The notes below the pieces were generated by a model, which saw only the letters and a program-made list of their open reading frames with translations, made no database searches and was not told the DNA's origin. Shown piece by piece: positions 1 through 64,000 of a stretch of DNA of 64,000 nucleotides. A program made the translations under genes and the position numbers. Source of the DNA: Pascua guehoae (Eukaryota; Basidiomycota; Tremellomycetes; Trichosporonales; Trichosporonaceae); the NCBI GenBank assembly GCA_001600415.1, contig BCJX01000005.1:1730008-1794007 (forward strand), in the 5' to 3' direction. Positions within the stretch are counted from its first letter, which is position 1. Each line of letters opens with the position of its first letter.

Positions 1-1225
1 GCAAGGGGGAAGGCAAAGCAGGAGGGGAAGACAAAGTGGGGGGAGGACGACAAGGTGGGGAAAGGGCAAGGTGGTAGAGGAAAAGGCGTGGGTGGGAACG
101 GAGGAGGAGGGAGAGTATACAGAGTCACATGGGCCACGTCATCGCCAAAATCTTGTAGACTGCATCGCGCATCAGCATCGTAAAAGTTTAGTTACAATGT
201 ACAGCATTTTCTTGTCGCATCTTTACCTTGGCTGACATCCTTGCATCCTTGCATCGTCCTTGGGTTGCCTGTACACTACGCCCAAAGGCGAATGGTAGGG
301 TGGGCGCGGCCAGCCGAACTATGGTCTCCTCCTATTCCCCGGGCAGGTCGGAGGCGGAACACCGCCAAGCCTCGCATACTGTAACACGGGCAGGGATCCG
401 GCCTCGTATGTTCGAGGGGTGGGGTCGGCGGTACTTAGCCCCGTCGGTCGTCTAGTACACGTTACTGTTGTGCGCGAGTACTAATGTGTACAGTTCGGCC
501 TGTATGCGTGTTGATGTATGTGAGGTCGTGCAGGCAGTGCCCATTGGACGAATGTAATCCCCCTGCACTCCTGGTAGTGTCTGTAAACCGTTTGGCAATA
601 CTGTGCCCTTGCACGTACATGTCCCGTATACGGCCCTGGCTGTGTCCCATTGGGATCGGAGTGCTGGGGCGCGGTCACTTGCCTTGCCGTCTCCTTACTA
701 GCTCAAGTTTGCACGCGTGCACACCAGGCGCTGGTGTCCGAAGCGCGTCGGTGGCTGCCCGTGAGGTCAATTGGACCAGGTCTGTGATCGGGGTTAGCGA
801 TCAGTTGGAGATGAGGTGAGTGGGTGTTTAGCTATCCAACATACACGCATTTGTGAGCTTTACGCAGGTGCACCTGTCATACTGCCACAGTTAAACAGTG
901 ATCATGTATCGAGCCCTAGCTGTGCAGCCGGTGGTTCAGCACCTATGGGATCGGGTAACTCGGATGCATGGGTACGAAACGTCAAAGACAGGATGAAGGT
1001 TGCTCTACAAATCGTCACGGGGTCATGGTATAGTGCGGCGTGGTCTGGGGGCGCACAGTGCTGTGGATGGGGCCGGTGGCGGACATGGCGGATGGCGGGT
1101 GGCAGATGGCGCGGGGTGAAAGGGGCGAAGGCGGGGAACGCAGCGGACGCGATAGCAGGCGAATACGGACGGCGAACACGGCGAACAGGGCAAACGCGGC
1201 GAACACGGCAGCCAAGCGACGTGCA
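1..1225. other. Non-coding stretch, nothing recognised
   Basis: I see no convincing gene. The first 120 bases are purine-rich low-complexity DNA. The open frames here are short, lack biased codon use and match nothing I know. The right end is the 3' flank of the minus-strand gene that stops at 1226. Confidence 0.6.
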
Positions 1226-2910
1226 CTACGCCTTGCTCATCCGGCGCTTCTTGTACGTCCGCAGCGCGCGCGGGGGCACGGGGGCGGAGCGGTCAGACGC
1301 CTTGCGGGGTAAGCGCTTGCGCTTGGGCGACGTCTCGTCGTCGGTCCCCTGCGGGGGGACCGAGGGCGGGCGGTCGTTGGTCTCGGCGTCCGAGGATTCG
1401 TCGGCCTTGGTCTCCATGTCTGCAACGGCGTCCTTGGCGGCCTCGAGGGTCTCGGTGGCTGCAGAGTGGGCCGACTCCGAGTCCGAGTCGGCGTCCGAGC
1501 CCTGGTCGGACGCAGGGGCGGGAGGTTCGCCAGGCTCGGCCTCGTCGCCGCCATCGTACTCGGGGGCTGGTCCGGCTCCCGCCTCGGCCTCGTCCTCGGC
1601 CTCGGAGTCGGATTCGTCCGACTCGTCCTTGGGCGCCTTGGGCTTGCTGTTGTTGACGGTGACGTTGAGGGTGATCTGGTGTTAGTGCCGATGAGACATT
1701 GGCGACTCACCGTGACGTCGAGCTCGTCATCGCCGACCGTGATGGTGCCCTTCTTGTGGCCGTTCCAGCCGAATGATCTGCGGTTAGTGGTGTCGAGGCC
1801 ATGGGCGTTGGGTAGTGCTGAGGTGATGTGGGCACAGGTGGCAAGGAAGGACGCAACGCCGCCGGGCGCGTCACGGACGCAGACGGCGCGGCCCTCCCGG
1901 GCCTCTATGCCGCGGGGTGGGCGGCCCGGGGTCCCGTCGGCGTCATCGCCACCACCATGCAGGACGCGTACGGCCTCGTCGACGCCGTCCTCGACGACTA
2001 TGCCTCGGGCGCCATTACCCCCACCCCCACGGGGGAAGGAAGGTTGGAAGGATGGACGGAAGAATGGAAGAACGAAGGGATGGGGGAAGGAACGGAGAAG
2101 GAAGGGTGGAGAGAGCAAGGACGCAAGCACACAACCAAGTGCTGGTAGCTAGCAAACTGGCGGCACAACATACGAGTACTCACCCGGTCGAGAACACCTT
2201 GGGGTTGGCCTGAAGCGAGATGTCGCCAACCATGACGTCGAGCTCCTCGGCGTCCTCCATGAATGCGTCGCCCGTGGTGGGTGGCGGCGCGGCGGCCTTG
2301 GCGGTACGCGTCTTGCGGCCCGAGGCTGGCTTGGTGCCCGCGGCGGTCGTCTTTGTCTTCTTTGCCTTCTCCTTGGCCTTCTTCTCTTTCTCCTTCTCCT
2401 TGTCCTTCTTGGCCTTCTCCTTCTGCTTCTCTTTCTTGACCTTTGCCTTTTCCTCCTCCTTCTCCTTTGCCTTTGCCGCCTTTGCTGCCTCCTTCTCCTT
2501 TGCCTTGAGCTCCTTGGCCGCCTCCTTCTCCTTTGCCTTGAGCTCCTTTGCCGCTTCCTTGTCCTTTGCCTTGTCGGCCGCCGTCTTCTTGTCTGTCTTG
2601 GACTTTGCGGCCTCGACGCTGGCGGTGGCTTTGGTGGCCGATGTGCCGCTGCGGGAGCGCGTCCGGCGCTGCGACTGTGGGGTCAGATGCGAGGAAGCGG
2701 GGGAGGAGGGAGTGAGGCACAGCGATGAGGGCGAGGGGAACAGGGAGTACGCGCACGCCCGGCGGATGGAACCGACATGACGCGGTATCAGCGACTCGCT
2801 GCTCGTGGGCCGTCCGTGCCCTGATGCTATCACCGTGGCTGCTGTCTGCCACATCTCGTGAGCTTGATGAAGCTGCTCACCTGCGTTGTGTCAATGACGC
2901 CGCGAGCCAT
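1226..2910 (-). CDS. Lys/Glu/Ala-rich helical protein with a small conserved core, probably nuclear
   Basis: Four exons (2910-2881, 2674-2184, 1777-1711, 1675-1226) keep phase and give 345 residues. After a short basic N-terminus, residues about 30-130 are almost pure K/E/A with KEKEAAKELKAKEK-like repeats, predicting a long charged single helix or coiled coil. Residues about 165-207 form a small core around F171-S-T-G-S-F-G-W-N-G-H, continued across introns 2 and 3. I recall similar short FSTGS-type cores in uncharacterised fungal proteins, but I cannot name a family. An acidic Ser/Asp/Glu stretch follows, then a basic C-terminus with PKRKR and YKKRR that could be nuclear-localisation signals. 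Intron 3 is only 35 nt, while intron 2 is 406 nt and contains an antisense reductase fragment. No function is assigned; a chromatin or nucleolar role would be a guess. Confidence 0.75.
1864..2019 (+). pseudogene. Fragment of NADPH-adrenodoxin (ferredoxin) reductase, antisense in an intron
   Basis: On the plus strand, inside intron 2 of the minus-strand gene, an open frame reads ALPGLYAAGWAARGPVGV and then IATTMQDAYGLVDAVLDDY. This is the conserved C-terminal FAD/NADP segment of mitochondrial adrenodoxin reductase (ARH1/FDXR family), with the hallmark GW-x-x-RGP-x-GVI-A-T-T-M-x-D. Codons are strongly GC-ending, as in the real genes here. Upstream sequence has no earlier reductase exon, because it overlaps the antisense exons. 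Downstream the frame runs into a purine-rich GGAA tract instead of the rest of the domain. It is therefore a roughly 50-codon gene fragment, not a gene. An alternative is an orphan exon of a rearranged gene. Confidence 0.7.
2040..2116 (+). repeat. Purine-rich GGAA/GGAT tract
   Basis: Almost uninterrupted purines in irregular GGAA, GGAT and GAAC units follow directly on the reductase fragment within the same intron. The tract may mark the junction of the inserted fragment. Confidence 0.6.
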
Positions 2911-3442
2911 TGTGGATGATTTGGATGCAGGGGAGAATGATGTTAAACGGGAGAGTGAGTGATGTTAAAAGGGAGAATGGATGGATGGATGGGTGAAATG
3001 AAGGAAGGAAGGAAGAAACGAGGGGGGGGGGCGTGGGTTGCAAGTCGACTTGTGTTGTTATTGTTCACCTCTGTGGGGGCACATTGCGCCCTGCACAGGC
3101 CATCATCCCACACACGCAGCCACGCGGCGGCCCGTGCCCACTACTGTGGCACCGTGGCACCCACTCCACCACACCACAACCACAGTCAACCGATTGCTTG
3201 CGTGTCGCTCGGTCAAGCTTATACATGAGCGCGCTACCGATACAGCGAAATGCGTTGGGCTCCCCCACAAGCGACAGCGAGGCGAGGCTTGCGAAGTGGA
3301 GCAGTGCAAGATCAAGACATTTAAATGGCGCCGACCATCACCCACGGTCCCGCGATGGGTGGTGGCAGTCGCAGTGGTTTTGAGTCACGTCCGATATACA
3401 GCTGTGTTGATACGACGCCTGGCAGGCACACGCGTATTAGCG
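2911..3442. other. Intergenic: promoter of the 2910 gene and 3' flank of the MFS gene
   Basis: The stretch lies upstream of the minus gene starting at 2910 and downstream of the minus gene ending at 3443. It holds GGAT and GGAA tetranucleotide runs at about 2977-3017 and a G9 run near 3022-3031. No gene was seen. Confidence 0.6.
2977..3031. repeat. ATGG/AAGG tetranucleotide microsatellite with G run
   Basis: Four to five ATGG units, then about four AAGG units, then a run of nine G. Simple-sequence DNA in the presumed promoter of the minus gene starting at 2910. Confidence 0.8.
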
Positions 3443-6040
3443 CTAGTGCATGGCGGCGCCGCCACCACCGCCTGGCCGTTCGCGGTCCTTGGGGAGGGCG
3501 AGCGAGCAGATGGCCGTGAGGCCATACACGACCGCTGAGGTGACGAGGGGTAGATTTGGGGTGAGCGTGAGGAGGAACCCTGCAGCGACGGGAGCAATGA
3601 CGCCTGCGAGACGCGACAGCGCGGCAGACGTCCCACAAGCAGTCCCGCGGATGCTCGTGCCGAATGTCTCGGGGGTCATGCCGTCTGCGGGGTCAGCGTT
3701 TCAGAGTCACACCAACGTGCCGCGGGCCTGTCAGCCCGCGCAAGGTGAAACGCACAGAGAACCGCGTACATGGCCGTCCCTGTGAGGGAGACGAACATGC
3801 TGCTAATGGTGACAGCGAGGTTGGCGCGGACGCGCATAAAGGCAAACATTGCCACGGCGGTCGCCATGGTGCAAGCGGCAAGACTCCTGCGGCGCCCGAG
3901 CCTCGTCTGGATCATCCATGCTCCAATCTGGGAGAGTCAGCAATGTGTGAGGTGCAAACTGTTTGCTCACAATTGAGCCGGGACATCCGGCGACGGCGTA
4001 CAAGACAAAGTCGCGGAGCGCGCCTAAGATTGCCTGTTCGCTGTCCCCCTGGCGCTGCTCGAGTACAGCAGGGAGCCACACGTTGAACATGGTATAAGCT
4101 GCGAATGGTCAGAGCTGCAGGCTGATTGTTCCGGAAACGCACCAAAAGCCATAGAGCCCCAGATGATCCACATGAGGATGACGGTGCGCCTCCACTTTGG
4201 CGAGAAGAGTTTTACCATCTGCCCGCGCCACGAATGCCACCATGCAAAGCGACCTTCTTTTCCTCGGCCACCACGCATGTTCCGGAGTGGCGAGCGCGAG
4301 TGAACGGGCGATAACGGCGCGCTCGGTGATGTGGGGGCGGGAATGTTCATGTCGCTGTCGTTCATGAGGGTGTACGTCTCCTCGATATCCTCGGTGTCCT
4401 CAGGGGGTGGCCCTTCGGCCGCTTCTTGCTGGCGCACGTCGGCACGTCCAATGTCCATCGAGTGGTCGTTAAAAGTGGCAATAGCACGGAGGGAGATGAC
4501 AGCCTCATTGGACCTGCCATTGGCGACGAGGAAGCGCGGCGACTCATGCAGGCGGACGAGGACGAATCGGGCCAGGGCACAGAGGAGGTTCTAACCGTCA
4601 GTTACACCACAGGGCCGGTTGTCACCAGGTACGTGAACGATGCACGGGCGAGCGCGACCACCTGGGCTACTCACAAAGAGGCCGAGCACGAGAAGCACAT
4701 GCCGCCAACCGTCGTTTGCACCGCCAGCAATGTCGCACCCTTCAAACGCCTTGCAGCTCTTCTGGGGGAGGACCATGAGGCCGACGACCGACGAGAGCAC
4801 GGCGCCAATGGAGAAGAAGACGGAGAGCAGCGTGAGGAGATACTGCTTCGAGTGCGGGAGGTTCTCCAGGAACAGAGTCCCATCTGTTGGCATGGAGCCA
4901 CTGCAAGTCAGTCTGCCCAAAATCCAAGCGTTGTGAGTGTCACACTTGGTTTGAGCGGCTGTATTTTTCTTTGTTGCAGGAGCGCGCAGGGGTCAGGAGC
5001 GCGCACTCACCCCACGGCTGTGCCCAAGCAGAACAGCCAGATGCACAGGATGGGAAAGCTTGGCGAGAAGCTCGCAAAGATCCCGAAGAGTGCGGTGAGA
5101 AGCAGTGTCGAGTGGAACGGGATTGCACGTCCCAGAATGTCCGATACGACGCCCCACCCCACGGCGCCGACCATCATCTGGGATTGTCAACATGGTGCTT
5201 CGTCCGCGCGACGAAAGGCAACTCGGCGTTGTGTGGTCCATTGAGAAGCACGCCATGTGCCACGTCACTCGCTGTCCGTCATGCACTCACCCCAGCCATG
5301 GTACTCGCACTCAGGACGCCGACGATCTCGCTGCCCAGGTTGAAGTGGATAGCCACGCGCGGGAGGATGACAGCGATGCACTGCAGTGCGCTGTTATCCG
5401 ACATCCACCCGCAGCCGCAGAGCGCGAACAAGCGCCATTGATATGCACCTGTATGTCACGAGGAGTGTAGTGGTGGACAAGACAGGTGTCGTTAAGTAGG
5501 ACGGCGGGTGACAGAGCAGCATGTTGATGAAGCAGAGAAGCGATGCCATGAATTCGTGTGGACACCGAGCCGGATCAGCCGAGTGCCGAGATCGTAGAAC
5601 GGAGCATCGTGGGGATGACGGACGAGGACGACAAGGTGTATATAACGTAGAGAACGAATCGAGAGATTGTGTCAGCACATTCTCTCGCCAGACAGGAGGA
5701 ACAGGAGTCAGACGACCCGACAACAAGAGATGCAACACAGGTCAAGCCTCATCTCAGCGCGCCATCAAGCCACCTTTGGCGTATACCCATCTCCCCGCGG
5801 GGTTCATGGTAGCACACCTCGTAGGCTACACTCACCAAACCCGAGCTTTTCAAGCGTCTCCTCCAGGCCCCTCCCATCATCACTATCGCTGTCCCCGTCC
5901 TCGCTGCTGCCAATGCTGCTCCGCGGCGCCGGGCGCGGCGACACTAAGGGATTCGACGCAATCGAGATGCGCGACACGCCCGGTGGCGGCGAGCGCGTGT
6001 GGCTCCGCGATACTGGGCGAGATGTATCTCGCAAAACCAT
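3443..6040 (-). CDS. MFS transporter, sugar-porter/SVOP-like
   Basis: Eight exons (6040-5836, 5448-5291, 5177-5011, 4900-4675, 4590-4143, 4098-3971, 3927-3756, 3684-3443) join in phase to give 581 residues. The first 60 or so residues are a Ser/Arg-rich cytoplasmic tail ending in an acidic SSEDGDSDSDD patch. The fold is that of a 12-helix major facilitator. The loop 2-3 motif is GWGVVSDILGR (128-138), HESPRF at 267-272 corresponds to the sugar-porter PESPR after helix 6, and LGRRRS follows helix 8. The long central loop (roughly 290-345) is acidic and then Pro/Ser-rich. AYTMFNVWLP begins helix 7. The start is the first Met upstream of the tail. It probably moves a small organic solute across a membrane by proton coupling; the substrate cannot be told. 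Resemblance is to fungal transporters annotated as synaptic-vesicle-protein (SVOP)-like. Confidence 0.85.
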
Positions 6041-9000
6041 GGTGTCGAGGGGTTGGTTGAGGTTGGGTTGGGGAGAGTGGAAGAGTGGGCGATGCGTTGT
6101 ATGCACAGTCGGCGGTTGTTGCAGGTGACCTGGTATCGAAAAGCCACGCCGATGCATGCCGGCGGTGCTGCGGCGCTGCGGCGTGGCGAAGATGCCGAGG
6201 CGCGAGGAGGCGCGAGGGCGGGCGACGTCGCGCGGGGCGACGCGGTGGAGGTCGGGCGTCTGGGGTAAAAGCGTGTGCGCAGGGGTGGAGGGGGACACGT
6301 TTTTTTCCATTTTAGATCCGCTAACCGCCAGATCGAGCGCATGTACTGTAGGTAGGCCTGTAGGAGTGTGCAGGTGACCAGAGCTTATATCCTGGACCCT
6401 CACCCTTGGGTCTTCCTAATGAGTCGCACTCTCCCAAATGCTCGGGACTGGCTGATGGGTGCAAGGAGATGTTGTACAACTCGCTGTGGGTCCATCACCT
6501 CATAGAGATGGTGAGGGCGACTTACGATGCAAACTCGGAAGTCGGTCGTGCGACTTTAAGATGTACCTGTTAACCGACGGCCTTTGGGTGGTAAGGAACC
6601 CGGCCTTTGGTCCAAGTTTCAGGGGGACTATGGCAGTTGAAGCTGGGGGTTGTTGTAGCAAAGCCCCCTCGACGGTCAACCTCGCATCCTTCGTGGCATC
6701 CATCTCGGTGGGTTTCTAGATCGCAAACCGACTGACCATCTGGAGGGCAGATGATATTGCCGTTGAGCTTGCCAAGCTGCTATCCCAGGTCCAAGTTACG
6801 ACCGCCCTGGGAGGGTGAGAGGTAAGAAGCGGATAGATGGCTGTGTCATAACGGATGGAGTGTGACGGAGGCGGGGGCTATGGTGACAACATGAATAACA
6901 TATGGCGCACGGGGCTGACCTCCATGCCAGGCCAATTACTCCACTGACCCAGCTCTTCATCGTTCTTGCTTTAGACGAAGGATGTCGGATACCTACCTGT
7001 GAAGCCATGCAGGGATAGCGGTGATAGCGCCCAGGTCTGTGGCCCGACGACTCACACGTCTCTTCTCCTCCAATGTTTGCCTTTGTGTGGAATATCGCCG
7101 ACCCAATTGACGCACTGGGGTGCAGCGTGGTAACGGAATTGAGGCATCGAAGCAATGTCATTGTCGTAGTCCCAACATAAAACGAGCGTGAGTCGGGTGT
7201 CAGTGCAAAAGCGTGATGCTAGACTTTGGTTATCATGTGCAACGCGTCCCCTGCACACAGGGTACATCGGCGAGTATCGAATTGACACTGGTGTTGGCTT
7301 GGAATGCCCAACCTGACCTCGCCTAGGATCAAGCCCGACGCGACCACCACGAGTCCGAACCCGAGGCATGATCATTTAGGAGTCTGAGAAACCAGCTTCC
7401 GTGTGTCGCGCGCGGTGATTGTCGTCTGCACCTGGCAACGTTGGTCGGAGCCTGTATCCATAGCCATTCAGAAAGCAAAGGCCGAGCTGGAACGGGTTTG
7501 TGGTTTGACGGGAGTGCTCGGGCGCAGACATCCGTCGACCGCGGCCCCTGACCTGTCGCCGCCAAGCTCCACGCCAGCGACGGCAAGGTAGACGTGAGTC
7601 TAAGCAGGGCAGCGACTAGGGCCGAAAGACGTGGTCGAACAAAATATAGCTAGCTTGTGGAAATAGTGGAATGGAAATACTGCAGTTGCATGGCGCCAAT
7701 GGTCGGTTGGAAACGTGAAACGGACAGCAGAGGCATACCGCTGTAGCATGTCAAGCGGTGTGCTATAGTTGACGACGGTTCAATTACATATTGCAGGTCG
7801 CCATGTTCGAGCCGAGGTCTGGCGTCGCCAACCGGCCCCTCGGCGCGCGGTACCACTTGTGTCCGCGTGCGTTGGTGGGATATACTGTGATTCTCTATGC
7901 GGTTGTACGGCCGCCTGCATCGATACCGGGCCGAGAGCGGGTTTACACCTGTTGTCATGCCACATTCCCACGGCTCTTGGCTGCAGCCGCCACATACAAC
8001 GGCTGTTTGGCAGGCATGCTGACCGTGGTGGTAGGTTTGTAGGGCTGTATTAGGCAGAATGTGACTGGCTGCGACGGGGTTAGGCACTAGCTCGACCAGG
8101 CCAGCATCAGAGGTGAGTTGCTAACTACGGCAGAGCACAACTCAATTAGTTGGCCGCGGCCGTCCCGTATTCAATTTGTACTAGGGTAGTGCAGGATGCC
8201 AGTAGCTAGTGGAAGTCGTGCACCGAGAAGAATCCCGAGGTGACGCCAAGGGGTGGGCCAGAAGCAAAGGGAAGTGGTACCATGGTCAACTGCCGGCGGC
8301 CTGCCGGCAAGCGCCGGCACTGACCTGCCGAGCACCCTAGAGTGGGGTCCAAGCTCGTGCCACTCAGTTGCTTCTTGTCTCGCCCAGTGTGTTATTTTGC
8401 TGCAAAGCAGGCACGCTCGCCCCGCACTCGAGCACCGTGCTCGAGCGCGGAGGGGGACGTGCGTTGCCACTTTAGGGACGACTGATGCAGTGTGTGTGCA
8501 CAGAGCGTAGTGAGGGGGTAGGTGGTGAGTTGTTGGTAGCGAGCCCCGCGGGGTCGGAAATGCGGAATCACGGATTTGTTGACGGAAGTGGGGTGGAGGC
8601 TTTCGGTGACCGGGCTTGTCACCCCCGCCCGTAGTGGGTAGTCGCAGAGCAATGGGATGTGCGCGGTTTCGTCATTTGGCCACTGGCGGATGGCCTGGGG
8701 CTCCCCCGCGCTGGACGCCTGGCCCCGGATCATGGCACGGCACGGCCATCGTCGCATGTTGCATTCCATCCATGGACGCGTGACCACTGCTAGACCGAGC
8801 AACTGTCATGCGAACCGCATTGTACCTGCTACTCCACAGTCCTGCCATGAGAAGATATATCAACCCCGTGGCCGGTGGCCTCGACCCCGTCTTCCCACAC
8901 ACTCTTCGACGTCGCACCAAAGCAGTCGGACAATTACACTACGCCATTGCAGGCCACCTGATTCGATAGCGACCTCGGCCACCTACAACACCACCGCACC

Positions 9001-9057
9001 TCCTTACGACTCCTCTTGTCGCTCGTCATCGTCACTCCCCCAACCCTCTAAGCGATC
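6041..9057. other. 3-kb non-coding stretch between MFS and P450 genes
   Basis: The ends are the divergent promoters of the MFS gene (minus) and the P450 (plus). Open frames in between are short and show no codon bias or family resemblance. A GATATATC sequence near 8854, about 200 nt before the P450 start, is a candidate TATA element. Several GCCGGC and GCTCGAGC palindromic words occur at 8285-8450. No tRNA or mobile element was seen. Confidence 0.55.
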
Positions 9058-10608
9058 ATGGAGGCCCTCGAGAACCTTGAGCGCCAGATCAAGGCCATCC
9101 CACCATGGGAGATTGCCGTCGCGGGCGTGGTCGCCTTCCTCGCCTACTTCCTCTTCCCGTACTTTGTCACGTACAAGGACCTGCGCGACATTCCCGCGCC
9201 GTTCCCCGCCCAGTTTACCAACCTGTGGCTGTTCAAGGTGGTGCGTCAGGGCCACCGCCATCTGGTAGTGGACGCGCTCCACAAAAAGTACGGCACCATG
9301 GTGCGCATCCAGCCCAACCACGTCTCTATTGCCTCGGACGACGCCATCAAGCAGATTTACGGCCACGGCAACGGCTTCCTCAAGACCGACTTTTACGACG
9401 CCTTTGTGTCGATCCGCCGCGGTCTGTTCAACACTCGCGACCGCAACGAGCACACGCGCAAGCGCAAGATGGTCTCGCACACCTTTTCGCCAAAGTCGGT
9501 CCGCGAGTTTGAGCCCTACATGCAGATCAACCTTGACCTCTTTGTCAAGCAGTGGGACATGTTGATCAAGGAGGGCAACGGCAAGGCCCGCATCGACTGC
9601 CTCGACTGGTTCAACTACCTGGCCTTTGACATGATTGGCGACCTCGCGTTCGGTGAGCCGTTTGGCATGCTCGCCGCGGGCAAGGACATTGCCGAGCTGC
9701 GCGCGACCCCGGACTCGAAGCCAGAGTATGCTCCCGCCATTGAGATTCTCAACCGCCGCGGCGAGATTTCGGCCACCCTCGGTATCATGCCCATGCTCAT
9801 CCCGTACGCCAAGTACATTCCCGACCCGTTCTTCTCCAAGGGTGTCGAGGCCGTCCAGAACCTCGCAAAGATTGCCATTGCCCGTGTTCAGCAGCGCCTC
9901 ACCCACCCCCCCGTCGACGCACGTACCGACCTCCTCAGCCGTCTCCAGGAGGGCAAGGACAGCTACGGACAGCCCATTGGCCGCGAGGAGCTCACCGCCG
10001 AGGCTCTCACCCAGCTCATTGCCGGCTCGGACACGACTTCCAACTCTTCGTGCGCTCTCCTCTTCTGGGCAGCCAAGACCCCCGGCGTCCTCGCCAAGCT
10101 CCAGGCTGAGCTCGACGAGGCCATCCCCGAGGACACTCCCGTCCCGACCTTTGACATGATCAAGGACCTTCCTTACCTCGAGGCCGTCTTCATGGAGACT
10201 CTCCGCTACCAGTCCACCTCGGGCATCGGTCTCCCCCGTCAGGTTCCCCCCGACGGACAGGGTGTCAACATTCTTGGCCACTACTTCCCTCCCGGAACCA
10301 CCCTCTCGGTCCCCACCTACACGATCCACCACTCCAAGGAGATCTGGGGTCCCGACGCCGATGACTTTAACCCCGACCGCTGGAAGAACATTACCCCGCG
10401 CCAGAAGGACGCCTTCATTCCCTTCTCGCACGGCCCCCGCTCCTGCGTCGGCCGCAACGTTGCCGAGATGGAGATGAAGCTCATCGCCTCCACCTGGGCC
10501 CACCGCTACCAGCCCACCCTCCTCCAGGGCGTCCTCGAGACCAGGGAGGGCTTCCTCCGCAAGCCCCTCGCCTGCGACATTACCATCGAGCGCCGCAAGG
10601 GCGTGTAA
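9058..10608 (+). CDS. Cytochrome P450, CYP53-type (benzoate 4-monooxygenase family)
   Basis: A single exon encodes 516 residues. A membrane anchor lies at about 17-38 (IAVAGVVAFLAYFLFPYF), then the CYP53-like stretch VRIQPNHVSIAS, HGNGFLKTDFYDAFVSI and LFNTRDRNEHTRKRK. The I-helix oxygen-binding motif is A322-G-S-D-T-T327, the K-helix ExxR is E380/R383, and the heme loop PFSHGPRSCVGRN has the ligand C463. Family knowledge: CYP53 enzymes in the ER para-hydroxylate benzoate with electrons from cytochrome P450 reductase, feeding protocatechuate and the beta-ketoadipate pathway. No other gene of that route is beside it. The gene has no introns, unlike nearly all others in the window, and very strong codon bias, which suggests high expression. 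Substrate identity is inferred from resemblance only. Confidence 0.93.
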   Translation: MEALENLERQIKAIPPWEIAVAGVVAFLAYFLFPYFVTYKDLRDIPAPFPAQFTNLWLFKVVRQGHRHLVVDALHKKYGTMVRIQPNHVSIASDDAIKQIYGHGNGFLKTDFYDAFVSIRRGLFNTRDRNEHTRKRKMVSHTFSPKSVREFEPYMQINLDLFVKQWDMLIKEGNGKARIDCLDWFNYLAFDMIGDLAFGEPFGMLAAGKDIAELRATPDSKPEYAPAIEILNRRGEISATLGIMPMLIPYAKYIPDPFFSKGVEAVQNLAKIAIARVQQRLTHPPVDARTDLLSRLQEGKDSYGQPIGREELTAEALTQLIAGSDTTSNSSCALLFWAAKTPGVLAKLQAELDEAIPEDTPVPTFDMIKDLPYLEAVFMETLRYQSTSGIGLPRQVPPDGQGVNILGHYFPPGTTLSVPTYTIHHSKEIWGPDADDFNPDRWKNITPRQKDAFIPFSHGPRSCVGRNVAEMEMKLIASTWAHRYQPTLLQGVLETREGFLRKPLACDITIERRKGV

Positions 10609-11919
10609 GCTAGGGCACCAACAAGGTTCCACAACGTCCCCGAGTGGTGTCAACAATGGCCCAAACTAGCGGCCCGCCCCACGGGCTGCTCCCGTTCAAA
10701 CATTTTGGGCTGCAGAAAAGAAGAACGAAGAACGCGGGGAGGAGCCCCTATGTAGTACTATATCAAGAGTCATGCGGACTCGCCTGTTCCGTTAGGCAGT
10801 AGTAGTCATGCAGCAGATCAAGAACAATGTACGCGAGAGGAAGTCTGCACTTGGTCAGCCGGCCGGACGTGATACACACTTCTGAGTCAGGACATGCCAG
10901 GAAACGGAGTGACAGCATCACCTATGGGTTCCCCCAGCCCATAGACCATATGGTACATCCTAGGCCTCTGCATCGTTTGAAACAAGGTGATGGATGGTTC
11001 GCACATGTTAGTTAGCATGGAAGGAAGGGGAATGCGTAGACATAATGTTGGTCGATCAGCCCCCCCTGTTGGTACGTTGGTCCGGTTGGGAAGCGGCTCT
11101 TGTGGAGCCACCCCCAGCACTGCCTCAGCAAGTTCGCTGGCGAGGTGTATGACAAATACCTGGTCTTATGTAGCACACTGCCAACACACACCTGAACCTC
11201 CAGAACAACTCCCACTTGCCCGACACGCGCGCACTTTTCCCCACTAGTACCCAATCAACCATCATCAGAAATGCAGGAGCTTCACGAGTCATTAGCGTCC
11301 GGTCATGAGCTCACCCTTTGCACTCTTGGAATGAATTGGGAATCAACGTCGTGCGGGGCTTGCAGCTTGCAAAGGGCAACGTTTGGGAAGACGAGCAACG
11401 CACAGCACCGTTGCCAGGTAGCCAGGTGGTCGGATCATGGCACAGTGCACAGTTGGCATGCGTGCGGCGACCATGATGGACATGACGTCAAAACCACGTG
11501 CCAAATGCCACATGTGCGATTCCCTTTTGCTCAACAGATTAAGAGTCAAATCTGTCTCCTTTGGCCGCGCGTTCGAACCCTCGCAGAAGCGATTGTACGT
11601 CGGCCACTCAAGATTTGGCTCTTAGTTTGTTCAGCAGATGGAAATCGATACCGCTGCCGGGCTGGAGTTGTACTCCTGATATGTGTGTCACCACAGCTGC
11701 CGTGCACTACGTCAGAGGCCCGAATGCTGAAACCCGCTGGGCCCCGGCCGCGCCATGTGTACCAGATGCTCCATCGTACCAGAGTCCCGGGCCGGTGCAC
11801 AGGCGGTGAGGAATGCTTCTGGTCTCCAGAGTTGTGGCACTTTGTTGGTACCTTCGAGGCAAGTGAATCATTGCCGTTGAAATGGTTTCCAAAGCTTCTA
11901 GGACTCGAGATATTTACGG
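10609..11919. other. Non-coding stretch after the P450
   Basis: Nothing gene-like was seen. At 11500-11600 a stem ACAGATT/AATCTGT is followed by a GTTCGAACC box. This resembles parts of a tRNA, but the D-arm and T-stem are missing (see rejected items). Confidence 0.55.
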
Positions 11920-12536
11920 CCTCCATTGTCATCAGAATGGATTCTTGTTGCCATTGTACGTGCAGGTGAGCTGTCATTTCAACATGGAAACTTACCAGCA
12001 GATTCTAATCACCGTACAGTACGTGTTCGAGTACTTGCTCGTCAGGTACAAGTACCCAGGCGAGGATAACCTGGAGAAGAGCATCAAGACGCTCGTCCCG
12101 GAGTTCAACGCACACCAGAACGGCGTTCACGTCGACATAGCCGCGAGTGCCTCCTCTCCTCCTATGACTTATGCCTTAAGCACCACCCTACCGCCACATC
12201 TCTGCCTGGCACTGCCTCCGCCGCCTGGAGCAACAAGCGGCACATCCCCCTCAGGCTTCTTGGTCTTCCGCACAGGGGCAGCGCCCAATGCACCGGGTAA
12301 CGGAGACTGGGCCCGGCGTACCCTATCAACGCCTACCCTTCCACCTCGACCAGACCTGGCTTGCCATTACCACAGTCCATGGCCGACCCATGGCCCCGAA
12401 CCAGTACTATGCGCCCCAGTCTCACAATCAGCGACCTCTTCCGTCACTGCCGGTCAACTCCGCCGACAGTCGGCGCACCCGTCCCAGGATACCCTACACT
12501 ACCTATCAACATAATGGTCAGGGGCAGTGGCAGTAA
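11920..12536 (+). pseudogene. Decayed 3' copy of the Tyr/Thr-rich four-TM protein gene
   Basis: This copy matches the last two exons of the intact gene at 15683-17392. It keeps the end of exon 4 (about TTCTTGTTGCC) with donor GTACGT at 11957, and an acceptor CAG at 12017-12019. The next exon reads FEYLLVRYKYPGEDNLEKS then IKTLVPEF, against LFELIHVSQKYPGKENKKKS and LKTLVQE in the intact gene. The Pro-rich tail then changes frame at least once and resumes as PNQYYAPQSHNQRPLPSLP (intact: PNQYYSPQPYGHRDLPSLP), ending at 12534-12536 with AATAAA at 12602. The first three exons, including the Tyr-rich loop, are absent upstream. A rearranged but expressed short gene cannot be excluded. Confidence 0.65.
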
Positions 12537-15500
12537 TTAACGGCAACAGCCAAGACACGGCACTGAACACAAAGGGACAAGAGGGCGGAGGAGAAGCAAC
12601 GAATAAACTGATAATTTTTCTCGAATCAATACACGTGTCTAAATTATGAACAGCGCGCTGCAGCATAGTCACGAGGTTATTATTTGTAGAATACTAGAGT
12701 CGACTACCAAGTGTTGCCCAAGAGGAAGCAAACAGTGCAAAACATCATCATGGGGGTGGGGGGGGGGGGGGAGGTTTCGTATGGAAAAAGGCCACCGAGG
12801 AGACTTCAGTGCTAAAAATCCTCTAGCACAGATTCTCCCTGCGCCTTGGACGAATCTTTACCACTGACGACCTTCATGCGTGTGTGTGGCGATCTGATTA
12901 TGATATACGTTTCTTTGTTTCCAGTCTCTTTGGCGGCTGCACTATTGTCATTTTGGATGGTCGCAAGGTGACCTGCATAAGCTGAAAGGTGGGAAGACTC
13001 TCCACTCTGTCTCATGCCCAAAATACACGTTTCTCGTACAAGTAATGTTGAAGTAGTGAGTTGCTGTTCACCTAGCCTTTTGATCTCCCCCTTTGTATGT
13101 GTCCTTCCTTTGGTGACCAAATCCGAGGCAGACACACTTGCAGCGCAGTCCAAGAACAACTTGCGAGTTGTTGTGACCAAGAAAAACAACGGCGGGGAGA
13201 GCGGTGGTTCAAACAATCGGGCTTGGCGCCCAAGGACCTGTGTGCCTTGGTGGTGCCGGTGCGAGTCTTGATTCAGAAATAGCCAAGTGCCACCAGGGAA
13301 GTCTTGCCAAGACCTGCTCATTCCATAAAAGTAGCACTGGTTGTAACTTGAAGGTTTGTGCAGGGATAAGGATGGAGGATGGCGAGGCGTGCCGCCCCGT
13401 GCGACCGAGATGGCTATCGAACCGTAACTTGCACTCTGCCGTCTCACCCTGCACCGCTTGCAAACCTTCATGCCACAGGCAGCATTCCTGAATACGCCGA
13501 GTTGGTGTCGCACAGTTGGTCGTTTTGGCGGCGTAACAGCTGTAGACATCCATTCCATATCGACCCAGAGTCGGGCCCGAGTCACCCGGTGCCGGTGCCC
13601 GTACCTCAAATTAAGGGAAGCGTTATGGTTGTTTGGACGGGCCAGTTGTACACTAGGTTTGTTTCACGGGCATGCATGGCCGCATGGCCGCTGTCAGGCC
13701 GCCTCAGGTACGGTTAACACGGCTGCGCCTCCTCGCCGGTCCGTCCCCAGGAACCTACGAAACCTGCCTCCTTGCTAGAAGCAGCCCTAAGATCATCCAC
13801 ATCGTCACCGAGTTGCTCCAGGAGCCACCTGGTCTCACTTTAGTACCCAGCAGTAGTGTGGGAGACGGGCGTATCCAATCCTTCTCCCTCAACCACTCGG
13901 CAACACGATCCTCCATGCCCGAATCGAATAATGCGCTGTTGGTGCAATGGAAGCTACAATTACGGACCCCAGCCGAGGCTGTTTTAGAAAGTAGAGTCTT
14001 GAGAGTCTTGCGTTGAGTTGGAACGACGAGCACGCCCTATAGATGGAAAGTGGTGGTTCACGTGCGGCGTGCTAGCTAGCTCGCGTGGATGGCGTACTCT
14101 CCCAGTAAAGGTGTGTCCGAAAGTCACGAGACAGACTACCACATTAAGCTAGGGTAAGCGCACGGCGCATAAAGGGGGCGGTGCGCAGGACGGATGCGAT
14201 ACGACGACAAGCAGGAAACATCAGTGTGCCCACTTGCCGTGCCATTGCATTGGTCCAGAGAGTCTTCATGCACATCTTCGACTAGACCGAGCCCAAATGC
14301 GGCAGTCTCAAGACTTCCCAGACGCACCTATCGGACTCTCACGTAACTCGCTGTGGCACTTCCGCGGTGCCTGTATCACAATGGTAGGGTTGGCGTCCAG
14401 AAAACGTCACCCGCGTCCTGCCAAGACATTCCACTCTGGACTTCGACCAAATGGCCCAAGCCAACATCCCCAAGCCCCGATATGGACGTGCGCGCACCAT
14501 CACGCATTTTTGAACGCCGCGGCAAGCAAGTGGCACAACGCCGACCACGTCAGGAAGAGGCCGGCCTGCCGTTCGTGCGTAGCCTCCATTCAGGCGTCTT
14601 CTGTTGTGTGTGCGAGAGATAGCCCCGTCCCTTACTTTAATGCGCCACCAACAACAGATGATCATGAGCGTTAGCAGCTCAATGTAAAGGGGCGCCCTGC
14701 AAGAAATACCCAAGGGCTCGTCTCTTGTCGGGGTCAGCATGAGGGGTAGGTCTGTCGCCTCGGTCTGTTCCAGCATCTGTTCTTCACAACGCCTTTGGGC
14801 TGTCCGCAGCGGATGGCGACGGGGTACCTCGTAGCGTCAAGGAGCCGCCCCAGGCCATCGGCGGCAATGGTGCAGTAGGGTTTGAGTTACGGAACAGAAA
14901 GTAGTGCGTACACCCTTACCGAGGGCAGAAGAGCCCAATAGCCAAGCCAGTCAATTCCAGCGAGCTAACGGCAGATAGATACCAGGCAGGCCTGACCAGG
15001 GGTGGTGCTAGCAAAATGCTCAGCGGGCATGCATGACCGTGAGCCCGTCCAGCCCCACCCTGACGACCTGACCCCTCCAAACAACCATAACACACAACGT
15101 CTTCCCCTTAGGCATTCAGGATCGAGCGGCCACGCCCCTCCGCGACTCTGATCAATCCTGTGGCGATGCTGGATGCATACCTTGAGCTTACATGCCGGGC
15201 CCGGGCTATGGGCGCGTCGGAGCGAGGCATAATAACGCTAAACCTCTGGGTATGGTAACCTTTCGTCGGGGGTGGAAGACGCGATCGTACATAGGGAGGA
15301 AAAGGCAAGGGAACGTCAGCAGCCGGGCACCATGACTGTAGCAAGGCAGAAGCCGAGGAGGTAAGAGTGAATGACTGTGAAACAGCTGCAGAGCAACGGC
15401 GGGCAGAAGGGCAGAAAGGGCTGATGCTGAGCCCCAACGAGCAGAGCCACTCTCGACAAGGCAAGGGCCAGGAGAAAGATGACAAGGAGAAGAGCACCAC

Positions 15501-15682
15501 CAGCACCTGCTACAGTTCGGTCACGCCCCACGTCCATGCTAAGAACGCGTTTGCAAGACCCCCCGCCCATGTAGTTTCTTCCTCATCTCTCGAACTGACA
15601 TTCAACTCATTCTGCTATATCATCGACTTGTGTCATTTTGCACCACCTCGTTGCAACAGCCGAACACGAGCCTCCTCTCATC
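12537..15682. other. 3.1-kb non-coding stretch between the pseudogene and its intact paralogue
   Basis: A G20-like tract with one T lies at 12752-12771. The longest open frame runs on the minus strand from an ATG at 13558 to 12812 (248 codons). It resembles no family I know and lacks the GC-ending codon use of the real genes. The last roughly 100 bases are the 5' flank of the gene starting at 15683. Confidence 0.5.
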
Positions 15683-17392
15683 ATGTCGTCGCGGGCGGCT
15701 CAGATCACGCTGTTCAGCTGCATGCTGTTCTTTGCTCTTATCGTCGCGGGGCTCAATGGCTACGTTACTGCGGTGTTTTACCAGTATGCAGCGAACTGTA
15801 AGTGTAGCTCAACGCTTGTGGTCCAGGAAAACAGACCGTACTTACCCCTTTAGATGATTCAGGTGTTTATGGTCCTAGCGGCGGTGCGGTAGGCTACGGC
15901 TACCAGACATACACGACCTACATGACGGCCTACGGCATCAGGACCTACACGACCTCGCGCTACACTTATTCGCAGACATCTGGCTACACACTCGATCCCT
16001 ACACTTACTTCAATGGGCAAGTTACATACATCACCGACTGGAAGTACGGTGTTTCTTCATGGTACACGACTTATGCAACCACCGGTTACGGGCTAGCGAC
16101 AGGTTATTTCACCACAACCGGCTACCGATACAACAAGCGCGACGGGTTGCCGACCGCCACCGGTCGATCGCCTGCCGTGTCGACTGCCACTTCTCAACCT
16201 ACACCATCCAAGCCAGAGGAAGCCCCTGTAGTGGGTCCGACGACTCTACCAGACCGACCCACCGCGCCCGACCAGGCCCCCTTGGCCGGTCCGACGACAC
16301 GGGCAGTAAACCCTGCTAGCGATCACGAGCTCGTCAAGCGCAAAAAGGGCGGTGGTAGCAGCGGCGGCGGCGGAATAAAGATAAACTCGCGCGCCGCGAG
16401 ATACGCACCGCTCATTGTCATTGAAGTCTGGGCCATCCTTACTGCCATTTACGTCATTGTATTGTGCGTACCCAGTTTCTGTTGCCCCATTCCTCTCCTC
16501 CTCTAACAAACGTTTAGCCTGAGCGTGAGTGGGCCCAAGCCCCGGTCCAAATGCGTGGCGGTCAAGACCGACCTGTGGTTCCTTGCCGTCCTTTTCGCCA
16601 TTGGGCTCGGAGGAGTTGCACCGTGGACATCGGCCGTTGCATCCACCCTCCTAGGTTCAGAGTGAGTTGAGGCCGCTGTTCGCAATTGATTCCCCATGCT
16701 CATCCCCGTCCGCAGCCTCCTTTATGCTGCCCTGGCCATGTCCTGGCTTCTGCTCGCCCTCGTACGTACCGTGCATGCTGTCCAGAGCGGCCCTCACCAA
16801 GCTGCAAACTGACAACCAGATGCTCGCCACATTCCTCTTTGAGTTGATCCACGTCAGTCAAAAGTACCCGGGCAAGGAGAACAAGAAGAAGAGCCTCAAG
16901 ACGCTCGTCCAAGAATCCAAGGGCCCGACACACCTTACATACCCCTCGGGCGTCGACCCCAACATGGCCGCGTACACCGCACCTGCACCTCCCGCATCTT
17001 ACGCGCCTAGCTCCCCAGTCCCGCCCGTATCCCCGGGGCCGTACCACTCTTCTCCTCCTCCCGGATCGCCTTCCCCCGTGCCCTACCCGTACCAGCAGCC
17101 GCCTCCCGGAGCGCCCCCCGGAGGCCAATGGGTCTACCACCCCGATCCAAATGCAGCCCCCGCGGGCAGACACGCCCAGTCATACTACCAGGATCAGTCG
17201 CACTACCCCACAGTGCCAAACCAGTACTACTCGCCCCAGCCATATGGTCATCGTGACCTCCCGTCTCTGCCGACCGACTCGCCCAACCAGTCCACGGTCG
17301 GCTCGAGCCCGGCCCCGGGCACACCGTACACTGTCGACAGCCAGAATGGCCAGCAGCCGCTCATCCACCAGCCAGAGCCTCAGCGCTACTAA
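15683..17392 (+). CDS. Four-TM (MARVEL-like topology) protein with Tyr/Thr-rich loop and Pro-rich tail
   Basis: Five exons (15683-15797, 15854-16463, 16518-16661, 16716-16761, 16820-17392) give 495 residues. TM1 is about 8-32 (ITLFSCMLFFALIVAGL). A large loop (about 39-125) is crowded with Tyr, Thr and Gly, with repeated YTTY/YATTGY words, and ends in YNKR, a possible Kex2 site. A Pro/Thr linker and KRKKGGG follow. TM2 (about 224-246), TM3 (258-282) and TM4 (291-318) are close together. The tail is Pro/Tyr-rich with PNQYYSPQPYG and related motifs, possible WW- or SH3-type ligands. Topology suggests a MARVEL- or SUR7-like plasma-membrane or cell-wall-associated protein, but no signature proves it. 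The ATG at 15683 is the only one in frame before TM1. A broken partial copy lies 3 kb upstream. Confidence 0.8.
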
Positions 17393-18532
17393 TACGTACG
17401 AAGAGAGCGACGTTGCCGCTGGTCGTGTAGATGGAGGATTCTCACAGTTTATAGTGCTGAACAAGGAGAATGGATTATATACTGTTGCTCGATGCAATTC
17501 CTCAACTAGACAAGTTGACCATTTACGATATGCCGGTGATATCACCCAATCTTGAGGTTGCTACCGTGAGCTAGAATGTGTACAACTAGTTACCCAGAAT
17601 TCGTGGCATGGCACCGCTCAAGGAACATTCTGAGTTCTGTGTGGTCAATGCCACACCAAGAGGGGAGACACTGTACAATGTACAACTCGCCGGAAAGCAC
17701 CACAGCCTTTTGAGGTATGTCGGTATCTCTTTAAACTTACAAGCTACAAAGCTGCAGCCCACAAAATCATAGAGCTATCAAACTACAAAACTATCGGCCT
17801 ACAAACCACAATCAACCGCTCCACCTAGACGGCGGATATGTAAAGATGTGAGTGGGCCCCTCGCACCCAGTATTTAAATGTATCCTTTCCTTCTTTTTGC
17901 TTTGGCTTTGGCTTTGGCGTCCCGGCAAATTGATTACAGCGGTGAATGGCACACCTGAGTCTACTTGATCACGTGCAGCTGACACGGTGACCAGAGCCGT
18001 AAGCCAAGTGTCACGCACTCCCACTGCCTATAGCACCGAGCTTGCTGGGTGCGGATCAGTATTGAGTGGGGATCGTCGTTGAAGGAGCATGTAGTTCCCA
18101 CTCGTTTATCCACCTATCCTCTGCCATACTGTGTCCTTAAGTCCTCACTCACCTGCCGCGATCTCTCTCTCCACCAAGGAAGCATCATGTGGTCTTATTT
18201 TGGGGGAAGCTGAGCTGCCAACCGTGGACCTCTGGACGATTATGGGAGATCTAATCAGCTCCCGTCGTCGCCTTTGCCTATACCACCTTGACCGATACGG
18301 GGACGGCGAAGCTCACGACGGCCCGAGCAGCACAGCTGGGGTGTTCTCGGTATCCTGGCAAATCTTTGGAAGAGTCCTCCCGGCCTGTACACTTGTGTAT
18401 TTATTTGACTAATGATTACATGCTGTATGCTGTGTTGTATGTCTGGTATGGTACACGCGCCCCAAAGCGCGGCTCTATGGTAGCCTCTCTATCAAACTCT
18501 ATGACTCTAACAGCCGAGCTGGGCGGCTCATC
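17393..18532. other. Convergent intergenic stretch
   Basis: This is the shared 3' side of the four-TM gene (plus) and the AAAP transporter gene (minus). It is AT-richer, with ACAAAACTA/CTACAAA-like words at 17740-17815 and TTTGGCTTTGGC repeats near 17900. No gene was seen. Confidence 0.6.
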
Positions 18533-20495
18533 TCAGAGCGCACCGGCATTGTTGGCGCAGGTCCACGGCCCGCTGTCGACCTTTGTGTTGATGAGCTCGA
18601 TGACGGCGCCATACGTCCCGCCCACAGTGAGGAACACGCCGAGGAGGAGGATGAGCACGTTGACGGCCGCCTGGACCTTGCGAGCGAGCGAGACGCGGCC
18701 CTCGGGGCTGTTGCGGAGATTGTCGTGCGCCCACATGCAGATGAGGGGGATAATGGCGACGGCGGGGCAGAAGAGGGCGCCAATGAGCGAGATGAGCGAG
18801 CCGAAGATCGGGATCGCAGAGCCGATAATGTACGCGACGAGCACCGAGCCGCCGGTGCAGCTCAGCCACACGGCCCAGTGCGTGATGCTGTTGCTGGTGA
18901 GGTGAGGCGAGCCCGAGAGGGCGCGGACAAACAGGTGCTTGGCCGAGATCTGAGCGTTAGTGAAGGACTAATAGGGGGGGGGGGGGGGGAGACTCACGTG
19001 GTTGAAAATGGTGAGCGAGGCGAGAAGACCCGGAATCGCAATGCCGTAGCAGATCTTCTTGAGGAGGATACCAGCACTGCCGAGCGCGGGCGAGGCGACG
19101 TACTGCCCGCAGTAGTGGTAGACGACCGAGCCGATGATGAGGTAGACGGTCGTGAGGAACGAGAGGCTCGCCGTCATCGAGCGGACGTACTTGCGCGGGT
19201 CACGCATCTCGGACACGACGCCAAAGCTGGATGTTAGCGTGAGAACGCGGTGGCTTTTGCGAAGAGGAGCAGGTCCAAGTCGGAGCGATTTCAAGCGCGA
19301 GCGCGACTAGTTGGAAGAGATGGACAGTCGGTAGTGAAAGGTAGAGACTCACTACATGGGCGTGGCCGAGGACGAGAAGAGGATAATGTTGAGTGCGCTC
19401 ATGGCCTCCTGTAAATGTCAGCGTGGACCCTTGACTCTGCAGGTGTATTCAGAAAGTCTTTAGACTGCCACAGCGAGGCCCCAACCCCTAGCAGTCTTAA
19501 GGCTTCCCAAATTAATTCAAGGACAACTCACAGCAAACGACGGGTTGGCAACGACCTGGAAGCCCTTGTCCCAAGGTCCAGTCTGGGGCGCCTCGGACGG
19601 GCGGTCCTGGACACCAACGGCGATGGTAAGGGTGATGATCGAAGCCATGATGGACGCAATGCCCGCCCAGCCGACCCACGAGACCTTGCCGAGTGTGCGG
19701 ATGCTGCCGAGGAGGAAACCGGCGATGGCCGCGACGACGGTAAAGACGGCGGTGCACGCGCCGTGCGACGAGACGGCGTTGAGTGCGGTGGAGACACCGA
19801 CGATTGCCGAGGCCGTGCAGAAGACCATGACTGGTGGGAGTTAGTGGTTGTCCCTGATATTGCTACGTGGTTCTGTGCCGGGGGCGGACTGTAGCCCAAG
19901 CGCATCATGACTCACAGATGCTGAAGATGACATAGAGGGTTTCCTTGCCGACCCGTCCGCCAAACACGAACCCGGCGTCGGCGAGGCCGTACACTTCTGG
20001 GTGGTTGATCTTGAACGGGCCCAGAAATGATGCGCAGTCTGCAGTGGTTAGTCGCCGCCCCCGAACTCAGACAGCTGCCTGTGCTCAAATGCACAGACAG
20101 GGGTGTACTCACAGCACAGAATGCCCTCAATGACGAGGATACAGATGATGCCGGGCACGATACCCAGGAGCTGGAACACGGTGGGGATGGCGAGCACGCC
20201 GAGGCCGAGGTTGGCCTTTGTCATGAGCACGAACGCGCCCTTGGGGCCGACCTGGTCGTCAGCGCTGGCAACATGAACACCCTGTCCGTGTGTGCGAGTA
20301 GCGCAGTGGGCGGCACCACACACGAGCGATAAGTCAACTCACAGCTCGGAAGTTGGGGCCGTTGCGCTCGAGGTCGCCAAACACGGCGTCGTGGACGGGC
20401 GCGACGTCGATGCCCTCATCGCTGCTCTTCTTCTCCTTGCGCGTGTGCATGTGTGCTGAATTGTGCAGTGTCTCGCTTGATGACGCCTTGGACAT
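18533..20495 (-). CDS. AAAP-family amino-acid transporter
   Basis: Seven exons (20495-20343, 20251-20113, 20038-19916, 19830-19532, 19408-19353, 19226-18998, 18949-18533) give 471 residues in phase. The cytoplasmic head carries EKKSSDEGIDVAPVHDAVFGD; helix 1 follows as AFVLMTKANLGLGVLAIP, the typical AAAP (Aa_trans) start with GLGVLAIP. About 11 hydrophobic helices are visible, with conserved SSSATPMYFGVVSEMRDPRKY (helix 6-7 region), YHYCGQYVASPALGSA and a last helix ending GGTYGAV. It should carry amino acids with protons across the plasma or vacuolar membrane; MTR-type neutral amino-acid permeases are the nearest family I recognise. Intron 6 contains a 16-G run. A second member of the family lies at 39.1-41.1 kb and shares the late GTYGAV motif. 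Confidence 0.9.
18974..18989. repeat. 16-base poly-G run inside an intron
   Basis: An uninterrupted G16 on the plus strand (C16 in the transcript) lies within the 48-nt intron 6 of the AAAP transporter gene, a few bases from its donor site. Confidence 0.9.
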
Positions 20496-22065
20496 GGTGG
20501 AACCCGGGGGTGCTGGGAGAGTTGCTCGAGTAGTGTAACGGTCCTTCCTGTCGCTGTAGTTGGGTACGTATATCTATCTACCTGTCCTGGTCGCGTACAA
20601 GGCACATATATCGACTGCACCTCCAAGCTACGTCTGCCCGAAAATCAGCAACTGCATTGCGCCATCGATGGGATCGGATATCCGATCCCCCACGTGCACA
20701 CTTTAGGGAATGCCAAAATATGCGAAATGCCGCCGGTGCCTGGAATCGTGCCTGATACCACAAGCGAGGAGCGCCTACAAAGATCTGCGCCTTGGGTATT
20801 GCGCCCTCGGCCGCTTGGCGGGGGGGGTGCCGCCGTTGGGGCTGTCTTGCTCGTGTGAGCGGCAGTAACCGCGGCGTTGGGCGGCATCGGGGCCTCTGGT
20901 GGAGAGGTCCGAACGCCACGGGCGCCACAAAGGCGTCTCGAGTGACATGATCCGGCCGCGCGGAGAGACCGATGCACGCGACCCGGCACGCGACCGAAGC
21001 GGTGCTGGCAGTCAACGCTGTGGGTGGGATGGTAGCTCGTGTCTGTGTACGCCAACGTTGGACATGAAACAGCAATGGATATCGACAGGAGACTGGGTGG
21101 TTATGTCCTATCGCGTAAGATGCCGAGCAGTGGTATGTCCACCATACGTCACTGGATGGCTAGATACGCCCCGCTGTCTCAGCTCGAAACTGGGGACACT
21201 TCGAACACGGGGCAGCCTGTCTTGGACATCTCCCAGACCAACTATCCTTCGTTCCTTTCCCAACTGGACGCCTCGACGGCAAAGGAGTGCAGCACGGAGG
21301 TCGTGTCTGACATGGCTCCCGACCTGCATGGGTATACGTTGCTGCAGACGACACTCGGGACGACTGCTTGGGAAGGAGGACCTGTCGAGTTGGCTAGCCG
21401 CTTGGGAGTTGAAGCATTCTGTCGTCAAGGAGATGGAAGAGTGATTACAGGATCCTCACAGAAAGGTTAGGCTAGCCAGGTGCGACTACGCGACCGGCGT
21501 GGCCATGAAGTTGATCTATTTTCCCTCATCGGCGATGGCCGTGACGGGCACGGACGTGAACCGGCACTCGGTCACTTGCGTTCTGGTACGACCACTGACT
21601 CTTTCAACGTCGATGAGCCGGCTTCCCACTCCACTGGCTACATTGATGGCCTGATCGCTCACTGTTCTGATCAGCCCTCGCTCCACAGAGCGTCGAGCGC
21701 ACCGTGCCATCGTCCATGTGGCCTTGGGTTGCATGTACGCCCTAGCGTGCCCACGGAGCCATGGTGCCCGAACGCACATAGCAGTGGAGCATGCACACGA
21801 CGTCTCTCTGTACCGTTGGCGTTTGTATGTAGACTCTTGGTGAAATGCCAGAGGCCGTGCTCGCCATCAGCGCATCAGTGCATCTTTGTTGACAGATGGG
21901 ATGTGCCTAGATTATGCGATTACCCCACGCTATCTCTGCACCAAACCGGCTATCAACCATCCAACCCCAACCGAACCCCACAACATCCCCCACAAACGCT
22001 TCATAAAGCTCAGGCCCCACTCTCCAGTTCTTACCACCTCACAACAACAGAAACCCCATCCCACA
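20496..22065. other. Divergent intergenic region
   Basis: It holds the promoters of the AAAP transporter (minus) and the epoxide hydrolase (plus). A plus frame around 21075-21470 is open for about 130 codons but has unbiased codons and no recognisable domain. Nothing else was seen. Confidence 0.55.
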
Positions 22066-24972
22066 ATGTCCTTTGACAAGCTCCCCCACACGCCCAGCAT
22101 CCCCGTCGAGCGCTTTGCGCCGCACATTCCCGACGCGCAGATTGCCGACCTCAAGGCGCGCCTCGCGCACGCCGCCCCGCGCGCACGCACGTGGGACAAT
22201 ACCAACGGGCCCGACCACCTGGGTGTCAAGCGGGGCTGGCTGGACGAGATGATCGACAAGTGGCAGGAGTTTGACTGGTGCGTAGTGTTCGGTGCCTCTA
22301 TGACCTGTTCCGTTTCCTACGGTCATGGATTGTGCTCCAGTCCTCGGAGGGGACTGCATCACTGACCCCCGCTGACGGCAGGCGCGACATTGAGCGCGAG
22401 ATTGCGTCCTTCCCGTCATACCACGCGACAGTCTCGTACAAGGGCCACGCGTACAAGATCCACTTTCTCGCCCTGTGGGCGGCCGACCCCGACGCGACGC
22501 CCGTCGTCTTTAGCCACGGCTGGCCTGGTGCGCCTCGGACTAACACACTACACCACTGACAGTTCACTAACACTTTCCCACAGGGAGCGTGCTCGAATTC
22601 GTCCCGATGCTCAACCACCTGCGCAAGACGTACACGCCCGCGACGCTGCCCAACCACATTCTCGTCCCTGCGCTCGTGGGGTATGGGTTCTCGTCGCCCC
22701 CGGCACTCGATCTTGCGTTTTCGGCCCGCGACAATGCCGCCGTCTTTGATGGCATGCTCGCGGGGCTTGGGTTTGTGCGCCGCGGCGACAGGGGCGGGTA
22801 CTATGCCCAGGGCGGGGATATTGGGTCGTTTGTGACGAGGCAGCTGTCGCGGTTTGACAACTGTCTTGGTAGGTCTGTTTGTGGGGATGTCAGGGTGCAG
22901 CCGTTGTGTAGAGAGGGGAGGGGAAGGACCGCGTCCGTTTCTAAAGAAATGGACGGCTGCTTGCGGGGGTGGGGCAGAGGTGGATGGAGTGGTCTTAGTT
23001 GGGGTCTTGGGTGGGGTCTTGGGCGGGGGCGTATGCTGGAAGGGTGTCGCTCTTCTAGATTCTCGGCACGCGGCCATGCGGCCAAAGATATCCTTGATGG
23101 CGCCAAACGTGGCCCGATGCCGCGTAGCTTCTCTCCATACCACCCAGTCCAGCTCGACATTGTCCACTATCGCACCTTTCTACAGTTGCCAAATCCCTCC
23201 CCAACATGTCCAGCTCCCTCAGGCGTCGCTTCCCGACCCCTCCTCCCCATTCCCACATAGAACGTACCTCAGCTAACCCCAGGCATCCACCTCAACTTCT
23301 TCCCCATGCTCCCGCCCGAGGGCGCGGACATTGCCTCGCTCGACGAGTTTGACCAAAAGGGCCTCGCGCGCGCCGCCGCCTGGGGCCAGTGGGGCCAGGG
23401 GTACCGCATCGAACAGTCGACCAAGCCGGCGACGATTGGCGCCGTGCTCGAGTCGAGTCCTGTGGCGGTTCTGGCTTGGTGAGTGTGTGTTGGTGTTGTG
23501 GGTGGGTGTGGGTGGGTGTTGGTATGGGTGTTGGCGTGCGTGGGGGTGTGGTTTGGATGTGTGTACTGGGCGCCTGTGTGGTTGTCTGCTCGTGTGCTTG
23601 CTTGTCTGCTTGCCTGATCTGGTCACTCTTCGCCCGAGTCCTTCCCTGCTCGACCCTTGCCTTCTCGACTCCTGTCTCACTCGAGTCCGTATCTCCTTGA
23701 GCGATGCTGTATACCCTCACGTCGTCGTTTTCCCAGTCCGCCTTGATCTACTGGACTGCTCGTTCGCTTTGGATGTGCATGTGGACCAGAACACTCTCCC
23801 GCTAACCCCAGGATCGGCGAAAAGCTCAACTACATCCAACTCCCCGCCGAGGACAAGCTCCGCTTCCTCCTCGCAGAGGTCAGCCTGTACTGGTACACGG
23901 GCACGGCGGCGACGTGTATGTGGGAGTACCGTGCGGTGAGTCATGGCTGTGCGTCTGGGTATGTGGTTGGGTCGTGTGTGCCACGCACGCGGAGCGACAT
24001 CGACAAGACCGACACCGTCGAAGATTGATGCCATCGACAATACCGATGCCATGGACAAGGCCGATACCATCGACCGCATCGACCGCATCGACCGCATCGA
24101 CCGCATCGACCGCATCGACCGCATCGACCGCATCGACCGCATCGACAGCATCGACCGCATCGACAGCATCGACGGCATCGACAACCTCAGTGCCACCCAG
24201 ACGTCCAATAATGCTGCCACAATCCTGGTATGCTCCCAGCGGTTGAAGACGTCACAGCTGTCCAAGGTGGCAGCCAGCATTGCATTCTGGAACTGTAACA
24301 GTTGGAACGGTGACCACCATAAGGCAGCAGGCCACAGCCACACGCACGCCATACACCAACACTACGGTCCACACTGCCCAGCCCCCAGCACGGCACCGCA
24401 GCTATACACACCCACACACACCCTACCACGTCACCTCCACAACACCACACCGTCATGGCGTCCACCGCGTTCTCCACCCCCATCCCAGCCCCCCTCCCCT
24501 CCCCCCCACCCCACACCCCAACTAACACCCCAGGCATACGGCATGGAAAAGCTCGAGACGTCAAAGTACCCCGACCACATCGCAAAGCCCACAGGCTACA
24601 GCCAGTTTGCGTACGAGATCATGCCCACGCCCATCTCGTTTGTCGGCATGGTCGCCAACGTCGTGTCCGCCAAGCGCCACCTCGAGGTGAGTAGAAACCA
24701 TCCAAGCGTGCTGGTATTGCCCGCATGTGTTCCGTCAATGGCACCGTACGCGGCGTACTCGTGCCACACCCAAAGGCGTCGCCCAGACCAAGACCGCAGA
24801 GCATGCAGCACCACACACCATGCACCATGCACCACGCACCACGCACCACCCACACACACAACCCGCACGATACTAACCCCAGGGCGGCCACTTTGCCGCG
24901 CTCGAGCAGCCCGTCGCGCTCTGGGACGACGTGCAGGCCTACCTCCACGCGGCGGCGGCTGCAAAGTTGTAG
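22066..24972 (+). CDS. Epoxide hydrolase (alpha/beta-hydrolase with EHN domain)
   Basis: Seven exons (22066-22277, 22382-22527, 22584-22868, 23283-23478, 23812-23935, 24534-24686, 24883-24972) give 401 residues. The N-terminal EHN region (LKARLAHAAP, GWLDEMIDKW) precedes the hydrolase core. The oxyanion-hole motif is H116-G-W-P119. The nucleophile is D198 in YYAQGGDIGSFVTRQL; the family usually has D-W-G here, so Ile at the next position is unusual. The base is H375 in GGHFAALEQP. It should hydrolyse epoxides to diols, for detoxification or catabolism, probably in the cytosol. Introns 3-6 are 414, 333, 598 and 196 nt, far above the window norm, and are filled with GT-rich, minisatellite and CA-rich repeats. 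There is no signal peptide. Confidence 0.88.
23998..24183 (+). repeat. 9-bp minisatellite in intron 5 of the epoxide hydrolase
   Basis: About 13 near-perfect copies of a 9-mer ATCGACCGC lie at 24067-24183, preceded from 23998 by degenerate copies (ATCGACAAG, ACCGATGCC, ATGGACAAG). Read in the frame of exon 6 the array encodes I-D-R repeats without a stop. Confidence 0.9.
24792..24864 (+). repeat. CACCATG/CACCACG and CA-rich repeat in intron 6
   Basis: Tandem seven-base CACCATG and CACCACG units run into a CACACA tract, all within intron 6 of the epoxide hydrolase gene. Confidence 0.75.
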
Positions 24973-25676
24973 ATTGCAGAATGGCTTGTAGCCCGAGTAG
25001 GACAGGGGCGAGTGAGACGAGGTAAGGCAGAAGACTATGCAGGTGGTTTTATGGAAACGGACAGACCTGGGCAAGCTGGCGTGTCTGCTGGGCGGCTTGT
25101 CCAAGTACCGTGGTATGGCGTTTGGTGCCACAGGCGGCGCCAGGTGCTGAACATAGGTGAGATGGAGCCAGAGCCAGAGGCGTGTTCACGCTTGTTTGGC
25201 GAGGTTTGCTGGTTACAGCAGATAATACCAGTGATCCAGAGTGTCCGAGCTCGAGGAGACGTTGTCATTGTTGCATTGTCAGACGGTGGGATGGATTCGA
25301 GTTGGACCGTTGGTTTCGACGTGCCTCGGATATCGGAATCGGCGATGGCCGTCATTTCCGGTGCATCGGCCAGTGTCCCGGCCGTCTCCTGCACATGATC
25401 CACTGGCCGATGCCGCGACGACTCGACATGCTGTGCGCACCGACCTCGAGCGTGGTCGCAGGGACAGCCCCGGCTCGCCAGTGATCCCAGTGACTTGCTC
25501 TCAGCGTCCACTCTTCTCGAACACCAAACTCAACTCGAACATCACAAGTGCAAGTGCACATAGCCCCCCACCCCTATCTCCCCCAAGCCGACGTCTCCCA
25601 AGCCGACCTCTCCCAAGCCGACCTCTCCCAACACCTACCTAAACCCACCCCCCCCCCCCCCCCCCCCGCGCGCACG
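24973..25676. other. Intergenic: 3' side of the hydrolase and promoter of the methyltransferase gene
   Basis: No gene was seen. Three to four copies of a 15-bp TCTCCCAAGCCGACC repeat (25577-25629) and a C20 run (25648-25667) lie in the presumed 5' UTR of the next gene. Confidence 0.65.
25577..25667 (+). repeat. 15-bp repeats plus C20 run just before the methyltransferase start
   Basis: The repeat unit TCTCCCAAGCCGACC is followed after about 18 bases by 20 consecutive C. The run ends nine bases before the ATG. Confidence 0.9.
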
Positions 25677-26441
25677 ATGCCCGACACAGCCGACAAACAG
25701 CACGGCCCCCCCCCGCCCCCCAAACCCTACGCCCTCGAAGCCGGGTCCCTCAACGCCTCGACGCTCCTCGACGCCGTCCGCCGCTCCCTCCCCCTCCCCC
25801 TCTCCTCCCTGCACGCCCTCGAAGTCGGCGCCGGCGCGGGGACAGTGACCCCCAACCTGGTCTCCCTAGGCAGCATCCATGCGCTGGAACCCAGTGCGTC
25901 GATGGCCGCCACGCTCGCGCGCCAGGTCTCCCCGCTCCCCAACGTGACCTTCTCCACGCACACGCTCTCCCCCTCGTCGGGCGCATCATTCGCCGCGGGC
26001 GAGGCGCAGGCGTCACCTACCGCCGAGGAGCCGGAGCGTACCGTCGTGCCTAGGGCCCGGTACGATGTGGCCTTCAGCACGCTCGTGGCGCACCACGTCG
26101 CCGACCTCGGGCCGTTTTTCGCGGGTATCCGCGCCGTCCTCGTGCCCGGCGGCCTATTTGTGCTCGTCGAGTTTGCGCATGGGCCCGACGGACAGGATCT
26201 GAGCGTCGCGTACCACCATGAAGAGGATGCGAGCATGGTGGCCGTCGACGACGACGAGGCGACGATTACGCACGACCAGTTCCGCGCGACGTGGACGCCC
26301 GGGCGGCTGGCGGGGCTGCTGGAGCGGTTTGGGTTTGAAGAGGTCGATGTGAGGCCCGGGAGGAGTATTCCGGCGTTTGGGCGGGTGGGCGTGCCGACGC
26401 TCGTGGCGACGGCGAGGAGCCCGGGCGAGTTTAGGGCCTAG
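25677..26441 (+). CDS. Class I SAM-dependent methyltransferase
   Basis: A single exon of 254 residues from the first ATG. After a Pro-rich head, the SAM-binding motif I is ALEVGAGAGTVTP (E49-G55 core), followed by an acidic residue in HALEPS. RARYDVAFSTLVAHHVADL resembles motif II/post-motif of UbiE/Methyltransf_11 enzymes, and LVPGGLFVLVEFAHG is the motif III strand. The C-terminal LAGLLERFGFEEVDV is the usual late helix. It transfers a methyl group from S-adenosylmethionine to a small molecule; the substrate is unknown. The upstream frame is open through the repeats without an ATG, so initiation at 25677 is preferred. Confidence 0.85.
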   Translation: MPDTADKQHGPPPPPKPYALEAGSLNASTLLDAVRRSLPLPLSSLHALEVGAGAGTVTPNLVSLGSIHALEPSASMAATLARQVSPLPNVTFSTHTLSPSSGASFAAGEAQASPTAEEPERTVVPRARYDVAFSTLVAHHVADLGPFFAGIRAVLVPGGLFVLVEFAHGPDGQDLSVAYHHEEDASMVAVDDDEATITHDQFRATWTPGRLAGLLERFGFEEVDVRPGRSIPAFGRVGVPTLVATARSPGEFRA

Positions 26442-26854
26442 GGCCTAGATGGGGGGGTTGGTAGAGTGGACACTGGAGGGCGGGCGAATGGGCGTGGATA
26501 CAAGGAATGCAACATGTTGGATACTGTGGGCTGCTGCTGTCGTGTACTCGGGGCCATGATGGGCCGTCCTTTGTTTATTCTAATCGAGGCTGGCTGAGGA
26601 ATGGCCGTCTGCTGAAGGTTGCAGCTTGGCCGTGGGGCTTTCATATCAGTCTCTCGAGCATTCTGAGGCATCTTCAACAAGTCTCGTCGGTCCTCGACAC
26701 GCCACTCTCAACGGGCCACCTGACGCTTCTTAGGTCTTGGAAGGGCTGTGTCGTCAGTCTCGTCAGGTCAGCTCTCCACGTCTCGTCAGGTCTGGCGAGG
26801 CCTGGCGAGGTTCCGTCCCCACCTTTGATAACGTTCCGTCTCTACCTTTGATAC

Positions 26855-26945
26855 CCTACAGTCTTGCCCTACAGTCTTGCCCTACAGTCTTGCCCTACAG
26901 TCTTGCCCTGCAGTCTTGCCCTGCAGTCTTGCCCTACAGTCTTGC
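26855..26945 (+). repeat. 13-bp tandem array, 7 copies
   Basis: Seven head-to-tail copies of CCTACAGTCTTGC; copies 5 and 6 have CCTGCAG. Confidence 0.95.
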
Positions 26946-26952
26946 CTCCAGA

Positions 26953-26996
26953 CCAGCCTTCGTCCAGCCTTCGCCCAGTCTTCGCCCAGCCTTCGT
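26953..26996 (+). repeat. 11-bp tandem array, 4 copies
   Basis: Four copies of CCAGCCTTCGT, with C/T variation at the last base and within the third unit. Confidence 0.9.
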
Positions 26997-27032
26997 CCAC
27001 TGAAATAGCCCACTGGCCACCCCTTCAGTCGC

Positions 27033-27080
27033 AGCGTTCCAGCGTTCCAGCGTTCCAGCGCTCCAGCGCTCCAGCGCTTC
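27033..27080 (+). repeat. 8-bp tandem array, 6 copies
   Basis: Six copies of AGCGTTCC, changing to AGCGCTCC in copies 4-5 and AGCGCTTC in copy 6. Confidence 0.9.
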
Positions 27081-27283
27081 TACACGAGCACGGCACGGAT
27101 GATCCATACGCAACCAGACAATCCTATACTGTACTTTTAACCCAAACAATACCACACGATACTGTATCAATGCACAACAAGCGGCCGGGCCGCAGTATTA
27201 TCTAAATAAGAAGCGGCTCGAGATTCAAAAACTGTCCTAGAGTCTGGCCCTTCAAGTGGCTAATGACGAGCGCGTGGCTTCGT

Positions 27284-27353
27284 CATGCTCTTCAGAAAGG
27301 CGATTTCATTTTGCTGGTCTGGTGATGCTCCTCAGAAGGGCGACTTGATGTTG
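27284..27353 (-). repeat. Imperfect 31-bp duplication at the 3' end of the large membrane-protein gene
   Basis: Bases 27323-27353, which contain the gene's last codons and stop, recur at 27284-27314 with about six differences. The downstream copy would encode K-S-P-F-stop again, as the true C-terminus does. Confidence 0.8.
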
Positions 27354-30300
27354 CCGAGGTTGCCCAGCTGCGCAGAGCCGGGGAGCTTGGACGCGGCGTC
27401 CTTGGCAGTCTGCTGTGCAGAGGTAGAGAGCTCGCCGGCAAACTGCTGCGCCGAGGCGGGCAGTTGTTGGGCCTGCGCGGCGAGCTGCTGGAACGAGAAC
27501 CCAGAGGCAGGTGCCGCGGGCTCAGCAGCGGCGGGCTCGGCAGCGGTGGGCTCGGGGACCGCGGGGTAGTCGGGCATGCGCGCGTTGGCGTCACCGGCCA
27601 TGACCGACTGGATCGGCACAGACTGCGCCGACTGGACCGCCTCGACCTGCACGGGCGACGACGGCGTTAACATTGCCTGCTTGTCGATGCGCTGGACAGA
27701 GGGGACTGGCGCAGTGACCACAGACACAGAGGGGATGGGAGACGGCACGGCCTGGCGGCCAACCAGAGGCGTGTCGTTGGTCGATACCGCCTGTCCCGGG
27801 AGCGACTCTTGCGAGCTGGCAAACTGCTGCCAGGCGGCCTCGGGCTGAGGCTCGGGCGACTTGGACGCGGCCATCGCACCGGCGCCTGCCGCGGCGCCCG
27901 CAGCCAAGCCGGCCAAGCCAGCTGGAACAGACGAGCGGCGGTTGTCGCTAGTGGGTGCAGCCAGGGTTTCGCTAACGGGCCCACTTGGCGAGGTAGCCTG
28001 GGCTAAAGGAGTGGATGTGGGGGCTGCCTGCGCCAAGGCGGAGGTCACAGGCGGTCCTGCCGCGGTAGGCGTCGACTGTGTCGACGCGGCAATTGGGGCA
28101 GGTGGGGCCTGAGTGGAAGGAGTGGAGTTGGTCGCATGAGCGAGCGACCTGGGGGGTCCCGCAACCGTGGGGGATGATGGGGTGGGCGCACCGGGGGCGG
28201 TAGGTGCGGAGCGAGTAGGGAACGAGGTGAAACCGGCAGGTGGGCCGGCAGTCGTGGGGGAGGAAGGAGTGATAGGGATGTTGGACATGGCAGGGGGTCC
28301 AGCAGATGTTGGTGATGACGGTGTCGCGTCTTGTGCGGGGACGGAGCGTGATGTCACGATGGATGGGGGCGAGCCGCGGCGCGAGCGGGTGGGCGTGAGC
28401 GGGGCCTGGGCCACGGTCTGGGTGGCGGTCTGGTCAGCAGCGGGTGCTTCGGCCTTCGAGTGGTGACGAGCGATGGCACCGACCGTAGCGGCGCCAGCAG
28501 CTCCTGCCGCCGCGCCAGCAAGAGCCGGTGCAGCGATGGAGCGGTGGGATTCCGGGGAAGCGACGGGGGCAGTGGTCTGAGCAGCGGTGGGGACATTTAG
28601 CTGGGCGTCCGGCATCGTAGCGTTCTGGACAGGGTTCACGGCGCTAGGAACAACGGGAGCCTGAGCAGGCGCCTGGGCAGCAAAGTTCTGCGCACCGAAA
28701 GGAGCACGAGGACCAACGCGGTCACCGGTGGGCATGGCACGCGACGCAGCAGCAGGCGGCTGGATGAAGGCCGATGCCGGAGCACCTGGCTGCGACTCGA
28801 CGCTCCCAGTCTCGGTAGACGGGGCCGAAGCGCCAGTAGTGACGGGCCCGCCGCGCGAGCTCATGTCTGAGATCGACGGCTGCTGCGCCAACGCGGCCTT
28901 TTCAGAAATACCCGCTGCCCCAGCCTCCTTTTCGCTGTGCTTGCTGGCAGCGTACGCGGCGCCACCGCCAGCAGCAGCAGCCGCCGCTGCCGCAGCACCA
29001 GCGCTCGCAAGGGCCGACTGTGAAATCTTGCCGTTCTGCATCTTGTCGGGGGTCATTTGGAGGTAGGTGGTCGGGAGGACCGTCACGTTGTCCATGTCAA
29101 AGTCGAGGTCGGGCATGTCGCGTTCGAGTTGGGCGGTGAGCTTTTCGGCCGAGATGGGGACCATCTTGCCGTGGCCGGGGATACCAGCAATGGCCGCAGA
29201 CCCGCCAACAATCTGGTTGCCTTCGGCAGAGATGACGGGAACAAGCGTAGGCATCATGGACGTAACCTTGTCAGACCCAGGAATCTTGTCCATGCCCGGG
29301 ATCTTGTCCCTACCGGGAATCTTGTCCATGCCCGGCATCTTGTCCATGCCCGGAACCTTGTCCATGCCAGGCATCTTGCTCGTGAGCTGCTCCGCAAAGG
29401 GAATGTTGGGAATTGAGCCCCTGATCTTGTCCGCACCAGGGACATGGCTGGCCATGTTTGACACTGAGCCAAATGGCGACTTCCACAGCGTCGCAGACGG
29501 CGAGGGTGTGGTAGTGCCGTCGCTAGAGCCGAATCCTTTCAGGGGCGTCGAGGACAGGATGCCAGATGCGCCGCTCGAGAGGTTCATAAACGACGCTGCG
29601 CGCGAATTGGCAAATGGTGTGCCAGCAAACGGCGTACCGGCAAACGGCGTACCAGCTCCCTTTTCGCTGCCAACGCCAGCGCCACCGTCGCCCGGCGCCT
29701 GTCCAACGGCGACGGGGGCGATGACGGTCTGCATCTTGGAGAGGCCAAACGACTTGCCAGTGACCTTCTTGACGATCCACACAACAGCCGCAAAAGCGGC
29801 AGTCTGAATTGGGTTAGCGACTGTGGAGGGTACTACAAGGCACAAAACTCACAAACAATGCCAGCGCGAGACCCATGACGGCCACCGCAAACGTGGCAGG
29901 AGGCTTGATCCTGCTCACTTTGCACATGTAGCTGGTGCGGATACGTGCAATGTCAGGCGCTTCGAACGCGGGCATGTCGAGGAACGCCTGAGCACCATCG
30001 AGCGTGTTCATAAGCTCGGTGCTGTTGTCCAGGTTGGGCTCGCTGGTGATAATGGCCCCGCGACGGGCGTCCGTGTTGACATAAATGTTGTTGGTCATGT
30101 TGGACGCAAAGTCATACCGCGCAGCGGCGAACAGGGCCTCGACAAAGTTCATTGTCGTCGTGTTCCAGTCATTGGGCTCGACCGAGCTGTCGTTGAGCGT
30201 GAGGTTGGGGAAGAGGAAGAAGCCCGGGGCAACAGTGGTCAGCGACAATGGGGCATCAAAGCAGGCGCCGCGGTCCGACGTCTGCAGCGCGCAGTTGTTG

Positions 30301-31610
30301 TTGTTGCGGACGCGCACACCGCGAAGGATCGGCATCGTGTTCGAGGTACGAAGGTAAATGGCGCGCTGGCGACGCCAGAGGTCGGCCGCAAGGTCATTGA
30401 TTGGGTCGGTGAGCGAAGTCGACACCTTTGCCTCGGGGAGAATGACGTCGCTGTACCACATGTCGTCGTCGAGCTGGACGGCCTCGTTGATCGAATACGT
30501 GTTGACGCTGCGCAGCAGCGCTGGCCAGTCGGGGTCAAAGCATGTCGCATAGATCTGGGGGAGGTCAATGCTGCTACTTGTTGCTGGCTAGCGGGGCGAA
30601 AAGGGCGAGTGGAGGACGTTACTCACTTGGACTGTCACGGACGCCTGCATCAGGTCCATGTCAATGCTGACTGAGCATGTTAGTGCCTGTTTGGTGTGTG
30701 TGTGTGTCGTCGGGAAGCATGGTACCTACGTCCAGAAAGATCGCAGTGTTCGAGCGTCTGGTCGGCATACTGCTTGGTGCCATTGAAGTTGACCCCCTCC
30801 GAGTCCTTGTCGAGACCCTTTGCCAGTTCGTGCGCGGCTTCAGATGACACATTGAAGCCCTTGCCCATCTGCCAGAGAAAGACACCGTTGGTCGTGTAGA
30901 ATGACGAGCCCTGGTTGATACTGAGGGGGTGTGGTCAGCACCATGCCAATCAATGGTGGAGCCCAGTTCCAAAGTTGCGAGACATGACCAGGTCGCGTGA
31001 TCACCACACCTATCCCGTGCCACCCAACCACCCTGGGAGGACTCACAATGCCGGCTGGCACAATGGGCCAGTGCGTCCCGGGATGAACTTGGAAAACCAG
31101 TGGTCATTGTCTGTTAAGTTCCAGTTGGGAGAGAACATGGACGTGGCCTCATAGCCCTCGGTAGCGGCTGCATAGTGTTAGCAGTGCGGACATTGTGGAC
31201 AGTGAGCGAGGGAAGGTTTGGGCGGCGTGGGGGTGAAACGCAGCGAGCGCCCCCCCCCGGTGACGCGCCGCGCCCGTACCGACCTAGACCTTCCCTCGAC
31301 CAGGCATGCACGCCACCACTCACCAGCCCACACGGCCACGAGTCCGAGCACACCGAGTGCGAGGAGGAGGGAGCCGATGAGTTGGCCAGCCTTCTTGCCA
31401 CGGAGCTGTGGTCGTCAGTTACCCATGTTGGTTGCATGTTGAAATTTCAGAATGGGCGGGGTATGTGAGCAGACGACCCCAGAGGGAGGTAGGTTGAGGC
31501 ACGCCCGCCAATGTGCGCTTCGGTGCAACAGTCACGCCCGTCACACGTACATGGTGTCCGACAGGGTGGTCGCCGAGCCGGTCGGCGATCTTGTCTGTAA
31601 ACTTGACCAT
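27332..31610 (-). CDS. 1,223-residue two-TM glycoprotein with long repeat-rich tail
   Basis: Seven exons (31610-31551, 31405-31324, 31167-31047, 30920-30730, 30670-30627, 30554-29853, 29803-27332) join in phase. TM1 is at about 28-47. An extracytoplasmic domain of about 340 residues follows with several N-glycosylation sequons (NLT, NDS, NTT, NMT, NST) and few cysteines. TM2 is at about 387-411. The roughly 810-residue tail is Ala/Pro/Ser/Thr-rich. It has three TPFAG repeats (about 452-466), six PGMDK-type hexapeptides (about 545-580), a poly-Ala patch, and four TPSSPT-x-AGPP motifs (about 890-1000). The tail is probably cytoplasmic and disordered, with proline motifs that could bind SH3 proteins. 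I know no family for it. A cortical or cell-wall-sensing scaffold is only a guess. It ends in NLGNIKSPF. Confidence 0.8.
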
Positions 31611-34600
31611 GGTGGCCGTGGTGTTGGAGAGAGTGGTTGGAGTAGTGACAAGACGACAACGCGGTGACCGTTGAGAACGAGGAAAACCTGGTCAACCTGG
31701 CCTGGTTCCAGTGTGGTCTTGTGTCCCGCGGTTGCGCTAGCTCGGCACTGCCGGATGCGGGTCGAGTCCAGTGTTTGATGGGTTTGGTAAGAACTAGGCT
31801 GGAATTACGACCTGGAGAAAAGCAACCCCAGCATGCCCAGCATGCAGCAGGCAAAGCAAGCATGGATCAGCAGGACATGTCGTCCAGGCCAGGCCATGCC
31901 GACCGAGCCGGTCCCACTTCGTCGGTGTGGGCCACAGGAACGGGTAGCAGCGGCGCAAGGGCAAGTAAGAGAGCCAAGGGAGCCAAGGGGCAAGGAAGGG
32001 AGGGGGGTTGATCACCAACAATAGACGAGACAGACAGACAGTCCAGAGAGAGACAGACAGCTGACAGAATGGCCCAAAACACCCGCCCACCCCCCTTCCC
32101 TCTCTCTCTCTCTCTCTTACCCATTCAGGGACTTCAAGTCTAGAACTAGCAATACAAACGGCACATGGGCAGGGGCAATGGACACGTACAGGGCAGGGAC
32201 ATGGCGCTAAGGAACAGGCCGGATAAAAAAAAGAGTGCCTCCCTTCCCCCCTCCCACAGACCACAGACCCGACAAAGGGGGGGCCCAAAATGATAAGGGA
32301 AGGTAGGGGTGAGGATGAGGTGATAGCAGGGAAACAATAGGGGGTGGCGCCCACCTCGACAGACACCGCCGCCTTTGAATGCACCTCACTGTCCACCGGA
32401 TCATCCCTGTCCAGCTTGCAGCCTGTTCAACTACCATCACGTCGCTTGCATGCAACTCGACAACTGTTGTGCATCTGTTGTAGTTGTATGTACCCATTGT
32501 CCGAGTCCAAAATGGCAGCACATACAGAGTTTGGCGGAACAGAGGCACCATCCCAGGTCCAAGGAACGTCAAATTTGACACCCCGGGACGGATGCGAATT
32601 GCCTAATGGCCGCTCCGATGCCGGCGGGGGCGAATCGAGTGGGCGGGGGGGGGGGCACGTACGCTGGGTTGAGCTGCATCCGCTGGAATAAAGGGCGTTG
32701 ATGGCAGCATGCCAAGGACACCAAGGGTACCATCGAGTGCACAAGCGCACGCTAGTCCCACGGGTGTCGACGCCTACTTGCGCTTGTGCAAAGAGTGACT
32801 CTCGTACACGAACAACTACTCCGTCTCGGTCTGCTCGCGGAATCGCACAGAAACTAGACTTCAAACAGGCGCGGCAAGTTAATGCAGACCAGTGTCGTAC
32901 TCTGGTTGAGAGGGTCAAACCTTGTACGACATTTGTTCTCGGCTCCAACGTCATCCCGCCTCTATTTGTCCCTTGGGATTCTCCAGTCCCTGTTTGTATT
33001 CCATGCTGCCCCTCTGCCCGCCTTGAGGTGTCCCCATATGCCCCCGCTTTGAGGCTGTCCAGGAGTCAGGTGTTTGCCCGCTTGATGATCCACCATTGAT
33101 CGTCTGCTCCACCTAATTGAAAGAATGGGCATGGCAGATCCCTTTGCAGACGGCGCCTCGTTATCTCCGCTACCTCCTTGGCAGCAGCTTGGCAGGCGCC
33201 GAGGCGTAAACTTGGCGGTACAAATGTCGCAAATTCAGCCGTACATGCAGTGCATGCAAAGGTCGCACCGGTGAATCCATGCACGGACTACCATCTGCGT
33301 AGTGTGTTGCACGTCCTCACCATGGATCTGACAGCTTTGCAGACCATGCCATATTGGTGCCACCACCACTGCGCACCAGCACCAGTGGCTGGCTGGTGGT
33401 TGTCAATGGTGGGGTGGTCTGTGCGCGATAGTGGATATCTCTGGTCATGGTCTTGTCTGCAATTCCCTCGGGCGCGCGCCTGCTGCGGACAAACTCTGAG
33501 ACAGTCTAGACTTCAAGGGACAGCCAACCACCCATCCAGCTCCCCAGTTTGCACCAGCCTAGCGTGTCCAGCCTGCGAGACCTGCCCATCTGCCATCTGC
33601 CATCTGTGCTCGATCATGCTTCCTTTGACATTCACAAGTGCAGCTTGGACCCTCTGGTCCTCATATCCTTGACCATTTTACACTATCCGCGAATAGAACA
33701 ACCTCGGAGAGTCGGAGAGTCACAGAGACTCGGAGACTACGAGAAGACACCACCGTCACACCTTCCTTACTATTCTGGTACACAGTTGCTACTAACTGTC
33801 ATACCCGAGCAGACTACCGTAGCCCATCTCCGTCCCACTAAGCTTTTCAACGCCACCAGGCGGCGTGGACGCGTCGCGCGTTCCCGTGGCGCTGCGCTTG
33901 TGCTTACCGAGTCCGCGCATACCTCACCCCGTCGGCCGCACCACCGCACCGCAACGCCCCCGGCGACGGCCCCCACCACCGCGGTAGCGAAGGGGCAAGG
34001 AAGGGATCCAGCAAGCAGGAAGCTCGAGCTGGTGTGGCGGAGGCTGGTGTGGCGTTTGTGCTTGACTCGAGGCCTGTACCCTGACGCCACTGACCCGAGG
34101 ATTTTGCCGCACATTGCCGGCGATTGCCACGTCATGCAAAAATCTGCGGAGCAAAGGGGTTCCGCCAACTCTAACCATGTAACACCTGGTGCGGAGACGA
34201 TTCTTCCTCACGGCTATACCTGCCATACTGCACGGCTGTTGGTGGCTGGAGACCATACCGGTTGCATCGCTACACTCCGCGGTGGCGAGGTCGACATATA
34301 CACATGCTGATGAATAACCAATGCCGCATGGTCACATGCCGCAACACACCGGCCCCTCCGCCCATGTCTCACTCGGACCAGTCCCTCAACTCTAACGTCA
34401 TTCCCAAAGGCGAGCATGCGAGCGACGGTGCGGTCGTCGTGTGCGTCATGATTACGGACGCTGGTTTCACAGTGCGGGCTGTTGTCGTCGAGGCGCAGCT
34501 CCAAGATCCGACTGGACAGAGCAGCACCTCACCTCCTGTGTGAACGTCTTGCATTCCTGGTGTGGCTGGAGAAGTCACACTCTGACCGCTGCTTGCAGAG

Positions 34601-36812
34601 TGGGCCGTGAGCATGAGTACGTATCTTAATCAGGCCTGTGCATCAGGGAGCCCGCGATACATCCGGCACGAGTGGGTGGTCTGAGACTCCCGAAAACTTG
34701 GCCGTGCGTCTCGCTCTCGCAAGGGGGGTGTGTCACGGCATCGAGAATCGAGAAACTGAGAATTGAGAATCCGCACCGTGGCATCATTCCATTCTGCAGA
34801 ATGGAGTCCAGAACCGAGTCGGGGCGCGAGCTCGTGATCGGGCTGTTTGAGGGGTAAAGTCCATAGCGATGGGCAGTCATGTGCATGCACCGCGTGGAGT
34901 GTATGCCTCCAAACGCGTCTCAGATTGCCACCCGTAGGCCGATGAGCGGACGTCATGACCCTACCGAGGTTGCGGCAGTGTGAGATACGCGGCTCGCTCG
35001 TAAGGAGAACTGCCTTCTGCACGCCACATTGATTTGAGAGCATATGAGCGCATGACCACCGCTTGCTCGAACCCGCGTCGATGCCGAGGGGACCTGTTTG
35101 ATCTTGACCCACAGACACGCAACAATCGGTGCTGATGATCATGTCCCACGCCAAGCTGCCCGAATGTACAAATCTCAATCCCCCTCGTCACTTGGTGTGC
35201 GATTACATGGAGCATGCGGTCTTGGCATGTGGCGCAACCGGTCGCCAGTGTGGCGACCCCGACCAACAAGTAACGCCCCGCTTGCCATTTCGAGATACTG
35301 ACTGCGCATCCTCGCCCAGTGCCACTCTTGGCAGCCTGTGCAATGCCACTGACACTCGCAGATGGCCCGCCGCGATCTCGGCCAACAACCCCCCCTCCAG
35401 TCGGCAGTGGCCACGTCTCCCTCGGGGCGATTGATACGTGAGATGTGCCCAGCCGTCGCCTCGCATCTCCAAGCACCGAGCGCCTTGCCTGCCAGTCGTC
35501 GGCGCTCGGACCTGTCTTACCTTTGCATGTCACCTCGGCGCCCTGCCATCCCTGCCGACGCCGACATACTCCTTGTGTGTGAGCTGTTGTTTTGCGCCAT
35601 GCGGCTAGACCACCGACCCCTTGATACATCTGGCAGCGCATGGAATGCATAGTTGTCGCGTTTCGACTTGTGTGAGATTATATCTTCCGATTTCACGCAC
35701 GTAGGGCTAGTGGCTCGTGTGCGTGTCCAATTGACACCCACTTTGTCGACTTGCATTATCGGGCCCCGCTCCCAGGACCTCTGAGCGCCGCGGTCGGTAA
35801 ACCAAGTGCACAAGTGTCCTGTGGCTTGCTGCTTCGCACCCACCTACCATGCCGCGCCTTCTCGCCCCTTCGACCCCGTCACGCTTCCACTTCTAGAGCA
35901 TTGGCTTCATTTCCACGCCGCACTGACTGCACGGACTGGACTGCGCTTTCATTAAGATCCGTCCATTGCCATCAGACCGCGCCGCCCTCTGCGTGTACTG
36001 TGACATGTGCATGAAGGGACGGCGATGGGACCCTTCCAATGGCCCGCCGGCACCATTCGGCGTCGACCCTCCCTGTAGAGCGGCTGGCCTATAAGTGTGC
36101 AAGGAGGTCAAGGATAAAAAGGTATCCCGAAGTGGACATTTGGCAGACTTCAGTCACCATTGGAGGTAACGTGCGGCTGACAGAGTATACTCTTACCCTC
36201 ATGCCAAACGTCGCCGGCAAGTGGGGCTACGATCTGGCTGTATGCGATTGTTATGTCTCTGTTGTGCTACGAGGCAACCTCTTTCGGGAACAGGAGGCAT
36301 TCTCCGCACTGTACTCTCCCAATGATGAACCGCTGGACCTCAGAGCGGCCACTGTTGCGGCCACTGGGGACAGAATCGCATACGGGGAATGCAGTTCACC
36401 AGGGTCATCGCATAAGAGCATCTCACGACCTCTTGATCCCACATCGCCAGTCCGACTCAGTCAGTTGCAGCCAGCCAGCAAAGGCAACAAAGCCTAAGCT
36501 TGACCCTCCACTCACCATGCTACGCCCACGAGAGAGATCGAGCGGGCGAGGTTGTGGTTGATAGAAATACGAGAGCTAACGTGCGGGAGGGCTTGGCGGG
36601 TTGAAGAGTCTTGAGGACGAAACCACGGTGAAGCTTGACTAGCAAGTCCTTTCAGACCGAAGGTAAGGTGCCCCCCGTGGACTTTCAGCTGGAGATGCAT
36701 CACACCCTCATGCGTCGGAGCGGCGCAACCCAGGCCCCTCTAAAGTTGACCACCCGAGTCCATAACTATATACGAGTACATTATGAACGGAGTACCTCCT
36801 CTGCCCTGCCCA
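31611..36812. other. 5.2-kb gene-poor stretch
   Basis: No supported gene. It holds a CT microsatellite at about 32093-32118, a G-rich run near 32641-32656, and a degenerate GGAGAGTC/GAGACTCG repeat at 33705-33742. Open frames up to about 250 codons occur, but without ATG-supported starts, codon bias or domains. The left end is the promoter of the large membrane-protein gene. Confidence 0.5.
32093..32118. repeat. (CT)n microsatellite
   Basis: CCTTCC followed by about nine CT dinucleotides in non-coding DNA. Confidence 0.9.
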
Positions 36813-38409
36813 TTACCACCGATTAAACACATCCTCCGCCCAGCCCACCAACCCATCCAGCCCCACCCGCGTCCCATCCCGGAGCACCACATACCCCGTC
36901 CAGTCCCCAAAGCACTGCACCGTATTGCTCGTGACCACCAGCGTGTCCGACTTGGCCACACGCACATGCCAGGGCGTCATGGTGGCGTCGACCCAGCTCG
37001 CCGTGACGCGCCACGGCTTTTCCGGGTGCGCCTTGTCAAATTCCCACATCGCGTCGTCGCGCGGCGGGCCGTCGAGCACGCCATCGACAATGATGCCGTT
37101 CTCCGTCGTGCCGCTCCCGTCTGTCCACTGCGCGCCGAGGTTGAGGCCCACGCGGAGGCCGGTGGTGGTGATGCCCGACGCGGTGGCCCTGTGTGTCAAC
37201 GTCGGGGGCATGTCTGGACTGGTGTAGCTGGTGGCTTGGGGGAGCGGCGGGTCGAGAACAGTGATGTGCAGACTGGGACTGGCAGAGAATGGCCCCATGT
37301 AGCGACGAGGTTGTGGCCCAGCCCGCGGCCAGGTTGTGGCCCAGCGCGCCGCCCCGGCATGGCGCGATGGAAACAGGAGGGTGATGGAAAGAAGGCACAC
37401 GGGCGGGAGATCCCAGGCTACGTCGAGCCGAGCTGAGGCTCGGCCTGGAGCAAAGGCCCTCTCAAGGCTGTGCAGGTCGTACACGACCGCCTTCGTCGTC
37501 CCGTCATGGCTTGACTGGGACCACGACGTCTACTTCTGCCACTCTGGACCGCGATCACGCAACGCCGCCAGTGCGCAGGTCACGATCCACCACCGGGCCC
37601 ACCGGCCACCGTCGAATCATGATCTGCTCGTCCGCACCACCCCCGCAACACCCCCACAGTCGCACTGCACTCATAGCAGTCGCCGCTCCACGCGCCCACA
37701 CGTCTGTCGCACCACACTCCATGTGCTCTGGGAACCCTTCTGCGCCCTCTCGTCGCACTCACCAGTTCCACTTGTTATTGTACGGCCACCGCCCCCGCCC
37801 CCTATCGAGCGTCGCCCACGCGTCCTTTCCGATCCTGATCTCGCGCCCGTCCACGGTCACTGTGCCGGTCACAGGCAGCCCGGGGCTCTTGAGGGTGTAC
37901 TGGAAGCGCGTATCGGACCATGGCACGACGACGCCTAGCGCCTCCGACGTGGTATCCACCACGAGGTCGGCGGACACACGCGGGGAGCGGAGCGTCAACG
38001 TCGTCCGGTGCGTCTCTGTATCCTCGCTAAACTCGACACTCATGCCCGCCACGGACGCGCGCGACGTGAACGGCGGCAAGCCCGTCGGCAGCGCGACATC
38101 CGACACGACACGCGGCCGGAGCGCCTCGCCGTCGATCGTCTGCCCCGACGCCCGGTCGTGCACGTGGCTCTGCATGACGGCCACATAGTCGAGGTCGGCG
38201 ACGGTCAGGCCCAGCACGACCTCGGGGCTCACGATCCCCCAGTACTCCCACAGCTTGGTCCGCCAGCCCCAGTATGCGCCGTGCGGGAGGTGCGTCGACT
38301 GGTGCACGGGCCCCCGCGCAAAGCCGACCGCGGCGCGGTTCAGTGTGCCGTCGGCGTTGGCGAGCTCGACGGCGGATGTAATCTCGACGGACGAGGTGGG
38401 ATCGAGCAT
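36813..38409 (-). CDS. DUF2804 family protein
   Basis: Two exons (38409-37763, 37188-36813) give 340 residues. Family hallmarks are visible: WRTKLWEYWGIVSPEVVLGLTVADLDY near the start, LDRGRGRWPYNNKWNW at the exon 1 end, and GLNLGAQWTDGSGTTENGIIVDG in exon 2. DUF2804 proteins occur in bacteria and scattered fungi; the role is unknown. The invariant W/N/GxG residues suggest a lipocalin-like or carotenoid-hydratase-like fold, but that link is from memory and weak. The intron is long (574 nt) and contains a duplicated AGGTTGTGGCCCAGC (37308 and 37331). No signal peptide or TM segment is evident, so it is probably cytosolic. Confidence 0.85.
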
Positions 38410-39082
38410 GCTGATGGTGGGTGAGTGTAGGTGTGTGTGTGTGTGAAGTGCAGGTACATGTGCGTGTGCGTGTGGTTCAAGTGTCGTGTTGATGGTGCAT
38501 GTGGTGCATTGACGCCACCGTTGTGGCCGCTAGGCCGGATGGGGGATAGCCGTCGCTGGCCGGCGTCGAGACCGGCAATAGCCGACAAACATTGGCTCGA
38601 TACTTCACGATCACTGTGCACACTAACCATAGTAGCTGCCTATTCTCAATAGTAACTTACATCTTCTCACAATAGATGTCGTTGGTGTCTGATGACGATG
38701 GCGACGAGGCGGCCCAAAAACAGAGGTCGAGCACGCCCCCAGCACTCCTTGCCGTTGCCCGCAACTCATCGGGCCCGAGGCTCCTGCACAACCTTCAGCA
38801 CGAGGGCGAAGCCAACCGCAGTGGGCTAAGGCATCACCATCACCTCAACACCAGCCCAGCTCTACCAGCCGGCTCGACCCCGGCCCACTGCACAAACAAA
38901 TACCGAGTCTGATGCCGTGCTGATGCATGATCACAACTAATGAAGCGGTACAGCCACTACCGCATATCTATCACGACTTCTAGCTCGACAATCTAACACA
39001 AAATATGGGCTCTAGCACAAGACTCTACGACCGCTCCAGCACACGAACCACAGACGCGCAAGGACACTCGCAGAAACGGCTC
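38410..39082. other. Intergenic: DUF2804 promoter and 3' flank of the second AAAP gene
   Basis: GT-rich microsatellites lie at 38427-38472. No gene was seen. Confidence 0.65.
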
Positions 39083-41121
39083 TTAGCACGCGTAGCTCTT
39101 GCGGAGGGTGCCCTCCCTGAACATCTTTGCAATGTCTGCGACTGCGCCATAGGTGCCGCATCCGAGGCAGATGATGCCGATGACGATACACGCAGAGTTG
39201 AGGATGGTGAGGACAGTGTTTTTGGGAGTGGAAAAGCAGCCGCCCTTCTTGATGAGCTTGAACCTGGAAACGGGGTCAGCGCGTGCGGTGGTACAATGAA
39301 GCCAGGCTTGATGAGACTCACCACATCCAGCCTGGGAGGTAGAAGGTGAAGCCCGAGATGAAGAGGGCTGAGATGATGCCGAGGAGGTCGGAGAAGAAGG
39401 GAATGGCCTCTGCAATGACCCAGGCAATGATGGAGCAAATGGCGCACCAGCCAATCCAGACGGCCCAGCCCTTTGCCGTGTTGACGTAGCGGATGGTGCT
39501 CTTGGCGAACAAGCAGTCGAGCATGTAACGGCCTGCGGTGACCGTGTTGATCGAGCCCGAGATGAAGATGACGGGGAGGGCGATGCCGAACGCGATGCGC
39601 GAGACCTTGTCTCCGGCCGAGAGGAGGGCGGGGGCCTGGACGTCCATGCCGATGAACGCATAGCCGAGCGCGCCGGTGCACGTGTAGATGACGATTTCGG
39701 TGATACCGAGGAGCCACACCGACTTGGGAAAGTCGGTCGGCGTGTGCATCTCCTGCATAAAGGAGAACTGGCAGATGGCAAACGAGTAGGCAAACACGAC
39801 GTTGCAGACGGCGACCATGGCGTCGGCAAACGTCGTGCCGGGCTTGGGCCACGCGCTCCAGTCGACCGCCGCATGCCCGCCCTCCATCTTGCCCGCGTTG
39901 ATGCCCGTCGCAATGAGCGTGATCAGGATGGCCGCGCAGATGGACACAAAGTCAATGTAGCCCAGCACGGCCATCTCGGCAAACGACGGTGGCAGCGCAC
40001 AGACAAACAAGAGGATCATGGACACGATACCCCACACGAGCGCACAGATCTCGGCGTGGGTAATGGTCTCAAACGCAATCGTACCCGTCAGGCAGTGCGA
40101 GCCCACAAGCAGGATCAGGTACAGGCAGAATGCAATGCCGATGACGACCTTGAGGATCTGGCCCCAGACGCCGCCCAGGAGGAGCGGGCCGACATCCGCG
40201 TAGTGCATGATCTGAGGGAACTTGATCTTGACCTGGGCAAGTGGTTAGTATGCTGCCACACACGCGCCGCACAAGCCATCAAGGCCCAAGCACTCACTTG
40301 TCCAATAACATAACTGGTGTAGATTGCCAAGAGTCCGATGCCGATCGTGATGATTACACCTGCGACCATGCCCAGGGTGGCAAAGGCACTGTATTGCGTC
40401 AGCACGAGCAGGCATTGATATTAACAAGCGGTGATGGCCGGTGGTCATGGCAATGAGCGCCGTTGTCGTCCACATGCCCGTCCATGCGGATGCGATCACC
40501 ACGAGTGTCAGGACGACGTCGTCCGTGCGCGGATATACCCGAGCACGGACAATTGTGACCAAAACCCGGGATATACGGAACCGCCGGCGACGAGATCGGT
40601 GCCCGGATATGAGGCGTCTAGTTTGCGAACGTGCGCCCATTGCAAAGCAGTGTTGCCGCAGTGCAGGATCGAGCATGCGGAGCCGACACCAGGCCCCCGC
40701 TACACGGCCACTCGAAAAAGGATGATCTGCAGGATAGTGGCACTCACGCAGGAAGGGACAAACTACCGAGAGCAATGGCCTCGACAATGAGCACGACGAC
40801 GAGCTGAATCCATCCGAGCTGGTGGTACTTTGTTTCTCCCTGGATCACGAGGTCCGAGTAGTACTCTTCACGCTCGGCCTCGGTCATCTCCCGGCTGGAT
40901 TTCCGTGTCAACATGTTGTCGGCGGAGTGGACGTAGATGTTGGAGTGGTGCTTCTTTTCCTTGGTGGTGGGGTGGGTGGAGTGGTGGTGAGGGGCAGTGT
41001 GGCTGTGGACGGCCTCGATGCCGGCGACGGCCTCAATGTCGGTCGACTTCTTTTCGTGCTGGACCGACGCGGCGAGGGTGTCTTCGCTCGGCGAGATGAA
41101 CCTTGAGAGTGGGTTTGGCAT
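39083..41121 (-). CDS. AAAP-family amino-acid transporter (MTR-like)
   Basis: Four exons (41121-40748, 40388-40298, 40232-39322, 39263-39083) give 518 residues. The cytoplasmic head is His/Lys-rich (HTAPHHHSTH) and contains TEAEREEYYSDL. Helix 1 follows KYHQLGWIQLVVVLIVEAIALGSLSLP, the classic opening of the fungal neutral amino-acid permease MTR group. Conserved blocks include TYGAV, VVFAYSFAICQFSFMQEMHTPTDFPKSV and YAFIGMDVQAPAL. About 11 helices are visible. Proton-coupled uptake of neutral or aromatic amino acids at the plasma membrane is the family role. It is only distantly related in sequence to the 18.5-20.5 kb transporter, so a recent tandem duplication is unlikely. Confidence 0.92.
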
Positions 41122-44100
41122 GGTGTGGGGGGAGTGGGTGTGTGGAGGCGACCGACGGGTCGGTGGTGAAGGAGTGAGGCGGTGGGAGTGGGGGACGCCG
41201 TTGAGGACGGTCCGGATGGGGTTGAACGAGAGAGCGAGTGGGTGAGCCGGTACTGGAGGCCGAGACGCAGTCGAATACTACACTAGTTTGTGAACAAGAC
41301 AATGGATAGAGAAAGAGCAACAAGATCGAGTCAGTGGTGAGTGAGGGGGGGTCGTCGTAAGCCGCCCCAGTCTCCTTTTACATCTTTACATGCGTTTCTC
41401 CGCTAGCGGCGCGCCTCTGCACCAGGCAGCCAGTAGCTGATGCCTGGGTTGTAAGTTGCCCCGCCCGCGGTCGTCGGACGGAGCTCGACGGCGTTTGCCA
41501 GACCCACCGAGGGCATTGAGCAAGACAACAGGGACAGGTTTGCCTCAGGAATGCAGCTTCTGCCAGAAATTTCTTCGTATCAAATGTTTGACCGTCCCAC
41601 TTTGCCCCTGTGTTGTTCCGGTCATCATTGGTTTACGTACACACAACGCCCCACACGGCGGCTGCTGTTCGTCAGCGTGCCTCTACAGTATCGCTTAAAT
41701 CCGCTTGGCTGACTCAAACCACTGGGCTACGACGGCAGACAAAGAAGGACGAGCAGGTAGGTAAGCCAGAAAAAAAAAAAATCCATACGCAAATGGCAGG
41801 TACGACAAGCGACAATGATGACTCAATGGCTTGGGTGTCAGGGTGCTAAGCCGACGTGTCCTAAATTTAGTCCGAACACGTCGTCTGACCGGCCGTGCAT
41901 AGGACACGGCTGCCCACATGCCCAGACGGGAGTGAGCCGAAATCAGGCACGCACCGCCGGCTAGGCCCCGATCAGGAGACATGTGGGACAGCTGCTCAAG
42001 ACTGCGACTCTCCCACGGCCTCCCACGCTCTCTTCCGGCGTTTACCGACAGGGCTTTTGCGGCAAGCGCCACCATGCCACCCCTAGAACCCCCAAAACGC
42101 CCCCACGCCACCGGACCTTGGAGAACCAGGAGTTGATCCGATATCCGTAAACAAAGAGAGCGAAAAAAGTTGGCCAAAGCTCATGCCGGCGAGTAAGTCT
42201 GTGACCCGAAACTCCGCATGGCAGCATCTTATCGTCGCTTTCGCCCGACACTGATCCAGGTTGCGTCCAACACGCCTGCGCAGTGAAATGACAAACGATG
42301 ATTGGGACCTTGGTAGAGATGCCAAAACACCGCGTCGGGATGCCCCGAACGCCTTGTCCCATGTTTCCTGCCATCGGTGAATGGCCGGTGATCCAGCTTG
42401 ATCAGGGGCGGCACGTCAGGCCTCATCGCATCGTTCGGCCAGTTGTGCGCCGGAGCATCCAGATTTCGGATCTCGTTCCTATCGCATACATGCCAGCGAA
42501 TGACGAGAATCCGGCGCCTAGCAAATAACAGGACACGACTGTAGGATACAATACACCACAGCCCCCCTTGCTCCCTGCCATCCGCAGTTTCCCACAGGAA
42601 CCCATCTCGAGGGCCGAGGGCGCCGCGGGGTGCCGCACATCGCAAGTAAATCCAGTCATCTCCGACCGATGGAGCAAACGTGAAAAGTACGGACCAAACG
42701 GCCCCCGAAGACTGTGGCTTGCTTAGGACCGGGCCGCCAGAGAGTCCCCAGCCTGCCCCTTGTAGCCCCTCTTCGTGCCCCATCGTCTCCCGGTCCCCCA
42801 CGCGGGGACGCGGCCGTACGCGTACTATGTACGTCTTGGGACGAGCGAGCCGGCAAAAAAATGTGAGAGGGCAGAGACGGACAAAGGTGGAGAAATGGCC
42901 TTGATCCTGCCGCAGCCAATGGTGGGCACGACCGGATCTGCTCACTGCCATCGGCTACTTTCCAAAGCCAGAGTACCAAGAAAGGGCTGCTTCCATCGCT
43001 CTTCAGATCTCCACGGCGAGGAACGTAAATAGACTTGTTCCGTGTCCAAGCACGACGATCCACCACCCTGAGCATCTGAGCTTCTTTTCGAGGATGGTTC
43101 CACCCCCAGCAGCTATGCGCTCTGCTCCAGGCTGCAGCACGAAACGGATCCTCATACATTTGGTCAGAACACGGTGTCGGAAAAATCACGTGCAACCCCC
43201 AGACGATGGATGCGGAGCCAGTCGCGAAGACACGTCAGCCCCGGTGGACATTGCTGACCCAGACGAAGAGATTTGGTGTGCGACACAGACAAAGATTGAC
43301 AAAGTCAGTCCATGAAGAGCGCCTCGGGAAGGCAATGATGAGGATTGGTCCTCTTTGCAGGTGGGAGGTCGAGCTCCAGCCCCCAGGACCATTAAACAAC
43401 CACAGCAAAAGCTTCACAATGCTGAAGGATCTCCACTCGACGCGCACCTATCTGTCAGGCCCCCACTCGGAACTCCACAACCCCCCGACCAAAGATAGCC
43501 TAGAGGTAGAAGACAAATGTTGTCATCTTGGCTGTATGCCGCCGAAAGCCCCATCTCGCAGGCACGCCGTTGATCTCGAACTAAGGAGCCGCTCCAAAAA
43601 CCTTGAGGTTCCATGTGCTGTAGAAGCCAGCTCTGCCCACTCGAGGTAAGGTGGATGCTATCCTACGTCTCACAACGCATGCCGTACCCGCACTTGCCTT
43701 CTCCCGTCGCTACCAGGACCATGCGACACACGGCTATCCAAAGATGCTGCGGATGCGTCACTGAAAGTTGTTTTCATCGACGCTCGCACTGCAACCCACT
43801 CCACATCTTTTGTCAATGTGTCGAGGGTTTAAGCTTCCCGATGAATGCGCGGAACGGAAGAAGCGCGAGGTAAAAATAGACTTTGTGGAAGCAACGACTG
43901 CAATAGATACGACTGTGCCTTGCGGTCAGCGCGTGCTACCAATTACTGTAATCCTGCAACCTAAGCCGGTCCCCACACACAGTGCATCACAGTCACCAGG
44001 TCTGCAGCTCACGTTCCACATGGCCGAATAAGGATTCTCGTTGCGAACCAGAGCGGCGACTATCGAGACTACGTTCGTTATCGTAAGGTCCACAGAAACT

Positions 44101-44882
44101 CTAGGCCGCTTCCATGCCAGGTACGATAGTGCCTGAGATTACTGCGGACATGGGTCTCGATCCGCAGACGCGTCACAATCGGCCATCCATCCCCGCTGGT
44201 CCACATGCTGACACTTATTCTTACAGCATTGATCGCTTCTGCCCCACAACATTGCCATGGCACCGGTGTCATGTTACCTCGTGGAGCACTAACCTTGTAG
44301 ACAGCGCAGTCTTGACCTAGGTTTCGCCTCGCTGTCGCCTCGAGTTCCAGGTAAGCGATTGTCGCTGAGGTGTCACATTCTCCCACGATGGACAGCAACA
44401 GGCGGTTGGAATAGCACTCTCGTCTACCGGAAACGCGTGTTCCGTCGAGTTTCAAGCTATTACTGTACCACTGACCGACTGAAATAGGATACAGACCGGG
44501 GTACAGAGTTAAGATTCTGACAGCACACACCTGATCACCGAGGAGGAGCAGAGACAGTCGTTCATGGTGGCCGAGAGACGCCAGAAACAGCGAGTGACAA
44601 CGACATAGAGAACAGTTGTCGTGGAGTTGTGGAGCTCTCGTGACCTATTGACACATCGTGCCACCACGAACGCATCACATGAGACAGGGAGAAGCCAGTT
44701 GCTGGTCCTACACTGCAACGAGCTGTGAGCGGTGGGTTCCGCTGCCCAACGATGAGCAATCAAAAATGGGATATAAGAGAGTGCTTGAACGATTCAACGC
44801 CAAGTTCCAACCTCGCCTTCGACACCTCCCTGCTTCCCCTACAACCACTACACTTTATCGAACATAGATATCGAACATAGAC
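41122..44882. other. 3.8-kb gene-poor stretch
   Basis: The left part is the promoter of the AAAP gene, with GAGTGGG repeats at 41120-41250. A17-like A runs occur near 41770. The right 760 nt share short blocks with the upstream region of the second peptide gene (for example 44125-44141). No gene was seen between. Confidence 0.5.
44765..44779 (+). promoter_or_regulatory. TATA-type core promoter of the first peptide gene
   Basis: The word AATGGGATATAAGAG lies 104-118 nt before the ATG and is nearly identical in sequence and position to the one before the paralogous gene. Confidence 0.7.
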
Positions 44883-45370
44883 ATGAAGTTCACCGTCTTC
44901 ACCACTTTCGCCCTCCTCAGCGTCACCGCTCAGGCGACCGCTATCCAGCGCGACAACGCTCCGTCGGACCTCTACGTGCCCTCGCGCGACATCACATGCA
45001 GCATGGGCGCCGATGGTAGCACCACCTGCGTCAAGGGCCACATCAACAACGCTCCCAGCGTCAGTCCCCACCCCATACTCCCTCTACCCTTCTCCTCTCC
45101 CCCCTTGGGCCACCGCTGTCGTTCTTCTGCTGACACGCATAGATTGCAGACATGAACGTCTCCAACCTCCCGGACAGCACCCTCCTCGAACGGGAGATGA
45201 CGGGGATGGACAAACGGCTCTCGTGCATTCGCTCAGATCTCTGCTGGGCCCATTGCTTAGCCCTCAGCTACTGCAACGCGTACTGCGAAAAGGGCATCTG
45301 CCACTGCAAGTGCAAGGACAAGACACCCTGGTACGACGTTGTGCCTTGCATTAAGACGACGTGTAACTGA
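44883..45370 (+). CDS. Secreted cysteine-rich peptide precursor, defensin-like (copy 1)
   Basis: Two exons (44883-45059, 45143-45370) give 134 residues. A signal peptide occupies about 1-20 (MKFTVFTTFALLSVTAQATA). A propeptide with two cysteines follows and ends in DKR at 82-84, a Kex2-type dibasic site. The predicted mature peptide (85-134, 50 residues) has ten cysteines spaced C-x5-C-x3-C-x5-C-x3-C-x4-C-x-C-x-C-x11-C-x4-C. This satisfies the general CS-alpha-beta defensin pattern (CxxxC, then [GS]xC, then CxC) with four extra cysteines. It is likely processed in the Golgi and secreted; antimicrobial, killer or signalling roles are all possible and unproven. Donor GTCAGT is atypical, but the paralogue splices at the same codon. 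AATAAA lies at 45402. Confidence 0.85.
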
Positions 45371-46895
45371 GTGTGCCGTTTGTATGCGGTCGGAAGTAAA
45401 AAATAAAGAGTGGGATGGGAATCAATAGGAATGAGCGATGAATATAGTACTTACTGTGGTGTCTGGGTCCTTTGCCAGGATGTTAACTGTCAGGGGTATG
45501 TAGAGGTCCCCCTCTCTCCTTCGCTGAGCATGTGCACGTGGCTAGTACTTTCTGTCGTAATGAGCGATAGAGCGATACATGGAATGAGTGCACGTCCGCG
45601 AGTATATGTAGAGCGCTTGGAGGCGGCTCGAGCGTACGTGTGATGGCGCGTGCGTGCTAGGCTCGAGTCCCTACGATTCAATCCCGCGTGGAACGAATCG
45701 TCAGCGGCCTCCTAGATGGGGCAGCGCTGCAAGTGCAACTTGGCCTCACTTGCGACCGAGCCGGGTCTCAAACGCAGAATGGTGCTGCTAACATTGCAGC
45801 ACCACGTCACCACCTGACTCATTGGTATTCACAGTGATGAACCTTCCTGATTTGCCCAGCCTCCCTTAGCCCGATGACGGCTGAGGGAGCTGACAGGCGG
45901 CAGTACTTGGGCGGGGCGGCAGACGAACCGAACACCACTCTCCATGTCGCTGCACTAATGTAATTCCGTAACGTCTCTCGCGGCCACTTGTCACGGGTGC
46001 TGTTGGGGACGAGGGCATGGCTTGTTGAAGCACGGGCACGACAAGGGCGCAAGGGCGGGCAACGCCGAGGGAGGAGATTCTATACTACTGTAGTACACCA
46101 GAGCGCGCCAAGCCGCCTGCGAACTCCTGCGAATGACCGATCGCGGAACTTCTGCGCACTAAAATGGAGAATCCCTGTTCAGTGGCCCAATGATGATAGT
46201 GCCTGAGATTAGACTTTGTTGTGAGAAGTCACACTTGAACGCCTCGACGTTTTGCGATGGCTAGTGCGACTCTGAATATTCTTCCCTTCTGCGCTAGTCC
46301 AGTCTCCACGGCCGTTACCTTTCGGGATAGATGCACTGTACCGCATGCTTGTCCACGGTGCCGTAAATTGCAATGGGATGGGGGAATTATGAACACAACT
46401 AGCACCCTCGGAACGAGGTTAACCGCGCAAAGAACGCCGATGTTTCCGGTTCGGCCATCATCATGATGTCACCCACCTGAACTAGTGGCACTTTAGAACT
46501 TCGGTGTGGCGTTGTGTTTTGCAACTGGCTTCTATTTCCTCCTCCTTGTTTCCTGTCTCTACTGAGCAGCTGACACTGATCATCCCTGATGACGACGACG
46601 TGCGAACATATGGTACCCACCTGCTCAAGAGCGGTCAGATGACAGCGGCAAACGCCGCTGCTGTATTGGGATTCTCGTGACGATGGTGGTGGCCTCAACA
46701 CGGCCACAACGACGTTCTTGGTCTGGGGTTGTGGGACCATGTTGGAGAACCCATGACGGCAGTGCCGCCTTGCAATTCACTAGCCCATTGCCTCGCTCCG
46801 GGACGGAAACTCAAAGGGAGATGCTCTCCAACAAGGGAACAGCGAGCGGACGATGGCAGTGAGAGGGGACGACGGTTACGGCGCTGGCGTGTTTG

Positions 46896-46910
46896 AAATG
46901 GGATATAAGA
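46896..46910 (+). promoter_or_regulatory. TATA-type core promoter of the second peptide gene
   Basis: AAATGGGATATAAGA lies about 95-108 nt before the ATG and matches the element before copy 1. Confidence 0.7.
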
Positions 46911-46970
46911 AGGCCCTCCAAGAGGCTTGATCAAGTCATGCCAGCCGTTCCAACTCCACCTAGCCTCCCA

Positions 46971-47000
46971 ACACATCCCAACACATCCCAACACATCCCA
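46971..47000 (+). repeat. ACACATCCCA x3 in the 5' UTR of the second peptide gene
   Basis: Three perfect 10-bp copies end three bases before the ATG at 47004. Copy 1 lacks this repeat. Confidence 0.9.
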
Positions 47001-47003
47001 ACA

Positions 47004-47469
47004 ATGAAGTTCTCCTTCGTCGCCATTGTCGCCATCCTAGGTGCAACGGCCAATGCGACCGCGATCGCCCGTGATGGTTCGACTTCGCTATACGTTCCCT
47101 CGCGCGACATCACCTGCAGCCCCACCAGTGACGGCGGCACCTACTGCGTCAAGGGCCACATTGACAATGCGCCCAGCGTGCGTATCCGCTCTAGCTCTCA
47201 CCCTTCTCATGAACTGACACGTACAGATCGAAGACCTGGACTTGAGCTTGTTGACGCGCGACCTTCCCGACTCGACCCCCGCCGAGCGTGCCCTCACTGG
47301 ACTCGACAAGCGCCTGTCTTGCGTCCAAGAGACCCTGTGCTGGACCCACTGCTTCGCCATCGGCTACTGCAATGCGTACTGCGACAAGGGCGTGTGCCAC
47401 TGCAAGTGCATGGACAAGACGCCGTGGTACAAGGTCGTCCCATGCATCACGACCAGCTGCAACTCGTAG
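47004..47469 (+). CDS. Secreted cysteine-rich peptide precursor, defensin-like (copy 2)
   Basis: Two exons (47004-47177, 47227-47469) give 138 residues, paralogous over the whole length to copy 1. Shared blocks are the signal peptide MKF..., LYVPSRDITCS, YCVKGHIDNAPS, LPDST and GLDKR. The DKR (85-87) site precedes a 51-residue mature peptide (88-138) with the same ten-cysteine spacing; C-x3-C is CWTHC, the GxC triad is GYC and the CxC pair is CHC. Intron position and phase are identical in both genes. Divergence is concentrated in the propeptide and non-cysteine positions of the mature part. Function is unknown; a secreted antimicrobial or signalling peptide is inferred. Confidence 0.87.
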
Positions 47470-48145
47470 CAAGCAGAGTCTGTACAGTTGGAGAGCAAAG
47501 AGTAGCGAATGAAGTAACAAGAATGCAACCGGGTGCCACTGACACTGTGGCGTTCTGGAGATCGCTGATCGCCGAAAGAGTCTGTCGGCTGTGGGGTGCC
47601 GATCTCGGCAAATTGTCCGTCGATCCTCCACATGCCCGAATGACTACCACCTTCGGGATGCGCTACTGGGCCGCATTATGGGTGAGGAAAGCGCACCCCT
47701 AGGGCCATTGTTAGGCAAGAGGTCCCCCCACATAGCGAACGAAAGTGTCTGAAGGACGCGAGGGTCGGTCTGGCCTCGGTGAGAAATGGGACCGCTGGGT
47801 GGCACATTTCACACGCGTCATCGACCAGCCTAGAACCCGAAACCCCGCGCGCTGCACGCTGCACGTGCACCAATCCACTACTGCAATCCACCACAATCTC
47901 GCCTTGCAAGCCAGGCACCCGGATGCCCGAGTGGGCACCCACCGATGCACTCACAAACAGTCCGGAACATTCCAGCCGTGTCGCACATGAGCCATGACGT
48001 CGCGCTGCTGGCCATCAAATACCCAGTCGATGTCTCATGTTGCTACTGATCGCCCGACGTGCCAGTGCCATTTCCACCACTCACACACCACTCATCTAGC
48101 AAGACAGGTTGCGCGACCTCGGTCTGATCCACGATACTGCACACA
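47470..48145. other. Intergenic stretch
   Basis: This is the 3' flank of the second peptide gene and the promoter of the 183-residue protein gene. No gene was seen. Confidence 0.65.
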
Positions 48146-48975
48146 ATGTCGTCCAACATTGACGCCACGCCCGCCTCGCCCGCTTCGGGATCTACCGTCG
48201 TCGCCGGTGCGACGGACGCGGGCCCGCGCCTGGGTCCCGCCGACAGCATCCCGAACACGCCGTTTGGCTTCCCGATCGAGTACCAACTTCTCCAGAAGGT
48301 GCTTGACAAGGGTGAGTGGGAGGAGTCCGGACCGAGCAGAGTGCCGCATGGCGCGTCAGTAACCCGCACTCCATACGGGTGCCAGGTGCGACCTTGTCAC
48401 CGTCCTCCCTCGCCCCCTTATTGCATTGCCAGCCCACTGACGACAGGCGAAATCACACGCAAGGACATCGACACGGTCCGGCACTCTGCGCGGTGGATGC
48501 AGGGCGGCTCAATCCTCGGCGCGTCCACTGGCATCCCGCTCTACTTTGCCCTCCGTAGGCGTAACCCGCTCGCCCCGGGCCTCCTCGCCTTCACTGCGTC
48601 GGCGCTTACCATGTACGCCGGCGGGATTGGTGGGTTCACCCTGGGCGCCATGCTGGCCGTGCCCTGGATGAAGCGCAGGATGACGGATGGGGATCGGTGA
48701 GTGCATTTGCGAGGGGACGTGCGACTGGCCGCTGGTGTGTAGCTGGTTGACCGTATGGGGCCTTTAGAGAACAAAGGCCGTGCGGGCACAGATCTTGCCG
48801 CCGGCAAGGGTACACGCGAGTTTCCTGCTGACAGCCCAGCAAGGTCAGGGTGTTCGAGCAGCTCGTGCGCGACCACATCGCGGGCGAACTCGAGCACCGC
48901 GCCCACCAGGAAGAAGAGTTTGCGGCCAAGCTCAAGGGCGAGCTCAAGTCGGAGATCAAGGCCAACCCTTCTTGA
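48146..48975 (+). CDS. Small two-TM protein of unknown function
   Basis: Three exons (48146-48311, 48447-48696, 48840-48975) give 183 residues. After a low-complexity Ala/Ser/Pro head comes GFPIEYQLLQKVLDKGEITRKD, then ARWMQGGSILGASTGIPLYFALRRR (hydrophobic segment 1) and LLAFTASALTMYAGGIGGFTLGAMLAVPWMKRRM (segment 2, Gly-rich). A charged helix, VRVFEQLVRDH...EEEFAAKLKGELKSEIKA, closes the protein. Gly-rich paired short helices with basic flanks recall small mitochondrial inner-membrane proteins, but I recognise no family. The start is the first ATG after an in-frame stop region. Confidence 0.75.
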
Positions 48976-49226
48976 GCAGCTTGCTGGATAATGCTAGTAT
49001 CTCGATGCAGTGACAGTCGGCAGTTTGTGTGTACGATGCAAGAACTGTGCGCAGTGCTATGCCACAACCGCAACCACGGGGTTGTCGATTCCTAACTCGC
49101 CATGCTGGGCTCTGTGCTAGCGACGACGTCACAGAACGACAAAATGTCTCTACGTGTCTGCTTGCACTGTCTTTAGACTGCAGGCTGAGCGCGCATCTCC
49201 TGCTGTGCATATTGTCAACGGATTGC

Positions 49227-49231
49227 AAAAA
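49227..49231 (-). terminator. RNA polymerase III T5 terminator
   Basis: TTTTT on the minus strand, 12 bases past the 3' end of the tRNA-His gene, as expected for a polymerase III stop. Confidence 0.85.
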
Positions 49232-49242
49232 GGTTTTGGACG

Positions 49243-49330
49243 TGACTGCACGCTGAATCGAACAGCGGTCTCTTCGGATCGGCATTGAAGCAACCACAAC
49301 GAAGCGTACTAACCACTATACTATGCAATC
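49243..49330 (-). tRNA. tRNA-His (GTG) with a 16-nt intron
   Basis: The cloverleaf is complete on the minus strand: acceptor GATTGCA/TGCAGTC with one G.T pair, D-arm GTATAGTGGTTAGTAC, anticodon stem CTTCG/CGAAG, loop TTGTGGC with anticodon GTG, T-arm CGCTG-TTCGATT-CAGCG, and discriminator A. A 16-nt intron (49278-49293) interrupts the loop after position 37, the canonical nuclear tRNA intron site. Box A and box B words are normal, and a T5 stop follows. As in other eukaryotes, the extra G at -1 would be added after transcription by Thg1. Confidence 0.95.
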
Positions 49331-49869
49331 TTCCACGTTGAAAAGCCATCTCTGTCCTTCTCGAGCCGTCGACCAGCTGGACCACATTTCTGGATCATCC
49401 TTCGAAGACGAGATGGAGTGGTCTATCTTGCCCCATCGAACATCGAGGTTGTCGTGGCTTACCACGACAATGTTGTAGAAAATGGAGAATAGAGCAACCT
49501 GGAGAACGGAGATGCCGGGTTCTACCCGTAAGGGAGCGCCCTGGTGCGCCGGCCTCCCGTGGCTGTTTCTACTGTAGCAAATGAGTCGGCAAGACGGAGC
49601 TACCAGATTTGGGACGACTCCCATAGGGCGATATCAAACCATGGAAGGAACGCGAAATTCCTTGGTGAGACGAAATTCCTCACTGAGACTCAGACTTTGA
49701 GAAACGTGTCGTGCATCTGTCAGGCTTTGGCATTTCTGGGCGTCTCGTACAACGCGTACTTTGCAAACTATCAAGGAATGCGGTACAGCAAGTGATTATT
49801 CTAGCTGAGAGTCGACGAGGTGTCCCTGGCGCGACTCGATGTCTTGTGTGTCTAGCGGGGTCTATTCAT
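49331..49869. other. Intergenic stretch between tRNA-His and the amine oxidase 3' end
   Basis: Nothing gene-like was seen. A short direct repeat GAAATTCCT occurs near 49658 and 49671. Confidence 0.6.
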
Positions 49870-52397
49870 CTAAATAGATTCTGTGCTGTTGTAGGGGTTC
49901 TGGGGGTCGTAGGGGAACTTGCGCACAGAGACGTCGCCAGAGTACGAGAACGCGTCCCACTGGACCTTGCCGAGATCGACCGTGCCGAACACAGGCTGGG
50001 CACCAAAGGTTTCGACGTCGGTGGTGCCGTTGTCGTTGTAGTTGATGCGGATCTGGTTGGTGACTGCGCGGGAAGGCTCGTTGAGGAGGAGGTTGTGCGG
50101 GGTGATCATCATGGCCGATTGGGCCGTGGTCATGACCGTGTTGGGGAGGTCGCCCGTGTGGGGCACGTGGTGCATGCCGAGGTTGTACCAGACGACAATG
50201 TCCTCTTGCTCGAGGTCGTCGCCGTCAAAGAAGGTGTCAAAGTCGATAATCGGGTGGGCGGGGTCGTATGCGTTCCAGGCGTTGGCGACGCGCGTCTCCG
50301 AGTCCTTGTACTTTGTCACATAGTATTGGTGGGTGCCGAACGCGCCCGACTTGAGGAGGTTGCTCGAGTCCTCCACCGTCAGGTGCATGCCCGCGCCGCC
50401 GCGGCTGGGCATCATCTTCCACCCGCGCTCCTCGCCGTACTTGTTCTTCTCATCCTTGTTGAGGATGAGCACGTGCTCCTTGCCGTTTGGCGCCCAGTTC
50501 ATCTTGCCGTGCGCCTCGTTGGTCACCTCGCTGCGGACCAGGTGCATCGTGTTGCGCGGCTTGTCGGACCACTTGTACTTTACTGTGGCGGGCTCAAAGC
50601 TGTCCTTGACCATCGTGTTCTTGCTGCCCAGGACGTCAAAGTCGGCCTTGAACGTGAGGACGTGGTCGTGCATGCTTCCGGACAGGTTGTCGTGGATCTT
50701 GTAGCCGTACCCTATTCGTTAGCCATCACAGTTACTGTGCTGTTTTGGTGCGACTCACCCTCGTTGGCGTAATAGTAGGCAGACTGGATGTATCCCGACG
50801 CTTGGACGATAGTTTCCATCGTTCCATCTGGCGTAAGCTCATGAAGGTTGCTGCTGGGCTAGGCTCTCTCACCAAGGTAGAATTGCGTCGTCACAGTGTA
50901 GTCGTAATTGCCGACCACATACACTGAGCGAACCACCAGCGCAATATTCTTGGTTGCGGAGACCAGACGCTGGGACGAGTGGCGCTGAAGGACGTAGTTC
51001 TGGTCGGCCTCAAAGATGGTAATGCCGCAAGGGTGGGTCTTGCTGACCTCGGACGCGTGGAAGGTCGCGTTGAGGCACATGGCGTACTCTGGCATATCGT
51101 AGCCGGGGATCTGGGAGAATCCAAACGGTCCAAAACCGTAGTACGTGTCGAGGTACGAGACGCCAGACTGGACGGGATCGTTGCCTGCGTAGTGCGCAAT
51201 GGCCTCCTGGAGACCGAGCTCGTACAGGACACGCTCGCCCTTGTACTTGATGTCGAAGAAGCGGAGGCCCGTGTCGCGCGTGTACGTGAGGTAGAAGGTA
51301 AAGTCCATCCACTCGACGTACTTTTGTTCCGCGTCGACCTTGAAGCGCTGCCCAGCAGGCTGTACCTGCTGGGGCGGGGGAAGCGTCTCGAGCGGGAGCG
51401 CGTCGCCCGGGGTCTTGTCGGTGCCGACCCAGTCGCCCGAGTAGTTTGGCGTGAGCTTGTTGAACCCAGGCTTCTCCCATGCACAGCGGAAGTCGTCGAT
51501 CGAAGTGTAGTATTCGTCGGCGTACAGAATACCCATGAGCGACCACTTGGACTGGTCACGCCCCGTAATGTCGGCCTTGAGGTAGAGACCCTGGGGGAGC
51601 AGGGTCCCACCGTCAAAGTATGTGGTCGAGTTGGCAAACTCGACCTCACCTGGAAGCCGCCAGAAGCCGCCCCAGTACACGGCGCGGTCGTTTCCGTGCT
51701 CGTCCGTCTCGTGCTGGACGGGGTCAATGCCCCAAATGTCGAATGTGTTCTCGAGGTCCTCGCTCGTCTCGATTGTCGCGTTGAGGAGGTCGCTGATAAT
51801 GTCCTTGAAGAGCATCGACTGCTCGACGAGGAATGCCGACGGGCTGTCGAGGTCGTAGACGCGAATCTTGGCGTCCTTGGACGTCGATGTGAGCGTGTTG
51901 GGGACGTGGGTGGTCTTGTCGCTGATGGGAAGAGGGCCCACACGCCAGTCCTGCGCGTACGGCTCCTCGGTCGCTCCGAAAAGGAGACTCGCAATAGCGT
52001 ACCGCGCAGGTTCAGCGCCGTCTCCGTCGAGGTAGGCGAGGACGTCCGCCTTTGGCGGGGCCGCCAGGTCAACGACCATGATCGTATTGTCCCAGTCACC
52101 TGCGTCGGCAACAGCGGTAAGGTTGAGGTCGGCTTGCTCGTGCAGATACGCAATGACCGAAGCAGCCTCATCGTTGCTCAGATGGAGGAACGGATTGGCC
52201 TTGGGAGCCGTGACGGTCGGGTACGACGACGTCTCCGCTACCTGGTCGATGAAGGTGCCGCCGCTGCGCCGAAGTGGGCCGCGGTAGCCTGGGCGACGGA
52301 CAGAGGACATCTTGGGTGTCGGGATGGCCCAGGCCAGGTCCACCAGACTGGCGAGACCCAGGCCAAAGGCCAGGTGTGAGAGGAGTGAAACGCGCAT
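49870..52397 (-). CDS. Secreted copper amine oxidase
   Basis: Three exons (52397-50873, 50827-50759, 50711-49870) give 811 residues. A signal peptide covers about 1-24 (LGLASLVDLAWA then IPTP). The TPQ cofactor Tyr is Y498 in the conserved N-Y-D-Y (497-500). Copper ligands H546 and H548 sit in the H-x-H of SMHDHVLTF, and a third His lies in NLGMHHVPHTGDLPNTVM. YLDTYYGFGPFGF holds the general-base Asp of the family. Several NxT/S sequons fit an extracellular glycoprotein. It oxidises primary amines to aldehydes with release of ammonia and hydrogen peroxide, probably for nitrogen acquisition. Length fits the larger fungal/PPLO-like group. Introns 1 and 2 are 45 and 47 nt. Confidence 0.95.
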
Positions 52398-54210
52398 TGT
52401 GTTGCTTGCTGGTTGGGGCTGTAAGATCGTTTGGGTCTCGCCTTTATGCCGCTGAGGTGCTCGATCGCCTCCTGACAGTGCTGGGTGGTGTCTCTACGGC
52501 CCCCGAAATCAGTTCGTCAAGTCTGCCGCGCGCTCTCCGGCTCGCCGCCCGTTGAGGCGATTGGCGTCATCGGTTGTTGGTCGCGTAACCACTGTTATCA
52601 TAGCCGTTGTGATGAGTAACGCTCGTCAGACCGTTCATACTGTACTGTACAGTTCCATGGTCTCTTGGCATGGCATCCGACAGGAGTGAGGTTGCCCATA
52701 ATGCATGTAACGGCGTCAACGCCGTTGCGGTGTAGTTTCCGCACCAGTCGGAGAACAAGGCACGATAGGCGTTCCGAACAGACAGATGTCACCGCGTGGT
52801 CGAACTGGTGGGCTATCCAAGGAAGCGTCCGTAATTGCGGAGAACACGCATGATGAAGTGGGTGTGTGGTTCAGGGCCATCGAAGAGTAATGATGAAGAA
52901 CGAACAGGAGGATGAGTTTTCATCAGAGCGTTCGTACTCACTTATCTTTGTCTCGGACGGTGGCTGACGCCTATCTGTTTGCTCGGCACCTGGGGCCTGG
53001 CAGCGGGGCACCGTTATCAACCGTCCACCGGGCCGACACCGACAGTACCTCGTTACGAGTTGGTCACCAAGGGTGGTCACTAGGGCTTGAGAGGCAAGTA
53101 AAGCTGGGATACAGGTATTCAGTGAGACCGATGCCACAGATCCATGGAACGATGTGGGTCAGATCACCATCACCGCAGAGATGTCACTTGTACACTGTCG
53201 GAGTTAGGCCGATGTGTTCGGATATATACCGAGTAGAGACTCACCTCCTAGTAACGCCTCCAAATGGCATCGCAACAAACAGCTTGGACAGTCGAATAGG
53301 TAGTCTTCCGCCTATCAATGGTGGGCAGGGCAATCTCAAGGTGGCGGCTTGCGACATACCAGCTTAGCACCGAAAGTCTTGGCACTCTTCTTACCCTGGA
53401 CCACCAAAATGCATCCGCGGCCCGAGCGATACTGCACCTGGAGAGGAAGAATGAGGTTCTGAGCGCCGAAGAATGATGATGTGATGATTGTGAGAATGGG
53501 CTGCGCAGTAGTGTGCTGACTTTGGAGACCCGACCCGTCCCCCTGCATGCCGGTATGGGTGAACCAGTCACCGTTGGAATAGAACAGGCACCGAACCGGG
53601 AGCCCGATGACGTGTCCACGATTTGGACAACAACACGGCAAGGTGGCCGACCGTGTCCTCGCTTCACCCCTTCTGTGGCCGCCTTGTGATGTGCTGTTCT
53701 GTACATGGCCGCCGCATTGAAATGTCAGGGGCGTAAGGCTAGCTTAAGGACCATTGACACGTGAGTGCTTGCTCTACAGATTGGCGACAGGGATGTTAAT
53801 GGCCACGGTATTGACCAAGGCGCGCAACACTTCGCCCACTGAACAAAGACACTTTCTGGTAGACTAACTGTGTACTTGGAGCCACTTGATCGGCACCGGA
53901 GCTGGATGTCATGACACACAATCCAACTTTGATGTGCTAAACGTGTGTCGGCAGCCGGGGACACTTGGTGAACCTTGCACTTCCCGACGATGGAGCACGG
54001 GCATGGAAAGCGTCACTCGAAATACAGAGTTTGTTTACATTACGACATTGCCGAGGCGGCGGGACACGAACATGGCCACGATGGGTGTGCCCCTCTGCAC
54101 GCCATCCACCACGATGGCAACGGTACCGACGAGCGACGAGATGGAGCAGTATAATAACTCACGACGCCGGATGGACATCAGACACGACCCCTTTCAAGTG
54201 ACCGTCCACC
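52398..54210. other. Divergent intergenic region
   Basis: It contains the promoters of the amine oxidase (minus) and the GDSL lipase (plus). No gene was seen. The last 100 bases include ATAATAACTC at about 54151-54160, possibly near the lipase transcription start. Confidence 0.6.
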
Positions 54211-56044
54211 ATGCTCTCGATAGCCGTCACTGCCGTGTTCGTGGCCCTCGCAATCCCCGCGCAGGCCAACCCGATCGGTTTCAAGCGCGACATTGCCGCG
54301 TCCGAATACCGCCCCGTCGCGCAGGTGTACCCTGGGCAATATGAGACACTGGCGACCATGGCCCAGTGCCCGCCGCTTACTCGCCGGCCGGTGCCCGCGG
54401 ATGCGAGGGACGTGTGAGTTCGTAATGTGGCTTTAGCTGCTGACAACAGCCGCCCCGACGACATCACGACGATCATGGCTCTGGGCGACTCGCTGACTGC
54501 AGCGTTCTTCGCCAAGTGTGAGTATGCATGTGGCTGTTCGGCGCAGGCTGCACTCAAGGCGAGGAGGGACGTTCTATGATGCTGTCTCCTTCAGAGATCC
54601 TAATGCCCAGCCCAGAGACCTACCCAGATCTTCGAATACCGTGGCGTATCCTACGTCACGGGCCAGGATTCGGGCGCGATCACTCTCGCCAACATGCTTG
54701 GACACTACACTCCGCTTGTTGGCGGGTCCAAGGGAAAGCAACTCGCCACGATCTGCTTCACCGAAGGTCTGTGTACACCCCAACTCAACCCGGGTGTGGC
54801 GGGGCTCAATGCTGCGATCAGTGGTGCTCTTGCGGGCAACTTTGAGTTCGAGGCGACATGTGAGTGGCAGGGAATGAGAGAGGGGCAAGGTGTAAACCAG
54901 GTGGAAGTGTGTGGAGGCGATTACTAACCCCCAAGCATACCTCATCCCTCAGTACAAGAAACTGGAGCCGAAGACTGATGGATGGGCGCTGCTTAATGTC
55001 ATGATTGGCGCGAACGACCAGGTGAGTCGACTGACATCGTTGTTGCTGTGATCGGCTCATCTGCTTTGAAAGTCATACTTCATCTTACAGGGCTAACGCC
55101 GCAGTGCCGATACTGCCTTTCGTGTGAGCACCCGTGGGGGTAGCACACCCTTACCCAACTCACCTACTGACATTCAGCCGATACGGGCAAAGGGGACGCT
55201 GAAAGCTACGCCAGCCAGATCAAGGACGCGGTCGAGAGGGTCAGCGCTGTTGTCCGTGCGTACAGTCAGCAGTCAAGTAGGAAGCCTGTGCAATGCTAAC
55301 ACCACCCAGCCAAGCTGATCGTGAATGTTAGTGAGTATATATGTCGCTGGTGCTCGTAGAGCCATGCCAACGTGTCCCAGTCAGCAACATCCACGTTTCT
55401 GAAATCTACAACAAGACATTCTCCGACCCATACTGGTACGTCCCACGTCCCCTTCATCACCGCCCACACCCTGCTCACGTCGGCAGCAAACAAAACGCAC
55501 TGTTCAAAAACCTGCCCCACTTTTCGATCGAGTGCTCGTGCGCGTGGCTCCTGGGCCCCACAGGCGACCAGAAGCGGGCCAAGATGGACGAGCTCGTTGC
55601 CGAGTACGAGGCGGCGCTCAAGACGGTCGTCAATGGGTGGAATGCAGAAAATAATCCCAACTTTGCCGCAGTGTGGCAGCCGTACCGGCCCGTGCTGAGC
55701 ATTCGCGATGCGCCGATCCAGGGCTTGTCGCCGGCTGACTGCTTTCACCCGTCCGAGCTGGGTCATCGGGGTATTGCGGCCGCGCTGTGGAATCGGATGG
55801 TATTCAAACTGGTACGTCTTGGTAGACTGGGAGCTGCACCAACCTTCACCGTGTCCTCTTCCTCTCCATCTTCGCGATCGTCAGCCCAAGGCGTCATCCC
55901 CGATTCTTGTCATTGCCCCCGAGCACTGCCGTCCTCAGCTGACGCCAATAGGACCAAAAGTCGGAGATGACCGCGTGGGACGACGGGTTCCCCCTCCGTT
56001 GTCTCGAGGAAAATGATCGCTTCCAGATCGAGCATGTCCCGTGA
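54211..56044 (+). CDS. Secreted GDSL phospholipase B-like lipase
   Basis: Ten exons (54211-54413, 54450-54517, 54611-54859, 54936-55021, 55105-55123, 55178-55255, 55310-55330, 55381-55435, 55487-55811, 55952-56044) give 398 residues. Two exons are tiny (19 and 21 nt). A signal peptide (about 1-20) is followed by FKR, a possible Kex2 site. SGNH blocks: MALGDSLTA with S82, GQDSGA, NVMIGANDQ with N200, and DCFHPSELGH with D344/H347. The order and the ATICFTEG/VAGLNAAISGALAGN region match the phospholipase B-like (PLB1-type) SGNH group. It should release fatty acids from phospholipids outside the cell. The acceptor of exon 3 is the least certain; 54611 keeps the frame best. Confidence 0.85.
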
Positions 56045-57550
56045 GCGGACTTTTGATTCGCTCAATGTACTTTGAAATGGAAACAGTGTCGAACGGTAAG
56101 ACAGCGACCGTAGTTCCGCTATTGCTATTGCCGGCGCTTGTCTGATCGTTGCGTGGTGCCACAACAGAGCAGGCCATGACTTGCGTTGGGCACACTGGCC
56201 GTAAACGCCACTTTGCCTACCGAGTCAGGATAGTCATGGCGCATTTAGATGGCTGAGGCGCGCTAATGGTGAGGGGAGAGCCCAGGGTCAATGCTTAGCG
56301 AGTGTACCAGGATACGTAATCGTCGGCGACCTCGGTGTACCGATCGGCCTGAAAAGTTCAACAGCGTGGTAGTGGCTAATTGCCAGTAATTTGCCAGCCT
56401 CTCAAGAGGGCAGTGTGGTGAAGGTGGGAAGAGTCGGACGGAGGTGTGGTGAAAAAAAAGGAGGAACAATGTTGGGGTAATCGAGTGGAACCGAACTAGA
56501 TAGTCAAAGTTCAGGAATCGCTACGAGAGACATACGGCTAGCAGATACGGCTTCAAGGAGGAAGATAAGCTTCAAGACATGCCAAGAGAGTGGCGAGAGA
56601 GACAGCTGACCCACAGACACCTTTGTTGTGCCAACGAAGGCATGGAGAGAAACTCTAAGACACGACAGTCCAGCCTCTGACTACCAAACAATCCAATGAA
56701 CACAGCGATACAGTTATTGGGGACAGAAGCAGGACAGAGACTCCTGATGCGTCAAAACAAGCATGAAGACAAGCTCTAAGACATGCCTAATTCAGCGTTC
56801 GGTTGCGACCATTGGAGTGGAGAGATTGGTTACAGAAACGAGGCGTCCAGAGGCTACGGGTGCGCCAAAGAAGACATGTAAACAAGTTCCAAGACACGAC
56901 TGTCCCCACTACCTCGCCCTCGATCGAGGCCACTGCCAAGCCTGTCCCAGCTGGCAGGCTGGTCTGGCCGTGCGAGCCGCCACTGTGCCACTGTGCCACT
57001 GCGAGGTGCAGATGAAAATCGTTCGCAGCTGCCAGCCTGTCTTCAACAGCGAGGATTTTTTTACCGCCTCGGTTGTCCACTTTGAGAACCAGCCGCTGAG
57101 GCGTCAGCGTCGGAGTCCTGTTTTATCGGGGGTGGAGATAACGCGCAGCTCGGTGTGCCGCAATTGCCGCAAGCGGTCTGTGCCGCCTGCGCCGCGGGCG
57201 CCGTGGCGTTTCATGGCGGTGCACGGTGCTGAGTCACCTTTGCAGCTCACAAATCTGCCGTGCACCCGTGCACCCCATGTGTCGGGTCGCGGTTTTCGAG
57301 GCGAGCGTTACCATTTTCTTTTTGGCATCTTCTTTTGAGCGTTACAAGCCGACGCGCGAGGACGTGCACATGTGCGCACCGTTGGGCAGGAACCTGGAAT
57401 TTTTCGCAATTTGCGACGCGTCGACGCGGTCGCATTGTACCTTTTTTTTTCCGCAACATGATGCATTGCATGCTGCACGCGGCGGCGATCGTTACCTCCA
57501 CACCAATGTGGGACTAAACCCTATTACGCGGTGCTAAAGCGTGGGGAGAT

Positions 57551-57583
57551 GAATACTGTGCACTGTGCAGCTGCACAGTATTC
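57551..57583. repeat. Inverted repeat, 12-bp arms
   Basis: GAATACTGTGCA (57551-57562) and its exact complement TGCACAGTATTC (57572-57583) flank a 9-nt loop, in non-coding DNA. Confidence 0.85.
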
Positions 57584-59584
57584 AAGCTGCGGCGCATACG
57601 GATTTGGAGTTGCAAATTTTGCCACGAGCCGGAAATAATCCATCCAAGCCATACCGGTACAGGTCGGTCCGTCCCATGGCAATGTTTCCATTGCACGAGA
57701 AGGGGAGGTCATGTCTTGGTTCTCTCGGCGTTTCCTGGCCCGGCATGCCCAGCCAACTATGTACCGACTGCTGCCAAAGGAGTTCCTGAAGGGTGCAACG
57801 ATATACAGGGCGGGGGCCTGATCAGCTGCACAAGTTACCAACGGTGTGCATCAAGCCTGATTTCATTGGCACCAGGCAGCTGCAGGCAGGGAACGAGAGC
57901 GGGCTCGGGTGTCGTGAGGGAGAAGTAGGCTTATGTCAGTCACTTCGATCATGGGACCTCGGTCTTGGTTTCAACGGCATGGTACCAAGTTGGGTACGGG
58001 ATCGTTTCACGCATTTTGCCTGTCAAACGGAGAATGGACAACAAAAGCCCTTGTCAATGCACAACCGACAACACAAGCCAAGCGTCGGGTGAACACGGTG
58101 CGAGCCAGTTAGCGCGCTGAACGGGGGTTCGGATGGAGCAATCTCGCACTGGGCTTGGGTGGTGGTGGTGGTGGCGGTGTTGCCATGGCGTTTTCGGCGT
58201 CGAAGCAATGACGGCAGTGGTGCCAAGTTAGGCTGGTGGGCCCACCTCGAAGGTAGGATCGCATTCAGCATGCAATCAGAATAAGAAATACACCGACAAT
58301 GGTGGGGATCAGTTGTGTGTCCCTGAAACCATGAACAGTTGCGATCGTCAGCCACAAGGAGCTCCCATCTCTGCCACCTGGGACACCTTGACGCGTCCGG
58401 CGACGCGTAGCACACGAGAGCAAGGAAATGGTGACGAGGTTTCAGCTCCCGTGGCTGTTCAATATCCCATGTGGCGGGACGCGCGCATGCATGCATTCAC
58501 TTTCGGGTGAACTCGAGTTGACTCGAATGGTGGGTGGGTGGTGGGGGATGGTGGTGGTTTCACGAGGCTGACGGCATGCACCTATTGTCCTTTGCTCAAT
58601 GATCTTGTGCTCCAGGAGGGGGCAATGTAACGAGCAGGTACCGAACAGGGGGTAAACCTCCGACAGTCGCCGTCTACCGGATCCACTGGAATCGGTAGCT
58701 TGGTTAGCTCAGAGTGATGGCACAGTTGGGAACCCCGCTGGCCCGCCGTGACACCCCCCCTCACGTGCTAGCAACTGTTTCGGCGCCCAGACGAGCAGAG
58801 GCCCGCGCGGGGCCATAGGGGGCCGTGAAGGGGACCATGACGGCGGGTGACAATTTGTGATTTGTGCCCATCGGCGGCCCAACCTTGGAGCTAGGCGTCG
58901 AGCTTGGCGTGAGAAAAATGCTACCACATTCAGGGGTTTGGTACCTCATCGTGCCATTGTTGTGATCGCTCAGAAGTTGCTTTGGGACAGATGCACTTCA
59001 GAAAAAAGAACTCTTGGCCATCAATAGAAGCGCAGCGGAGATTATCGGATGCGGAAGTCCTGAGACTGGGGGGGCCTTGTTGGGGTGGGAGTAGTGATCG
59101 ACACCCCAATGTCAGCTAGCAGAAGAGCATCATCACAGGCACATCCCTTAGGATCAACTAGCCTGGCCAAAGAGAGACAACATACCTCGGGCTGGCCCTG
59201 AACGCTCTCGCAACTTGGTGGCGCACACGAAATTTGGGTGGGTGCCGGATTTGAACACGAACCATGGGCGGTGGAGAGGAGCCCAGTTGCCGGCAGCTTT
59301 CCAGGCCGGGGCTCGGGTGCCTGTAAAGTTGTGCCTAGCATCTCTGGCCTCAGGGTCCGACCAGCATTAATGAAGGGCCCAGGGGCCTGCAGGCCGTGTG
59401 CTTGTTTGTGCTTGTGGGTGGTGCCATTGTGGCTGCTTGAGACTTCAAGCTCTGACGAAAAACACAAGGGTCGCCAGAGAGACAGACATTTAGGGCCCAG
59501 CGTGTGACACATGCACATTGAGGCAGAAGGTGAATCTCGCTCGGATGGCACGCTCCGCGCGTGCCGACACCACTCGCCTCGACA

Positions 59585-59627
59585 GTCAGTCTGCGCGCAC
59601 GCCGTTGCGCGTTGCGCGCAGACTGAC
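59585..59627. repeat. Inverted repeat, 15-bp arms, upstream of the aquaporin gene
   Basis: GTCAGTCTGCGCGCA (59585-59599) and TGCGCGCAGACTGAC (59613-59627) are perfect complements around a 13-nt loop that itself contains GCGC words. The repeat lies about 290-335 nt before the aquaporin ATG. Confidence 0.9.
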
Positions 59628-59827
59628 AGTCACCCGTTGCTAATCTCGAGTAACCGCTGAGGTCAGTGGCCGGCTGCCGGGGTTGGCTCCTAGGGTCCTG
59701 TGGCGGGTTTGGAGCAGGCAGAAACGCTCACGAGCTCACGCTGGAGCTTGCTTGACGTGGAGAGAGCCGTCTCGCAGTGCTGTTCGGCAGCAGAGCAAAA
59801 ACCCTTCGTGCGAGGGGTTGTAAACAC

Positions 59828-59836
59828 ATAAAAGGA
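59828..59836 (+). promoter_or_regulatory. TATA-like element of the aquaporin gene
   Basis: CATAAAAGG lies about 85-93 nt before the ATG, a typical distance for fungal TATA promoters. Confidence 0.5.
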
Positions 59837-59920
59837 CAGCCGGGGGAGCGCGTCTTTGAGGTTTATCGCCCACTCCGCTTATTTTTGTTTACACGACTGT
59901 ACATTTTCTGAACCACCACC

Positions 59921-60874
59921 ATGTCCGAACACACCGTCAACGTGGACAAGCCCCAGGCCGCGCCTCTGGCCGTCAACCCTCCCCCCAAGCGTCTCCTCAA
60001 CATTGCCGCCATGGGCACCACCAAGAACCGTGAGTGGCAACGAGCGCGTCGTACAATATTGGGGTGCTGACAGAGCCAACAGTTGGTATCACTGTCATTG
60101 GCGAGTTCTGCGGCACCTTCCTCTTCCTCCTCTTCGCCTACTGCGGCATCATGGTCGGCAAGTCGTCGGTCAGCGCCAACGGCTACGCCGAGTCGCCCGC
60201 CACCTCGGGCGAGTTCCTCGTCTTCCTCCTCTACGGAGCCTCGTGCTTTGGCTGCTCGGTCGCCATCAGCGTCTGGATCTTCTACCGTGTCTCGGGTGGT
60301 CTCTTCAACCCCGCCATCACCTTTGCCTTTATGATCGCCGGCCTCATGCACCCCATCAAGGGCGTGGTCGTCTTCATCACCCAGCTCGTCGCGGGTATCG
60401 CCGCCGCTGGTGTCGCCGAGGGCCTCACCCCTGGCAAGCTCGCCGTTGACAACGGCCTTGGTCGTGAGTATATTCATTCATTTAGTCATGTCATTTGCTA
60501 ACCCCCTCGCAGCCCACGTTACCGTCGCCCAGGGCTTCTTCCTCGAGATGTTCGGCACTGCCCTTCTCGTCATCACCGTCTTCATGCTCGCCGTCGAGAA
60601 GCACCGCGCGACCTTCCTTGCCCCCATCGGCATCGGAATCGCCCTCTTCATGGGCCACATGGTCTGCATCTACTACACCGGCGCCGGCCTCAACCCCGCC
60701 CGTACCCTCGGCCCGGCCGTCGTCGAGAAGGTCTTCCCCGGCTACCACTGGATCTACTGGATCGGCCCCGGTGTCGGTGGCATGCTCGCCGCTGCCATCT
60801 GGAAGCTCCTCAAGGTCCTCAAGTACGAGGAGGCCAACTCGAACCAGGACAGCGACGGCCTCACCATCGTTTAA
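59921..60874 (+). CDS. Aquaporin (MIP family)
   Basis: Three exons (59921-60029, 60083-60463, 60513-60874) give 283 residues with six TM helices and two NPA half-helices: G-L-F-N112-P-A-I-T and G-L-N224-P-A-R-T. The filter Arg is R227 and a His (H212 in FMGHMV) sits in helix 5. The residue after R227 is Thr followed by LGP, not the Asp of glycerol facilitators. These features point to an orthodox water channel. The first 36 residues and the last 20 (EEANSNQDSDGLTIV) are cytoplasmic. It should pass water across the plasma membrane. Codons are highly biased, suggesting strong expression. Introns 1 and 2 are 53 and 49 nt. Confidence 0.95.
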
Positions 60875-63800
60875 GCGATCCAGAACGTCGGCTGGTGCCT
60901 GCACATCACTTTTGCCATCTTTGGGGGCCCTACATTGCCCCGCGGCACTACTACTAGCCTAGTGCCTCATTACAGCCCGGTGCTGCCCATCTCTCCTGCA
61001 TCACCCTTAATACCTACGTCTACATACGTCATGTCCCATACAAGCATTGGACTCTGGACTTTGAACTGCTTGCAGTACACGCGCTTATGAATCGCATTAT
61101 TGCATACTACAGTACAGTACATTCTGAGCACAAAACGGAGTGGCAGCAACGAGAGCAAGGAGACGACTGATCTGACGAGCGTACCACGCAGTATGGCCCC
61201 GCTCCTCCTAACATCTCCGGAATCCGCATACCGTCTGGCATGCTTCGCACCTTGCATCTCGCACCTCGAAAAATCTAACAAACACCAATCCGACGCCGCC
61301 GGAAGTGTGCGTGCCGTGCCGCAGCAGACCGACGCCTCCACACCCGACTGCCACAAGACGCCTCCGCCTCCCACGCCACGACGCCACAAAAAGCTTACCG
61401 GAACATCAACGACGTCGGCCAAGGTCGCTAAGTCTGCGGAACGCACGTACAGAGAACGGTATGGCATACCGTCCAAGCAAACGTCCGGGCCCACACGATC
61501 GGGTCGAGCTGAGACTGATATGCAACGACGTCAAGGCGGCACCTCTGAATTGGACCAACAAGGCCACTGGCGCTTTTTGGTAGAGGGGTGCGAGGTGGCG
61601 GTGGCGCTGTGCCTGGGGTGCGGAGCCCAATATTCTGGTGACCACCCCTCCCTCCCTCCCAGTACCCCGGTTCGTCAGCCACCATTTGTCCATTTGGCCC
61701 ACAGAAGCCACCAAACAAACATGTCAGCTGCTTCGGCCACTCCGAAACAAGACACGGACAGTTGCCCACGTCTGCATCGTCGCGGACATGGCCGTGCTCG
61801 GCGGAGCTGAGTAGAGCCCCACCTCGGTGCCGGGTGCTCGGGGCTGTGCAAGTGCTGCGCAGGTGGAGTCGAGTCCGTTGCAAAACACAAACCGCTTGTG
61901 TATTACTGTACTTCGGCGTCGCAAGCCGCCTCCCTCCATACACTTTTGAGGTTAGGGTTGGAACGGCTTAAACTCGGCATCATCGTGGCAAAATAAACTA
62001 CTTGCTCTCCACATGGTATTCGTACCAGAACCCTCCTTTTGCTCGGCCATTAGCTACCGTACCATTTTGGTCTTTCATATACAGTTTGGACTAGCGCCTA
62101 ATAATGCACGGCCGTCTCCTCCCTGCAGCGCACATGGCGCCTTGCTGCTAGTCCTGCAGATGGGATAGCACAAAAGGCGGGCGCCGTGTTCTTGGTTATC
62201 CCAGTAGTAGTGGGTGGCGCTGCACTGTTGGAGATCAATTGGCAACGTCGCCTGGATGGACGTGCAACGGCTTCGATTGCACGACGCCACAAGAGGCATG
62301 GGTGTGAAAGTGGCACGGAGAAGGGCTAGCAGTGTCGCATACTGTAAGACTAGAGCAGCACTAGAGTGAGCGCCGATCTGCATATGACGGCAACAAGCTC
62401 GGCAGCAGAATGCTAGTCAACGGTTCCAGTTTAGCACCGTTCGGTGTTCCGGGTGAATGTTAGGAGTCTGTATTGCCGTTGGGCTGGTAGAACCAAACTC
62501 GACAATTGTCTCGGCGCGGTGTCAGCGAGGTGGGTATCAAAGGTGTTTTGACATGGTCTGTGTCACATCGTAGCCAGTTTGGAGGTGAATTAGACTAGCA
62601 AAGGTCACATGGCGGGTGAGGGGAACGAACGACGTTCACGAGTTCAGGCAGAGTCCGCAGGGTTTACCCGCATCAAGTCCCATCGACCGCACGGGCTGAG
62701 ACAACGTCAGGCGTTATCTCGTCGAGCGCATTGTTGTGCTTCCCCTTTGTTCATAGCAGTTCAGGACGTCTTCGGAGCGGGATCTTGTTGCCACCTGCAC
62801 TCTGGTCGTATGGCTGGAATGGATCTTGCTTCACTTCCCACTTCACCAATGACACCCAGGGGCCATTAGAGTTGAGTTATACCAGTGTCACCACTGCGCT
62901 CCCTTAGATCACTCCCTCGAGATCCAGGAGTGCCAAGCCATTGCCCACGGGGTCCCCCGAGCAGCTCCAACGTCTCCGCAACGCCACAGTTGTCTTGATC
63001 ACGGGGAGCGGGGCGCGGGGATGATGACAAGATCGAGACGTTCCCGCATTTTGGAGCTCGAACTGCTGCGCACGGATGTTGTAGAGGAGCGTGTGGGCCG
63101 CTACAGAGGTCGGCTACGTCTAGTCGTATACGGCTCTTGGGAAGTCTGCCCCGGCCTCTTTACTCTGCAGCTCTTTCAAACAGGCGAGTTCAAAGGGAGG
63201 CAACGGAGCACATCGCCATGCCAAGGTTGATTCTGTCCTCTATCATTCCACAGAAGTGGCACACATGAGCGCTGCGGAATTGGTAATAACGCTCGTTGGG
63301 GGCGCAGGCTGACGCTGTCTCGCTCTGCAGAGCACGCGACCTGCATGCCTCGGCATCCCTGCGCCCCTCACTGGCCTCACCAGCCTTTTTGTCAGATTGT
63401 GTCTATGAACTGAACACATGTTTCACCATCGGTGTAAATTAGAGACTACTGGCGTTTCGGCGACACAAATGTCAGTGACTGACGCACCAATGCAGACACC
63501 GATGAGCCATTACTTACATGAGCAATAACCTGTCAGCTATGACCAACATGCCACTCTCGTTCTGCTCTCGATGTACTCGCGGTCGACATCCGTGTCTCGG
63601 TGGCAATCATGGAGTGCGACCACGTTGGGACCCTGGCCGAACTCGGTGGTCGTGGGGTGAGCGGTCCAAGTCGAAGACGACGAGTCGGCCTCTGAAAGCC
63701 AGTAGGGGCCCAGCAACCTACAGCCCGAAACGTTGGTGATTCCAACAGTATCTCCGTGGTACAGGTGCGTCTGGAAACCCTTGAGACTGCTAGGCTGAGC

Positions 63801-64000
63801 TCGGGGGCGGGCGAAGCTGCACACGGATACTCTGTGCTGTGGATCAAGGCAGTGGCGCGACATGTGATCACACTGACATTTTCAGCTCGTGCCGACCTCC
63901 ATGCCCAACAAACGCGCCTTGCCCGCTCCCATGCTCACTGTGGAGTGCTCACAACTGTCCGGATGCACCGGTATGCAAGTGGGCAGTTACATGCCAGCCT
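60875..64000. other. 3.1-kb terminal stretch without recognised genes
   Basis: The first 200 bases are the aquaporin 3' flank. An open plus frame at about 61190-61810 and a minus frame at 63537-63863 are unbiased in codon use and match nothing known to me. No tRNA or mobile element was seen. Confidence 0.5.

Follow-up and report, generated by a model that had tools for sequence, protein, structure and literature searches.

Tandem Genes for Putative Ten-Cysteine CS-αβ Prodefensins in the Basidiomycete Pascua guehoae

Introduction

Among the defensins with a cysteine-stabilised alpha-beta (CS-αβ) fold, the MGD and ASABF types of molluscs and nematodes have eight cysteines. The CS-αβ defensins of fungi are antibiotic leads against Gram-positive bacteria, and, according to the accessible part of one survey, fungal defensins are known from four phyla, including the basidiomycetes (PMC4165938). 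The same partial text describes a precursor with a propeptide for the fDEF1 defensins, reports propeptides in some fungal defensin families, acidic ones in the malpisins, and places the introns of fungal defensin genes mostly in the helix or the c-loop. Copsin, from Coprinopsis cinerea, is a disulphide-rich CS-αβ defensin of 57 residues, and the excerpt that describes it also names lipid II as the target of those fungal CS-αβ defensins that had been characterised by 2015, among them copsin (PMC6272156). The contacts of plectasin with lipid II are given as Phe2, Gly3, Cys4, His18, and Cys37 in an excerpt of PMC10771296, with a similar account in an excerpt of PMC8877149.

Here we analyse a stretch of 64,000 nucleotides of Pascua guehoae (contig BCJX01000005.1, positions 1,730,008 to 1,794,007), called the window below, in which two tandem genes, A and B, encode peptides of this kind. 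They share with the CS-αβ cis-defensins of the Pfam family Defensin_2 (arthropod defensin) the C...CxxxC...C...CxC core and a predicted helix and hairpin. They differ from the members of that family in having four extra cysteines, a CxCxC motif, a C-terminal extension after the CxC, and a prodomain with two cysteines, and in reading N-A where the family has G-G ahead of the canonical fourth cysteine. Plectasin and the fDEF1 defensins are likewise fungal, with the same core and a His before the third cysteine, but plectasin has six cysteines in 40 residues, whereas A and B have ten in 50 and 51 residues, respectively. Copsin, compared here by description only, has six disulphides (12 cysteines) according to the excerpt of PMC6272156, and A and B can have at most five. 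The introns of fungal defensin genes lie mostly towards the 3' end, again according to the accessible part of PMC4165938, whereas the intron of A and B lies inside the propeptide; neither a propeptide intron nor propeptide cysteines are mentioned in that part of the survey. The MGD and ASABF types resemble all seven family members described below in two extra cysteines, one immediately preceding the canonical fourth and one following the CxC, and A and B have two cysteines more than these types.

The kind of peptide, a CS-αβ defensin, is already known; no description of this subfamily, with its ten cysteines and two-cysteine prodomain, was found in the literature searched, which lay mostly outside subscription journals. 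Our best explanation overall, to which we give a probability of roughly 55%, is that A and B are tandem duplicates encoding Kex2-released prodefensins that would be antibacterial via lipid II.

Structure of the Two Genes

A preliminary description of the window had reported a tandem pair of genes with a shared cysteine pattern, and the pair, its coordinates, its gene structure, and the pattern all hold when the window is re-read and the genes are spliced. Both genes lie on the + strand. Gene A (44883-45370; exons 44883-45059 and 45143-45370) encodes 134 amino acids, and gene B (47004-47469; exons 47004-47177 and 47227-47469) encodes 138. Their introns, predicted from sequence alone, have GT..AG ends, are in phase 0, and measure 83 nt in A (45060..45142) and 49 nt in B (47178..47226). 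Each precursor begins with a hydrophobic, signal-peptide-like N-terminus of 20 amino acids (44883..44942 in A and 47004..47063 in B), which ends in A-T-A and whose cleavage site was placed by eye. This is followed by a prodomain with a conserved cysteine pair, which in A takes up the rest of exon 1 (44943..45059, with the pair in the form TC-x9-C-x2-G) and in B lies at 47064..47177. Beyond the intron come the rest of the propeptide, ending in DKR (45143..45217 in A, with DKR at 45209-45217; 47227..47313 in B, with DKR at 47305-47313), and the mature ten-cysteine CS-αβ domain (45218..45367, 50 amino acids, stop codon 45368-45370, in A; 47314..47466, 51 amino acids, stop codon 47467-47469, in B). 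The propeptides have a net charge of -3 or -4, each precursor contains one mature unit, and the C-termini read TTCN and TSCNS.

The two precursors share 89 of 133 aligned residues, and their likeness is, on a comparison of the sequences, not a matter of chance. By the Nei-Gojobori method, dS is about 1.05 and dN about 0.24 (overall dN/dS about 0.23), and in the mature part the ratio falls to about 0.14, which indicates that the protein sequence is under purifying selection. A TATA-like box, TATAAG, lies on the + strand 111 nt upstream of the ATG of A (44772..44777) and 100 nt upstream of that of B (46904..46909). In the window, 0.8% of random 60-mers taken from one strand contain a box of the form TATAA[AG] or TATATA; this widened pattern was picked after a first one (TATA[AT]A, ATAAAA, or TATATA) had matched five of the seven family members and missed A and B, so that the remark on promoters is post hoc.

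The Ten-Cysteine Mature Domain

The ten cysteines of the mature peptide have the same spacing in both genes (5,3,5,3,4,1,1,11,4), as had been reported, and the C..CxxxC..C..CxC framework is formed by C3, C9-x3-C13, C23, and C28-x-C30 in mature numbering. The CS-αβ signature proposed in the preliminary description is borne out for CxxxC and CxC, but its third element, [GS]xC, is absent at the canonical fourth cysteine, where N-A-Y-C stands; it fits instead the extra cysteine that comes before (S-Y-C in A, G-Y-C in B), as well as the G-[IV]-C with which the CxC starts. The same residues bear on the gamma-core of CS-αβ defensins, a GXC ahead of the hairpin, to which the G-Y-C of B corresponds in letters but at the extra cysteine. 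Compared with insect defensins, four cysteines are indeed additional: C19, C32, C44, and C49. The assignment of C32 depends on the alignment, since MAFFT sets the CxC of plectasin against C30-x-C32, making C28 rather than C32 the extra one, whereas HMMER sets the insect CxC against C28-x-C30. We favour the latter because a paralogue on another contig (C14) has one CxC only, spaced like C28-x-C30.

In all seven family members, an extra cysteine precedes the canonical fourth and another follows the CxC, and the presence of these two throughout suggests, as far as sequence can tell, a fourth disulphide common to the family. The canonical cysteines of CS-αβ defensins pair as 1-4, 2-5, and 3-6. A fifth disulphide would then use the C-terminal tail, in which the residues D-[KN]-[ST] and C-x2-T-[TS]-C are kept in all four full-length relatives from other sources.

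Fold and Family

Both A (22.7 bits) and B (27.4 bits) match Pfam Defensin_2 (PF01097) above its cut-off of 20.4 bits, and with these matches and the full-length relatives described below, the pair, for which no named family with this exact pattern had been recognised, does have a family. A family profile (A3) compared with PDB sequences found 43 chains with E-values of 10 or less; one of them, 2ll3, is by its name clearly of another kind. The best matches are insect defensins, headed by the insect defensin variant 2e3e (E 2.3e-7); plectasin is within the first eleven rows (E 0.014), and the ASABF chain 2d56 is among the matches at E 6.8. We take Coprisin, Sapecin, Lucifensin, nasonin, navitoxin, and ASABF, all among the matches, to be of the defensin type. 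B alone found 21 PDB matches, of which EC88 protein and bursicon have names that are unclear or point elsewhere, and it aligns without gaps with the defensin variants 2e3e and 2ny9.

Structure prediction, which had been suggested as a check, was run with AlphaFold2 on shallow eight-row alignments and gave for both peptides a predicted helix (residues 6-15) and two strands (20-24 and 27-31). The mean pLDDT is 70.3 for A and 69.0 for B, with values of 82-84 over residues 11-30 and about 53 or less over the last ten residues; pTM is 0.47. In Foldseek searches with these models, all 17 matches of A and 25 of the 30 matches of B are scorpion-toxin or defensin entries, the other five of B being neither, where nasonin and the mite allergen Blo t 19 are counted with them on our assumption that they belong to this type. 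No Foldseek E-value is below 0.2 for either peptide, so that no match is individually significant, and in VIA-align comparisons of A with 22 chains no Z rises above 3.9. Domains this small usually give weak structure scores, and we hold to the fold assignment because the Foldseek list is consistent and in accord with both the Pfam score and the sequence matches. Pfam, the predicted models, Foldseek, and the profile comparison with the PDB thus all support the CS-αβ fold claimed for the pair, and A and B are almost certainly CS-αβ prodefensins.

When the whole genome was scanned with PF01097, seven places appeared at E up to 10, three of them over the cut-off, including A and B. The third (C6:1978180), a long frame in which only a CxxxC piece matches, is attributed to chance, and so are the four weaker places, as none has a six-cysteine frame. 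The Gamma-thionin family (PF00304) has no match in the genome, but as it has none in the control genomes either, this result carries no weight.

The Prodomain and Its Processing

An observation that goes beyond the preliminary description is that the propeptide has a conserved cysteine pair of its own, parted from the mature domain by the intron. The predicted intron sits at the end of the prodomain in all seven intact members, whose invariant prodomain residues are Y, T-C, C, and G. The prediction of a Kex2-type secreted precursor gains support from the signal-like N-terminus, the DKR site, and a kexin-type P-domain encoded in the genome (two exon matches at C16:346428-346738, where the P-domain only was looked at), and from these sequence features we infer secretion and Kex2 cleavage. 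In the order of events that we envisage, the signal peptide would be removed first, the two-cysteine prodomain would accompany folding within the secretory pathway, and a Kex2-type protease would then cut after Lys-Arg, so that the secreted product would be a CS-αβ defensin, 50 or 51 residues long and holding at most five disulphides.

If the prodomain does assist folding, it could serve as a practical helper in producing disulphide-rich defensins. The subfamily also has the potential for more disulphides, together with a conserved tail and a prodomain that itself bears cysteines, and the family is a natural series of eight- and ten-cysteine forms under one prodomain.

Paralogues in the Genome

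Other contigs hold five more intact paralogues and a disrupted copy, which the preliminary description had not included. The family has at least seven intact members (A, B, C14, C6a, C6b, C9, and C11) besides the disrupted copy (C11:208632); the scan went exon by exon with single sequences, plus one matching Pfam family, and may miss members. Exon 2 of A matches B and a place on C14, and exon 1 of A additionally matches C9 and C11; the C11 prodomain in turn matches a second C11 copy and C6, and the C6 exons match a divergent neighbour on C6. Two other prodomain matches (C15:43184 and C5:581778) and one mature-domain match (C1:2923239) turned out on reading to hold no defensin.

There are ten mature cysteines in A, B, and C9 and eight in C14, C6a, C6b, and C11, with CxxxC, C-x3-C, and CxC kept in all seven. 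Against Defensin_2, C14 scores 10.5 bits, below the cut-off, and C9, C11, C6a, and C6b have no Pfam match; the C11 exon alone found no defensin in the PDB, its eight matches, with E-values no better than 0.11, all being chains of ribosomal protein uL4. These paralogues are counted as members on account of the prodomain, the intron, and the cysteine framework that they share. C6a and C6b lack a KR before the mature domain and have a net charge of +9, and they may differ in mode of action.

Relatives in Other Fungi

The homology search that had been proposed as a further check brought to light, besides the paralogues, four full-length database relatives, two of them from named ascomycetes. When the spliced precursor of A was used as a single sequence in a protein search, two candidates appeared and neither was scored. 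A five-row alignment (A1) gave one relative among 44 candidates, P0011, which is 88% identical, has 72 amino acids encoded on a contig of 1134 bases, and scores 26.3 bits against Defensin_2. An eight-row alignment (A6) gave five among 115 candidates, the four new ones being P0014, P0015, P0016, and P0017, with E-values of 4.9e-6 to 3.9e-3 in the alignment search. P0015 is from Thyridium curvatum and P0017 from Sarocladium strictum, both Sordariomycetes.

These four relatives have the same precursor plan as A and B, with both prodomain cysteines, the KR, and all ten mature cysteines, and P0015 and P0016 also share the MDKTPW tail. They differ in an overall identity to A or B of 42-47% (39 and 42% for P0016), in a first loop that is 4-5 residues longer, and, for P0014 and P0017, in a shorter tail; P0014 and P0017 carry PF01097 in the database, and P0015 and P0016 do not. 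A two-cysteine prodomain, KR, and the pattern C..HC..YCN..C..C.C.C.D..C..T[ST]C are found in all six full-length sequences, from which the pattern itself was written.

The mature domains are identical at 30 of 50 residues between B and P0015, at 25 of 45 between B and P0017, and at 27 of 50 between P0015 and P0017. The precursors are about as alike between this genome and the two Sordariomycetes as between those two, and this is the ground for considering a transfer. A Sec63 piece of the genome shares 96 of 256 residues (37.5%) with PDB chain 7kak_D, presumably from a Pezizomycotina fungus, which speaks against a place within Pezizomycotina and suggests that this genome and those ascomycetes are probably not closely related. 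Other markers added nothing on the phylum: a 5.8S primer-like pattern has no exact match in the assembly, Rfam identified three tRNAs and nothing else on 15 stretches, and the best PDB chain for Prp8 seems to be from work on the human spliceosome. Although Sec63 is another gene, and was compared with another species than the defensin, the comparison hints at transfer of the defensin or at an unusual constraint on it. We draw no claim of transfer from a 12-row tree, because the tree is unresolved, with one of its nine inner branches starred. The less ordinary features of the family are the cysteine pair of the prodomain and this patchy spread among fungi. They could be joined in the speculative proposal, which we regard as unlikely, that the prodomain acts through its cysteine pair as a folding or neutralising partner until the Kex2 cut, and that prodomain and defensin, on separate exons, form a cassette that was passed between distant fungal lineages.

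Function and Alternative Explanations

On the reading that we prefer, the mature peptide would act like plectasin and copsin, binding bacterial lipid II and blocking cell-wall synthesis in Gram-positive competitors. The function is suggested by the His before the third cysteine, which is invariant in all six full-length sequences and is aligned by MAFFT with His18 of plectasin. Among the plectasin contact residues, this His and the cysteines are kept in A and B, and Phe2 and Gly3 are replaced by Leu-Ser or Val-Thr/Ser; the very short N-terminus before the first cysteine is kept. The mature net charge is +2 in A, +1 in B, 0 in P0011, P0015, and P0016, -1 in P0014, and -4 in P0017. A charge near zero, as in A and B, suits an antibiotic that docks better than one that is membrane-lytic, and the charges of A, B, and the relatives, as calculated from sequence, argue against simple membrane lysis. 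By analogy with plectasin, we consider the chances of the lipid II mechanism itself to be about even. In the five other paralogues, Ser, Arg, or Lys takes the place of this His, so that not all members of the family may have the same target.

The same fold can be put to other uses. The peptides might be effectors that kill competing fungi rather than antibacterials, in the manner of VdAMP3, a CS-αβ defensin directed against both yeasts and filamentous fungi according to the available part of PMC9438471. The ten-cysteine layout and the conserved C-terminal tail, which are unlike plectasin, would suit such a role, but the His18-like residue and the near-neutral charge fit binders of lipid II, and we think antifungal action rather unlikely. 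It is improbable that the fungus uses the peptides for its own signalling or development, with a defensin fold and no killing. Kex2-type processing is common to secreted signals, the TATA-like box 100-111 nt upstream of each gene is such as regulated genes may have, and the charge of the relatives reaches -4 in P0017; on the other hand, a single mature unit with neither tandem repeats nor a C-terminal CaaX does not make a typical fungal pheromone precursor, and defence peptides and venom toxins make up most of the neighbours in Pfam and the PDB.

A further explanation is an action on an animal or plant host, as an effector or an ion-channel blocker. The nearest Foldseek folds include scorpion potassium-channel toxins, and a channel-blocking effect of a fungal defensin is reported in the accessible part of PMC13199095. 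However, CS-αβ toxins crowd the PDB and the best sequence matches are insect defensins, with plectasin close behind in the first eleven rows, which leaves this explanation with little probability. The disrupted family copy at C11:208632 could finally suggest that A and B are open frames rather than genes, or decaying copies, but this is very hard to reconcile with the dN/dS of about 0.14 in the mature domain, the shared intron position, and the full-length relatives in other fungi.

Genomic Surroundings

The neighbourhood was scanned with Pfam over 19 of 39 frames chosen by codon composition, together with 49870-50673, and no defence or toxin cluster was seen among the window frames scanned. 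On the - strand, the Pfam matches are a DUF2804 gene (36816-38529) and an amino-acid transporter (39321-40244) upstream of gene A, and a copper amine oxidase (about 49870-52493) downstream of gene B. An aquaporin-like gene lies at 60335-60871 on the + strand, and a piece of an epoxide hydrolase (21844-22362) and a methyltransferase (25494-26438) are found nearer the start of the window.

Paralogues on other contigs

Two paralogues of the tandem prodefensin genes form a divergently oriented pair on contig C6, one on the plus strand at C6:979746 (locus L021) and the other on the minus strand at C6:976029-976452 (locus L035). Both have eight cysteines and a net charge of +9, and ahead of the mature domain a lone Arg (VAR, EAR) replaces KR; because of this single residue, the two precursors may be cleaved by a different protease. 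The paralogues at C9:199301 (L007) and C11:210505 (L008) carry the pattern CGGxC..CYC..C, which resembles that of the eight-cysteine defensins of molluscs or nematodes. The intact C11 gene has, on reading of the sequence, a disrupted family copy as its tandem neighbour (L019, C11:208632-209039); in this copy the frame that exits DKR does not run on into the CGGRC..CYC stretch and CxxxC is lost.

Other features

Weak prodomain similarity also drew attention to a secreted-looking protein on the minus strand at C5:581778 (L024). It contains several short repeats, NPGxPxDIAP and KDPSGPKAGI, with FGKR close to its end, and might be a secreted precursor of the repeat type.

The whole 33.6 Mb assembly contains no exact match to a 20-base segment of 5.8S rRNA that is taken as universal, and the rDNA may therefore be absent from it. 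Within the window, a DUF2804 gene on the minus strand (36816-38529) is split by an intron-sized gap.
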